Shown: in pieces, positions 1 through 38,993 of the stretch
Position numbering within the stretch: the first letter of the stretch is position 1
Layout: each line of letters begins with the position of its first letter
Virus record (IMG/VR): IMGVR_UViG_3300014497_000289
Span: 1-38,993 of that record
Strand: one strand, 5' to 3'
Source of the DNA: a virus
DNA: 38,993 nt
Made by a program: the position numbers and the translations under genes
Notes under the pieces: generated by a model
Seen by the model: the letters and a program-made list of their open reading frames with translations, nothing else
The model's database searches: none
What the model was told of the DNA's origin: nothing

Positions 1-219
1 ATGCTCTCGATAGGCCAAAAGGAATCGATCCTTCGCAAGGAGGGCGCCGTTGTTCCCACGTTTCCCAACCGGAACGTCGCGGAACGGCCCCGATACAGCA
101 GGCGCGACGAAGGCGGCGGGCGTGGGCAGGTCATCGACCTCGTGTACGAGCAGGCGGTGCGGGAATGGAGAGCCACCGTCGAAGCGCTCTACGCGTCCTG
201 GCTCGCCGCACGGCGGTGA
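1..219 (+). CDS. Hypothetical protein, host flank
   Basis: An open frame of 72 codons beginning with ATG at the first base of the window and ending in TGA. I do not recognise the product. It has an Arg/Gly-rich middle (residues about 30-42) and a helical, Trp-containing C-terminus (about 45-72), with no signal peptide or membrane segment. It lies outside the tRNA half-gene and its terminator, so it should be chromosomal rather than phage. The true start could be upstream of the window because nothing before base 1 is visible. Real gene status is moderately likely, not certain. Confidence 0.4.
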   Translation: MLSIGQKESILRKEGAVVPTFPNRNVAERPRYSRRDEGGGRGQVIDLVYEQAVREWRATVEALYASWLAARR

Positions 220-276
220 GCCGACCGCCTCAGCGGACGCGGCGCCGGGCCCGAAGCCGCTTCCGATGCACCCATG

Positions 277-312
277 AAAAAAGCCGCTGACCGAATTCAG
301 TCAGCGGCTTTT
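277..312 (-). terminator. Rho-independent terminator after the tRNA fragment
   Basis: Bases 283-291 and 300-308 pair as GCCGCTGAC/GTCAGCGGC, flanked by an A-run on the left and TTTT on the right. On the minus strand this reads as a GC-rich hairpin followed by six T, directly downstream of the tRNA 3' end at 323. It is symmetrical enough to work in both directions. Confidence 0.8.
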
Positions 313-322
313 GCCGTTGTGT

Positions 323-369
323 TGGTGGGCGGTGGAGGTTTCGAACCTCCGACCCCAGCAGTGTGAATG
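323..369 (-). tRNA. 3' half of a tRNA gene (probably tRNA-Val, CAC)
   Basis: Read on the minus strand, the fragment ends in CCA (323-325), preceded by discriminator A, a 7-nt acceptor strand ACCGCCC (327-333) and a perfect T-arm GGAGG-TTCGAAA-CCTCC (334-350). Before that come a 5-nt variable loop, a TGCTG anticodon-stem strand and a loop TTCACAC. That loop would put CAC at the anticodon (valine). No D-arm or matching 5' acceptor strand follows at 370-450, so the gene is cut off. The isotype is inferred from the loop and from its resemblance to other tRNA-Val variable regions; the tRNA character itself is clear. Confidence 0.75.
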
Positions 370-372
370 CCA
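323..372. other. Putative attL (phage/host junction in tRNA 3' half)
   Basis: A tRNA gene truncated to its 3' half, followed at once by phage-like DNA, is the usual footprint of a tyrosine integrase that recombines in the anticodon/T-arm region. The fragment's orientation predicts an intact tRNA on the minus strand just beyond base 38993, next to the integrase. The crossover core should be within about 323-369; its exact edge cannot be set without the attR copy. Confidence 0.6.
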
Positions 373-375
373 GTA

Positions 376-702
376 CGAAGCCCTGCTGCAGGGCGTCTCA
401 GAGGGGAAGTGCTCCGACCCAGCCGCCATGAAACGCCAGCCGCGAGCAGCTTTTTGCACTGGAATTACACAGCCGCCAGAATGGTTGTGACGTGATCAGC
501 GCTTGGGCCAGCTACATGGCGTTGTGCTTGAGCGGCATCAGTGCGAAAATCCAGCCAGATGGTGAATGCGCAGGCTGATGCGCAGCGTCTCTAGTAAGAG
601 GGGGCGGACACGCGGGGAGCTAAGACCGCCCAAGGACGGAGATCAGCACCGGCCACCATCAACTACTTCAGCTTGCCCCTTGGGCGTAAACTGGAACCCA
701 CC
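376..702. other. Non-coding left end of the prophage
   Basis: No convincing gene, RNA or terminator is visible here. There is a small perfect hairpin CCCTGCTGCAGGG at 381-393 next to the tRNA fragment, which may belong to the attachment site. I see no clear sigma-70 promoter for the gene that begins at 703. Confidence 0.5.
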
Positions 703-1092
703 ATGAAAGCAATCCAAGCCATCCAAAAGCATGACCGCTTTTTCTCGGAAGCGCGCGCGATCATGGACCGGAACGACCTGCCGGACGATGCTTTCGAGGC
801 CGTCTACGCCGAGCGCAAGCATCGCGCGTTCATGGAAGAGATCGAGCCCTACAAGAAGCAGATTTCCTCGATCATGGGCATCGCTATGCCCGACTTCCTG
901 ATGGTCGATGGAAAGATAGAGCGCAAAGGTGACGGCCTCACCGACAGCCTGCGTGAGATCGTAGTGCAGTACCGGGCGACTATCGCGGACATCGCCTTCA
1001 AGTACTACGGCGAACGCAGCTTGCCGCGCAGCTCGTGGCTCACCGGAGCGGCCGGCTTACCCGCCAGCGCCGCGGCCCGGCACTCGTTGTAG
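703..1092 (+). CDS. Hypothetical protein at the attL end (possible moron)
   Basis: A 129-residue soluble, charged protein, opposite in direction to the late operon and converging on it. The ATG at 703 is preferred over the in-frame ATG at 673 because the region before it lacks coding character. The first about 105 residues look protein-like: amphipathic, with several Asp/Glu/Arg/Lys helices and a central Met/Ile-rich stretch. The last about 24 residues are encoded on the reverse of the Rz1 3' end and are low-complexity, as if the frame simply runs on into the lysis genes. A gene in this position, transcribed independently next to the attachment site, is typical of lysogenic-conversion cargo. 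No family recognised and no clear ribosome site seen. Confidence 0.5.
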   Translation: MKAIQAIQKHDRFFSEARAIMDRNDLPDDAFEAVYAERKHRAFMEEIEPYKKQISSIMGIAMPDFLMVDGKIERKGDGLTDSLREIVVQYRATIADIAFKYYGERSLPRSSWLTGAAGLPASAAARHSL

Positions 1093-1334
1093 ACGCCCGC
1101 CACCTCGACCAGCTTCAGGGTCGTGGCGCCGAACGTGTCATCGCTGAGCGGCGTCAGGGGTGGACAGCTTGCCACCACCAACGGGCTCGGCTGCAGTTCC
1201 GGCAAGCGCGGAATTGATGGCCCGCACGCTGTCAGGAGCATGGCGGCAGTCGCGGTACACCACGTTCTCACGGACGATGGTCTCCGTTTTGCCGCGGACG
1301 GTGGTGTTCGTGACCTTGATTTGGGCGATGGCAT
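1005..1334 (-). CDS. Rz1-like outer-membrane spanin lipoprotein
   Basis: A 109-residue protein with a basic N-region (residues 1-23), a hydrophobic stretch (24-36) and a lipobox LLTAC with the acylated Cys at 37, followed by a Pro-rich segment (about 39-62). This is the form of an o-spanin, which pairs with Rz to fuse inner and outer membranes in the last step of lysis. The ATG at 1334 has a good ribosome site (AGGAG, 6 nt upstream), which supports the long signal region. It starts inside the Rz gene in another frame and runs 133 bp beyond it, the classical nested arrangement. Its 3' end overlaps the convergent gene at 703-1092 by 88 bp. Confidence 0.85.
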   Translation of the reverse strand: MPSPKSRSRTPPSAAKRRPSSVRTWCTATAAMLLTACGPSIPRLPELQPSPLVVASCPPLTPLSDDTFGATTLKLVEVAGVYNECRAAALAGKPAAPVSHELRGKLRSP

Positions 1335-1500
1335 CAGCTGCTCCTAGTTGGGCCGCGGCCCTGGTGTCCTCTACTGCCTTGGTGATCTTGGCCTGGCCGG
1401 CGATCTCGCCGTCCCTGCCCACGCTCTCGCCGTAGAAGAAGGCGCCCCCGACAGATCCACCCCAGGCAAGCACGACGGCGAGCAGGACGTAGGGGTTCAC
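1138..1500 (-). CDS. Rz-like inner-membrane spanin
   Basis: About 120 residues: an N-terminal membrane anchor (NPYVLLAVVLAWGG...), then an Ala/Gln/Lys-rich periplasmic coiled coil, then a Cys-containing C-terminus (YRDCRHAP...). This is the usual i-spanin plan: anchored in the inner membrane, crossing the periplasm to meet Rz1. I place the start at the GTG at 1500 because GGAG lies 7 nt upstream; a TTG at 1518 in the same frame would add six residues. Rz1 is nested in another frame. The gene follows the endolysin by about 65 bp. Confidence 0.85.
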   Translation of the reverse strand: MNPYVLLAVVLAWGGSVGGAFFYGESVGRDGEIAGQAKITKAVEDTRAAAQLGAADAIAQIKVTNTTVRGKTETIVRENVVYRDCRHAPDSVRAINSALAGTAAEPVGGGKLSTPDAAQR

Positions 1501-1567
1501 GCGCGACTCCACGGGCAATCAATCGAGCTGTGCCCGACCGCGCCGCAGTAGCAACACCAGCGGGCGG

Positions 1568-2002
1568 TCATGTCAGGAACCACTTGCGTTCGTCGGCGCG
1601 GCGGCGTGCCAACCCTGCCATGACCCGGCCGCCAGCCTTGTCCCAGCGAAGGAACTGGTCAGCGGCACCGCGGCGGTCGCCAGCGTTCAGCATCCGCAGC
1701 AGCGTGCTCGAGCGGAAAGCTCCGGCGCCAACGTTGAAGACGAACGACACCAGGGCGTCGAATTCGTTCTGGCTCAGCGGCACCTTGACTGCGCCGGCCA
1801 CCGCCTTTTCGGCGCTCTGCAGGTCGGCCGCCAGGAAGTCGATCGCCTGGTCTTTGGTGATGCGGTCGCCGGGCTTCACGCCGCCAGTGTGGCCAACGCC
1901 GATCGTCCAGGGCTCGCCACCGGTGCCCGGGTCGGGGTAGGCGTCGAGGCGTAGGCCTTCGTGTTCGGCGATTCGGTTCTGGGCAGCTTGCGAGGTCTTC
2001 AT
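1568..2002 (-). CDS. Endolysin, GH24 lysozyme (T4-type)
   Basis: A 144-residue phage lysozyme (muramidase) that cleaves the N-acetylmuramic acid/N-acetylglucosamine bond of peptidoglycan. The catalytic block is plain: E15 in EHEGLRLDAY, D24 and T33 in the WTIGVGHT segment, with the family's C-terminal GLARRRADERKWF. There is no N-terminal signal or signal-arrest-release helix, so the enzyme should wait in the cytoplasm until a holin opens the membrane. The ATG at 2002 overlaps the holin-like gene's stop (ATGA) and has an AAGGA ribosome site. Confidence 0.95.
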   Translation of the reverse strand: MKTSQAAQNRIAEHEGLRLDAYPDPGTGGEPWTIGVGHTGGVKPGDRITKDQAIDFLAADLQSAEKAVAGAVKVPLSQNEFDALVSFVFNVGAGAFRSSTLLRMLNAGDRRGAADQFLRWDKAGGRVMAGLARRRADERKWFLT

Positions 2003-2232
2003 GGCGCATCCTTCTGCTCGAGCGAGATTTGCTTCACCGGCCGCAGGAACACGATCAGGATCAGGCAGGCCAGCCGGATCAGCGACTTGTGGCCAGAGTC
2101 CAGCAGCGGCAGCCCGTCGATGTTCTCGGCCAGGATCTGCAGCACGTCAGGCAGGAAGATGCCGACCGCGGCGAGTTGGACGGTCCAGGCGCGCCAGAGA
2201 CGCTTCCAGCCGTCGATCAGTTGGATGTTCAT
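1999..2232 (-). CDS. Holin-like membrane protein
   Basis: A 77-residue protein with a short amphipathic N-terminus (WKRLWRAWTVQ), one hydrophobic stretch at about 17-33, and a second strong membrane segment at about 49-64 (SLIRLACLILIVFLRP). Size, the two membrane segments, the charged C-terminal tail and 4-bp coupling to the endolysin all fit a holin. I recall similar small proteins (DUF7940-type) beside lysozymes in other prophages; that name is from memory. It could instead be the antiholin, with the upstream 116-residue membrane protein as partner. GGGAG ribosome site precedes the ATG. Confidence 0.75.
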   Translation of the reverse strand: MNIQLIDGWKRLWRAWTVQLAAVGIFLPDVLQILAENIDGLPLLDSGHKSLIRLACLILIVFLRPVKQISLEQKDAP

Positions 2233-2579
2233 CGCTTGCTCCCAGTGTCAGCAGTCCGGCCGCGCAGGATGGCCAGGCTCTCTTTGATCTCGGAGGTGCT
2301 CTTCTGCAGCTCCTTGATGTCCGCCTTCAGGTCGACCAGCGCGTCTTTGGTCTGCGATCGGTCGACGACCGCCTGCGCCTCCACCGCCTTCACGTTGGCC
2401 TTCGTCTCGACCTGCTCAGTTCGAACCGCGGTGTAGATCGAGAAGGCCGAGGCGACGACCACCACAATCTGCGCGATGGTCCCCGTGTTAATGGTGGGGT
2501 CGAACTTCATCAGGCGCTTTCCTTCGAGCGGCATGGAACCGCTTTCCAGCGGCGCGGGGCGGGTGGTGCGGGAGGTCAT
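2229..2579 (-). CDS. Membrane-anchored coiled-coil protein of lysis cassette
   Basis: A 116-residue protein with a polar N-terminus, one membrane segment (about 34-52, IAQIVVVVASAFSIYTAV) and a long C-terminal coiled coil (about 53-105) rich in Lys, Glu, Val and Leu. Both ends are coupled by 4-bp ATGA overlaps: to the tail fibre upstream at 2579 and to the holin-like gene downstream at 2229-2232. This is the reason for choosing the ATG at 2579; an ATG at 2511 is an alternative. Its place between tail fibre and holin suggests a lysis regulator or accessory membrane protein, but the role is not shown by the sequence. Confidence 0.7.
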   Translation of the reverse strand: MTSRTTRPAPLESGSMPLEGKRLMKFDPTINTGTIAQIVVVVASAFSIYTAVRTEQVETKANVKAVEAQAVVDRSQTKDALVDLKADIKELQKSTSEIKESLAILRGRTADTGSKR

Positions 2580-3967
2580 CACAGCTCCGCCGAAAGAGTG
2601 CCGGCAATGGCGATGGAGCCAGGCCAGCCAGCGGTTGCACCGCTGTAGGCGTAGGAGAGAAGCACCGAGGGGCCAACCAATCCGGTAGCGGTGGCGTTGT
2701 TCGCAGCAACCGGGGCTTGGAACCACGCCGTTCCGTTGTAGATCGCTGCCGAAGCACTGCCCCCACCAGACGCGAAGTTGGTCACTGTCGGCGTGGCGCG
2801 CATCTGCACACCAGTCGGGACGGTGAAGTCCAGCACGTTTGTGCGGCTGGTCGTGCCGCCGAAGTAGTTGAAGGGCTGGAAGTAGCGCTGGCATCTCGCC
2901 AGTTCTTGCTGCGTATCAGGAGGGGTCCACAGTTGCAGCGATGTGCCTTGCCCTGCTCTCATCACCGAAAGATCGAGCGTCACGTTCTGCGCGACCACGG
3001 CCTCAGTCCAGACAACAAGATAAAGGTTGTTCAGCGTGGATGGGGCTACAACTCCGCCCGCCGATGAACTGGAAACCACTACATCTGACCACTCACCCGC
3101 TGCAACTGCCGCCGCTCCTGTGGCGATCGTCAGGGTATTGGCGACAAAGAAGTTTCCAGCCGTGTAGGCCGTGCTGGACCAGCCATTCACCACATCCCGT
3201 GTCGGCGCATCCAAGCTTCCCGTCCAGGCGACAAGAGCGACACGCACCGTGGTTGCGGCAGAGCATCGAACCTTCGGCGCAAACACCAGGTTCTTGCCGC
3301 GGTAGGCCAGGCAATTCTCCGCCTCCACGATCTGCAGACTGCCGACTCTCTTTGGCGCTGCGTCTGGCTGCGTAATCCTCATTGCGTAGGGGATGCCGTC
3401 GGTTGGTTGTGCGAGCTGGGAGAGCGTAATCGAACCGGTTTCGCACAGAGCGACTGTCCGGTCGAAGCCGTATGCGCCATCAGCGACAGAGGACGCGCCA
3501 CGCTGATTGATCGAGAAATCGCTATTGATCCAGAGGTTCGTGTTGCGCACCGCCGCAATACCCAGGCTGTCGAGCGTCGCCAGGTCCTGCGCAGGGGTTC
3601 CGTCGAAAGTGGCGCCTCCTTGAAAGGCTACTGGCCCGGTGTAGGCGCCTCCAGTCGCAGGGACGATGCCGGCCGCGACAAGCTGTGAAGGATCTGCGCC
3701 TGCGTAGAACTGATCTACGCTATCCATCACAGTGCCATCCGAATCCTGCACGATCAGCTTATACGCCACGTTGGCCGTCAGCCAGATATCGGCACGGCCG
3801 GCCGCGTCCAGAATCACCGGGTTCGCGTTCGGTGTCGTGCCGCCGCGGTCGGTGTAGGTCGGCAGAGGGATCAGGGTGCCAGCTTCGTAGCTGAAGATCT
3901 TTCCGCCAGAGAGGGGCACCCCGGCGTTGTCGAAGAACTGCGGGATGGCTTGGAGAGCAACGGTCAT
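2579..3967 (-). CDS. Tail fibre / receptor-binding protein
   Basis: A 462-residue, beta-rich, Gly/Ala/Thr/Ser-rich protein. Residues 1-90 form a virion-attachment module (FFDNAGVPLSGGKIFSYEAG and following GRADIWL), the kind seen at the start of podovirus tail spikes and fibres. The middle (about 140-340) resembles a carbohydrate-binding beta-sandwich, and the C-terminal part carries the ELARCQRYF segment found in many phage tail fibres. It probably recognises the cell surface. It is the last structural gene before the lysis genes. AGGGA ribosome site; a terminator-like hairpin lies just upstream, so its expression may depend on antitermination or read-through. Confidence 0.85.
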   Translation of the reverse strand: MTVALQAIPQFFDNAGVPLSGGKIFSYEAGTLIPLPTYTDRGGTTPNANPVILDAAGRADIWLTANVAYKLIVQDSDGTVMDSVDQFYAGADPSQLVAAGIVPATGGAYTGPVAFQGGATFDGTPAQDLATLDSLGIAAVRNTNLWINSDFSINQRGASSVADGAYGFDRTVALCETGSITLSQLAQPTDGIPYAMRITQPDAAPKRVGSLQIVEAENCLAYRGKNLVFAPKVRCSAATTVRVALVAWTGSLDAPTRDVVNGWSSTAYTAGNFFVANTLTIATGAAAVAAGEWSDVVVSSSSAGGVVAPSTLNNLYLVVWTEAVVAQNVTLDLSVMRAGQGTSLQLWTPPDTQQELARCQRYFQPFNYFGGTTSRTNVLDFTVPTGVQMRATPTVTNFASGGGSASAAIYNGTAWFQAPVAANNATATGLVGPSVLLSYAYSGATAGWPGSIAIAGTLSAEL

Positions 3968-3977
3968 GAGTGGTCCC

Positions 3978-4004
3978 TAAATGAAGAAACCCGCTGCAGC
4001 GGGT
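3978..4004 (-). terminator. Probable weak Rho-independent terminator
   Basis: A perfect 16-bp palindrome ACCCGCTGCAGCGGGT (3989-4004) is followed on the minus strand by a T-rich stretch TTTCTTCATTT. It sits between the large ejection protein and the tail fibre. The T-run is interrupted, so strength is uncertain. Confidence 0.55.
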
Positions 4005-4017
4005 CTAGAATCTGTCG

Positions 4018-4110
4018 GTGGACTACACCGACTGGCTCATCTTTAAATTCGTCGGCGTGTGCGTCGTCGTCTTCGTCTACAACTTCTGGAAAGGGATCAC
4101 CGGGCGGTAA
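4018..4110 (+). CDS. Small single-TM peptide antisense to late operon
   Basis: A 30-codon frame starting GTG and ending TAA, closed upstream by an in-frame TAG at 4006. The peptide is MDYTDW followed by one membrane-spanning stretch (about 7-23, ending in YNFW) and a basic tail KGITGR. Third codon positions are overwhelmingly G or C (27 of 30), as in the genes around it. It lies on the opposite strand to the late operon, mostly in the gap between the ejection protein and the tail fibre, and overlaps the ejection protein's 3' end by 14 bp. No good ribosome site is visible, which keeps confidence modest. Function unknown. Confidence 0.4.
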   Translation: MDYTDWLIFKFVGVCVVVFVYNFWKGITGR

Positions 4111-6592
4111 TCGCCGGGGCTGCCTTGTATCCCAGCTCAGCGGGCCGTGTCAGCGCCTGCAACAGTGCGTTCTGCTTCGGGTCTGCCAGCAGTCGAGCCG
4201 CCTCCCTCGGGTCTAGCAGAGCGTTTCCAAGCCGTTCCTGAATCTGCTTATTGGCCGTGCCGTAGGGAATTTGGAGAAGCCGCCCCAAGGTCGAGGTGGC
4301 GACCGTCGACCCGCCAATTCCTCGCCCCATAACGCCCTGCAGCAGTTGGTTTTGGGCAAGGTTCTGCACCGTGTTGGAGCCAATGGCTCGCCCCGTGTTG
4401 TTGGCGATCTGTTGCGCATTGAGGTCGGCCTGGACCGCGCGCAGGATTCGCAGTTGCTCTTGGCTCAGATCCTTCGCCAGTTCGGAGCCTTGATTCTTGA
4501 GGACGTTGTTGAGCTTGGGTGCCGACAGGATGGCGCCCCCCTGCGAATCCACGGTGCCGGTCTGGACAGCTTTCAGGATCTCGTCCAGCTTTTCCATCTG
4601 GTTTATGGGGATGGACTCATCAGCGTATGCCTTGAGGTATCCACGCCAAGACGATCGAGGGCCTGACGTGGCGGTAGGCGCCGCAGCCTGGGCGCGTGCG
4701 GCGGGGCCGATTTCTGAACCGGCGCGAGCCAGTTCAGTAGAAGGCGTGAAGGAAGCAACCTCACGAGATGCCGAGAAGGGAGACGCCGCACCAGCGGAAG
4801 GAGACGCGACACGCCGGCTGGCCTCGTCGATGGCGTCATCAATCAGGCTTTTCACACTACCGAGCTGACTGGAGGCGTACTTCAAGTTGCCCGCTTCGCC
4901 TTGGAGCTTGCCCTCAAGCGTCGTGTTGATGTCCTTGCGGATCTCGTACAGCGCTCGAGCGTCGATTGCACCACCTTCGCTGAATTTTTCGATGCGGCTA
5001 CGAAACTTGGACAGAGCCTGCTGAGACAGTTCACCGGCGTTGTCGGGCTTTGAGATCAGGCGATCAATCGACTTCAGGATTCCGTCAGAAGGCACCCTCC
5101 CGGCCGCGTTGAGCACTTCTTCGCGCATCGGCCCTGTAAGGGCGTCTCGGGCCTCTTTGGCGACAGAAATCTTGCCGGTGTTGCCGGCGATGCCCTCCAG
5201 CACGCCCGTGCGGGCTTGGTTCTGCGCGGTCTGCCGTGCAGAGAGGTTCGCTGCGTAATCCGGGCTGGCGTTCTGCATAGCCCTGCTGAGGGCGGCCAGG
5301 CCGTCGTCGCCCGCGGCAGTGGCCACTGTTGGCGCAGAGCCAGGGACCACCTCTTGCGCCCCAGCCAGAGCCGCCCGTGCTGCCGCCGGGTCGGTCGCCG
5401 ATTGCCGCAATACATCGCCTGCGATTTGGGTCTGCCCGCGTGCATAGAAAGGGCGCAGAACGGAGCCGGCCGAGCGGCCCACTGCCCCGACAGCCGCTGC
5501 AACCGGAGGCAGTGCACCGCCTACGGCCGCACCGATGCCGGCGCTCTGCGGGTCGATCATTCCAGCGCTCGCAGCACCCGCGCCAGCCCCACCAGCCATG
5601 CGAAGCAGCATGTTTTGTGTTGCCGGCGCGATGCCGGGGGCGACTGTCGCGCCTGTGGTGGCTCCGCCAGATGCGAGCGCCGCGGCCAGCCTGGTAGCCC
5701 CGGCAGCGCGAGCGGGGATCGCGAGAACGTTGCCTGCGCCCGCAGTTCCTGCGATTTCACCCGCCAGCTTGCCGCCTTTGTAGGCGATCGATTCAGGGTC
5801 AGCGCCGAGCGCTTGCAATCCACCATCGATCCCGGCTCTGCGGGCGCGGTTTGACTCCAGCGACAAGCCTTTGCCGGCCATCGCATCCGCCGCAATGTCG
5901 TAAGGGGCAAGGAGCGTGGCGCCGATTGAACCAGCGCCACGGATCATGCCCGCGCCCAAGTTCCCCGCTCCCTGCAGGAACCTGTCATTCAGAGAAGCAT
6001 TGTCGGCGGCAGGCGCGCTCGTGGCAGCCACTTCGGCTTGCGGGGCATCCCATTCCTGTTCCCACGGCATTTTTGCTGCCGGCGATTCTGCGGCTTGCGC
6101 CGACGGAATGACCGCCTCAACGGCGCGCTGGACAAGGCCACGCTCCTTCGGGATGCGCGCCGCTACCTGGGCTCCGTATTGGAGGGTGTTGGGGGCGTTG
6201 GGGTTGCGCGGGTCGGAAACGGCGACACCCCGGCGAGCCTTCTCAAGTCCACCGGGTCCTCCGTAGTATCCCGCCGCAGTAAGGGTCGGATCGCCGCCAG
6301 CTTGGTCGTAAAGCTGCTTGACGTAGCGGATGCCTGCACGGGCGTTCTGTACCGGGTCATTGATGTCCCAATCCTTGTCAGCGACCGATCGGAAGGTCGG
6401 CGGGATGATTTGCATACCCCCCACCGCACCAGCATTGGAAGTCTTCGTGTTCTTGCCGCTGCTCGACTCCTGCGCGTAGATGCTGCGCGCGATCTCCGCA
6501 ACAGGGCCGTCTGCCTTCTCAGCAGCCAGGGCCGAAGCGAACGGGTCGCCTCCTGCAGCCTTGCCACCCCAGTTCATTTCCCACGGGTTCAT
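4097..6592 (-). CDS. Ejection protein with lytic transglycosylase domain
   Basis: An 831-residue internal virion protein, in the place of P22 gp16. Residues about 28-130 are an SLT-type transglycosylase: catalytic E42 in the AQESSSGKN segment, GGMQI at 58-62, and AGYYGGPGG at 107-115. This would cut peptidoglycan locally as DNA passes the cell wall. The rest is an Ala/Gly-rich body with hydrophobic stretches (about 200-370) and long helical, coiled segments (about 430-800), as expected for a protein that leaves the capsid and lines a trans-envelope channel. Coupled by ATGA to the preceding ejection protein. Last of three consecutive ejection genes. Confidence 0.9.
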   Translation of the reverse strand: MNPWEMNWGGKAAGGDPFASALAAEKADGPVAEIARSIYAQESSSGKNTKTSNAGAVGGMQIIPPTFRSVADKDWDINDPVQNARAGIRYVKQLYDQAGGDPTLTAAGYYGGPGGLEKARRGVAVSDPRNPNAPNTLQYGAQVAARIPKERGLVQRAVEAVIPSAQAAESPAAKMPWEQEWDAPQAEVAATSAPAADNASLNDRFLQGAGNLGAGMIRGAGSIGATLLAPYDIAADAMAGKGLSLESNRARRAGIDGGLQALGADPESIAYKGGKLAGEIAGTAGAGNVLAIPARAAGATRLAAALASGGATTGATVAPGIAPATQNMLLRMAGGAGAGAASAGMIDPQSAGIGAAVGGALPPVAAAVGAVGRSAGSVLRPFYARGQTQIAGDVLRQSATDPAAARAALAGAQEVVPGSAPTVATAAGDDGLAALSRAMQNASPDYAANLSARQTAQNQARTGVLEGIAGNTGKISVAKEARDALTGPMREEVLNAAGRVPSDGILKSIDRLISKPDNAGELSQQALSKFRSRIEKFSEGGAIDARALYEIRKDINTTLEGKLQGEAGNLKYASSQLGSVKSLIDDAIDEASRRVASPSAGAASPFSASREVASFTPSTELARAGSEIGPAARAQAAAPTATSGPRSSWRGYLKAYADESIPINQMEKLDEILKAVQTGTVDSQGGAILSAPKLNNVLKNQGSELAKDLSQEQLRILRAVQADLNAQQIANNTGRAIGSNTVQNLAQNQLLQGVMGRGIGGSTVATSTLGRLLQIPYGTANKQIQERLGNALLDPREAARLLADPKQNALLQALTRPAELGYKAAPAITAR

Positions 6593-7794
6593 TTAACAGG
6601 CTCCCATGATGCTCGGTCGTTGGGATTGCCGCCCTTGTATCGGTAGCCGTTCTGAACCAGACCGACGCTCAGTTGAGGCTTCAGGGCCGGCGTGTAGCCA
6701 TCGCTGATGACCAAACTCGGGTCGGCATTTGAGCGCTTGGCGATGTCCTGGTAGCTGGAGCGCGCCTTGCCGTACTCGTCTTCGAAGGTCTTCATGCGCG
6801 ACTTGGCTTCGGTGAGGATCTGCTTCTTCACCTCCTCGGTGAGCTTGCCGCCCCCGGCGATGTACTGCGCCCATCCCTTCACTCGCTCCGGAATCGCAGG
6901 CGCGTTCGCAACAGTCGCGTACTCACCTTCACGCACAACGCTGTTCGGGTCGTAGAGCTTGGCGATGCCGTAGACGATGTTGATGTCGGACATGGGCGTG
7001 TTGCGCTTCACGGCGTCCTCGATGCCCTTGAACGACGGCAGCGCCTGCTTGTAGTTCTTGACCTCAGGCAGGCCGTCGAACTCCTTGCGCAAGCTGGTCG
7101 AGTTCTCCGGGATCTTCTCGCCGCGCTTGATTTCGTTCTCATCCGCCTTGAGGCGGTTCGCATCGACTGCGCGCGTGTTCGTCAGATCCTGGCCGCGCAC
7201 CGCGGTGGATGCGGTCAGGTCTTGGCCGCGGATGGCTGTTTGGGCGCCGAGGTCTTGCCCGCGCATCGTGACGCCTTGAGCCTGCTGTTGGATCTGTGCG
7301 TTCAGCCGCTCCTTGGCCGTCAACGTGGCCTGTGCGAACTGCGCGACACCGGCGGGATCGTATTGAGGATTCCACTGCGACACGTCGAGGCCCTGCTGCT
7401 GCGCGATCGTGCGTGCGCGGTCGTAGCTCGGCTGGTCGGTCACGGAGCCGGCCAAGTTGGACAGCATTTCGAGCTTCTTGGCTTGCAGTTCGAACGAGCT
7501 GACATCGGCCGCGCGCTGATCCTTGTTGGCCGTCGCTTCTGTCGTGACCAGCTTTCCTGCCTGGTCGAACGCGCCGACGCCCTGCAGCGCCGCGGCCTTC
7601 TGGCTTGTCGGCAGGCTGGAGAATGAAGGATTCTGCACAAGCTCCAATAGGCGGTTCTGCTGCAACGTGTCGCGCTCGCTCTTGTCGGCGGCGCCTTGAT
7701 ATGCCTTGATCTGATACGCCTTCGCCAATGCGTTGAGCGGATTCGCCTGCTGGGGCTGCTGAACTTGGCCGTAAATGCTTGCGTCGATCGGCAT
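6589..7794 (-). CDS. Ejection / internal virion protein with 11-residue repeats
   Basis: A 401-residue, Gln/Ala/Asp-rich, mostly helical soluble protein between two other ejection-protein genes, so most likely the second internal protein (P22 gp20 position). A clear internal repeat is present: RGQDL recurs at residues 178, 189 and 200 with a period of 11, typical of hendecad coiled coils. The N-terminus is Gln/Ala-rich; the C-terminus (about 250-400) looks like a folded domain. Ribosome site GAGGGA, 3' end coupled by ATGA to the transglycosylase protein. Assignment rests on order and composition, not on a named domain. Confidence 0.75.
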   Translation of the reverse strand: MPIDASIYGQVQQPQQANPLNALAKAYQIKAYQGAADKSERDTLQQNRLLELVQNPSFSSLPTSQKAAALQGVGAFDQAGKLVTTEATANKDQRAADVSSFELQAKKLEMLSNLAGSVTDQPSYDRARTIAQQQGLDVSQWNPQYDPAGVAQFAQATLTAKERLNAQIQQQAQGVTMRGQDLGAQTAIRGQDLTASTAVRGQDLTNTRAVDANRLKADENEIKRGEKIPENSTSLRKEFDGLPEVKNYKQALPSFKGIEDAVKRNTPMSDINIVYGIAKLYDPNSVVREGEYATVANAPAIPERVKGWAQYIAGGGKLTEEVKKQILTEAKSRMKTFEDEYGKARSSYQDIAKRSNADPSLVISDGYTPALKPQLSVGLVQNGYRYKGGNPNDRASWEPVK

Positions 7795-7796
7795 AT

Positions 7797-8990
7797 TTAA
7801 TCCCTCGTGAAGTCGTAGGCGGCAGCGTTGGGAAGGCCGCTTGCACCGTAGGGGTTGTTGTTGACGCTGTTGTTGCGGTTCAGCACCGAGTTCATGAGCT
7901 GGTTGCTCTGGTAGTTGTTCACCGCGCCCGTCATCGCCCCGCTGATGTTGTTCGCATTGGCGATGCCGGCGGCCCCTTGCGCGTTGGCATTGGCCGTGGT
8001 GTTGGCGCCGATCTGCGCCGCGGTCGCCGCACCGGAGGCGCCGAGGTTTTGCGAACCCAGAGTCGCCGCGCCGGCCAGAGACAAGAGCGGGTTCACCGAG
8101 TTGTTGAAGTTCGCCTGGTACGCATTGAATCGATTGCCCTCGTTCGTGCCGAAAGTTCCGAGGGCGCGGCTGTAGGCGTTTTGGAATTCCTGCGAAGCCG
8201 CGCCTTGGTTGTAGTTCGATGCTGCAGTGAGCTGGGCGCCAGACAGGAAACGACCTGACGCCGCGCCTTGCCGATCAAGCGCCTTCTGCCCTTGGTCGAG
8301 TCGGAACTGATAGCTCGGGTCGTCGAAAAGGTCTTCGCCCGTGTAGCTGAACTTCTGGAACTCGAAGTCTTTCCCGAGCTTGCCGTAGTTGGGATCGGCT
8401 GCTGCCGCGGCCTGCGCCGCCTGCTCAGCGGCAGTGCGCGCAGCTTGCTGTTCGGAAAGACGCGCCTGAATGGCCGACTCGAGCCCGGCTTCATCCACAG
8501 TCGAAGAAGTCTGCCCGCGACCGTCGTACCAACCAGGAACGCCTGTGGCATCGCCATTGCCGCCATATTGCAGCCCAGAGCCGCCGATGCTCAGACCCGT
8601 GGGCTGCTGACCGGGGGCAAGCGCGCCGTTTGGCGTGGGCGAGTTGGACGCCGTGCGGGTGTACTGCGAAAGGAGCTGATTCCGCAGCGCGTCGTAGGTC
8701 TGCTCAGTGGGGTTGATGCTGCCCCCACCCGAAGAGCCCAGCCCTCCAACGGTAGTCGACCCAGAGAACCCCGTTGGAGATAGGCCGAGCAAGTAGGACA
8801 GCCGGTCCCGAGCCGCATTCCCCGTGTTGATCGTCGGAGCCTGGAGCGCGACGTTGTTGTCGTACTGGCGCGCGGATTCCGCATTCGCGGCATCGGTGGC
8901 GGCCTGCTGACCTTTGGCCGCAGACTTTGTCGCGCTCGAACTCATCGCCGCCCCTGCGACGGTGGCGACCCCTGCAATTGCTGCAACCAT
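7797..8990 (-). CDS. DNA transfer / ejection protein (gp7-like position)
   Basis: A 397-residue protein with a hydrophobic Gly/Ala-rich N-terminus (1-17), an extended Gly/Ser/Asn/Thr-rich part (about 70-165), an Ala/Gln-rich helix (about 170-200), then FEFQKFSYTGEDLFDDPSYQFRLDQG, a conserved block in podovirus DNA-transfer proteins as I remember the family, and an Ala/Asn/Gly-rich C-terminus (about 290-385). It is the first of three ejection genes after the tail-hub region. Probably packaged in the capsid and injected with the DNA. GGGGAG ribosome site precedes the ATG. Confidence 0.8.
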   Translation of the reverse strand: MVAAIAGVATVAGAAMSSSATKSAAKGQQAATDAANAESARQYDNNVALQAPTINTGNAARDRLSYLLGLSPTGFSGSTTVGGLGSSGGGSINPTEQTYDALRNQLLSQYTRTASNSPTPNGALAPGQQPTGLSIGGSGLQYGGNGDATGVPGWYDGRGQTSSTVDEAGLESAIQARLSEQQAARTAAEQAAQAAAAADPNYGKLGKDFEFQKFSYTGEDLFDDPSYQFRLDQGQKALDRQGAASGRFLSGAQLTAASNYNQGAASQEFQNAYSRALGTFGTNEGNRFNAYQANFNNSVNPLLSLAGAATLGSQNLGASGAATAAQIGANTTANANAQGAAGIANANNISGAMTGAVNNYQSNQLMNSVLNRNNSVNNNPYGASGLPNAAAYDFTRD

Positions 8991-8993
8991 TGA

Positions 8994-9449
8994 TTACTCC
9001 CCGATGTATTTGGTGTAGAGGCGTTCGGCCTCGGTCCAACCCATGAACTCGAAGAGGGGGCCGGCGTCCAGGCTCTTCTTCGTCCCGGTAAAAAGCTTCT
9101 TGACGCCGCGGGCCTTCAAAGTCGACTCCACGAATTGAAAAAGCCGCAACGGTGTGCGGCCTGTTCTGTTTTCTGGAGCGATCCAGTAGATGTCCGTCAT
9201 CCCGCATAGCGTCGAGACATAGTGCAGATGAGGTCGCACGAGCGTGAAGTGGTAGCCGACGATCTGTCCCGCCTTGCGCGCGACCACGATGTGCAACATG
9301 CCCAGCGATTCCATGGCGTCGTAGTTCGCGAAGTCTGGGTCGAGCGGCATCTTGTCGCGATTCAAGGCGACTTCCTCGTAGTGCTTGACCCACAGTGGCG
9401 CCATCTCCGCCTGCACGTCACTCCAGGCTTCAACCGCATAGGTGATCAT
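8994..9449 (-). CDS. GNAT-like acetyltransferase in virion operon
   Basis: A 151-residue protein with the layout of a GCN5-related N-acetyltransferase: an N-terminal strand/helix pair, a central strand with HIVVARKAGQIVGYHFTLV, the strand DIYWIAPENRTG followed by a helix (a degenerate acetyl-CoA loop in place of the usual Q/R-x-x-G-x-G/A), and a C-terminal GPLFEFMGWTEAERLYTK segment typical of the fold's last strands. The start is the ATG at 9449, two bases after the upstream dioxygenase gene. The substrate is unknown. The acetyl-CoA loop is not canonical, so enzymatic activity is likely but unproved. Possibly modifies a virion or host protein. Confidence 0.7.
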   Translation of the reverse strand: MITYAVEAWSDVQAEMAPLWVKHYEEVALNRDKMPLDPDFANYDAMESLGMLHIVVARKAGQIVGYHFTLVRPHLHYVSTLCGMTDIYWIAPENRTGRTPLRLFQFVESTLKARGVKKLFTGTKKSLDAGPLFEFMGWTEAERLYTKYIGE

Positions 9450-9451
9450 GC

Positions 9452-10039
9452 TTAGACCTTGATGTCGATGACCATGTGGATGCGCTCCACAGGGCTGTTG
9501 TTGATGACTTCGTGCTCCGGCCGGCCCTCTTGCTCCGGGCCCTTGCCGTTGTCGAACCACCAAGCCTCGCCGGGAGCCATGTAGACCGACTCGTCGCCGG
9601 CATGGAATACCACGCCTGGCGCGCTCTGCAGGCAGATGTGGTGACGGTGCCAGTAGTTGGCGTGATCGAGCGTGTCGGCGTGCCTGAACACCCGCCCGCC
9701 GGGCTGCACGCGATTGATGATGACCCGGCCCAAGCGGGTGCCGCCCACGTAGGCGAACAAGTTCATGACCAACTGACGCGCTTCTGGAAGCCGGCCATAG
9801 ATGGGCTGGTCAACGCATTCATGCTGGTCGATGGTGCGCAGGTACTCAGCCTTTTCTTCCTCGGTCTTGGGGACCGGCCGCGGTGGAAAGCGGAGGATCA
9901 GGCTGTCCACCTCGCCGAACGGGCCCTGCGGGAACGTGCGCAGGTAGGTATCCTCGGTCCACCAGCCAGGGTTGCGGTAAAGCGATGCGACGAGCGGCCC
10001 GGTGTTGACGCCGGTTGCAATGCGGTGGAAATGCTTCAT
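9452..10039 (-). CDS. Aspartyl/asparaginyl beta-hydroxylase-like dioxygenase
   Basis: A 195-residue cupin-fold protein of the AspH type of Fe(II)/2-oxoglutarate oxygenases. Predicted iron ligands are H120 and D122 (RHADTLDH) and H176 (PEHEVINN), and R186 ten residues after the second His would bind 2-oxoglutarate; this H-to-R spacing matches the family as I know it. Other family features are the GGRVFRH lead-in and the GEAWWFDN turn. Known members hydroxylate Asp/Asn side chains or act on small acids; the phage substrate is unknown. It is coupled by ATGA to the small gene upstream and precedes the GNAT-like gene by two bases, so the two are expressed together with the tail genes. Confidence 0.85.
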   Translation of the reverse strand: MKHFHRIATGVNTGPLVASLYRNPGWWTEDTYLRTFPQGPFGEVDSLILRFPPRPVPKTEEEKAEYLRTIDQHECVDQPIYGRLPEARQLVMNLFAYVGGTRLGRVIINRVQPGGRVFRHADTLDHANYWHRHHICLQSAPGVVFHAGDESVYMAPGEAWWFDNGKGPEQEGRPEHEVINNSPVERIHMVIDIKV

Positions 10040-10395
10040 CGGGGGATCAAGGTGATAGTAGGGGCGACCGTGTACGCCACGCGCACAGCATCGCCAGGGT
10101 TCAATCGGATCATTTCGCCAGCGTTGACCGGGTAGAACGTTAGCCCGTCACGCGTGAATTCCAGAGCCGAGACGGTCCCGCCAGACAGGAGGACATCCGC
10201 GTCAAAGTCGCTGGCGTTCGTATAGGTGAAGGGCGAGGCGCCGACAGCCACTGCGGCAACGGTGTTCGTCGGGTTGCGGCCGACCTGCGACAGGTACTGC
10301 TGCAACCAGAGGCTCATCTTGGCGACCAGACCCCCGCCCTCACTCATCACGTCGGCGATCTTCTGGCCCACGCGGGGGCGATTTAGGGGCTTCAT
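10036..10395 (-). CDS. Hypothetical virion-associated protein
   Basis: A 119-residue protein in the slot where P22-like phages keep small tail or needle genes (just after the gp10-like hub). An N-terminal helix (about 1-40, including LWLQQYLSQVG) is followed by a beta-rich domain (about 45-119) with short hydrophobic strands ending in TVAPTITLIPR. I do not recognise a family. ATGA overlaps connect it to both neighbours. It may be a minor tail component; it lacks the long coiled coil expected of a P22 gp26-type needle. Confidence 0.6.
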   Translation of the reverse strand: MKPLNRPRVGQKIADVMSEGGGLVAKMSLWLQQYLSQVGRNPTNTVAAVAVGASPFTYTNASDFDADVLLSGGTVSALEFTRDGLTFYPVNAGEMIRLNPGDAVRVAYTVAPTITLIPR

Positions 10396-11801
10396 TGAAC
10401 CTCCAGCGAAGCGCCGAGAACAACTTTCTTCACAGGCGCATCAATGGCGATCTCGTACAGCCGGTTGCGAGCCGCGCCCAGGCGGTTGAAGATGACGCGC
10501 TTACCGTACTCGCCCATCGCGCCGATCTTCCGCGTGACCTCGTTGGACCAGGTCCGGCCATCGTCGCTCCATCGCAGGGACACTTCCGGGTCGGAGCCGT
10601 AGCCAGAGGCCAGCCCGACACCGGCCTCCATGAAGATCTCGAGGCGGCTATGGAACAGGCGCTTACCCTGGTTCCAGATATACGGGCACACCCGCAGGGA
10701 TCGGATCGGGTCGCCGTCATTGCTGTATGCCTCGAAGCTCATCTCATAGAGGCGGCCGTCCCGGTAGTCGCCTACCAGCAGCTTGCCGAATGCTGAGGCG
10801 AAGCAGTTCAGCCGGTAGCGCTGAAAGTCCGCCGCGTCCCATTCCAGCCACTCAAACCACGAGCCCGAGTGCGCGTCGTAGCACCATGTCTTGCTTGCGG
10901 TCGGGAAGGTGAGGATGTAGATCGGGTGGCGGCGGATGTCCACGCCTACAGCGAAGGCGTCGTCAACCCGCACATAGCCTGCCATCTCCTTCTCGAGCGC
11001 GACCGTGCTGATTCGCATCGGCGACTGGCCCTGCATGCGATAGACCGCCAGAGCGCCTTCGGGGTTGTTCCCCAGCCAGAAAACCGAATCGTCGGATACA
11101 GCCGCGGAATAAGGCGCCGAGCAACCTACTTCGGTGAACGTGCCGTCCACGCGCTGGAAGGGAAACGTCGCGTCGCCGCCGTTGTACCAAAGCTCCATCG
11201 TCCCGGTGCCGAACACATGCAGCAGGCGGTGATTGCTGATGACGGTCGACACGTTGTCTGGCAACCCCTCCGCCGAGGCAAAGTCAATCGCATCCCATGC
11301 GAGAAAGTTGTAGAGCCCGGAAATGCCGAACTGCTGACTGTCAGGCAGCGCGACGATCCCGAAGCCGTCCTGATAGGTCGTCTGCGTCGCACCGTAGACG
11401 AAGCCGGGGTCCGTGATCTGCGTCCAGGCCATGGTCGCTATGTCGTACACAAAGCCTGATAGGCCGTCGACCAGCAGCACCTGGAGGCCGTTGCTTTGCA
11501 GGGTAACGCGGCCCGTGCCGTTGTAGGTTCCGATGGCGGTGAAGGTGGACAGGTCCGAGCTGACGCGGCCGAAGGTCTGGCCCACCGCGGCGTACATGTC
11601 GCCGTTGACTTCGATGTAGCCCTTGGACGCACCGCCAGCAAAGGTCGACAGGCGGTTCAAGCCAGGCACCCCATAGAGCGCGGTCGGCGTCTTCGCCTCG
11701 GTCTTGTCGACCTCTACCAGGAAGTTCACGCAGCGCTGATTGTTGACGGACAGGCTGGGAGCCTGATACGCCTGGCCGACGAAGCCGGGGATGAGTTTCA
11801 C
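10392..11801 (-). CDS. Tail hub / packaged-DNA stabilisation protein (P22 gp10-like)
   Basis: A 469-residue beta-rich protein, close to the about 472 residues of P22 gp10. Repeated strands with Gly-rich turns, motifs such as FGTGTMELWYNGGDATFPFQR and the YEMSFEAYSNDG...WSDDGRTWSNE C-terminal region are those of the gp10/tail-hub family, which plugs the portal after DNA packaging and carries the tail. The GTG at 11801 is the start: GAGGGAG lies just upstream. A gap of 77 bp separates it from the large fibre-like gene upstream. A 12-codon frame in the gap ends at the GTG and may be a leader, which I do not call as a gene. Confidence 0.85.
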   Translation of the reverse strand: MKLIPGFVGQAYQAPSLSVNNQRCVNFLVEVDKTEAKTPTALYGVPGLNRLSTFAGGASKGYIEVNGDMYAAVGQTFGRVSSDLSTFTAIGTYNGTGRVTLQSNGLQVLLVDGLSGFVYDIATMAWTQITDPGFVYGATQTTYQDGFGIVALPDSQQFGISGLYNFLAWDAIDFASAEGLPDNVSTVISNHRLLHVFGTGTMELWYNGGDATFPFQRVDGTFTEVGCSAPYSAAVSDDSVFWLGNNPEGALAVYRMQGQSPMRISTVALEKEMAGYVRVDDAFAVGVDIRRHPIYILTFPTASKTWCYDAHSGSWFEWLEWDAADFQRYRLNCFASAFGKLLVGDYRDGRLYEMSFEAYSNDGDPIRSLRVCPYIWNQGKRLFHSRLEIFMEAGVGLASGYGSDPEVSLRWSDDGRTWSNEVTRKIGAMGEYGKRVIFNRLGAARNRLYEIAIDAPVKKVVLGASLEVQ

Positions 11802-11878
11802 GCGACTCCCTCGAAGATCTGCTTGATCGTGCTCATGTCCGCTCGGTGTAGTTTTGGATTGGCATGGCGAATCGTTTT

Positions 11879-14467
11879 TCAGCTCAGAATCACGTCAAGA
11901 CCGCTTGCACGGAACCCTCGGTACACAGACCGTCGCGTAGATGTGAAGCCTGCTGCGATAGCTATCCCGGACGCCGAGTTTCCGGGGAAAGCACGGTTGT
12001 AGAGCTTGAATTTGCTATCCCCTCGGTCCTGCAAGATGCTGCGAGAGTCCGGGAATCCACCGCTCACAAGCGGGTTGAAAAGAGCGCCCTTCGCCGCGTC
12101 GTTCACCTCTTCGTTGTTCACAGCGAAGCCGTAGGCCGCGTACAGCCTGTTCCAAACAACCATGCCGCCAGACTGCTTGGCGATCTGCGTCACGCTGTCG
12201 TTCCCAAGGGTCGGACTGAAGTTCCGGCTGCCTTCAACGGCACACTTTCCAAATCCGCCAGCAATCCCCTCGAGCGCAATGCTTCCCAACTTGGTGCTCG
12301 GCACGTTGAACATGAATGAATAGTCTTCATGAACGAGGATCGCCGATGCCGTATAAGTTGGGGTTGTCGTAGGCGCGTACCCGCCAGGAGACACCGCAGC
12401 TTTATAGGCGACAGTGGCGGCTTGGCTGCCGTCGGATTTGAACTTCAGAGTGGTCGAATAGGACCACTGGAAAGTGTTGGCGATTGCAGTCGCGTTGACG
12501 GCCATGCCCGCATAGTCCAGAGCGACATCGTCAGCAACAAATGCCAGCGACGTCGGATTCGTCTCGTACCCATGAACGCCACCCACAAAATCGTCTGCTG
12601 TTTTCGGGTCCGTTGGTTTCCGAAGGCTTATGGCCAGCTCAAGATTGCCCGTTCCGATGAGCGTGCACGTGCCCTCCACAGAGAGCCCCACCAAACCCTG
12701 ATCGTCGAAGGTATCGACGCCTAGAGTGCCGCCAGCAGTTTCGTTGTAAGAGGCCACGCCAGCGTCATACACACGGTAGGCCGTGGAAGCCGCATTCTTC
12801 GTCGTGTCCGTCTCGACCATGAGGTAGTAGGTGCCAGGCGTCAAGCCAGCCGCCACTGGAACGGTCACAAGGTTGTTCGCGCCCAGATAGCAGTCGTACG
12901 CCGTGTTGACGTACTTGCCCGCCGCGATCTCGGCGCCAGAATTGTCGAAAACCTTGAACTTGACCTTCCCTGAGTTGGGCGACGTCACGAACTTCCAGTT
13001 GATCTTCGTGGCGTTCGCGCACTGGTAGACGACCTTGCCGCCAGAGAGGTAGTCGCCCACCGTAGGCGCCGCACCGAACACCTGCGTGAACCACGTGCCA
13101 GCCGCACGGCCCACAGCGTTGAACGCCGTCGCGGCATAGCCACGCAACCCTGCGTCATAGGCCCGGCCGCCTGCGGGGTTCGTCGCCGCTACAGCGATCT
13201 CAACGCTGTAGGTTTTCGATGGGTCTAGCACGTCGGCGACGGGCACGTAGTACAGCCCGGTGCCAAGCGCCTTCAGATCGACCGTGCGCACTGCTCCATT
13301 CAGCGGAACGCGGTAGTTCCCAGAAGGAATCTCGACGCCGCTCTCTTTGACGGTGATGCCGAGAATCCCGCCGTTCGCAGAGTTCACATACGAGCGCAGT
13401 CCGATGCGCGAGACGCCCGTGATGGAGTACGTGGATGTGTCGCCGATCGCGGTGCTGTACGTCACGTCGGTGACGCCGCCAACCGTCGCCGCGGCAGTCC
13501 AAGTGCCCACTCGCGTTGCGGCAGAGGTTGCCTGTGACGCACTGGGCGCCTGCGATTCCACACCCGTTGTCTGGTTCTCTGCGGCCGGGGCCTGGATTAC
13601 GCTCTGGAAAAGCAGCGCCTCGCTCAGCCGAGTCATCCGAGCACTCCCGGCATTGCCGACATTAAGCCGGTTGGTGAAGTACCAACGGTTCCACCGTGTG
13701 CCATCAGCCGTCATCGGTGAGTAGATGGCGAATTCCAGATAATCCGACCGAAGCTTTTTCAGCAGGCAGCTCTGCGGCAGCCGGTTGATCGGCTCAACCG
13801 CGTCCATGATTGCGCGCAGTCCACGGAACCGCGTACCCTGGTCAAGGATGTTGGAGACGTTTTCGCCCCGTTGCCCCACCTCTCCGGCCCCTGTAGGTGC
13901 AGCAAGATCCACCTTCTTCACTGTCCCAGCCAGCGTATCCACAGCAGCCTGAGCAGCGGCCTCGGCATCGGTTGCGGCTTGCTGGGCTTCGGCTACTGCA
14001 TTCGTAAGATCGCCGGCCTCTTTCTTGAACTCACCCAACTCAGCCAAAGCTCCCTCGACGCTGATAGGCGAAGTGAAGTTCTGGTCAGTATCCAACACCG
14101 TGATGTTGTCGGCTTTGCCCACCACGCCGAACGGATAGGCCGGCAGCGAGCCGTACTCGTAATCCCAATAGTAGGCAGACGGCCAGCCACCCGGCGTCTC
14201 CAGCACGCCATAGGCGAGCGTGGTGACGATGCCAGCGACATCGCCGACGATGCGATAAGGCGAGCGACCGATGTAGTTGTAGGGGACGGTGAACGGCGTG
14301 CCAAGTGGCAGATTCCCTGCCGGCGCGTCAAAGCGCACATTCGTGACGGCGATGGGCACCGTGTCACCATCGTGCGCATACACCTTGAGCACGATCGACA
14401 GGTCATCACCGGCGTAGAAAAGCAGATCACGCTTCTTGGTGCCGTCGAGTGCTACGTTGATATCCAT
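11879..14467 (-). CDS. Large fibre-like virion protein
   Basis: An 862-residue protein. Residues about 1-135 are a beta-sandwich-like module similar to upper-baseplate/fibre N-termini; about 150-190 is a coiled coil rich in Ala, Glu, Asp and Val; then come repeated beta-rich domains with Gly, Thr, Ser and Asn (about 230-780), and a C-terminal domain of about 80 residues (RSILQDRG... to YRGFRASGLDVILS). This is the structure of a trimeric tail fibre or side spike. The ATG at 14467 overlaps the stop of the gp4-like gene (TGATG). It sits between the head-completion and tail-hub genes, an unusual place for a fibre. Receptor-binding is inferred. Confidence 0.7.
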   Translation of the reverse strand: MDINVALDGTKKRDLLFYAGDDLSIVLKVYAHDGDTVPIAVTNVRFDAPAGNLPLGTPFTVPYNYIGRSPYRIVGDVAGIVTTLAYGVLETPGGWPSAYYWDYEYGSLPAYPFGVVGKADNITVLDTDQNFTSPISVEGALAELGEFKKEAGDLTNAVAEAQQAATDAEAAAQAAVDTLAGTVKKVDLAAPTGAGEVGQRGENVSNILDQGTRFRGLRAIMDAVEPINRLPQSCLLKKLRSDYLEFAIYSPMTADGTRWNRWYFTNRLNVGNAGSARMTRLSEALLFQSVIQAPAAENQTTGVESQAPSASQATSAATRVGTWTAAATVGGVTDVTYSTAIGDTSTYSITGVSRIGLRSYVNSANGGILGITVKESGVEIPSGNYRVPLNGAVRTVDLKALGTGLYYVPVADVLDPSKTYSVEIAVAATNPAGGRAYDAGLRGYAATAFNAVGRAAGTWFTQVFGAAPTVGDYLSGGKVVYQCANATKINWKFVTSPNSGKVKFKVFDNSGAEIAAGKYVNTAYDCYLGANNLVTVPVAAGLTPGTYYLMVETDTTKNAASTAYRVYDAGVASYNETAGGTLGVDTFDDQGLVGLSVEGTCTLIGTGNLELAISLRKPTDPKTADDFVGGVHGYETNPTSLAFVADDVALDYAGMAVNATAIANTFQWSYSTTLKFKSDGSQAATVAYKAAVSPGGYAPTTTPTYTASAILVHEDYSFMFNVPSTKLGSIALEGIAGGFGKCAVEGSRNFSPTLGNDSVTQIAKQSGGMVVWNRLYAAYGFAVNNEEVNDAAKGALFNPLVSGGFPDSRSILQDRGDSKFKLYNRAFPGNSASGIAIAAGFTSTRRSVYRGFRASGLDVILS

Positions 14468-14796
14468 CAGTAATCGACCGCGTAGGTCGTCGGAAGTGCG
14501 GGGATGTTGGCGGCACGCTGAAGCTCGGTCATGGCCCACGCGGGCCAGAACTCTTTCGCTTCGGCTTCGAAGTCGTCGGCCGCCAGGAAGGCAGCCATGG
14601 CAACGTAGGGCTCCTCCGCATAGGGAGGAACGTCGTTCATCGTCCATTGCGCCAGGCTTTGGACGCCGAAGCTGTAGTGCGCAGCCTTCAGCTTCTCAAG
14701 CGCCTTTTCGCGGTCGGCCGCGCTTGGCGCCTCGTCCGCTGCCAGTACCTTGAGCTTCTGCAGCACTCTGGGCGCCAGATCCGTGAGCGTTGCCAT
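14467..14796 (-). CDS. Head-completion / connector protein (gp4-like)
   Basis: A 109-residue helical protein with the DNA-stabilisation/connector pattern of P22 gp4 and related head-tail joining proteins: a leading helix with LQKLKVLAADEAPSAADREKALEKLKAAH and a helical middle (EEPYVAMAAFLAADDFE) with a WPAW step. P22 gp4 is longer (about 166 residues), so this is a short form; identity is inferred from place and helix pattern. Its start has a GAGGAA ribosome site but lies within the upstream gene, overlapping it by 101 bp. The large fibre-like gene starts at its stop. Confidence 0.6.
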   Translation of the reverse strand: MATLTDLAPRVLQKLKVLAADEAPSAADREKALEKLKAAHYSFGVQSLAQWTMNDVPPYAEEPYVAMAAFLAADDFEAEAKEFWPAWAMTELQRAANIPALPTTYAVDY

Positions 14797-15088
14797 ACTT
14801 TTCCTCTTCGGTCAGGGCGGCGATGGTCGCGGCTTGTGCACCCGCGGCGGTGTGCTGCTCGATGGTCTCGACAGCCGCAGCAGTCAGGGCTTGAAGCTCC
14901 TGCTCTTGCTGCTTGCTCTCCACGTCCGTGATCTCTTCGACCTTGACGTGAAAGTGCGGATGGTTCGACAGCTTGCGGACTGCAAGGTGGTCGGCGACCT
15001 CGACGTATTTGCCCAGAGGCATCACGAGGCCGTACATGTAGATGGAGCCGTGAGACTCGCCGGGGGTGCCGGTGTACTTGATTTGCAT
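14696..15088 (-). CDS. Head-region protein with AT-hook-like tail
   Basis: A 130-residue protein. Residues 1-55 form a small beta-rich domain (MQIKYTGTPGESHGS, then YGLVMPLGKYVEVADHLA) with a His-rich segment HPHFHVKVEE; residues about 60-95 are helical; the C-terminus (about 97-130) is Gly/Ala/Ser/Arg-rich and ends in KRGRPRKGA, a canonical AT-hook core (GRP flanked by basic residues), which binds the minor groove of AT-rich DNA. The ATG at 15088 is chosen because the region before it forms a GC hairpin; an ATG at 15133 would add 15 residues. The tail is encoded over the first 101 bp of the gp4-like gene in another frame. Confidence 0.6.
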   Translation of the reverse strand: MQIKYTGTPGESHGSIYMYGLVMPLGKYVEVADHLAVRKLSNHPHFHVKVEEITDVESKQQEQELQALTAAAVETIEQHTAAGAQAATIAALTEEEKYGNAHGSGAQSAAEAQGTGSGRGAKRGRPRKGA

Positions 15089-15096
15089 GGAGAGAA

Positions 15097-15120
15097 GCGG
15101 GGCCAGTTTCCCGGCCCCGC
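15097..15120 (-). other. GC-rich hairpin between decoration and AT-hook genes
   Basis: GCGGGGCC (15097-15104) and GGCCCCGC (15113-15120) form an 8-bp stem with an 8-nt loop. On the minus strand it is followed by TTCTCT and then the ATG at 15088. It could be a weak terminator or mRNA stabiliser after the abundant capsid messages; the T-run is too weak to be sure. Confidence 0.45.
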
Positions 15121-15125
15121 TCCGA

Positions 15126-15542
15126 TCAGGCATTGCGCGGCAGGAACCACACGATGATGTCGACCGTGCCAGCAGCAGTTGCGCCGGCAGCGGTGATGGT
15201 CACGTCAACGGTGTCGTTCGTCGTGAGCACCAACGGGCGAGCCGTTGCAGCATCAGCACGACGAATGCCACCGGTCACAGCAGCAGCGGCGGCACTGAAG
15301 TACGCGGGCGAGCCCGTGTAGCCGACGCTGAAGGCGCCAGAAGCGCCCAGGCCGGACTGAACCACCGTCACATCGACGATCACCGAGCCGGCCTGGATCA
15401 GGCCGCTTTGGATCACGTCGTTCAGCGCCGGTGCGGCGGCGAAGGTGTAGCTCGAGGCCACGCACTTTGCCGACTGACCGTCGCCGATGCCGGGCATCTG
15501 TTCGGTGCTCGACGACACCTTGGTTGCTTGAAAAATTGCCAT
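15126..15542 (-). CDS. Capsid decoration / head protein
   Basis: A 138-residue Ala/Thr/Gly/Val-rich beta protein immediately downstream of the coat gene. Small beta-sandwich decoration or cement proteins that bind the outside of the capsid are of this size and place. The N-terminus (MAIFQATKVSSSTEQMPGIGDGQ) and alternating hydrophobic strands (SVIVDVTVVQSGL, DTVDVTITAAG) support a jelly-roll-like fold; there is no membrane segment. Ribosome site AAGGGA. The family is not recognised by name; decoration is inferred from location and composition. Confidence 0.65.
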   Translation of the reverse strand: MAIFQATKVSSSTEQMPGIGDGQSAKCVASSYTFAAAPALNDVIQSGLIQAGSVIVDVTVVQSGLGASGAFSVGYTGSPAYFSAAAAAVTGGIRRADAATARPLVLTTNDTVDVTITAAGATAAGTVDIIVWFLPRNA

Positions 15543-15557
15543 GATGTCTGTCCCTTC

Positions 15558-16706
15558 TTAGGCGTCGGCGACCGCAGAGGTCATGACGGTGACAACGCCG
15601 TTCTGCACGAGGTTGCCGGTTTCGCTGGTGGTGGAAGTACCGAACATCAGCTTTTCGATGCCGCGGATTTCCTGTACGCCCACGCCATGGCGGAATCCGT
15701 AGTCGCGAACGTCGGTTGTCGACTTCAGGCGTTGAGCCCAGGCCGCGCCGAGCGATTGAGCACCGCACAGGAAGTTGAAGCCCACGTCGATGCCGGCCGT
15801 GCCTGCGCCAGCGATGATCCCGCCCTCGGTCGCCAGGCGGCCCGTCGATGCCGGGATAGCCAAGTCCATTTCCGGGATCTCGCGGATGATCACGCCGTCC
15901 CACACCAGCGAGCCGCCGGTGAACAGGGGGTTGGTGTCCACGCCACGAACGCGAGCGTCTCGGTTGGCTTGCACCATCACCGGGTCGATGGCGAGGTCAC
16001 GGAAAGAACGCGGGTTGGCGAACATCACGAACCACTCCTCGTCTTCCTCGCGGGTGCGAGTCGGCGTGATGCGCGGGCTGGCCGACTGCGCCATGCGCTT
16101 GGCGAGGGAGATCAGCGAAGGCGACAGCTTGTCGGCGGTGTTGTCGATCGTCGCGAGAGCCGTAGCCCACACGCCGGAGACAGCATTCGCCTTCGAAGCG
16201 CCGAACAGGATGCGGTCAGCGTTGGCAACCAGGAAGGCGTTGCGTTCGGCTGCCGTCGTGAGTTCGTACTTCGTCATGACGCCGGCCGTGTTGGGCAGGC
16301 TCTTCAGAGCACGGATCACGTCTTCACGCATCTTCTCGCCGGCCCACATCTTCAGGCCAGGGCGAGCGGCTTCGCGGATGTCGATGACCGACTTCTGCTC
16401 GTCCCAGTCGGTGACGACCACTGCATTACGCAGCGGTGCGACACCCACGGTGAGCGAGCGGAGGTCGAGCTCGGCTTCGTTGCCTTCCAGCACGGTGTTG
16501 CCGGTCACGCCGCCAGCCAGCGCACGCGCTGCGGCAAACGTCACCCGATCGCCGGGCTTGCGGGACAGGTCTTCCTTGACCTGGATGATGTTGGACGGGT
16601 CCGTCCCCATGTATTTCTTGAAACGGTTCGAACGGATGTACTCCGTGAAGAACTTGTCGTCCCAGATCTGGGGGGTAAGACCCGCGCGGGCGGTGGTTTC
16701 TGCCAT
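15558..16706 (-). CDS. Major capsid (coat) protein, N4-gp56/DUF4043 type
   Basis: A 382-residue protein. The N-terminus (ARAGLTPQIWDDKFFTEYIR), a charged loop with ELDLRSL..., and LRNAVVVTDWDEQ match the DUF4043/N4-gp56 branch of HK97-fold major capsid proteins as I know them; the size is normal. It follows the scaffold gene by 11 bp and has a strong ribosome site (AAGGAG), consistent with high expression. No prohead protease is visible, so assembly should be scaffold-driven without cleavage, as in P22-like phages. The C-terminal third (about 285-382) is Gly/Ala/Thr-rich. Confidence 0.9.
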   Translation of the reverse strand: MAETTARAGLTPQIWDDKFFTEYIRSNRFKKYMGTDPSNIIQVKEDLSRKPGDRVTFAAARALAGGVTGNTVLEGNEAELDLRSLTVGVAPLRNAVVVTDWDEQKSVIDIREAARPGLKMWAGEKMREDVIRALKSLPNTAGVMTKYELTTAAERNAFLVANADRILFGASKANAVSGVWATALATIDNTADKLSPSLISLAKRMAQSASPRITPTRTREEDEEWFVMFANPRSFRDLAIDPVMVQANRDARVRGVDTNPLFTGGSLVWDGVIIREIPEMDLAIPASTGRLATEGGIIAGAGTAGIDVGFNFLCGAQSLGAAWAQRLKSTTDVRDYGFRHGVGVQEIRGIEKLMFGTSTTSETGNLVQNGVVTVMTSAVADA

Positions 16707-16717
16707 TTAAGGCTCCT

Positions 16718-17422
16718 TCAATTGTTGAAAAGCGATCCCATGGGCGTCGGGCCGGTGAACGCAGGCGCAGAGCGCGGTGCGGACGATCGGGCCCCGGCGA
16801 GAGAGCCGGGCAAATTCAGGGGCGCGGCAGCGGCGGGCTTTTGGAGTTCGGCGCGGATCTCGGCTTCGACCTTGGCGCGGTATGCCGCCGGGTCGTTGCC
16901 AACTTCCTTGAGCATCTGGACACGCTTGCCTTCCTGGTAAGCGAACTCGTAAGGGTTCGCCTGCTGGTGCAAGGCCATCGCCAATGCCGGGTTCTGCTGA
17001 ACTGCTTCGTGGAAGTGCTTCACCACGTCGTCGAGGTCGGGGTATTTCTGCCGCGCGACCATCTCGGACATGTTGAAACGCTCGTTGAGCATTTCTTGCC
17101 GAACCTGCTGGATGGGGTCCAACTGCTGCATCTGCTCTGGGGGTTGCTGCTGGCCCTGGCCGCGCGCTTGCGCTTCCCGGAATGCCTTCACTTCACCCTC
17201 AAGGCGTAGCGCCTTCTCTTTCCAGTCCCTACGCTGACCACGCTCTGCTTCAAGCGCGGCGAGTGGCACATGTCTTTCGGTGTTCTGCGGCGATGTCGTC
17301 TCGCCATCGGCTTCGGTTTGCACCTCGACCTGTTCGACCTGTTGAGTTGCCTCGCCTTCGGTTGCATCGGCTTGCACCGGCGCTTCCTCATTGCCAAACG
17401 TCTCGTTGAACACTTGATCCAT
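16718..17422 (-). CDS. Capsid scaffolding protein
   Basis: A 234-residue, highly charged, Gln/Glu/Ala-rich and largely helical protein directly upstream of the coat gene. The N-terminal 40 residues are acidic; about 50-110 is coiled coil with a Gln-rich run (QARGQGQQQPPEQMQQ); about 100-190 is amphipathic helices with FNMSEMVARQKYPDLDDVVKHF; the C-terminus is a flexible Pro/Ala/Ser-rich tail ending GSLFNN. This profile is typical of a scaffolding protein that guides procapsid assembly and then leaves. The ATG at 17422 has AAGGAA before it; one at 17437 is possible but has no ribosome site. Confidence 0.85.
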   Translation of the reverse strand: MDQVFNETFGNEEAPVQADATEGEATQQVEQVEVQTEADGETTSPQNTERHVPLAALEAERGQRRDWKEKALRLEGEVKAFREAQARGQGQQQPPEQMQQLDPIQQVRQEMLNERFNMSEMVARQKYPDLDDVVKHFHEAVQQNPALAMALHQQANPYEFAYQEGKRVQMLKEVGNDPAAYRAKVEAEIRAELQKPAAAAPLNLPGSLAGARSSAPRSAPAFTGPTPMGSLFNN

Positions 17423-17494
17423 GCTGTCTTCCTTCATCGCCCGATGTGCCCGGCGGCAGCTTTCAACGCCCGAAATCCCGGCGGCGGAGCCAAC

Positions 17495-17520
17495 AAAAAA
17501 GCCGCCTCAGTGGGCGGCTC
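17495..17520 (-). terminator. Rho-independent terminator between portal and scaffold
   Basis: GCCGCC/GGCGGC (17501-17506 and 17513-17518) with a 6-nt loop, followed on the minus strand by six T (17500-17495). It lies after the portal stop and before the scaffold. Read-through or antitermination would be needed for one long late transcript. Confidence 0.8.
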
Positions 17521-17539
17521 TCTCGTCGGCGGTAATGGG

Positions 17540-19594
17540 TTAGATCTGCTTGACCTGTTGAACTTGCTCGATGGGCGGCTGCGTCATCGACGTTGCGTAT
17601 GCGTGTGCGTTCTCGAGCGTGGTCTGATCGGCCTCGGCTTCGGTTTTGCGGATCTGCGCGACCGTGAGCCCGACCTTGGCCATGGCTTCCTGCGGGTTCT
17701 CCGGGTTGCCTTGCTTCGCCATCAGCGCTTGTTCCTTGATGCTCAGATCGCGGTCCTTCAGTTGGTATTCCGCGCTCTTGTCGTTCAGCTTCATCTCCAT
17801 CTGGGCGAGCTGCTTGGTCTTCTCCTTCAGTTCTTCCTGAAGCTGCTGCATCTGCTGCTGCACCTCGGGCGGAACCTGCGCGCCCTTCTCCATCTCGTCA
17901 AGGATCACGTCCTTGTTCCGGATCGACGACGCCTGGATGATGGCCTTCGGGGGGATCGCGAGGCCAGACTGCGCCAGCTTCGCCAACAGATCGAACTGCT
18001 CCGACTGCAGCGACGACAGGTCGGGCCCCTCCTCGATCACGATGTCGACATCAACGCCGGTCACGTCGTTTTGCACCTCGACGATCTCCTTGAGCCGCGG
18101 GTCGCCTGGCTGGATTTGCATCTGCTGCATCAGGCCGGCGCGCTCCTGCGGCTGCATCTGCATCAGCTTTTCCTCCAGCGTGACCTTCTTGTTCAGGCCC
18201 ACGAACTTGATGTTGCGGTCGTCGTCCGTGACGCGAATCCACTTCTCGTCGGTCCAGAACTGGCGGATGCGCATCCACATGGCCTCGAAGACTTCCTTCG
18301 TCCACTCGCGCAGGCCATCGGCTAAGGGCTCCATCTCGACCGAACCCGCCTGAATCTTGGTCTGCAGCGCAACGCCGGACTGGGCCTTGTCGTCCTTGCC
18401 CTGCATCGCAGCATTGGCACCTGTGGCGTTCATCTCTGCCAGCGCTTGCTGCATCAGCATGATCTGGCCGTTCGCCATGTCGCCGGTGGGGATAACGCCG
18501 AAGTCCTTACCGAACTCCGCGCCGTCGCTCATCTCAACGTGGCCGTCAGGCTTGGCAAGCTGCACCTTGGCTGCGGCGGTGTCCAGCAGCGCGCTCTTGC
18601 GGCCGAAGGTCTGCCGCTGGCTCAACAGGTGCAGCGACTTGCTGCGTCGCTTGTTGATCTCGTCCTGCAGCGGAATCAACCCTTCGACGTGGCCGTATCG
18701 GTTGTTCTCGCGGTCCACGTAGGCAGCACGGATGTGCAGCGACGAGCACGAGCGACCGAACTTATCCTTGTAGGGCGACACCTGGGGTTCTTCGAGGAAT
18801 CCGCCCTTGGTGTACGTGGCGATGTACCAATCGTCGCCCTCGCGGTAGTGCATCTGCACCACACGGACCCGCTTGCGCTTGCTGTCGCACCAGATGCCGT
18901 ACCGCGGGCGGTCGTCGTACGTTTCCGATGCCGAAGTGGACAGGGTGTCGTTGATCGAGTCGACGAACTCGGGGTACTTGGCCCGAGCATCATCGCCATC
19001 CATCCAGAGCACGATGCCCTTGTATTTCACGTCGCTGAAGTTCAGTTGGCGCGAGTGGATGTCGTAGACCAGCCGGTCCCATGGGATGCGATCGACCTTC
19101 ACCATCAAGTCGCCGTCAGGCATTTCCTCGACGATCACGTCAGCCCCGCCAGAGCCCTCAACCAGAATGTCGTTGTAGACCTCCGAGCGCAGGCCGTTGA
19201 AGCTGTTCTGGTCTGCCACGTATCGAAGGCTGTCCGTCGCGGCGTTGCTGGTCTGCTCGTCGTCGGGGTTGCGGGGGAACGCCTTCGGGTCTGTCCGCGA
19301 GCGCCGCTCGATGCCACACAGGGTGTCTACCTTGCGCTGGATGTAGTTGACGTAGATCGGAGCTTGGCCGCGCTTCTTCAGCGCCGCAACCTCTTCGCTC
19401 GTAAGCTGCAGGTTGTTGTAGTAGTCCCGGCAGCGCTCAGAGCGCTCGCGTGCGGTACGGCCTGCGTCTTCCGCTTCCTCGAAGTAGCCGACGAGCTTGC
19501 GGAGATGCTCTTCGCGGTCGATCTCGGGCGTAGCTACGCCCGCAGCATCGGGCGTCTCGACCGGCTGCGTTGCAATAGCTAGGCTGTTTTCCAA
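17540..19594 (-). CDS. Portal protein (P22-type)
   Basis: A 684-residue portal protein, close to the 725 of P22 gp1. It forms the ring through which DNA enters and leaves and which the terminase docks on. The N-terminal half has the family's YYNNLQLTSEEVAALKKRGQAP and RIPWDRLVYDIHS segments; the C-terminal part (about 550-684) is a long helical barrel/coiled coil (VPPEVQQQMQQLQEELKEKT...) ending QVKQI. The start is a TTG at 19594, with GAGGAAG upstream; a TTG start is unusual but the ribosome site and the peptide decide it. The gene overlaps the terminase 3' end by 16 bp. Confidence 0.92.
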   Translation of the reverse strand: MENSLAIATQPVETPDAAGVATPEIDREEHLRKLVGYFEEAEDAGRTARERSERCRDYYNNLQLTSEEVAALKKRGQAPIYVNYIQRKVDTLCGIERRSRTDPKAFPRNPDDEQTSNAATDSLRYVADQNSFNGLRSEVYNDILVEGSGGADVIVEEMPDGDLMVKVDRIPWDRLVYDIHSRQLNFSDVKYKGIVLWMDGDDARAKYPEFVDSINDTLSTSASETYDDRPRYGIWCDSKRKRVRVVQMHYREGDDWYIATYTKGGFLEEPQVSPYKDKFGRSCSSLHIRAAYVDRENNRYGHVEGLIPLQDEINKRRSKSLHLLSQRQTFGRKSALLDTAAAKVQLAKPDGHVEMSDGAEFGKDFGVIPTGDMANGQIMLMQQALAEMNATGANAAMQGKDDKAQSGVALQTKIQAGSVEMEPLADGLREWTKEVFEAMWMRIRQFWTDEKWIRVTDDDRNIKFVGLNKKVTLEEKLMQMQPQERAGLMQQMQIQPGDPRLKEIVEVQNDVTGVDVDIVIEEGPDLSSLQSEQFDLLAKLAQSGLAIPPKAIIQASSIRNKDVILDEMEKGAQVPPEVQQQMQQLQEELKEKTKQLAQMEMKLNDKSAEYQLKDRDLSIKEQALMAKQGNPENPQEAMAKVGLTVAQIRKTEAEADQTTLENAHAYATSMTQPPIEQVQQVKQI

Positions 19595-21177
19595 GTTTCT
19601 TCCTCGTCGTCTTTGTTGAATGCAGCGTCCCACCTGTCGATGTGGCGCTGCTTTTCTTGCGGCGGCAGAACTGCCGGATGTGCGTCAGCGATCGCGCGTC
19701 CAATGATGGAAGCCGCGTCTACCTCGTCGTCGTTCTTGCCTGCCGGAAACTTCAGGTACTGGTCGATCACGTCGTCGCCCTCAGGCCCTTCCGGAATCCA
19801 GACCCGGCCCATCGACGCCATGCCCTGAAATGACTGCGCCTTCGCAGCCTTGTCGCTACCGTGGGGCGAGATTGGCTCGATACGGCAGAAGTTCTCCTGC
19901 TCACGCATCATTCGAGTGATGAACCCAGCCGCCGACTTCCAGTTGTTGTCGTCCTCTGGGAACCATGCGATGGGCCGATGCTTTGAGAGCAACCCGAACT
20001 TCTTGTCGGCTTTGTTGCCCACAATCTTGTCGGCCATCTTGTCCATGGTCGCCTGCTCGCGGAATCCGTCCAGCATGTACAGATCGCCGAGCGGATCAAC
20101 CCCCCACACCCGAACGCACGAGAAGTCGCTATCGACCTGTCCGGCCGGCGCGTGGTCACTTGTCATGTACTTGTTCAGGTGCTTCGGCTCGCTGCCCCGC
20201 CGATACCTGCGGAACCACTCGCGCTTGAAGAACGTGCCGTCCTGCGGGCTCGGTTTCTGCTGATACAGGCTCGACCAAGTGCGCGGATTGCTCTTGAACG
20301 GCGCCCAATGCTCGAGACTGAACCACTCCGGCCACAGCGTCTCGCCGATCTTCCGTCCCAGCGGATCATCTGCCCGGTCTGCAATTGCTGGCAGGCAGAT
20401 CACCTTCCAGCGCCGGCCATCGCGGCCATCGAACATCCCCGACTCACCATCCCAGCCCACCGGGAGAATCCGCCCGGCTGGGTCGTCCTCATGCCAGCGC
20501 GTCAGGATCATCACCTGCGGCGCTCCCGGGATCAGCCGAGAGCAAAAGTCATCGATGTAGGCGTCCCACGTCTTGTTGCGGATCGTCTCCGACTCAGCAG
20601 CCTCGCGGCCCTTGATCGGGTCGTCGATGATGCCCAGCGCCCCGCGGTTGCCCGTCAGGCCCGACAACAATCCACCAGCCATGAACTCGCTGCCATTGGT
20701 CAGCGCCCACTGGTGCGCCGCCTTCTGGTCAGCCATCAGGCCGATCTCCATCACGTTGGAGAACGACCGCGAATTGATCAACTGCCTCGCCCGCCTGCCC
20801 TGCTTCTCTGCGATCTCGCTCGCGTAGCTGGCAAGAATCACGTTGCGCCGTGGCTTACGAGCCATGAACCACGGGATGAACACCACGTCGCTGTACGTGC
20901 TCTTGGCCGAGCCTGGCGGCATCAGAACCATCAGGTTCGGAATCGAGCCGTCTTCGATGCCCTGCAAGTCCGCCAGCAGCAGCTTGTGATGCGCTGCCAG
21001 CTTGTTCAGCTTCATGACGCTGAACGAATCCTCGTCCGACTCCTCGCTCAGCGGCACGGTGGGGATGTCCACCATGCAAGAGAAGTCCGCCAGGCTGCGC
21101 CTCGCAAGCTCCCGGCGAGCCGCGAAGATGTCAGTCGGGCTGAACTGCAATGCTGGCGAGCGCTCGGAGCTGGTCAT
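19579..21177 (-). CDS. terL: Terminase large subunit
   Basis: A 532-residue packaging motor and nuclease. The ATPase domain has a Walker A motif MPPGSAKST (86-94) and a Walker B ending DD at 185-186 (LGIIDD), with the coupling segment ILTRWHEDD at 224-232. The C-terminal nuclease domain (about 330-510) carries the acidic residues TSDHA and DDEVDAAS expected for an RNase H-like cleavage site. It cuts concatemers and drives DNA into the procapsid through the portal. It overlaps the small subunit gene by 47 bp. Headful packaging would be usual for a P22-like phage but is not shown by the sequence. Confidence 0.95.
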   Translation of the reverse strand: MTSSERSPALQFSPTDIFAARRELARRSLADFSCMVDIPTVPLSEESDEDSFSVMKLNKLAAHHKLLLADLQGIEDGSIPNLMVLMPPGSAKSTYSDVVFIPWFMARKPRRNVILASYASEIAEKQGRRARQLINSRSFSNVMEIGLMADQKAAHQWALTNGSEFMAGGLLSGLTGNRGALGIIDDPIKGREAAESETIRNKTWDAYIDDFCSRLIPGAPQVMILTRWHEDDPAGRILPVGWDGESGMFDGRDGRRWKVICLPAIADRADDPLGRKIGETLWPEWFSLEHWAPFKSNPRTWSSLYQQKPSPQDGTFFKREWFRRYRRGSEPKHLNKYMTSDHAPAGQVDSDFSCVRVWGVDPLGDLYMLDGFREQATMDKMADKIVGNKADKKFGLLSKHRPIAWFPEDDNNWKSAAGFITRMMREQENFCRIEPISPHGSDKAAKAQSFQGMASMGRVWIPEGPEGDDVIDQYLKFPAGKNDDEVDAASIIGRAIADAHPAVLPPQEKQRHIDRWDAAFNKDDEEETWKTA

Positions 21178-21613
21178 TCGTCAAGCCTGAAACGTCCAGC
21201 GTGGTCTTCGTCTCCAATGGCCCGCCGCCAGCTCCTCCAACTTCCACCGCCTTCAGATCGCGCCATTCGCCACCTCTGCGGTTCTTCAGCCAAAAGATGG
21301 CAGCGGTTGTGTCCGGCGGGTAGTACTTGCGGATCGGCGTCTTCACGATGCCCCCTGCGACCACCCGAATGTCAACCTCGTCATGCTCGTAGCCGTTGGC
21401 GCGCGCGTACAGGCTGCGCTCGACCCGGTCGTCCGCCTCTTCCTTGCCGGCTTTTAGGGCCTGACAAAACGCTACGTTTTCCGCCTTCCAGCGGTAGAGC
21501 GTGCGCACCTCCACTTCGAAGAAGTCGGCCAGTTCAATATCCGTGGCACCCAGCTTGCACAGCTTCTCTGCCTGCGGGATGAACTCCGCCTTGAACTTAG
21601 ACGGGCGAGCCAT
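21131..21613 (-). CDS. terS: Terminase small subunit
   Basis: A 160-residue protein with an N-terminal helix-turn-helix (IELADFFEVEVRTLYRWKAEN, about 25-45) for recognising the packaging site, a central helical oligomerisation part and the RANGYEHDEVDIRVVAG, PPDTTAAIFWLKNR segments common in this family. It hands DNA to the large subunit. The ATG at 21613 (MARPSKF) gives the domain its normal start; the longer frame upstream is not needed. The C-terminus overlaps TerL by 47 bp. A small gene overlaps its start by 17 bp. Confidence 0.9.
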   Translation of the reverse strand: MARPSKFKAEFIPQAEKLCKLGATDIELADFFEVEVRTLYRWKAENVAFCQALKAGKEEADDRVERSLYARANGYEHDEVDIRVVAGGIVKTPIRKYYPPDTTAAIFWLKNRRGGEWRDLKAVEVGGAGGGPLETKTTLDVSGLTNDQLRALASIAVQPD

Positions 21614-21800
21614 TGAGTTCGATTGGGCTATCCGCTTCACGCAGCACAGCCACCTTCGCCTCGATCTGCTCACGCGTGCCCTCATCCAGCGCGAGCCAGC
21701 GATCCGAGGCAACGCGAGCCTCGTGGTTCGCAATGGTGCGCTTGACCTGGGCGGGGCTCATTGCCTTCACCCGGTCTGCGTAGATGGAGAGTTCCGACAC
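21597..21800 (-). CDS. Small hypothetical protein, first late gene
   Basis: A 67-residue, mostly helical, charged protein (MSELSIYADRVKAMSPAQVKR...). I take the GTG at 21800 as start because GGAAC lies just upstream, and because an in-frame ATG at 21830 falls inside a terminator hairpin. The gene overlaps the TerS start by 17 bp, so translation is probably coupled. It is the first gene after the late terminators. I do not recognise its family; it may help the terminase. Confidence 0.6.
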   Translation of the reverse strand: MSELSIYADRVKAMSPAQVKRTIANHEARVASDRWLALDEGTREQIEAKVAVLREADSPIELNGSPV

Positions 21801-21810
21801 GTCAGTTCCA

Positions 21811-21840
21811 AATAAAAAGCCCACCGGCATCACTGCGGGC
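21811..21840 (-). terminator. Terminator upstream of the late genes
   Basis: GCCCAC (21819-21824) and GCGGGC (21835-21840) pair with one G-T wobble around a 10-nt loop, followed on the minus strand by TTTTTATT (21818-21811). Lies between the late promoter and the first late gene. Confidence 0.6.
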
Positions 21841-21944
21841 GGGCGTGGAGATCGACCTTTCGGGGCGATCAAGGAGACAAGGTTGCCGGGTCAGGCCCTG
21901 TTGACATGACGTCGTGAGGTGTTGGCCGACCGGCGAACGCAAGA

Positions 21945-21974
21945 AAGCCGCTGGGCATTGCTACCGAGCGGCTT
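21945..21974 (-). terminator. tR'-like terminator after the late promoter
   Basis: AAGCCGCT (21945-21952) pairs with AGCGGCTT (21967-21974); on the minus strand it ends in TTTCTT. Roughly 80 bp downstream of the promoter at 22055-22084, as expected if late transcripts stop here until an antiterminator acts. Stem is symmetrical, so a plus-strand role is also possible. Confidence 0.6.
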
Positions 21975-22054
21975 GAATTTTGGAGACAGCTACGCCATTG
22001 ATGGCGGGCTGCTCTTGTTTTGACGGGAACACCCCGTCTCTGTACAGGTGGCGC

Positions 22055-22084
22055 ACTGTAGCACAACGAAACCTCCGCGCGCAA
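22055..22084 (-). promoter_or_regulatory. Candidate late promoter (PR'-like)
   Basis: On the minus strand: -35 TTGCGC (22084-22079), 18-bp spacer, -10 TACAGT (22060-22055) preceded by TGC, an extended -10. It lies just downstream of the Q-like gene and is followed by two terminators and then the late genes. The -35 matches the TTGCG type seen at the two early promoters. Confidence 0.5.
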
Positions 22085-22102
22085 GGGGTTTTCATCCAGT
22101 CG

Positions 22103-22624
22103 TTAAAGAGAGAGCCGCGGGGCCAGCCTTTTCATCGCTTCGGGTCCCGCCTGCGACTGTTCGCGCTCCATCTCTCCTACCAGCCACTTCGCCAATTCGC
22201 GCCACTCCACCTTGAACTGGCTCTCGAATGGCACCTTCGCCGTGCCGTGGCACACATTGCAGGTGAACTCCCCTAGGGTTGTGCTGCCCTCGATTACGAG
22301 CTTCCCGTGACCCCCGCAGGCTTTGCAGGCGCTGTCTCGGTGCCAGTGCAGGCACTGTTGCGCCATGCCTCGCGCCTCTTGGAGGGTGAGCTTGACCCGC
22401 AGGGGTCGGGCGCGGTGCCATGCCATCAGCTCAAGCTTGCCGACGATCAGCTTTGACGCACCGTTGTCGCCAAGGAACAATCGTTGCAGCAGGACAGCAA
22501 GGGGGAATGCCTTCGCAGCCAATCCCATTGCGCCCAGCACATCGGTATCACTGAAGGTGGTGCGCTCATCGACGGTGAGGCAACTAGAACGGGTAGCGCT
22601 CGCATAGCGGTCTGTAATCTTCAT
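22103..22624 (-). CDS. Q-position late antiterminator candidate, zinc-finger
   Basis: A 173-residue protein at the end of the early operon, immediately before the late promoter and terminators, which is where lambda-like phages keep antiterminator Q. Residues 100-127 hold two CxxCxG repeats of DnaJ type (CKACGGHG and CNVCHGTA), forming a probable zinc site, followed by a basic, amphipathic region (FKVEWRELAKWLVGEMERE). Zinc-containing Q proteins with this layout are known in other lambdoid phages. Coupled by ATGA to the small gene upstream. The role is inferred mainly from location and the zinc site; I cannot confirm the Q family by search. Confidence 0.6.
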   Translation of the reverse strand: MKITDRYASATRSSCLTVDERTTFSDTDVLGAMGLAAKAFPLAVLLQRLFLGDNGASKLIVGKLELMAWHRARPLRVKLTLQEARGMAQQCLHWHRDSACKACGGHGKLVIEGSTTLGEFTCNVCHGTAKVPFESQFKVEWRELAKWLVGEMEREQSQAGPEAMKRLAPRLSL

Positions 22625-22950
22625 TGCTCTTTCCCTTCTTGGCGTTTCAGTTCATGGGTGCGGTGGGTGAGAGCGCGGATGGCATCCGACTGGTCGGTTA
22701 TCCGGCTGAACCACGCCTCAGCCTCCTGGGCGTCGGTGAAGTGCAGGCGGATCGTGCAGCCGTCCTTCTGGTCGCCCCATGAAGAGAAGGTGCTCCCACC
22801 GTAGGACTTGGGCAGCACCGCCTCCAGCGCCTGCTTGCGGGATGCTTGCCAGACTTTCCAGTCGCGGCGGTTGTCGATCCCGTCATCCCAGGGGCGGTAT
22901 CGAGGGTTGTCCAACGCGCACCAAACCTCGAACTGCTCTCTCTCGGTCAT
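22621..22950 (-). CDS. Hypothetical phage protein (WKVWQASR type)
   Basis: A 109-residue acidic protein. It has FEVWCALDNPRYRPWDDGI...WKVWQASRKQALEAVLP, a motif pattern recurring in small phage hypothetical proteins, then a C-terminal coiled segment (THRTHELKRQEGKEQ). The ATG at 22950 has an AAGGAG ribosome site, and overlaps the NinG stop (ATGA). Function unknown. It is in the nin-like region between NinG and the Q-like gene. Confidence 0.65.
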   Translation of the reverse strand: MTEREQFEVWCALDNPRYRPWDDGIDNRRDWKVWQASRKQALEAVLPKSYGGSTFSSWGDQKDGCTIRLHFTDAQEAEAWFSRITDQSDAIRALTHRTHELKRQEGKEQ

Positions 22951-23519
22951 CAGCCTTCTCCTTGGGTGCGTTTCAGTTCCCGCGCCTTGGCGGCATAGGT
23001 CTTGCGGATCTCGATCAGCTCTTCGCGGGTCCACTTGTGGACGGCGTTTTCGGCCTCGAGAGCCTCCACGGCGGAGACTCCGATTCGCGATACAAGTCCG
23101 AGGCGGTAATCGACCGCATTTCCAGCCCGCCACTGGTTGCAACGGACACACTGAGCATTGCAGTTCCGCTCATCAAAGCGGAGGTGTGGAGCGCTTCCAA
23201 CGCTGCGGTAATGGCCGGCATCTCGCCCAGCATGCAGGCCGGAAGCGTCCGGAGGGGGTGCCCCGCAGGAGATGCAACCTTGAACTGCATCTCGGGCACG
23301 AATGAACTTGTTGAACGCAACTTGGGCCTCCTTGATGAGATCGGGAATGGTCTTGAGCGCGGCGCGGCGCGCCTTGTGCTCGGCCTTCTTGGCGTCGTTC
23401 TGAGCCCGGACCCAGCGGCTTGCGCACATGCGGCCGCACACGCGCGAGGTGGATGAGAACGGCATGAACATGGAGCCGCACTGGGCGCAGGGCTTGGGTT
23501 TGAGAGAGGTTTGCAGCAT
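22950..23519 (-). CDS. ninG: NinG/Rap-like recombination protein
   Basis: A 189-residue basic protein of the lambda NinG (Rap) family, a Holliday-junction endonuclease that supports phage recombination. Four-Cys zinc-like motifs occur at the start (CAQCGSMFMPFSSTSRVCGRMC) and again in the middle (GCISCGAP and NCNAQCVRCNQ), with the characteristic ARDAGHYRSVGSAPHLRFDE segment and C-terminal REELIEIRKTYAAKARELKR. The ATG at 23519 is fixed by a TGATG overlap with the upstream small membrane gene. Its neighbours NinB and the Q-like gene confirm a lambda-type nin region. Confidence 0.9.
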   Translation of the reverse strand: MLQTSLKPKPCAQCGSMFMPFSSTSRVCGRMCASRWVRAQNDAKKAEHKARRAALKTIPDLIKEAQVAFNKFIRARDAVQGCISCGAPPPDASGLHAGRDAGHYRSVGSAPHLRFDERNCNAQCVRCNQWRAGNAVDYRLGLVSRIGVSAVEALEAENAVHKWTREELIEIRKTYAAKARELKRTQGEG

Positions 23520-23680
23520 CACGGCATCCACCGAGAAATCGCCATGCAGAAGCTCGCCAGCATCAGCGCGGCGCCGAACAGCCCTGCCGTGGCTATTGCC
23601 AGCCCGGGCGGGTTCGGGGCATTTGCCGCTGACACGACATAAGCGACCACGAACAGGAAGAGACCAGTACCGAAAATCAT
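23519..23680 (-). CDS. Small two-TM peptide between ninB and ninG
   Basis: A 53-residue frame, ATG at 23680 with GGGAG upstream, TGA at 23519-23521. Both junctions are coupled: ATGA with NinB upstream and TGATG with NinG downstream. The product has two membrane segments (residues about 3-20, FGTGLFLFVVAYVVSAA, and about 27-46, GLAIATAGLFGAALMLASFC) joined by a short Pro-rich loop. This perfect fit in a coupled operon makes it a real gene despite its size. Function unknown. Confidence 0.75.
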   Translation of the reverse strand: MIFGTGLFLFVVAYVVSAANAPNPPGLAIATAGLFGAALMLASFCMAISRWMP

Positions 23681-24078
23681 GCGCACTCCCTGTAGTGCAG
23701 ATCCACGTCCCGAGCCGCAGCGGTGGCGTTCAGGAACTCGATGAACTCGCCCATCTCACGGACGCTGAACTTGCTGGTGCGGCTGCCGAGCATCACCATG
23801 CCGCCGTCGAGGCCCATGGCGACCTTGACGGACTCGCGCTTGTAGGCGGCGCTGAGAACGTCCTTCCACTCTTCGGGCGTCATCCAGACCATTGCGCCGT
23901 TGACGGGCCACTGCAGTTGATCCGCAAAGGCTTGCAGGATCACCCACATGGCGGCGTTGGCGTCCAGGCTGCGGGTAGGCTCGGCCACGGTCACGACGAA
24001 GCCATCCGGGGCCTCCTTGATGGCCTGAACGGCGCCTTGGCGGGCTTGGGCGTGCACCAAACGGAACATCCTTTTCAT
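23677..24078 (-). CDS. ninB: NinB-like recombination mediator
   Basis: A 133-residue NinB (Orf) family protein, which in lambda binds single-stranded DNA and can replace RecF/RecO/RecR functions in phage recombination. The family's core is visible: RSLDANAAMWVILQAFADQLQWPVNGAMVWM, then TPEEWKDVLSAAY and SVREMGEFIEFLNATAAARDVDLHY. The ATG at 24078 overlaps the stop of the HNH gene (ATGA), and its own stop overlaps the next small gene. It starts the nin-like region here. Confidence 0.9.
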   Translation of the reverse strand: MKRMFRLVHAQARQGAVQAIKEAPDGFVVTVAEPTRSLDANAAMWVILQAFADQLQWPVNGAMVWMTPEEWKDVLSAAYKRESVKVAMGLDGGMVMLGSRTSKFSVREMGEFIEFLNATAAARDVDLHYRECA

Positions 24079-24680
24079 GGCGTCCCCAATGCTCGTTCTA
24101 CGGACCACCCGAATTTCCTGATTCGGTCCCTCAACTTTGAGTAGCTCTTCCCAGTGCTTTCGCAATACTCAGCCAGCGACAACTGCTTTCCATCGACCGT
24201 GACGAGCACGGTCCTGCGCTGATTTCGCGTCTGTTCTTTTTGGCTGGCCCAGCGGCAGTTGCCCGGCTCATAGTTGCCATGCACGTCATCCCTCTCAAGC
24301 GTCATTCCTTCTGGGGCCTCGCCCATATCCTCAAGGAAGTTCTCGAAGATCTCCCATCGTGGGTCATAGCCGATGCCTCGGCCTCCGTAGTTCATGTTCG
24401 AAAGGTCGTCGCACCGCTTGCGCAGACCGCACCAAGCGTTGAAGGTCTTCGTGCCGGTCGCCCCGTGGGTTGTTTTATTGGCTTTGGTGACATCGCGGCG
24501 AAGACAGCCACATGAAGCCTTTTCCCCGGCAAGCAACTGACTCGCCCGTGCGTTCGTAAACGCCCCACAATCACAGAGGCATCGCCAAAACAGAGCGCCT
24601 CTGACTTTGGCTTCGTCGGCTCGCTCCAAGACGGTCAAACGGCCAAACTTGGCGCCTTGGATGTCGTGCGCTTTCCTCAT
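24075..24680 (-). CDS. Putative HNH-type endonuclease
   Basis: A 201-residue protein. N-terminal part has two zinc-binding pairs (CLCDCG and CGCLRR), followed by a region with KTFNAWCGLRKRCDD..NMNYGGRGIGYD, then MTLERDDVHGNYEPGNCRWAS and KEQTRNQRRT, segments I recognise from phage HNH and homing-type nucleases. The C-terminus (GKQLSLAEYCESTGKSYSKLRDRIRKFGWS) is a small helix-turn-helix-like NUMOD module for DNA recognition. Such genes are mobile between phage genomes. GAGGAG ribosome site; ATGA coupling to NinB means it has settled into the operon without disrupting it. Confidence 0.8.
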   Translation of the reverse strand: MRKAHDIQGAKFGRLTVLERADEAKVRGALFWRCLCDCGAFTNARASQLLAGEKASCGCLRRDVTKANKTTHGATGTKTFNAWCGLRKRCDDLSNMNYGGRGIGYDPRWEIFENFLEDMGEAPEGMTLERDDVHGNYEPGNCRWASQKEQTRNQRRTVLVTVDGKQLSLAEYCESTGKSYSKLRDRIRKFGWSVERALGTP

Positions 24681-24711
24681 TGCTCACTCCTCAGCTTGAA
24701 GAGGCGCTTCG

Positions 24712-24963
24712 TCACAACACCGTCTCCCTGGCCTGCCGCAGCTTCTCCGCCGCAGCCTTGACCGCCTCATGACCAGCCCGCCAGTCCTCTCCCCAGATCG
24801 AATACAGGGCGGAAGTGTAGGAAGGCGTCAGGGAGCCATCCTTGCGGCTGCGGTGGAACTCAGGACCGTTGGCGATGCCGCGAGCAGCGCACCCCTTGCA
24901 AGCTGCGGTGTACCCGGGCCATTCCGGTCGCCTGGCGGCTTCGGTGCAGTTTGGGCAGGTCAT
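24712..24963 (-). CDS. Small zinc-motif protein
   Basis: An 83-residue protein with an N-terminal four-Cys zinc site (CPNCTEAARRPEWPGYTAACKGCAARG) and a basic/helical remainder ending with coil-forming residues. The start (ATG 24963, MTCPNC) has a strong AAGGAGG site and overlaps the preceding stop (ATGA). Unknown function; small zinc-ribbon proteins of this size are common in nin-like regions and often bind DNA or other proteins. It precedes the HNH gene by about 30 bp. Confidence 0.7.
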   Translation of the reverse strand: MTCPNCTEAARRPEWPGYTAACKGCAARGIANGPEFHRSRKDGSLTPSYTSALYSIWGEDWRAGHEAVKAAAEKLRQARETVL

Positions 24964-25196
24964 GCGGCCTCCTTGGAGCACATTGGCTTTCCAGCGGCGT
25001 CAAGCCTTGGAGTCAGGCCGCCTCCGCTGCTGCGCAGGTACTGGCAACCCGTGCCGTGGTCGATGAGGATGCGCATGTCACTGCGCGCACCGGTCAGCTT
25101 GTTGTCAGTGTCGTCGAGCGGCTGACTAGCGGAGAAGGCCGCGATCAGGACGAATGTCGCGATGAGACCAATGACCAATCCAGCGGCGAAGTTCAT
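24960..25196 (-). CDS. Small membrane-anchored protein, DUF6440-like
   Basis: A 78-residue protein: an N-terminal membrane segment (residues about 3-22, FAAGLVIGLIATFVLIAAFSA) and a soluble C-terminal part (RILIDHGTGCQYLRSSGGGLTPRLDAAGKPMC) resembling the DUF6440 family as I remember it. Function of the family unknown. The ATG start overlaps the winged-helix protein's stop; its own stop overlaps the next gene's start. Confidence 0.65.
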   Translation of the reverse strand: MNFAAGLVIGLIATFVLIAAFSASQPLDDTDNKLTGARSDMRILIDHGTGCQYLRSSGGGLTPRLDAAGKPMCSKEAA

Positions 25197-25540
25197 GCTC
25201 CCGCTCCCTGGCGTGCACCGCCCCAGACAGAATGCAGGGGATGCTGCTTTGCCAGCGCGCGGCCAACGATCGTGGTCACGGCGACTTCCTTGCGCCTGGA
25301 AGCCCGGCGAGCCTTCCGTTCTTGCGGCGGCCGGTAGACCTTGCGCGCCTTGACCGAGCCAAGGCCGGACTGCGTGATCTGGTACGTGTGCCGCTCCTCC
25401 AGGAAGACGCGCCGGCGCAAGTCACGGATGACGGCGGTGATCTGCTGGCGTTTCAGATCAGGGAATGCAGCGCAGAGCTCGTCGGTGGTGCGCGCCCGGC
25501 CATCGGACATGAGGTCGATGAGGCGATGCGTGATGGTCAT
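25193..25540 (-). CDS. Small winged-helix DNA-binding protein
   Basis: A 115-residue protein with a winged-helix-like N-terminus (about 5-55: ITHRLIDLMSDGRARTTDELCAAFPDLKRQQITAVIRDLRRR...) followed by a very basic C-terminus (KARKVYRPPQERKARRASRRKE). Start at 25540, ribosome site GGGAGAAG, overlapping ATGA with the preceding winged-helix gene. Possibly a phage regulator or replication accessory; the exact family is not recognised. Confidence 0.7.
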   Translation of the reverse strand: MTITHRLIDLMSDGRARTTDELCAAFPDLKRQQITAVIRDLRRRVFLEERHTYQITQSGLGSVKARKVYRPPQERKARRASRRKEVAVTTIVGRALAKQHPLHSVWGGARQGAGA

Positions 25541-25890
25541 GCTGCTTCTCCCTTGCGCGCGAAGCGCCATTTCCCTGCTGCGTTTCTCTCGATCGCGCCG
25601 GCAGCCTCGAGCCTCAGCATGTGCTCGTGGGCGGTCTGCGTCTTGATGCCGAAGTGCTCACCGGTGGCGCCCGGCAGCGGGAGTTGATCGTTCTCGGCGA
25701 AGTACTCGTGCAGGTACTGGAGCACCGTCTCGGGCTGGACCAGCGTGCGGCCGGCGCGGACGAGGATCGGGCGGCGCTTGCGCAGCACAACGCCCTTGAC
25801 CTGCGGAGCCGGGTAGCCACGCAGGGCAGCAGCGATCCGGTTCGCCTCCTGCGTGTCGCGGGTCATGGCGGTGGTGTCGTTGTAGTCCAT
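25537..25890 (-). CDS. Winged-helix DNA-binding protein
   Basis: A 117-residue protein with an Arg-rich middle (residues about 32-50, VVLRKRRPILVRAGRTLVQP) and a winged helix-turn-helix in the C-terminal half (about 57-110: VLQYLHEYFAENDQLP.. GIKTQTAHEHMLRLEAAGAIER). The recognition helix is clear. It follows the helicase by three bases and is coupled to the next winged-helix gene by ATGA, so the pair may act together. GGAG ribosome site. Target unknown. Confidence 0.7.
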   Translation of the reverse strand: MDYNDTTAMTRDTQEANRIAAALRGYPAPQVKGVVLRKRRPILVRAGRTLVQPETVLQYLHEYFAENDQLPLPGATGEHFGIKTQTAHEHMLRLEAAGAIERNAAGKWRFARKGEAA

Positions 25891-25893
25891 CGC

Positions 25894-26856
25894 TCAGTGC
25901 TCCGGATGCAGGTACAGCGACAGCGGGTCTTCGCCGGCCACGCCCAGGTACTGCATCGAGTCCTGGTGGAACCACAGACCAATGTTCCCTTCCCACTCGC
26001 CGTGACGCTGCTTGTCGCAGATCAGCAGAGCGTCAGGCTCCTGCTCGGCCACCATCTTCCCGGCCTCCTTGGCCTTCTCCTTGACCTTGTTCCGCCACAC
26101 GCTGATCACGTTGTCGACCTGATCGGTGATCGCGCCCGAGCCCTTGTAGTCGTACTTCGTGGGCTTGTGCTCCTCGTTCGCCGGCTTCTTGATGTGGTGA
26201 ACGAGGTGGATGTGGATCTGGTGGTCGCGCGCGATGGCGGTCAGCACGTCGACGAAGCGCTTCTGGCCGTTGTAGTCGTCCTCGTCGGCCACGCACTTCA
26301 TGAGGCTGTCCACGAAGAAATGGGTGATCCCCTTCTCCTTGGCGCAGTAGCGGACGACCGCGGCGCACTGACTGGCAGTCACGGTGCCCTGCTGGTCGTA
26401 GAGCCACAGCTTGCCGGTGGTCCAGTCACGGAACTGCTCGTAGACGTCGATCATCCGGGCCTTGGCTTCCTCGTGGCCACGGAATGCCGGGTGGTCCGGG
26501 TTCTCGCCGCTCCACTGCCGGCCCATACGCTCGAGCGTCTTCATGGGCTTCATCTCGAAGCTGGCAATGCACACCTTCTCGCCCTGGCTGCACAGCGACA
26601 GCGCGATCTGTCCGGTGACGAGGCTCTTGCCCTGCCCGTTCGCCCCGCCCCATACCGTGACCTCGCCCGGGCGGAACTGCACGAGGCCGTGGGTCTTGCG
26701 CCAGGGCATGACGGCGCGCTTCTGGACGACGGGCGACTTGATGCGGGCAATCAGTTCCTCAACCCACAGGGCCGCGGGCTTGACCTTCTGGTGGTTGTCG
26801 GTCTCCTGCTCGTACTCGGCAAAGTTGATCTCGTCGGCGTTGATGATTTCGGCCAT
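25894..26856 (-). CDS. DnaB-type replicative helicase
   Basis: A 320-residue RecA-fold helicase without the N-terminal primase-binding domain, so shorter than bacterial DnaB. Walker A GANGQGKS at 71-78, Walker B HFFVD (D183), and motifs LVHHIKKP (218-225) and GSGAITDQVDNVISVW (239-254). It should unwind DNA at the phage origin, loaded by the adjacent O-like initiator. The ATG at 26856 is chosen since upstream residues lack the family pattern. It sits 1 bp after the previous gene's stop. Confidence 0.9.
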   Translation of the reverse strand: MAEIINADEINFAEYEQETDNHQKVKPAALWVEELIARIKSPVVQKRAVMPWRKTHGLVQFRPGEVTVWGGANGQGKSLVTGQIALSLCSQGEKVCIASFEMKPMKTLERMGRQWSGENPDHPAFRGHEEAKARMIDVYEQFRDWTTGKLWLYDQQGTVTASQCAAVVRYCAKEKGITHFFVDSLMKCVADEDDYNGQKRFVDVLTAIARDHQIHIHLVHHIKKPANEEHKPTKYDYKGSGAITDQVDNVISVWRNKVKEKAKEAGKMVAEQEPDALLICDKQRHGEWEGNIGLWFHQDSMQYLGVAGEDPLSLYLHPEH

Positions 26857-26857
26857 G

Positions 26858-27196
26858 TCAGATTCCGTGGGTGAGAAGTTGGACGCCTTGCGGCGCATAG
26901 ATCGAGGTGATGACGCGCTTCGCTCCGGCATCGACCAGGGCGTTGTGGATCCGCCGCGCGCGGCTCTCGCCACGGTCGCCAGCCACATGCACCTCCAGGC
27001 CGACGCAGCAGCGCAGGTCCATCGCTTCGGGGATGTCGCCAGCGGCCAGCGTGATCACGGCGTGGCGTTGCTGGTCTACGTGGTTGGGTTCCTCGTGCCA
27101 GTCCTTGGCCCGGGTGTCATCGCCGTCTGTGATCCAGACGCAGCGCGGCGTGCGGTGGTTGTGGCGCATGGCGCGCAGGGCTTCGTGGCCGTTCAT
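26858..27196 (-). CDS. Hypothetical protein between initiator and helicase
   Basis: A 112-residue protein, ATG overlapping the initiator stop (ATGA). It contains WITDGDDTRAKDWHEEPN near the start, a central VITLAAGDIPEAMDLRCCVGLEVHVAGD part and RARRIHNALVDAGAKRVITSIYAPQG near the end. I see an alternating strand/helix (Rossmann-like) pattern, with acidic residues in the first third, but cannot assign a family. Its place between the O-like and helicase genes points to phage replication. Confidence 0.6.
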   Translation of the reverse strand: MNGHEALRAMRHNHRTPRCVWITDGDDTRAKDWHEEPNHVDQQRHAVITLAAGDIPEAMDLRCCVGLEVHVAGDRGESRARRIHNALVDAGAKRVITSIYAPQGVQLLTHGI

Positions 27197-27864
27197 ACGA
27201 AAGACTCCTGCTTGGCGGAAGCACCACCAGCACGCGGCGCCCGGTCCTGCGCCTTCGAGAGCCAGTTCGACAGGAACCGGGCGTAGTTCGATTTCGCGTT
27301 CTTCGGGTTGGCCAAGAGCCAGACCGATGCCTTCGCGATCTCACCGTCCACGTCCACAGCCGGATACGCCTTGACCCATTGGCTTTGCAGGAGGTCCGGC
27401 ACGGACCATGAGCCGGTGGCGGCATCGAACAGAACATCGTTCTGCTTCGTTGCACCCAACCCCTTACCCATACCCAACCCCAAGCCGCCATCTGCTGCCG
27501 GTTGACCGTCATCTGTCTGACAGTTGTCCGTCAAGTGGCTGTCGGGTGGTGCCGGGTACTTGCCGTTTGACCGCACTCGCTGATCCCAGTTGGAGATCAC
27601 GAGATAGGGGCGTGCATCGACGACGTAGCGCCCGATGAGCCCTGCCCTCGCCAACTCTTCGAGCCATATTTCGATCTTGGCGGTGAGGTTGGACTGCTCC
27701 TTAAGCGGGAAGCACCGCGCCCGCACAATGGCGGGTCTCGCGTCCATTCGGCCAAGGTCGTCAGACACGACCAACAGTCGGTAAAAGCAAACTTCGGCCT
27801 CGGCGCTCAAACCGTTGATACGGTCGGAGTCGACGATGCCTTCCTTGAGAAGCCGGTTGGGCAT
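27193..27864 (-). CDS. Replication initiator (lambda O-like)
   Basis: A 223-residue protein with an N-terminal winged-helix part typical of phage replication proteins (MPNRLLKEGIVDSDRINGLSAEAEVCFYRLL... DDLGRMDARPAIV), a DNA-binding recognition segment (YLVISNWDQRVRSNGKYPAPP) and a helical C-terminal domain (about 150-215) that would contact the helicase. Between the two is a Gly-rich linker (GLGLGMGKGLG). In lambda-like phages the origin sits inside this gene; here a G-rich array and dyads are found in the linker-coding part. The start is fixed by TGATG with the upstream gene. Confidence 0.8.
   Translation of the reverse strand: MPNRLLKEGIVDSDRINGLSAEAEVCFYRLLVVSDDLGRMDARPAIVRARCFPLKEQSNLTAKIEIWLEELARAGLIGRYVVDARPYLVISNWDQRVRSNGKYPAPPDSHLTDNCQTDDGQPAADGGLGLGMGKGLGATKQNDVLFDAATGSWSVPDLLQSQWVKAYPAVDVDGEIAKASVWLLANPKNAKSNYARFLSNWLSKAQDRAPRAGGASAKQESFV
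27455..27481 (-). other. G-quadruplex-capable array in initiator gene
   Basis: On the minus strand five G-runs (GGGG, GGG, GGG, GGGG, GGG) are spaced by TT, TAT, TAA and TT, a short-loop quadruplex pattern. GGGGTTGGGT occurs twice. It encodes the Gly-rich linker of the O-like protein, where a lambda-type origin would lie. The quadruplex is a prediction. Confidence 0.5.
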
Positions 27865-28268
27865 CAGACTCCCTTTGCCAGCCGGCGAATCTCAACTCGA
27901 TGCCAGCCAGCCTTCTTTGCCATCTCGTAGCACTGTGTGGCGGCAGATTCGACCTCGAAGGGCTTGGTGCGCGCGGGCTTCAGGGGAGCCGAGGCAACCC
28001 ATGCGACCGGGTCGAACTCTTCCGGAACGTCGATCGTGCTGCGGAACAGGCCGACACCGGACTTCACGTCGGCATTGCGCTTGATGGCGTTACGGATGGC
28101 CTTCTCGCGCTCAGCCTTGGCTGCCTGGACTGCTTCGGGGGAGACGCCGATGACGCGCCATCCCTTGTGAAACTTGTCCGCCGTCGCCGACTCGCGCTTG
28201 GCGAGCTTCACGCGCTTGGTGGTGTCGACGACATCGCCGTTGACGTTGATGAATGCGAGTTCGGTCAT
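27864..28268 (-). CDS. Hypothetical early protein
   Basis: A 134-residue basic protein between the CII-like and O-like genes. Residues 1-20 are strand-like (AFINVNGDVVDTTKRVKLAK); a basic middle (AAKAEREKAIRNAIKRNADVKSG) is followed by SVDVPEEFDPVAW-like strands and a C-terminal helix (AATQCYEMAKKAGWHRVEIRRLAKG). Start is coupled by ATGA to the CII-like gene. Not recognised; possible role in replication or regulation. Confidence 0.65.
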   Translation of the reverse strand: MTELAFINVNGDVVDTTKRVKLAKRESATADKFHKGWRVIGVSPEAVQAAKAEREKAIRNAIKRNADVKSGVGLFRSTIDVPEEFDPVAWVASAPLKPARTKPFEVESAATQCYEMAKKAGWHRVEIRRLAKGV

Positions 28269-28648
28269 GTTGCGATTCCTTTCAGCATTGCCAGGGCGTT
28301 CGCCAATTCACTGGAAAGCTTCTCGACCTTCGTCAGCACGCGGGCCTGACGGGCTTCATCGCTGTCCATGAACTTGGCGGCGAGGTACTCGATGACGGCG
28401 GGCGCTTCGCCGGTGGACTTGATGTAGTCCTCCAGGTCATCCAGGTTGAAACGCTGCGTGTCGCCTTCGGTCGGATTCAGCTTTCGACTCAACGTCGATG
28501 GGCTCATGTCCATGTCGCCCGCAATGACCTTGGCCGACTTGTTCAGCAGCGGCGTGCGATGGGCGATGTAGGCCCGCAGAGAGGGAAAGCGTTCGGGCAG
28601 CGAAGGCTCGAAGCTGAAGGTCATCTGTGAGGGCGCAATGGATGCCAT
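28265..28648 (-). CDS. CII-like transcriptional activator
   Basis: A 127-residue helix-turn-helix protein in the position of lambda cII, directly after the tR1-like terminator. The DNA-binding part (about 25-80) is LRAYIAHRTPLLNKSAKVIAGDMDMSPSTLSRKLNPTEGDTQRFNLDDLEDYIK, a pattern I recognise from phage CII family proteins in Burkholderiales. The C-terminus is helical, probably for oligomerisation. It would activate lysogeny promoters, in lambda those of the repressor and integrase. The ATG at 28648 has no obvious ribosome site; an ATG at 28624 is possible. Confidence 0.75.
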   Translation of the reverse strand: MASIAPSQMTFSFEPSLPERFPSLRAYIAHRTPLLNKSAKVIAGDMDMSPSTLSRKLNPTEGDTQRFNLDDLEDYIKSTGEAPAVIEYLAAKFMDSDEARQARVLTKVEKLSSELANALAMLKGIAT

Positions 28649-28684
28649 GTCGTCTTGCGGTCTGTTGCCGTCTCGAAAAAAGGT

Positions 28685-28710
28685 AAATAAAAGAGCATCC
28701 GAAGATGCTC
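28685..28710 (-). terminator. tR1-like Rho-independent terminator
   Basis: GAGCATC (28693-28699) pairs with GATGCTC (28704-28710), loop CGAA on plus, TTCG on minus (a stable tetraloop), followed on minus by TTTTATTT. It separates the Cro-side genes from the CII-like gene. Confidence 0.85.
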
Positions 28711-28725
28711 AAACACATCAACGAA

Positions 28726-28929
28726 CTAGTTCTTCCCGCGCTTGCCGAGTTCGGCCTGAGCGAAGCCTTCGAGCGGGCTCGCATCGACCACAGCAGCAAG
28801 GGCGAGAAGCGCGAGGAAGACCAGGCCGAAGACGACAGCAAGCCCGTCGTCCTTCTGGATCAGAGAGATGACGCCCAGGTAGGCACTGACCAGGGAGGAG
28901 ATGAAGGAGAACCAGAAGGCGGTGTTCAT
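28726..28929 (-). CDS. Small two-TM membrane protein
   Basis: A 67-residue protein with two membrane segments: about 4-21 (AFWFSFISSLVSAYLGVI) and about 28-48 (GLAVVFGLVFLALLALAAVVD), and a charged C-terminus ending in GKRGKN. It is the second gene of the early-right operon, just after the Cro-like gene and before the terminator. In lambda nothing lies between cro and tR1, so this is an added accessory; membrane proteins here might exclude other phages, which is a guess. Confidence 0.7.
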   Translation of the reverse strand: MNTAFWFSFISSLVSAYLGVISLIQKDDGLAVVFGLVFLALLALAAVVDASPLEGFAQAELGKRGKN

Positions 28930-28932
28930 GGC

Positions 28933-29166
28933 TTAGGCCGCCTTGTCGAGGTCGGAGACCTTGCGTTTGCCAGCGTCGACTTCAGAGAAGAAGTTCAGCA
29001 GCGGCTGAATCGTCTCGATGCGCGGGTTCTCACGCGATCCGTAGACAAACTTGCGGATGAAGCTCAGCGCCACACCCGTTTCTTGGGCGATCGCGTCGTA
29101 GCGATTCGCGCCGACTTCCTTCAGACGCCTGTAGAGATAGTCCTTGACGGACTCCGTGGTGACCAT
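28933..29166 (-). CDS. Cro-like repressor
   Basis: A 77-residue helix-turn-helix protein transcribed away from the repressor gene, as Cro is. The DNA-binding motif is around residues 23-45 (DAIAQETGVALSFIRKFVYGS), followed by helix residues and a basic tail. It begins right next to the operator pair (79 bp from the repressor start) and has a AGAGGC ribosome site. It should bind the same palindromes as the repressor and switch the phage to the lytic path. Confidence 0.8.
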   Translation of the reverse strand: MVTTESVKDYLYRRLKEVGANRYDAIAQETGVALSFIRKFVYGSRENPRIETIQPLLNFFSEVDAGKRKVSDLDKAA

Positions 29167-29182
29167 GCTTGAGCCTCTTTCC

Positions 29183-29198
29183 GTACCGATTTCGGTTC
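29183..29198. promoter_or_regulatory. Operator, downstream of PR -10
   Basis: GTACCG-ATTT-CGGTTC, an imperfect 16-bp palindrome of the class found five times. It lies just 3' of the Cro-side promoter -10, near the expected start site. Confidence 0.7.
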
Positions 29199-29226
29199 AT
29201 TGTGCCATACCGATTGCGGAACGCAA
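29199..29226 (-). promoter_or_regulatory. Early-right promoter (PR) for the Cro operon
   Basis: On the minus strand: -35 TTGCGT (29226-29221), 16-bp spacer, -10 CACAAT (29204-29199) with TGG just before it, an extended -10. An operator copy occupies the spacer (29207-29222), so the repressor would hide the promoter. Confidence 0.65.
29207..29222. promoter_or_regulatory. Operator, inside PR spacer
   Basis: ATACCG-ATTG-CGGAAC, an imperfect copy of the 16-bp palindrome, 24 bp from the neighbouring copy at 29183-29198. Confidence 0.7.
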
Positions 29227-29245
29227 GACCCATAGAGTGGCTTTC

Positions 29246-29749
29246 ATGAAAAAAGAGGAACGTGCGCCAAATTTCGACCCGGTTCTGGCGGAGAACATCA
29301 AGCGCCTGGCGCAAGGCGTTTCAGTTGGAAGGCTCCGAGAGTCGATCGGGAACATCGGCACCGGAGCGATCCAGGCCGCTAAGCAAGGGTCAACCGGGAT
29401 GCGGCTTGAGACCCTTGAGAAGATGGCGTCCTACTTCGGCGTAGCTACCCATCAGCTCCTTCAACCAGACCTGGGCCGGGAGGTTTGGCCGTTCACGGGA
29501 ATCACTCCCATTCAGCTAAAAGGATTACCCCCGAAGTACCTGGAAATCGTCGAAAACCTCGCACTACTGCTCCTCGATCTGTCACAGAATGTCGATGGGC
29601 ATAACGAAAAGACACAATCTTCCGTACGCCCGAGAGTGACTTTCACGGTGCATAAAGACGAAGAACGAGGAGCTGATTCCCATGGGAAAAGTGATTCAAA
29701 TGAAGAAGAGCGGCCGACAGACCAGCGGCCCGCTGGCGGCCGTAGTTAG
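29246..29749 (+). CDS. Prophage repressor (CI-like), no peptidase domain
   Basis: A 167-residue repressor candidate that diverges from the Cro-like gene. The N-terminal helix-turn-helix (residues about 15-70) includes LAENIKRLAQGVSVGRLRESIG and the AIQAAKQGSTGMRLETLEKMASYFGV helix pair. The C-terminal half (about 80-167) shows none of the S24/LexA-type catalytic residues and is short, so RecA-stimulated self-cleavage is unlikely. It may dimerise through about 98-115 (YLEIVENLALLLLDL). The ATG at 29246 is chosen because the stretch upstream holds the operators and PR. Confidence 0.75.
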   Translation: MKKEERAPNFDPVLAENIKRLAQGVSVGRLRESIGNIGTGAIQAAKQGSTGMRLETLEKMASYFGVATHQLLQPDLGREVWPFTGITPIQLKGLPPKYLEIVENLALLLLDLSQNVDGHNEKTQSSVRPRVTFTVHKDEERGADSHGKSDSNEEERPTDQRPAGGRS

Positions 29750-30017
29750 AGAACTTCTGCTCAAGTCAGAGACCGGGGGCTTCACCTCTCTGATGTATGT
29801 CGCGTCCAGGCCAGACAGGACTATCGAAAGCGGCATCGTTGGGGGCTTTACTGAGGATCTTGATTTCGCCATAGCATCCGCCAGGGATGGCTTCAACTGC
29901 CTGCTGGGCCACAAGACTTGCGTGGAACCAGAGACGTCTCAACTACCGCGCAGATTGCGCAAGGACTACCAAGATGAAAAAACTTGCAGCGTTGTCGCTT
30001 GCGGCAGCCGTCGTTAG
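29682..30017 (+). CDS. Hypothetical protein overlapping repressor 3' end
   Basis: A 111-residue protein starting inside the last 68 bp of the repressor gene in another frame and ending 44 bp inside the lipoprotein gene. The ATG has GAGGAG about 12 nt upstream. The middle has a small alpha/beta-like core (AVVRELLLKSETGGFTSLMYVA, FTEDLDFAIASARDGFNCLL); the C-terminus (about 85-111) is polar, Cys- and Arg-containing and may be low-value. Not recognised. Overlap with the repressor suggests both are made in the lysogen, and it could modulate repressor or exclude other phages; both are guesses. Confidence 0.5.
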   Translation: MGKVIQMKKSGRQTSGPLAAVVRELLLKSETGGFTSLMYVASRPDRTIESGIVGGFTEDLDFAIASARDGFNCLLGHKTCVEPETSQLPRRLRKDYQDEKTCSVVACGSRR

Positions 30018-30438
30018 CCTCACGGGTTGCGCCGGCAATCTGCGCCTCCTTGAAGAGGGGAAATCGCATCCAGGGACCTGGAACGCGGCCACCAAAACGA
30101 TGGAGGTGAACGTCGATGGGCGCCAGTACACAGGCGGGTTTTCGCAGAACGTCACCGTCGGTTTCGGACAATCGTTCGGAACCGCTTTCAGCGGCAATCG
30201 CACGGCGTACGGGTCTGGCTTCGGGACCAGTTTCGCATCGAATGGCTCTGGCCAGGCTGTCATGACCTCCAACGATGGAAAGGCCATCCAGTGCATCTTC
30301 CAGGCGCAGATGGGCCGCGGCTCAGGTCAGTGCGAAGGGCTTGACGGCCGCCGTTATGTCTTGGTGATTGGCGGCGATGCGCCGCAGTACCAGACCGAGA
30401 ATGCCCAAACCATGCAGCGCAATACCAGCACCAACTAA
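29974..30438 (+). CDS. Secreted lipoprotein, rex-like position
   Basis: A 154-residue lipoprotein: MKKLAALSLAAAVVSLTGC signal peptide with a lipobox (LTGC, Cys at 19), followed by a Gly/Ser/Phe/Asn-rich stretch (about 50-95: FGQSFGTAFSGNRTAYGSGFG) and a C-terminal part with a further Cys pair. It would be exported and anchored to a membrane. Expression with the repressor in the lysogen and a location like lambda rexAB suggests a lysogenic-conversion or superinfection-exclusion role; the sequence alone cannot show which. AAGGA ribosome site. A terminator follows. Confidence 0.75.
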   Translation: MKKLAALSLAAAVVSLTGCAGNLRLLEEGKSHPGTWNAATKTMEVNVDGRQYTGGFSQNVTVGFGQSFGTAFSGNRTAYGSGFGTSFASNGSGQAVMTSNDGKAIQCIFQAQMGRGSGQCEGLDGRRYVLVIGGDAPQYQTENAQTMQRNTSTN

Positions 30439-30453
30439 GCCGCCCGACCCCAG

Positions 30454-30480
30454 AAAGCCTGCCTTGAGCGGGCTTTTTTT
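30454..30480 (+). terminator. Terminator after lipoprotein gene
   Basis: AAAGCCTGC (30454-30462) and GCGGGCTTT pair (one T-G wobble) around a short loop, followed by a run of T to 30480. Ends the lysogeny transcript before the early-left operators. Confidence 0.85.
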
Positions 30481-30511
30481 CGTCCGGACGAAGCTCGATA
30501 GAGAAGAACTA

Positions 30512-30527
30512 ATACCGAAAACAGTTC
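30512..30527. promoter_or_regulatory. Operator, distal early-left copy
   Basis: ATACCG-AAAA-CAGTTC, a degenerate copy of the 16-bp palindrome about 40 bp upstream of the next. Confidence 0.5.
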
Positions 30528-30551
30528 GATTTAAAACAATGTGCGCATGTC

Positions 30552-30567
30552 GTACCGTATTCGGTTG
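30552..30567. promoter_or_regulatory. Operator over PL -35
   Basis: GTACCG-TATT-CGGTTG; overlaps the start of the -35 box of the early-left promoter. Confidence 0.65.
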
Positions 30568-30593
30568 CGCACACGTACCGATAACGGTACATT
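30565..30593 (+). promoter_or_regulatory. Early-left promoter (PL)
   Basis: -35 TTGCGC (30565-30570), 17-bp spacer, -10 TACATT (30588-30593). A perfect operator palindrome fills the spacer, so repressor binding would block it. Drives the plus-strand early operon from 30626. Confidence 0.7.
30575..30590. promoter_or_regulatory. Operator in PL spacer, perfect palindrome
   Basis: GTACCG-ATAA-CGGTAC, with perfectly inverted 6-bp arms; the best copy of the five and 23 bp from the copy at 30552-30567. Confidence 0.8.
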
Positions 30594-30625
30594 TACTTCA
30601 CGCCACCAACACATGGAGTGAAGAG

Positions 30626-30778
30626 ATGAACCGCTACCTGATCACCTTCGCAGACGGAGCCAGCTACGAGGCTGATGCTCGTGACTACGAAGAAGCGCAA
30701 GACGTTGCCATCGAGGCGATGGAAGACCTGGGCCTGGTGCTCGAGGCTGTTCGTTCTATCAAGCGGGTGGCGGCATGA
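30626..30778 (+). CDS. Small acidic protein, first early-left gene
   Basis: A 50-residue acidic protein (MNRYLITFADGASYEADARDYEEAQDVAIEAMEDLG...). ATG at 30626 with GGAGTGAAGAG upstream; the leader forms a CTTCAC/GTGAAG inverted repeat (30597-30601 and 30618-30623) close to the ribosome site. Not recognised. As the first gene after PL it is likely made early and in quantity; small acidic proteins in this place often act on host proteins, but the sequence gives no further clue. Its stop overlaps the next start by 4 bp. Confidence 0.65.
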   Translation: MNRYLITFADGASYEADARDYEEAQDVAIEAMEDLGLVLEAVRSIKRVAA

Positions 30779-30990
30779 GCACGGCGAAGTACATGCCGTG
30801 GCCGCGTAAGACCTACGCGAGCGGCTACCTCAACAACAGCACCGGCAAGTGGAGCGCGACCGCATGGAGCGCCGTCCCCGTGGAAGGCATCTTCACCGAC
30901 CACCGCACCGAGGCGCATGTGAAGGGCTTTGAGTCGCGGGCTGACGCCGAACACGCCGCCATCGCCAAGGCCACCGGGAGCGCATCGTGA
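30775..30990 (+). CDS. Small hypothetical early protein
   Basis: A 71-residue protein (MSTAKYMPWPRKTYASGYLNNSTGKW...SRADAEHAAIAKATGSAS), coupled to the genes on both sides by 4-bp overlaps. It has a Trp/Tyr/Pro-rich N-terminus, a central strand-like region (WSAVPVEGIFTDHRTEAHVKGFESRADAEHAA) and an Ala-rich C-terminal helix, a layout suggestive of a small beta-alpha fold. Family not recognised. Confidence 0.6.
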   Translation: MSTAKYMPWPRKTYASGYLNNSTGKWSATAWSAVPVEGIFTDHRTEAHVKGFESRADAEHAAIAKATGSAS

Positions 30991-31169
30991 GCACCGCCAA
31001 GAAGCTCACCGACCGCGAGCGCGAAGCCATCGCCACGACTCGCGCACTGGCCGCGGCCATCGCCCCTTCCCTGCTCGACGCTGAAAACGGGGACGTTGCA
31101 AGACGCCTCGCGCTCATCGCTGTTGAGCTCAACACCGCCGCGCTCAAGGCAGCCGGCACCCCCGCATGA
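30987..31169 (+). CDS. Small helical early protein
   Basis: A 60-residue Ala-rich, all-helical protein starting at GTG (overlap GTGA with the upstream stop). It has a short basic start (STAKKLTDREREAIATTRALAAAIAPS) and an Ala/Leu-rich second half. It could be a helical hairpin. Not recognised. The next gene may begin at its stop (ATGA, 31166) or, more probably, at 31208. Confidence 0.55.
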   Translation: MSTAKKLTDREREAIATTRALAAAIAPSLLDAENGDVARRLALIAVELNTAALKAAGTPA

Positions 31170-31207
31170 ACCCCGCAGTCATCCCGACAGCGATACAGGA
31201 GAAGAGC

Positions 31208-31456
31208 ATGAGCAAAAAGCAAAAAGCGACTATGACGCTGGAGCAGTGCGAAGCGCTGGCAAAAGACGTCGGTTTCAACTCGATGCGATTCGTCGCCTTC
31301 TTTCCGGTGGGCGCAAAAGATTGCACGTGGCTGGACGCATATTTCGGTCTCTTCAAAGTGGATGAACTTGGAGATGGGTTTCTGACTGTGCGCGACACCA
31401 GCGATATGTTTCCTGACCTGATGTGCGCGCCGATTGCAATGTCGGAGGCCGCATGA
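31208..31456 (+). CDS. Hypothetical early protein
   Basis: An 82-residue protein starting at the ATG at 31208, with AGGAG placed 6 nt upstream; a coupled ATG at 31166 in the same frame lacks a ribosome site, so the later start is favoured. Sequence KATMTLEQCEALAKDVGFNSMRFVAFFPVGAKDCTWLDAYFGLFKVD... looks like a small alpha/beta domain. Two Cys may matter for folding. Its stop is coupled to the next gene. Confidence 0.6.
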   Translation: MSKKQKATMTLEQCEALAKDVGFNSMRFVAFFPVGAKDCTWLDAYFGLFKVDELGDGFLTVRDTSDMFPDLMCAPIAMSEAA

Positions 31457-31689
31457 CCACCACTCCTAGTGCTGCAGGGGGTGGGGGTCTTGTGCCTCCG
31501 TCATTTCCCGCCAACGACGGTGAAGACGCCTTCTCGGCGCTGCCCGAACAGCTTTTCGGGCGAGCCCAATGGCTGGAAAAGCGCGGGCGAATCAAGGATT
31601 CGGAGCTCATGTACGCAGCAGCGGCAGAAATCCGGGAGCGCCGCCGCGACGCCATCCGATATTCCAAGGCCACGGGAGCCTCGCAATGA
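31453..31689 (+). CDS. Hypothetical early protein
   Basis: A 78-residue protein with a low-complexity Thr/Pro/Gly N-terminus (1-22) and a helical C-terminal two-thirds (EDAFSALPEQLFGRAQWLEKRGRIKDSELMYAAAAEIRERRRDA). The second half is amphipathic and highly charged. 4-bp overlaps at both ends. Not recognised. Confidence 0.6.
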   Translation: MTTTPSAAGGGGLVPPSFPANDGEDAFSALPEQLFGRAQWLEKRGRIKDSELMYAAAAEIRERRRDAIRYSKATGASQ

Positions 31690-32123
31690 CCGCCCGCCCT
31701 GAACCCACCCTTGGTGCGAATGAGCGGGAGCTCGCGAATGCTCCGCTGGCTGGCATAGACCGCGACGAAGGAATGGACCGCACCTACATCCCGCTTCCGG
31801 GCGGCTGGGAAGTTCAGACGCAGGGCAAAGGAAGCTCTTTCCGTCTGTGCGACACCAAGTCCGGTCAGCGCTGGATCATCACGGACAAGATGGTCCACAA
31901 AGCCATTGAGCAGATGGCGCGAGACGTGCATGCCGCCGCTCTCGCTGCTCCTGCAGTGGTGGTGAGTGCTGAGCCTGTGGCGGAAGTTTCGGCCGCAATG
32001 GGCTATCTGTCTGAGTTGCTGGCGGGCCTTCTGGATGAAGGCGAATGGACCGAGGCCGAGGCTCGAATTGAAGTGATCTGCCGCGCCCTTGCATCCACCA
32101 AGCCTTCCAAGGGGGCGGCATGA
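31686..32123 (+). CDS. Hypothetical early protein, two-part
   Basis: A 145-residue protein in two parts: an N-terminal globular part (about 30-80, MDRTYIPLPGGWEVQTQGKGSSFRLCDTKSGQRW, strands) and a helical, Ala-rich C-terminal part (about 85-145, MGYLSELLAGLLDEGEWTEAEARIEVICRALA), joined by an Ala/Val linker. Coupled at both ends. Not recognised, though the two-part build resembles mosaic proteins further right. Confidence 0.6.
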   Translation: MTARPEPTLGANERELANAPLAGIDRDEGMDRTYIPLPGGWEVQTQGKGSSFRLCDTKSGQRWIITDKMVHKAIEQMARDVHAAALAAPAVVVSAEPVAEVSAAMGYLSELLAGLLDEGEWTEAEARIEVICRALASTKPSKGAA

Positions 32124-32269
32124 CCCGGTATCAAGCGTTGCGCCGCATCGAGTGCGATCCGCTGACGGCCGGCGTCATTGCCCTGCTGAACTGGGCGCGT
32201 GAAGTCCCGGCTGGAACGATCGTCTTCCTGACCATCGTTCTGCACTACGACTCGTCGGAGGCTCCATGA
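32120..32269 (+). CDS. Small 49-residue early protein
   Basis: A 49-residue frame with ATG overlapping the previous stop (ATGA at 32120-32123) and its own stop overlapping the next ATG. The peptide has a basic start (MTRYQALRRIECD) and a hydrophobic second half (about 15-41, TAGVIALLNWAREVPAGTIVFLTIVLHY) that could be membrane-associated. Perfect coupling at both ends supports translation. Function unknown. Confidence 0.6.
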   Translation: MTRYQALRRIECDPLTAGVIALLNWAREVPAGTIVFLTIVLHYDSSEAP

Positions 32270-32478
32270 CCCTCGAATACCGCTGGGACGCTGGCCTCTC
32301 CGAGAAGGTCGACTGCACGTTCACCGAGGACGACGGCGCGATCTACCTCGACAAGGCCTGCATCAAGGGTGTGGACATCGCTCCGGTGTTCCTGACCGAC
32401 AAGCAGGTCGATCGCATCACTGAACTGGCCTGGGCTCACTTCGAGCGCAACCGTGACATGGAAAGGATTGCAGCATGA
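32266..32478 (+). CDS. Small acidic hypothetical protein
   Basis: A 70-residue acidic protein (LEYRWDAGLSEKVDCTFTEDDGAIYLDKACIKGVDIAPVF) with two Cys and a helical end (QVDRITELAWAHFERNRDMERIAA). Strand-rich first half, helix second half. Coupled by 4-bp overlaps at both ends. Not recognised. Confidence 0.6.
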   Translation: MTLEYRWDAGLSEKVDCTFTEDDGAIYLDKACIKGVDIAPVFLTDKQVDRITELAWAHFERNRDMERIAA

Positions 32479-32651
32479 AAGTCGAAATCGCCGCCTATGC
32501 AGTTATGGGCTGCTACTCATCGAACGGCCGCCTCTCGTTGGAGCTGGACATGAGCGCAGAGCAGATGCGCGACGCGCTGGCCTCGTTCGCTGAGCACGCC
32601 ACCGCCGAGCAGTGGGCCGAATGGCAGGCACGTATCGAGGCGACGGCATGA
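32475..32651 (+). CDS. Small 58-residue early protein
   Basis: A 58-residue protein: MKVEIAAYAVMGCYSSNGRLSLELDMSAEQM and a helical end (RDALASFAEHATAEQWAEWQARIEA). Looks like a small beta-strand pair plus one or two amphipathic helices. Both junctions are 4-bp ATGA overlaps, which mark it as real although shorter than most thresholds. Function unknown. Confidence 0.6.
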   Translation: MKVEIAAYAVMGCYSSNGRLSLELDMSAEQMRDALASFAEHATAEQWAEWQARIEATA

Positions 32652-32794
32652 AGCCCCTCGCCGCCCTCCTCTTCGTCGCTGCGGTCTACCTCATAGGTGC
32701 GATGTGCGACATCCAGATCGATGACGGTGCACATGTCATCGCTGACGACAAGAACGAAGTAATCACCGCAGCGGCTGCTGCAATCAAGGAGTAG
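32648..32794 (+). CDS. Small 48-residue exported or anchored peptide
   Basis: A 48-residue frame with an N-terminal signal-like membrane segment (MKPLAALLFVAAVYLIGAM) followed by an acidic part (DIQIDDGAHVIADDKNEV). It might be cleaved and exported to the periplasm, or membrane-anchored. ATG overlaps the upstream stop; AAGGAGTAGTG at its end serves the next gene. Unknown function. Confidence 0.55.
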   Translation: MKPLAALLFVAAVYLIGAMCDIQIDDGAHVIADDKNEVITAAAAAIKE

Positions 32795-32796
32795 TG

Positions 32797-33216
32797 ATGG
32801 ACTGGAAGCACAAAGACATGTGGTCGATCCGTGGCAAGGACTTCATGGTCCAGATAAGCCGCCACGGGGAGCCAGCGCACGAAGAACGCACGGGCTGCTA
32901 CGACGAAGAAGGGCCGCACCGCTGGTGCGTGTACGCCTACATCTACCCGAAGCATCCGCACTTCGCAGCCTTCAAGGGCACGGACTTGTGGCAGGAGGCG
33001 GCCGGAGTGCTTCCGCTGCATGCCGGCTGTTCGTTCCTCACGTATCACCGGGGGGACGAGGGCCAGATTCTGAGCGTCCAGGTTGGCTGCGACTACAACC
33101 ATCTGTACGACGATCGATTCACGCGACAGGCGACCAAGGACGAGGCCTACGAGGTCTTTGAGGATGCCGAGCAGCTGGTGGCGCAGCTCACCAACATGGT
33201 TGAGGTGTCGGCATGA
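32797..33216 (+). CDS. Hypothetical early protein (Trp/His-rich)
   Basis: A 139-residue protein starting at ATG 32797, with AAGGAG upstream; a GTG one codon earlier is possible. It is rich in Trp, His, Tyr and acidic residues (MDWKHKDMWSIRGKDFMVQISRHG, RWCVYAYIYPKHPHFAAFKGTDLWQEAAG, SVQVGCDYNHLYDDRF), suggesting a compact, strand-rich domain, with an amphipathic helix at the end. Its 3' end is coupled to the next gene. Not recognised; the His/Cys set could bind metal. Confidence 0.65.
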   Translation: MDWKHKDMWSIRGKDFMVQISRHGEPAHEERTGCYDEEGPHRWCVYAYIYPKHPHFAAFKGTDLWQEAAGVLPLHAGCSFLTYHRGDEGQILSVQVGCDYNHLYDDRFTRQATKDEAYEVFEDAEQLVAQLTNMVEVSA

Positions 33217-33392
33217 CCACCTACCGCCAACGGGAAGGCCACTGGAGCCACCAGCCTGACCCGATCGAACACGATGCCGACGACTTTTGCAACCCGGTCG
33301 GTCTCGGCCGCGCGCTGCTCGGCTATCTCGCAATCGTCCTCTTGGTTGCAGTTTGCGCTGCCATGGGGATCTACCTGGGAGGTCTGAAGTGA
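33213..33392 (+). CDS. Small single-TM peptide upstream of recombination genes
   Basis: A 59-residue frame with ATG at 33213 overlapping the upstream stop and a TGA overlapping the next GTG. The N-terminus (1-33) is polar, His/Asp-rich; residues 34-55 are a membrane segment (LLGYLAIVLLVAVCAAMGIYLGG). The coupled overlaps make it likely genuine. Function unknown. Confidence 0.65.
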   Translation: MTTYRQREGHWSHQPDPIEHDADDFCNPVGLGRALLGYLAIVLLVAVCAAMGIYLGGLK

Positions 33393-33946
33393 CCGACGAC
33401 ACCAAGACGCATTACCGCAAGGCGTTCGATTCGCCGTACCTGAGCAGCGCCGACATCACCGAACCCACGGTGCTCACCGTGCAGCGCGTCACGCTCGAGA
33501 TCGACCGCACCAAGAAGACCAAGGACCACTTCAACACGGCGTGGTTCGCTGAGCGCGAGCTGCGGCCCGGCGAGAAGCTGAAGCCAATGATCCTGAATGC
33601 GACCAACAGCAAGACCATGGCGGCGCTGGCTGGCTCGAAGTTCATCGACGACTGGCAGAACCTGCGAATCACTGTCTATGTGGACGGCTCGGTTCGGTTC
33701 GGCAAGGAGACGGTTGAAGGCCTGCGGATCAGCCCACACGCCCCGGAGAAGCGTTCCCTGACGCCCGGCATGGTCAAGGCCTGGGCGAACGCCAAGAACG
33801 CGTTCAAGCGCGACGGAAACCTGCGCCAGGTGCTGGCCCATGTTGACATGAGCCCTGAGCACCAGACCCAGCTGATGAACGAGTGCCAGGCCGACGTACC
33901 GCCCCGCACGGAGCCCACCTTCCCTCCGGCGGAGACCGCGCAGTGA
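33389..33946 (+). CDS. Recombination-module protein next to the exonuclease
   Basis: A 185-residue protein, GTG start overlapping the upstream stop (GTGA), directly before and coupled to the lambda-exo-like gene. Core features: SPYLSSADITEPTVLTVQRVTLE, KPMILNATNSKTMAALAGSKFIDDWQNLRITVYVDG, then a Lys/Arg-rich tail. In phage recombination modules a gene in this slot is usually the single-strand annealing or ssDNA-binding partner of the exonuclease; the sequence is consistent with a small OB-like or beta-rich DNA-binding domain, but I could not match it to RecT, Erf or Redbeta. Role is inference. Confidence 0.65.
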   Translation: MTDDTKTHYRKAFDSPYLSSADITEPTVLTVQRVTLEIDRTKKTKDHFNTAWFAERELRPGEKLKPMILNATNSKTMAALAGSKFIDDWQNLRITVYVDGSVRFGKETVEGLRISPHAPEKRSLTPGMVKAWANAKNAFKRDGNLRQVLAHVDMSPEHQTQLMNECQADVPPRTEPTFPPAETAQ

Positions 33947-34563
33947 TCTTCCACGACGTCGAGCAGAACTCAGAGGTCTGGGCGGCGCTGCGCTGCGGCA
34001 AGGCTACGGGCTCGAACTTCGGCTGCTTCATGGCGAACGACGGGAAGGCGTTTGGCGAGCCCGCGAAGCGCTACGCCCTGCAGATCGCGCTTGAGATCGC
34101 GACTGGGCGGAAGGCTGAGTTCAGCTTCTCGAACGAGCACACCGAGCGCGGCCACGAGCAGGAGCCGGTCGCCCGGATGCTTTACGAGCAGGAGAACTTC
34201 GTCGCGGTCAGCAACGGCGGCTTCTTCGACTGGGGAAGCTACGGCGACTCGCCGGACGGCCTGATAGGCACCGATGGCGCCGTCGAGTTCAAGTCCGTGA
34301 TCGCGCCGACGCACTACGCCACGCTGACCAGAGGCACCTTCGACCCCGCCTACCGCTGGCAACTCGTCGGGCACCTCGACTGTGCCGCCCGGGACTGGGT
34401 GGATTTCGTCAGCTACTGCTCGGACTTCCCCGAAGGCCTGCAACTGATCACACACCGCCTCCACCGCGAGGAATGCGAAGAGGAAATCAAGCGCCTGAAC
34501 GAGCGCCGCACTGAGTTCCTCGAGCTTGTCCAAACCACGTTGAAGCGCCTCAAGGCCGCCTGA
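33943..34563 (+). CDS. Lambda-exonuclease / YqaJ family nuclease
   Basis: A 206-residue restriction-endonuclease-fold nuclease. Catalytic set: E74 (GHEQEP), D105 (SPDGLIG), and E115-x-K117 (AVEFKS), with 10 residues between D and E as in lambda exo. It should digest the 5' strand of double-strand ends, leaving 3' single strands for annealing. The start is GTG overlapping the upstream stop (GTGA), so it is coupled to its probable partner. The long N-terminal reading frame upstream is not used. Likely part of a Red-type recombination system. Confidence 0.88.
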   Translation: MIFHDVEQNSEVWAALRCGKATGSNFGCFMANDGKAFGEPAKRYALQIALEIATGRKAEFSFSNEHTERGHEQEPVARMLYEQENFVAVSNGGFFDWGSYGDSPDGLIGTDGAVEFKSVIAPTHYATLTRGTFDPAYRWQLVGHLDCAARDWVDFVSYCSDFPEGLQLITHRLHREECEEEIKRLNERRTEFLELVQTTLKRLKAA

Positions 34564-34572
34564 AAGAACCCC

Positions 34573-36378
34573 ATGCCCAACACCAATGAACGAGATGCGC
34601 TGACGGCCCTGCACGGCCAAGTCATGAACATCCAAGCCGACCACGAAAAGTCGACGCTCGAATACCGCGACCGACGCGAGGCATACATCCACGGCCATCG
34701 AGACGCGCGCCACACGGCAGCCGAATTGGTCGCTGCCACCGCCCCCAATGCCGGGGCCATGCCTGCCGCAGACATTACGCCGGAGATCGAACAGCTTCGC
34801 GCGGAACAGGCGGCAAGTGTCATGCCTCTTATCGGTCCATTGCTGGACGCGTGGGAAGGATTGGATAACGACACCAAGGCCATTCTTCGAGAGGAGGCGA
34901 ACGGAATCCACAAGTACATCGGAGCCATTTGCCACGCAATGCTCGACGCACCTCACGGGGCGCAGGCGACCAGTGGCGAGATCGCCGAGGTCGCGGTTTG
35001 CTGTGGTCGGCGTGAATGCGGCGGCGAATGCGGCAACACGTGGGAAGGAACACAGGCTTCACCCAAGCACTTGGATGATCCCCGGTTGCAACAGTTATTT
35101 GGCGATGCCATTGAGGGCGCGCTCGCACTGGGCTACCAGAACAGCAGCCCGCCACCAGACGGTCATTGGCTGGCGCGCTTCTGGGACATTGGCCGAGCCG
35201 AGGCCGCCCCCAATGCCGGGGCTCCGCTGGCCGATACCTGCCAATCCTGCAATGGCGCAGGCGGGACTATGACGGGAGGCCTTTGCGCAGAGTGCTACGG
35301 CCAGGGCAGCTACTCAGGCGCCCGTGACTTTGTAGCGGACGCCACGCCGCTCACCGACAAGCACCTCAAGGACAGCGAGGACTGGGTTGTGCGCGAAACC
35401 AAGGGAGCCGGTATGCATGTGGCGTCCGTGCGGGCAATAGAGCGGCATTACCGAGCCGCCGCACCCGCGCAACAGGCCGGGGCTCCGCTGCCGGTGACGG
35501 ACGCGATGGTCGCTGCCTACCTCAAGGCCAACGACGAATACTGGCGCCGCACCGACGAACTGCCGGGCCGCGCCGACAGGTGGCGCAAGGGAACGCCCAC
35601 CGAGGCGACGCGCGAAAGCCTGACCGCAGCGCTCGCTGTGGCCGGGGCTCCGCTGCCACTGGCGCCCAGCGGCACGAACGCGACTCCGTTCGCGTGGGAG
35701 TGCAAGCTGCTTGACGAGAACGGCGACGTGCAGAAAGTCGAACTGTGCACCGGCAGCCCGATGGTGGGCGATCACGGTATCGAAGGCTGGCACTGGGTCC
35801 ACGAACCCCTCTATAAGCCCGGGACGGTGCAAGTCATCCGCAAGGTGCAGGACGCGCGCGACATGAACCACCACGGCGACTACTACCTCATGTCTGATGG
35901 TTGCGTCACCGCTGGCGCCACCCCACCCCAGGCCACTCTCCCCGCCAGTGAGGCGGTGGACAAGCGGCTCCAGCACGCCAAGACCAATGCTGACGTGGCC
36001 GCGCAATTCCTCATGGATGCGCATGCCAAGCGCCCCGAGACGTGGCTGGGGTACTACGACGATGCGCTGGTGCACATAGACACCGTGCGCAAAGACCTCG
36101 ACGCCATGTTGCTGACTGCCACCCGCACCCAGCCCCAGGCAGATGCGGCAGAGCCGGTGGCCGACCCCTTCCGTGAGCACCTTGCACGGCAGGCCGAGGG
36201 CATCAACGTGGAACAACTCGCCGCAGCCCTGACTTGGATGGGGTCCGCGCCGGCCGGCGAAGGGCAGGAGGGCTTTGTCGCGCGGCTTGCCGAGAACGTG
36301 AACCGCCTCACGCGGGCCGTGGCATCGCATAAGCGCGCCACCGAAGCACAGGCACCGGGTGCGCGGGGAGGTTCGTGA
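34573..36378 (+). CDS. Mosaic multi-module protein with AGAPL linkers
   Basis: A 601-residue protein built from short segments joined by nearly identical linkers: APNAGA (57-62), APNAGAPL (212-219), QAGAPLP (301-307) and AVAGAPLPLA (355-364). Modules between differ: about 63-211 includes a CCGRRECGGECG cluster (143-153); about 220-299 has a DnaJ-like zinc pair (CQSCNGAG and CAECYGQG, 223-245); about 308-354 is helical (AMVAAYLKANDEYW); the rest resembles tail-end domains of assorted phage hypothetical proteins. I recognise individual segments as recurring in such proteins but no overall function. Linker-coding DNA repeats are exact (see findings). Confidence 0.7.
   Translation: MPNTNERDALTALHGQVMNIQADHEKSTLEYRDRREAYIHGHRDARHTAAELVAATAPNAGAMPAADITPEIEQLRAEQAASVMPLIGPLLDAWEGLDNDTKAILREEANGIHKYIGAICHAMLDAPHGAQATSGEIAEVAVCCGRRECGGECGNTWEGTQASPKHLDDPRLQQLFGDAIEGALALGYQNSSPPPDGHWLARFWDIGRAEAAPNAGAPLADTCQSCNGAGGTMTGGLCAECYGQGSYSGARDFVADATPLTDKHLKDSEDWVVRETKGAGMHVASVRAIERHYRAAAPAQQAGAPLPVTDAMVAAYLKANDEYWRRTDELPGRADRWRKGTPTEATRESLTAALAVAGAPLPLAPSGTNATPFAWECKLLDENGDVQKVELCTGSPMVGDHGIEGWHWVHEPLYKPGTVQVIRKVQDARDMNHHGDYYLMSDGCVTAGATPPQATLPASEAVDKRLQHAKTNADVAAQFLMDAHAKRPETWLGYYDDALVHIDTVRKDLDAMLLTATRTQPQADAAEPVADPFREHLARQAEGINVEQLAAALTWMGSAPAGEGQEGFVARLAENVNRLTRAVASHKRATEAQAPGARGGS
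34739..34757 (+). repeat. Direct repeat at linker 1 (copy 1 of 2)
   Basis: ccgcccccaatgccggggc (19 bp), identical to the sequence at 35204-35222, 465 bp apart, in frame with the module gene. Encodes APNAG. Confidence 0.85.
35204..35229 (+). repeat. Direct repeat at linker 2
   Basis: Second copy of the 19-bp repeat (35204-35222), followed on by CTCCGCTG so that its right part also equals the 15-bp GCCGGGGCTCCGCTG copies at 35476 and 35641. Confidence 0.85.
35476..35490 (+). repeat. Direct repeat at linker 3
   Basis: GCCGGGGCTCCGCTG, identical to bases 35215-35229, 261 bp (87 codons) away in the same frame. Confidence 0.85.
35641..35655 (+). repeat. Direct repeat at linker 4
   Basis: GCCGGGGCTCCGCTG, third copy of the 15-bp repeat, 165 bp (55 codons) after the copy at 35476. 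All copies are in frame. Confidence 0.85.
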
Positions 36379-36635
36379 TGGGCTACCGCTATTTCCTCTC
36401 CGCGAAGCTCGGCGACGAAACGGTCGAGCGCGAAGTGACACTCGAAGCCTACTGCGCAGCCGAGCGCGCCGCCGGTTTCCGCCCCAAGCTCTGGAGCGGC
36501 GATCCGAAATACATGACCACCCCCGCGACTGGCGGATTCGGCGGAGGCGGTGTCAGCGGAAGCATGAGATGGACCGACGAGCCGCCCGCCGCCACTAAGG
36601 CACCCAGCGCAGCGAAGAAAGAAGGCCAGCCATGA
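36378..36635 (+). CDS. Hypothetical early protein
   Basis: An 85-residue protein with ATG at 36378 and GGGGAGG upstream; a GTG one codon earlier is less likely. The first half has strands and helices (MGYRYFLSAKLGDETVEREVTLEAYCAAERAAGFRPK) followed by a Gly-rich stretch (ATGGFGGGGVSG) and an Ala/Lys-rich tail. Ends with a 4-bp overlap to the next gene. Not recognised. Confidence 0.65.
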   Translation: MGYRYFLSAKLGDETVEREVTLEAYCAAERAAGFRPKLWSGDPKYMTTPATGGFGGGGVSGSMRWTDEPPAATKAPSAAKKEGQP

Positions 36636-36919
36636 CCGAACTCGTCATCTATTGGATTGGTGCGCTGGCCGTGCTGGTGGTTTTGCTCGTCGCGACTGCA
36701 CTGCTGGGTCGCATGGCATATGAGTGCGCTGAGAACGCCTGCAAGGACATTCTCCGCTTCCGCCGTCTGGCGTGGCTGCGCTACTGGACCGGGCGCCTGG
36801 AGCGTGAGGGTCTGCTGCCGCTCGATGAGCACTACCGCGCCATCAGCAAGGCCCAGCGCCCAACGGACGTGGACCAGGCCTACGAATGGGAACACGAAGC
36901 AACGAAAGGCCAGCCATGA
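36632..36919 (+). CDS. Single-TM membrane protein
   Basis: A 95-residue protein with an N-terminal membrane segment (about 4-26, LVIYWIGALAVLVVLLVATALLG) and a charged cytoplasmic C-terminal domain (about 35-95) with several Arg and Trp (FRRLAWLRYWTGRLEREG). Coupled by 4-bp overlaps on both sides. It may anchor a soluble partner or act in phage exclusion; no family recognised. Confidence 0.7.
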   Translation: MTELVIYWIGALAVLVVLLVATALLGRMAYECAENACKDILRFRRLAWLRYWTGRLEREGLLPLDEHYRAISKAQRPTDVDQAYEWEHEATKGQP

Positions 36920-37551
36920 CCGCAGCACACGACACCCAGGCGCTGACAGAAGCAGAAGAGCTGTTGCAATGGTTCGATGAGTGCGAGGGATTTGAGAGCG
37001 GGACGGCTGCACCGCACAAATGGGTTCTGCAAGCGCACTCCGAACTTCGCCGGCTGAATGACATCGCCTCCCGCCTCCAGGAGCAGGAGGGGCAGCCCGC
37101 GCCAATCGCTTGGGAAGCGACGACCTCGGCGTACATCAAGTTCATCACCCAGGAGCGCTACAGCCGCTTCGCGCCCGCCGTCCAGCGCTGGTACAAGCCC
37201 TACCGCTGCTCTTCCTGCGCCACCCTTGTCGCAGGCTCTCAAGCGGTGCAGGTGCCCGGGTGGAGGCCAACGGACGACGAGATTCGCCAAGCGTGGGACG
37301 ATCTCCAGAAACGCGAGGAAGCTGCGTTGCAGGCCCTGAGGGCCGCGCGGATCGGCAGCACTTGCGCAGCGTGCGGAGTGGGCAAGCTGGCCGCCGATGG
37401 CAACGGCTACAACTACTTCGAGCGCTGCGACTCTTGCCGCCACGTGCCTTTCTACGATGAAAACGGCGTGGACATGATCGCCAAACTCGCGAAAGCTCGA
37501 GCTGCCGCCCCTCTACAGCCTCTGGCTGGCGGGGAGGTGGGCAATGGATAA
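36916..37551 (+). CDS. Mosaic hypothetical protein with zinc pairs
   Basis: A 211-residue protein. A helical N-terminal part (about 1-60) leads to a short QPAPIAWEATTSAYIKFI segment; CSSC at about 98-101 and CAACGVG...CDSCR further on suggest two zinc knuckles; the C-terminus is Ala/Leu-rich. Segments such as PIAWEATTSAYIKFITQERYSRFAPAVQRWYKPY recur in phage mosaic proteins as I recall them. Overlaps its neighbours (4 bp before, 8 bp after). Like the 601-residue protein it appears to be a patchwork. Function unknown. Confidence 0.65.
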   Translation: MTAAHDTQALTEAEELLQWFDECEGFESGTAAPHKWVLQAHSELRRLNDIASRLQEQEGQPAPIAWEATTSAYIKFITQERYSRFAPAVQRWYKPYRCSSCATLVAGSQAVQVPGWRPTDDEIRQAWDDLQKREEAALQALRAARIGSTCAACGVGKLAADGNGYNYFERCDSCRHVPFYDENGVDMIAKLAKARAAAPLQPLAGGEVGNG

Positions 37552-37888
37552 GCAGCCCGTGACGCCGCGCTGCGTTGTGCTCATGACGCTCGCGCTTCAG
37601 AGTCAGGCCAGAACCTATGACGACCTGGTAGCGCTCACCGGCCTGAGGAAGGCGACTGTGGCGCGCTGGATCACAGCGCTGCGCACCGCGGACCGCATGG
37701 TGCGAATCGAGGCCTACGCGCCAGACAAGAGCGGCAGGCCTTTCGTTCCGATGTTCCGTCTCGGCGGCGAAGTGGATCTACCGCGGCCTGGGCCGGCGAT
37801 CGCACCGGCCCAGCGAATGCGCGCTCTTCGTGCAAAGCGGAAAGCCCTCGCACCTCACCCATCCAAAAGCAAGGGGGAGACCGAATGA
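37544..37888 (+). CDS. Winged-helix DNA-binding protein
   Basis: A 114-residue protein with a winged helix-turn-helix (about 24-60: RTYDDLVALTGLRKATVARWITALRTADRMVRIEAY) and a basic, Pro-rich C-terminus (about 85-114). The start lies 8 bp inside the previous gene, and the gene's stop overlaps the excisionase-like start (ATGA). Probably a regulator; may act on the integration genes next to it. Confidence 0.7.
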   Translation: MDKQPVTPRCVVLMTLALQSQARTYDDLVALTGLRKATVARWITALRTADRMVRIEAYAPDKSGRPFVPMFRLGGEVDLPRPGPAIAPAQRMRALRAKRKALAPHPSKSKGETE

Positions 37889-38190
37889 GCGACCTGACTC
37901 GTCAAGAACTGTGCGTCCAGCTGCGCATCAGTGAGTCCACCGTGCGACGCTTGGAGCGCGATGGCCTACCCTGCACCCCCGTGGGCCGCAGCAAGCGGTA
38001 CGACCTCACCGAATGCAAGCAGTGGCTGCGCACCAACCAACCGAGTCAAAAATGTCAATCTGGATCGACAAGCAAGGGCGCCGTCACGTCGGAGTCATGG
38101 TCAAGGGCCGTCGCGTACATCGAATCCTCGAAGCAGGTTCGTCGGCGAGTGATGCCAAGCAGCTTGAATCTCGTCTCATCGCCGAGCTGA
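37885..38190 (+). CDS. Excisionase-like HTH protein
   Basis: A 101-residue protein whose first about 52 residues form a MerR/excisionase-type helix-turn-helix (LTRQELCVQLRISESTVRRLERDGLPCTPVGRSKRYDLTECKQWLR). Excisionases bend DNA and direct integrase toward excision. The C-terminal about 45 residues are encoded over the integrase start in another frame and look less conserved, so the functional protein may be mostly its HTH. The overlap of 139 bp with the integrase recalls lambda xis-int. Confidence 0.75.
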   Translation: MSDLTRQELCVQLRISESTVRRLERDGLPCTPVGRSKRYDLTECKQWLRTNQPSQKCQSGSTSKGAVTSESWSRAVAYIESSKQVRRRVMPSSLNLVSSPS

Positions 38191-38993
38191 CGGCAATCAA
38201 GCCGCTGGCGGGCGATCCTCTGCTGGTGGAGCTGATGCCGCTGTACATGGAGCACGCCAACACGACGCGCTGGCCCGACCAGGCCAAGCACTGCGCTTTG
38301 AGGATCGAGCCCTGGCTGAAAGACCATCGCGCCTCACAAGCCCGCGAAGTGGCCGCGAAGATCATTCGCGACATGAAGCCAGCCTATAAGCCGGCGACGA
38401 TCAACCGAAGCCTGGCAGCGCTCAAGAAGGCCTTGTCGATCGCTTGGGACCTGGGCATGACGCAGGTGAACCACGGGATGGAGATCAAGAGCTTGCCGCC
38501 GAACAACAAGCGCGAGGTGTTCCTGACGGTCGACGAAGTGCACCATCTCGCCTCCCATTGCCCCGAGGGTGTCCAGGCGGCGATCTGGATCGCCCTGTAC
38601 ACCGGCGCCCGCCGCGGGGAGGTCTTGGCCATCAAACCGGAGGACGTGGGAACCCACTCCCTGACCATCCACGCCCAGAACACGAAGACGCTGCGGACGC
38701 GCGTTGTCCCGATCGTCGACCCGCTATGGCGATGGTTGTCGGAGGTGCCGCTACCGTACAAGGACTATGAGGGTCTGAAAACGGGGTTCCAGCGCGGCCG
38801 AGCAAAGGCCGGGATGCGGCATGTGAATTTCCACGACCTGCGCCATTCCTGCGCATCGATCCTGATCGCGAGCGGCGCAGACCTCTACACCGTCAGCAAG
38901 ATCCTCGGGCACGCCGCAGTGACCACTACGCAGCGCTATGCTCACATGCAGGTTGAGCAGCAGCGCGACGCCCTGTCGAAAGCCTTTGGTTGA
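38052..38993 (+). CDS. int: Tyrosine-type integrase
   Basis: A 313-residue site-specific recombinase ending at the last base of the window. N-terminal arm-binding part (about 1-50), core-binding SAM-like part (about 55-150), catalytic domain (about 155-313) with R187 (TGARRGE), K212 candidate, H261-x-x-R264 (HDLRHSC), H287 (ILGHAA) and nucleophile Y296 (QRYAHM). It should mediate recombination between the phage attP and the tRNA 3' end. The start ATG at 38052 is preferred over 38013 because the extra residues do not match the family. It overlaps the excisionase-like gene. Confidence 0.95.
   Translation: MSIWIDKQGRRHVGVMVKGRRVHRILEAGSSASDAKQLESRLIAELTAIKPLAGDPLLVELMPLYMEHANTTRWPDQAKHCALRIEPWLKDHRASQAREVAAKIIRDMKPAYKPATINRSLAALKKALSIAWDLGMTQVNHGMEIKSLPPNNKREVFLTVDEVHHLASHCPEGVQAAIWIALYTGARRGEVLAIKPEDVGTHSLTIHAQNTKTLRTRVVPIVDPLWRWLSEVPLPYKDYEGLKTGFQRGRAKAGMRHVNFHDLRHSCASILIASGADLYTVSKILGHAAVTTTQRYAHMQVEQQRDALSKAFG

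Follow-up and report, generated by a model that had tools for sequence, protein, structure and literature searches.

The window, here the whole 38,993-nt stretch of IMG/VR record IMGVR_UViG_3300014497_000289, belongs to a temperate phage (62% GC) in which an exonuclease gene is followed by a mosaic accessory region and then by xis and int, while the minus strand carries the structural genes (terminase, portal, major head protein), and a helicase is encoded at 25.9-27.0 kb. The nearest phage relative of the large terminase (19579-21177) is found in Pseudanabaena phage Pan3 (45% identity), which is unusual alongside accessory genes that are closest to those of Pseudomonas phages. At the centre of the accessory region is the patchwork ORF P0001, adjoined on its upstream side by a gene for a YqaJ/lambda-exonuclease-family nuclease and followed downstream by genes for an excisionase-like HTH protein and a tyrosine-type integrase (Table 1), so that P0001 occupies the position of the exo-xis accessory genes of lambda. 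The original prediction placed a Red-type exonuclease directly upstream of P0001, and the nuclease is indeed there (PF09588), although no annealase or other annealing partner for it could be identified in the window. Beside the exonuclease gene is P0002, a protein kept in about 80 loci, whose structural model (pLDDT 77) consists of five beta strands and C-terminal helices. Comparison of this model with the PDB gave no significant fold match; weak OB-type matches, for example to PRD1 SSB, serve as a hint only that P0002 possibly has an OB-like fold and is possibly a single-stranded DNA-binding partner of the exonuclease.

The P0001 reading frame has a high third-position GC content (0.65-0.85) over its whole length, consistent with a single coding frame. 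Against Pfam the protein gave nothing except a sub-threshold PilI match, with no Ead_Ea22 domain, and AlphaFold prediction without an alignment yielded no usable model (mean pLDDT 42.9). The ORF and the exact repeats previously described under its linkers are present at the positions recorded, that is, a 19-bp repeat at 34739 and 35204 (465 bp apart) and a 15-bp repeat at 35215, 35476 and 35641 (261 and 165 bp apart), all of these distances being multiples of three. The last pair of 15-bp copies actually extends to 18 bp (35475/35640), which had been missed, as had a 17-bp repeat (AAGGCCAGCCATGACCG; 36622-36638 and 36906-36922) that lies just downstream of P0001 and falls on two successive gene starts. 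Among exact direct repeats of the 39-kb window the 19-bp repeat ranks first in length, the 18-bp repeat second and the 17-bp repeat third, the last being the same punctuation at the level of genes.

First-order Markov simulation of the whole window (n = 100) produced no repeats of at least 18 bp, the mean maximum being 15.2. Codon constraint alone had been put forward as a possible source of the repeats, and this explanation fails, since among 2000 synonymous codon shuffles within the ORF, with the protein held fixed, none contained repeats of at least 19 and at least 18 bp together and, likewise, none contained four pairs of repeats of at least 15 bp. The identity of the repeats thus resides in the DNA and is no by-product of the peptide. 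Glycine is encoded by GGG in all four of the linkers (GGG forms 16.5% of the Gly codons of this phage) and asparagine by AAT in both APNAGA linkers (18% of its Asn codons).

Two related records were recovered from IMG/VR. A degenerate DNA pattern of the APNAGAPL linker matched a single contig, designated R (IMGVR_UViG_2916137223_000001, 52.7 kb; loci L167/L175-L177), and a gene-end DNA pattern detected R again together with Q (IMGVR_UViG_2916137223_000003, 42.1 kb); judging by the record names, the two are prophages of a single isolate. Searches for further viral relatives with single linkers gave R and Q only, initial searches with the full P0001 protein or with module M3 alone found no relatives, and, of the 80 loci obtained with the exonuclease as query, only two share modules of P0001. 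Plasmids gave no match at the DNA level, and GenBank phages none to linker DNA at the cut-offs applied. A match of the linker-3 pattern in L174, within a Pro/Gly-rich protein, was rejected as chance, as was one in a GGDEF/EAL gene, the sole match when some 1170 bacterial genomes, drawn from one family, its order and one class, were searched with the linkers; negatives from these genomes are weak because DNA queries score few candidates per genome.

Table 1. Features of the accessory region and its surroundings in the window, with the corresponding segments of phages R and Q.
Feature	Coordinates	Strand	Match or counterpart
Upstream gene-boundary island	30953..30997	+	97.8% to R 42440-42484
P0002, beside exonuclease gene	33389..33946	+	phrog_21613
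YqaJ/lambda-exonuclease-family recombination nuclease	33943..34563 (longest ORF 33883-34563)	+	Pfam PF09588, E 1.4e-10; phrog_149 exonuclease, E 7e-34
Island 1: upstream gene end, intergenic DNA and P0001 start (MPNTNERDAL)	34556..34603	+	47/48 identical to R 48393-48440
Patchwork ORF P0001, 601 aa	34573..36378	+	
Module M1	34604..34729	+	unrelated 93-nt segment in its place in R
Linker 1 (AATAPNAGA), holds repeat copy 34739-34757	34730..34757	+	28/28 identical to R 48534-48561
Cassette M2+M2b+M3	34758..35203	+	in window, absent from R
Linker 2 (AAPNAGAPLAD), holds second 19-bp copy	35204..35235	+	32/32 identical to R 48543-48574
Module M4, CxxC-x-G-x-G zinc-finger-like start	35236..35454	+	219-nt segment in R, borderline vs shuffled
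Linker 3 (AAAPAQQAGAPLP)	35455..35492	+	38/38 identical to R 48794-48831
Module M5, cassette	35493..35639	+	absent from R
Linker 4 (AGAPLPLAPS)	35640..35671	+	32/32 identical to R 48814-48845; about 97% to Q 38856-38886
Module M6	35672..35914	+	unrelated in R and Q
Linker 5 (ATPPQATLPASEAV)	35915..35960	+	95.7% to R 49160-49205; 43/43 identical to Q 39233-39275
Module M7	35961..36118	+	replaced in R (47 nt) and Q
Linker 6 (TRTQPQADAAEPV)	36119..36160	+	95.2% to R 49253-49294; 28/29 identical to Q 39392-39420
Module M8	36161..36335	+	
Gene-end linker (AQAPGARGGS)	36336..36375	+	90% to Q 39548-39587
Gene-boundary island (APSAAKKEGQP, stop, next ATG)	36592..36636	+	97.8% to R 50328-50372; left part 36585-36617 also Q 40075-40107
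Gene-start island (MTAAHDTQAL), part of 17-bp repeat 36622/36906 inside	36911..36945	+	35/35 identical to R 50608-50642
205-bp module within next ORF	37064..37268	+	98% to R
Gene-end island (LPLAGGEVGK)	37502..37544	+	97.7% to R 51133-51175
Gene-end island	37843..37877	+	94.3% to R 51385-51419
Excisionase-like HTH protein	37885..38190	+	phrog_66, E 3.5e-7; HTH_17 match under its cut-off
Tyrosine-type integrase, open at window end	38013..38993	+	PF00589, E 2e-22; phrog_1

The window and R share 13 colinear islands of 94-100% identity, all of which fall between window positions 30953 and 37877 and measure 28-48 bp with one exception of 205 bp. Outside the islands blastn found zero matches between the two phages, strict tblastx (E 1e-8) likewise nothing, and of the 324 same-strand 17-mers common to them 323 are located within 30-38 kb. 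The segments between islands score at the level of shuffled sequence with two exceptions, a weakly similar 118-nt segment (36946-37063) and the borderline segment of 219 nt (35236-35454). Islands are situated at gene starts, at gene ends or within an ORF, in the same frame in both phages; about six occupy gene starts or ends and the remaining linkers are inside P0001, whose counterpart in R is split into two ORFs. The pattern reaches beyond P0001 to at least five gene boundaries in the 30.9-37.9 kb region. Ahead of the LPLAGGEVGK gene-end linker the window encodes a zinc-ribbon-like segment, in place of which R carries a DUF551 domain.

Five islands are shared with Q, which keeps the order of the window linkers and has different modules in between. 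A 254-aa ORF of Q contains, in order, AGAPLPLAPSEA, a second copy of LPLAPSE, ATPPQATLPASEAV, TRTQPQAD and QAPGARGGS, and the next gene end (QAPSAAKE) is also common to Q and the window. RecT and a YqaJ nuclease are encoded by R; no exonuclease or annealase was found among the Q proteins covered by a non-exhaustive scan. Common to these three otherwise unrelated phages are the linkers and their order, whereas the intervening modules are unrelated.

Two joints in R bear on how such an arrangement could arise. The first 28 bp of the R linker TCGCTGCCACCGCCCCCAATGCCGGGGCTCCGCTGGCCGAT are those of window linker 1 and its last 32 bp are those of window linker 2, the overlap between the two matches being the 19-bp repeat. 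The second R linker (QAGAPLPLA) begins with the 38 bp of window linker 3 and ends with the 32 bp of window linker 4, and here the overlap is the 18-bp repeat. Both R linkers correspond exactly to the products predicted for recombination across these repeats, and the joints read as in-frame gain or loss of cassettes of 465 bp and 165 bp. R would arise if the window cassettes were lost; equally, the window would arise if the cassettes entered R-like linkers. It had been proposed from the layout of the repeats that recombination at linkers adds, drops or swaps modules, with comparison of related prophages as the means of checking, and the R joints support this: relative to the window, R has gained or lost modules precisely at the repeats, its remaining modules are replaced between the same linkers, and Q combines these linkers with other modules.

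Individual alignment of the modules, also suggested at the outset, indicates that M1, M2 and M3 have separate histories and contexts. A homologue of M1 (residues 1-55) is a free-standing 71-aa protein of Pseudomonas phage vB_PpS_SYP, and M1 also lies inside a short ORF of L003. M2 occurs in a different, unrelated patchwork ORF of L008, and M3 was confirmed in 230 IMG/VR stretches with very different neighbours and is present in more than 80 of the loci fetched. M3 (window 35163-35196, residues 175-208) is a module of about 40 residues, DAIxGALAFGAQNxxPPPxxHWxxRFWDIGRxE, encountered alone or joined to many partners in hundreds of Pseudomonas and Burkholderiales phage contigs; it was assigned to no Pfam family, and phrog_16138 was its sole match.

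The same type of junction was sought more widely by scanning 168 loci for exact direct repeats of 12 bp or more, 60-1500 bp apart and with unlike flanks (384 repeat pairs ahead of the flank filter), and by searching elsewhere for the left flank of copy 1 joined through the repeat to the right flank of copy 2. The scan yielded 44 junction matches, both window repeats among them, and none with the flanks reversed; because many of the loci are related and their matches non-independent, the 11 events to which the 44 matches correspond are the better count. A clear independent in-frame case is found in Pseudomonas phage proteins, where L132/L135/L146, compared with L128, show a 135-bp module at a 14-bp AQPSP linker, and a patchwork ORF of 811 aa in L126 (2135-4567) has an AAPAQS linker at which 21 bp are repeated in frame. 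This ORF also contains an internally duplicated module, TGNAEADxIxxRLxSSDPDFxDC.... Pairs of Pseudomonas loci have several islands of 25-90 bp in common in this region, the window and R being the extreme pair with 12 short islands and no long match. Elsewhere, a gene-start boundary of about 40 bp (encoding YGGRGIPM before the start) precedes unrelated genes in the Pseudomonas phage loci L087-L166 (locus ~2215-2275), and in L162 (669/980) a 20-bp repeat with a small hairpin (AGCCGCTATAGCGGCAAGGA) brackets a 311-bp segment, with 22 matching loci; the segment is missing from the single-copy site of the other loci and resembles a terminator-like boundary cassette.

The standing alternative for phage mosaicism is a selection-only model (PMC3233612; PMC3029335), under which the islands would be remnants of a recently shared region whose modules were replaced illegitimately, selection having spared only joints at the linkers. 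Gene edges and flexible linkers are indeed places tolerant of joints, but leftover ancestry of this kind is unlikely given that both R joints lie inside the repeated core, that the ragged module remnants expected past the linkers are essentially absent, and that 44 junctions stand against 0 reverse across loci; furthermore, the linkers recur at several sites of one genome, which argues that they travel with modules. Convergence, in which the needs of a flexible linker together with codon preference would make Ala/Pro/Gly-rich linkers alike, accords with the composition of the linker peptides and with the GC content of the phage. It is largely refuted by the synonymous shuffles, and almost certainly does not account for the pattern, since identity at the DNA level takes in stop codon and intergenic bases and ends abruptly. 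The window/R islands differ by seven amino-acid-changing and three silent substitutions in 181 codons, numbers too few for a firm test, and with 7/10 differences changing an amino acid the peptide itself is seemingly not tightly held.

A site-specific system acting on the linkers (an invertase or shufflon, a cassette integrase, or transposon-like insertion with target duplication) could be envisaged from the direct repeats that flank both extra cassettes, as target duplication would yield, and from the integrase gene 2 kb downstream. It is nevertheless very unlikely, as the linkers are unlike one another, so that one recognition site could not serve for every island, ordinary starts and ends of genes are found among the islands, and the sole recombinase seen beside the region is the phage integrase in its usual place by xis. 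Inversion of the shufflon type was rejected because the 15-bp core is without inverted copies (3 forward and 0 reverse in the window, 2 forward and 0 reverse in R). The variation takes the form of whole-module replacement, not of point variation as in diversity-generating retroelements. Assembly or binning artefact might be suspected in IMG/VR contigs of different origin; with the pattern seen in three records (two from one isolate genome), with open frames and with coherent phage genomes around it, such an artefact is scarcely credible.

The reading preferred here, with good though not complete confidence, is that P0001 and its neighbours make up an accessory region, running from exo to int and of linker-module-linker-module build, whose modules would be exchanged by homology-driven recombination at the linkers. 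The evidence base for this consists of three phages of this linker pool, with recombination read from sequence footprints. The linkers would represent boundary sequences, 28-48 bp of DNA common to a pool of temperate phages, and when phages meet in one cell through co-infection or co-lysogeny, as R and Q may have in their isolate, homology-driven recombination at the linkers would swap modules between them. The likeliest route would be single-strand annealing by phage exonuclease/annealase systems, with a host pathway as backup. Within one genome, recombination at repeated linker cores would drop modules and unequal exchange would add them, and the products would be new patchwork accessory proteins that remain in frame since the linkers share codon phase. 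These enzymes and this occasion are ones that we infer, as is any benefit of the new protein variants.

Rad52-like phage recombinases build mosaics at short homologies, and the minimal pairing length is reported as 23-27 bp with Red-beta and 31-34 bp with RecA (PMC3945230), lengths that linkers of 28-52 bp bracket. The internal repeats of 18-19 bp are below these minima, so deletion within a genome is probably rarer than exchange between genomes and may be rare or use another route. The suggestion of a possible modular diversity system is therefore retained as regards module gain, loss and swap at linkers, whereas nothing indicates a dedicated system or enzyme; ordinary short-homology recombination is enough to explain the pattern. 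It is also conceivable, although somewhat doubtful, that the phages meeting in one host lineage retain a common ordered set of linkers, a shared "punctuation code" that would be upheld by continual exchange or second-order selection.

Near-identical short DNA borders unrelated modules at 13 islands in R and at five in Q, and the phenomenon is known "boundary sequence" mosaicism carried within one reading frame. In lambdoid phages the boundary (linker) sequences (Susskind and Botstein, 1978; Clark et al., 2001, for HK620; as cited in PMC3029335 and PMC3233612) are, in the terms of those citing papers, likewise short conserved DNA bordering unlike modules and proposed sites of homologous recombination, and five or more of the present islands are ordinary gene boundaries of that kind. 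Compared with the lambdoid sequences as so cited, six linkers here are in frame within one ORF, some of them repeated in the gene, the phages that share them have unrelated structural genes, and two exact gain or loss joints are visible. Membership is broader here than in the original, between-genes definition.

In lambda and Stx phages, Ea22 and other products of the exo-xis region have a mosaic make-up in which DUF551 serves as a portable domain (PMC10834534). P0001 is comparable to Ea22 in its location between exo and xis/int and in being a mosaic protein, as Ea22 is in its interchangeable C-terminal parts, with DUF551 in the matching slot of R; it differs in having no Ead_Ea22 Pfam match, in being three times longer and in that the linker DNA is conserved rather than an N-terminal domain (PMC10834534). 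On the basis of genome position and the DUF551 module in R, P0001-type proteins appear to resemble exo-xis accessory proteins such as Ea22, which tune phage-host interplay.

Segment gain or loss between short repeats by general recombination is also known from the ~50-bp repeated gene ends of mycobacteriophages Brujita and Island3, one intergenic case in close relatives as against a series of in-frame linkers here (PMC3029335). Domain mosaicism links the present case to the shuffling of phage protein fragments (Smug et al., 2023; PMC10684548), whose authors expect it to be frequent among accessory proteins that have no known function, but that study maps shared domains, whereas here the joint is conserved and the domains differ. 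In Campylobacter group II phages repeats between modules similarly permit rearrangement, the modules being 28-55 kb and the repeat regions 1-2.9 kb and mostly extragenic (PMC4546147). A literature search short on subscription journals found no paper describing in-frame repeated linkers of this form.

Boundary sequences are absent from most phage mosaic joints (PMC3029335, PMC3233612), and for this reason the debate between guided homologous recombination and illegitimate recombination plus selection has been open for decades. In the phages described here the boundaries are plain, intragenic as well as intergenic, and common to phages whose structural genes are unrelated, and the event is preserved exactly in two of the joints. 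The isolate carrying R and Q offers a natural setting for changing linker homology and measuring the resulting exchange. The arrangement suggests a route by which phages may assemble new accessory proteins out of pre-existing modules and, if a punctuation code does exist, it would allow otherwise unrelated phages to go on trading modules of their early accessory proteins without loss of frame.
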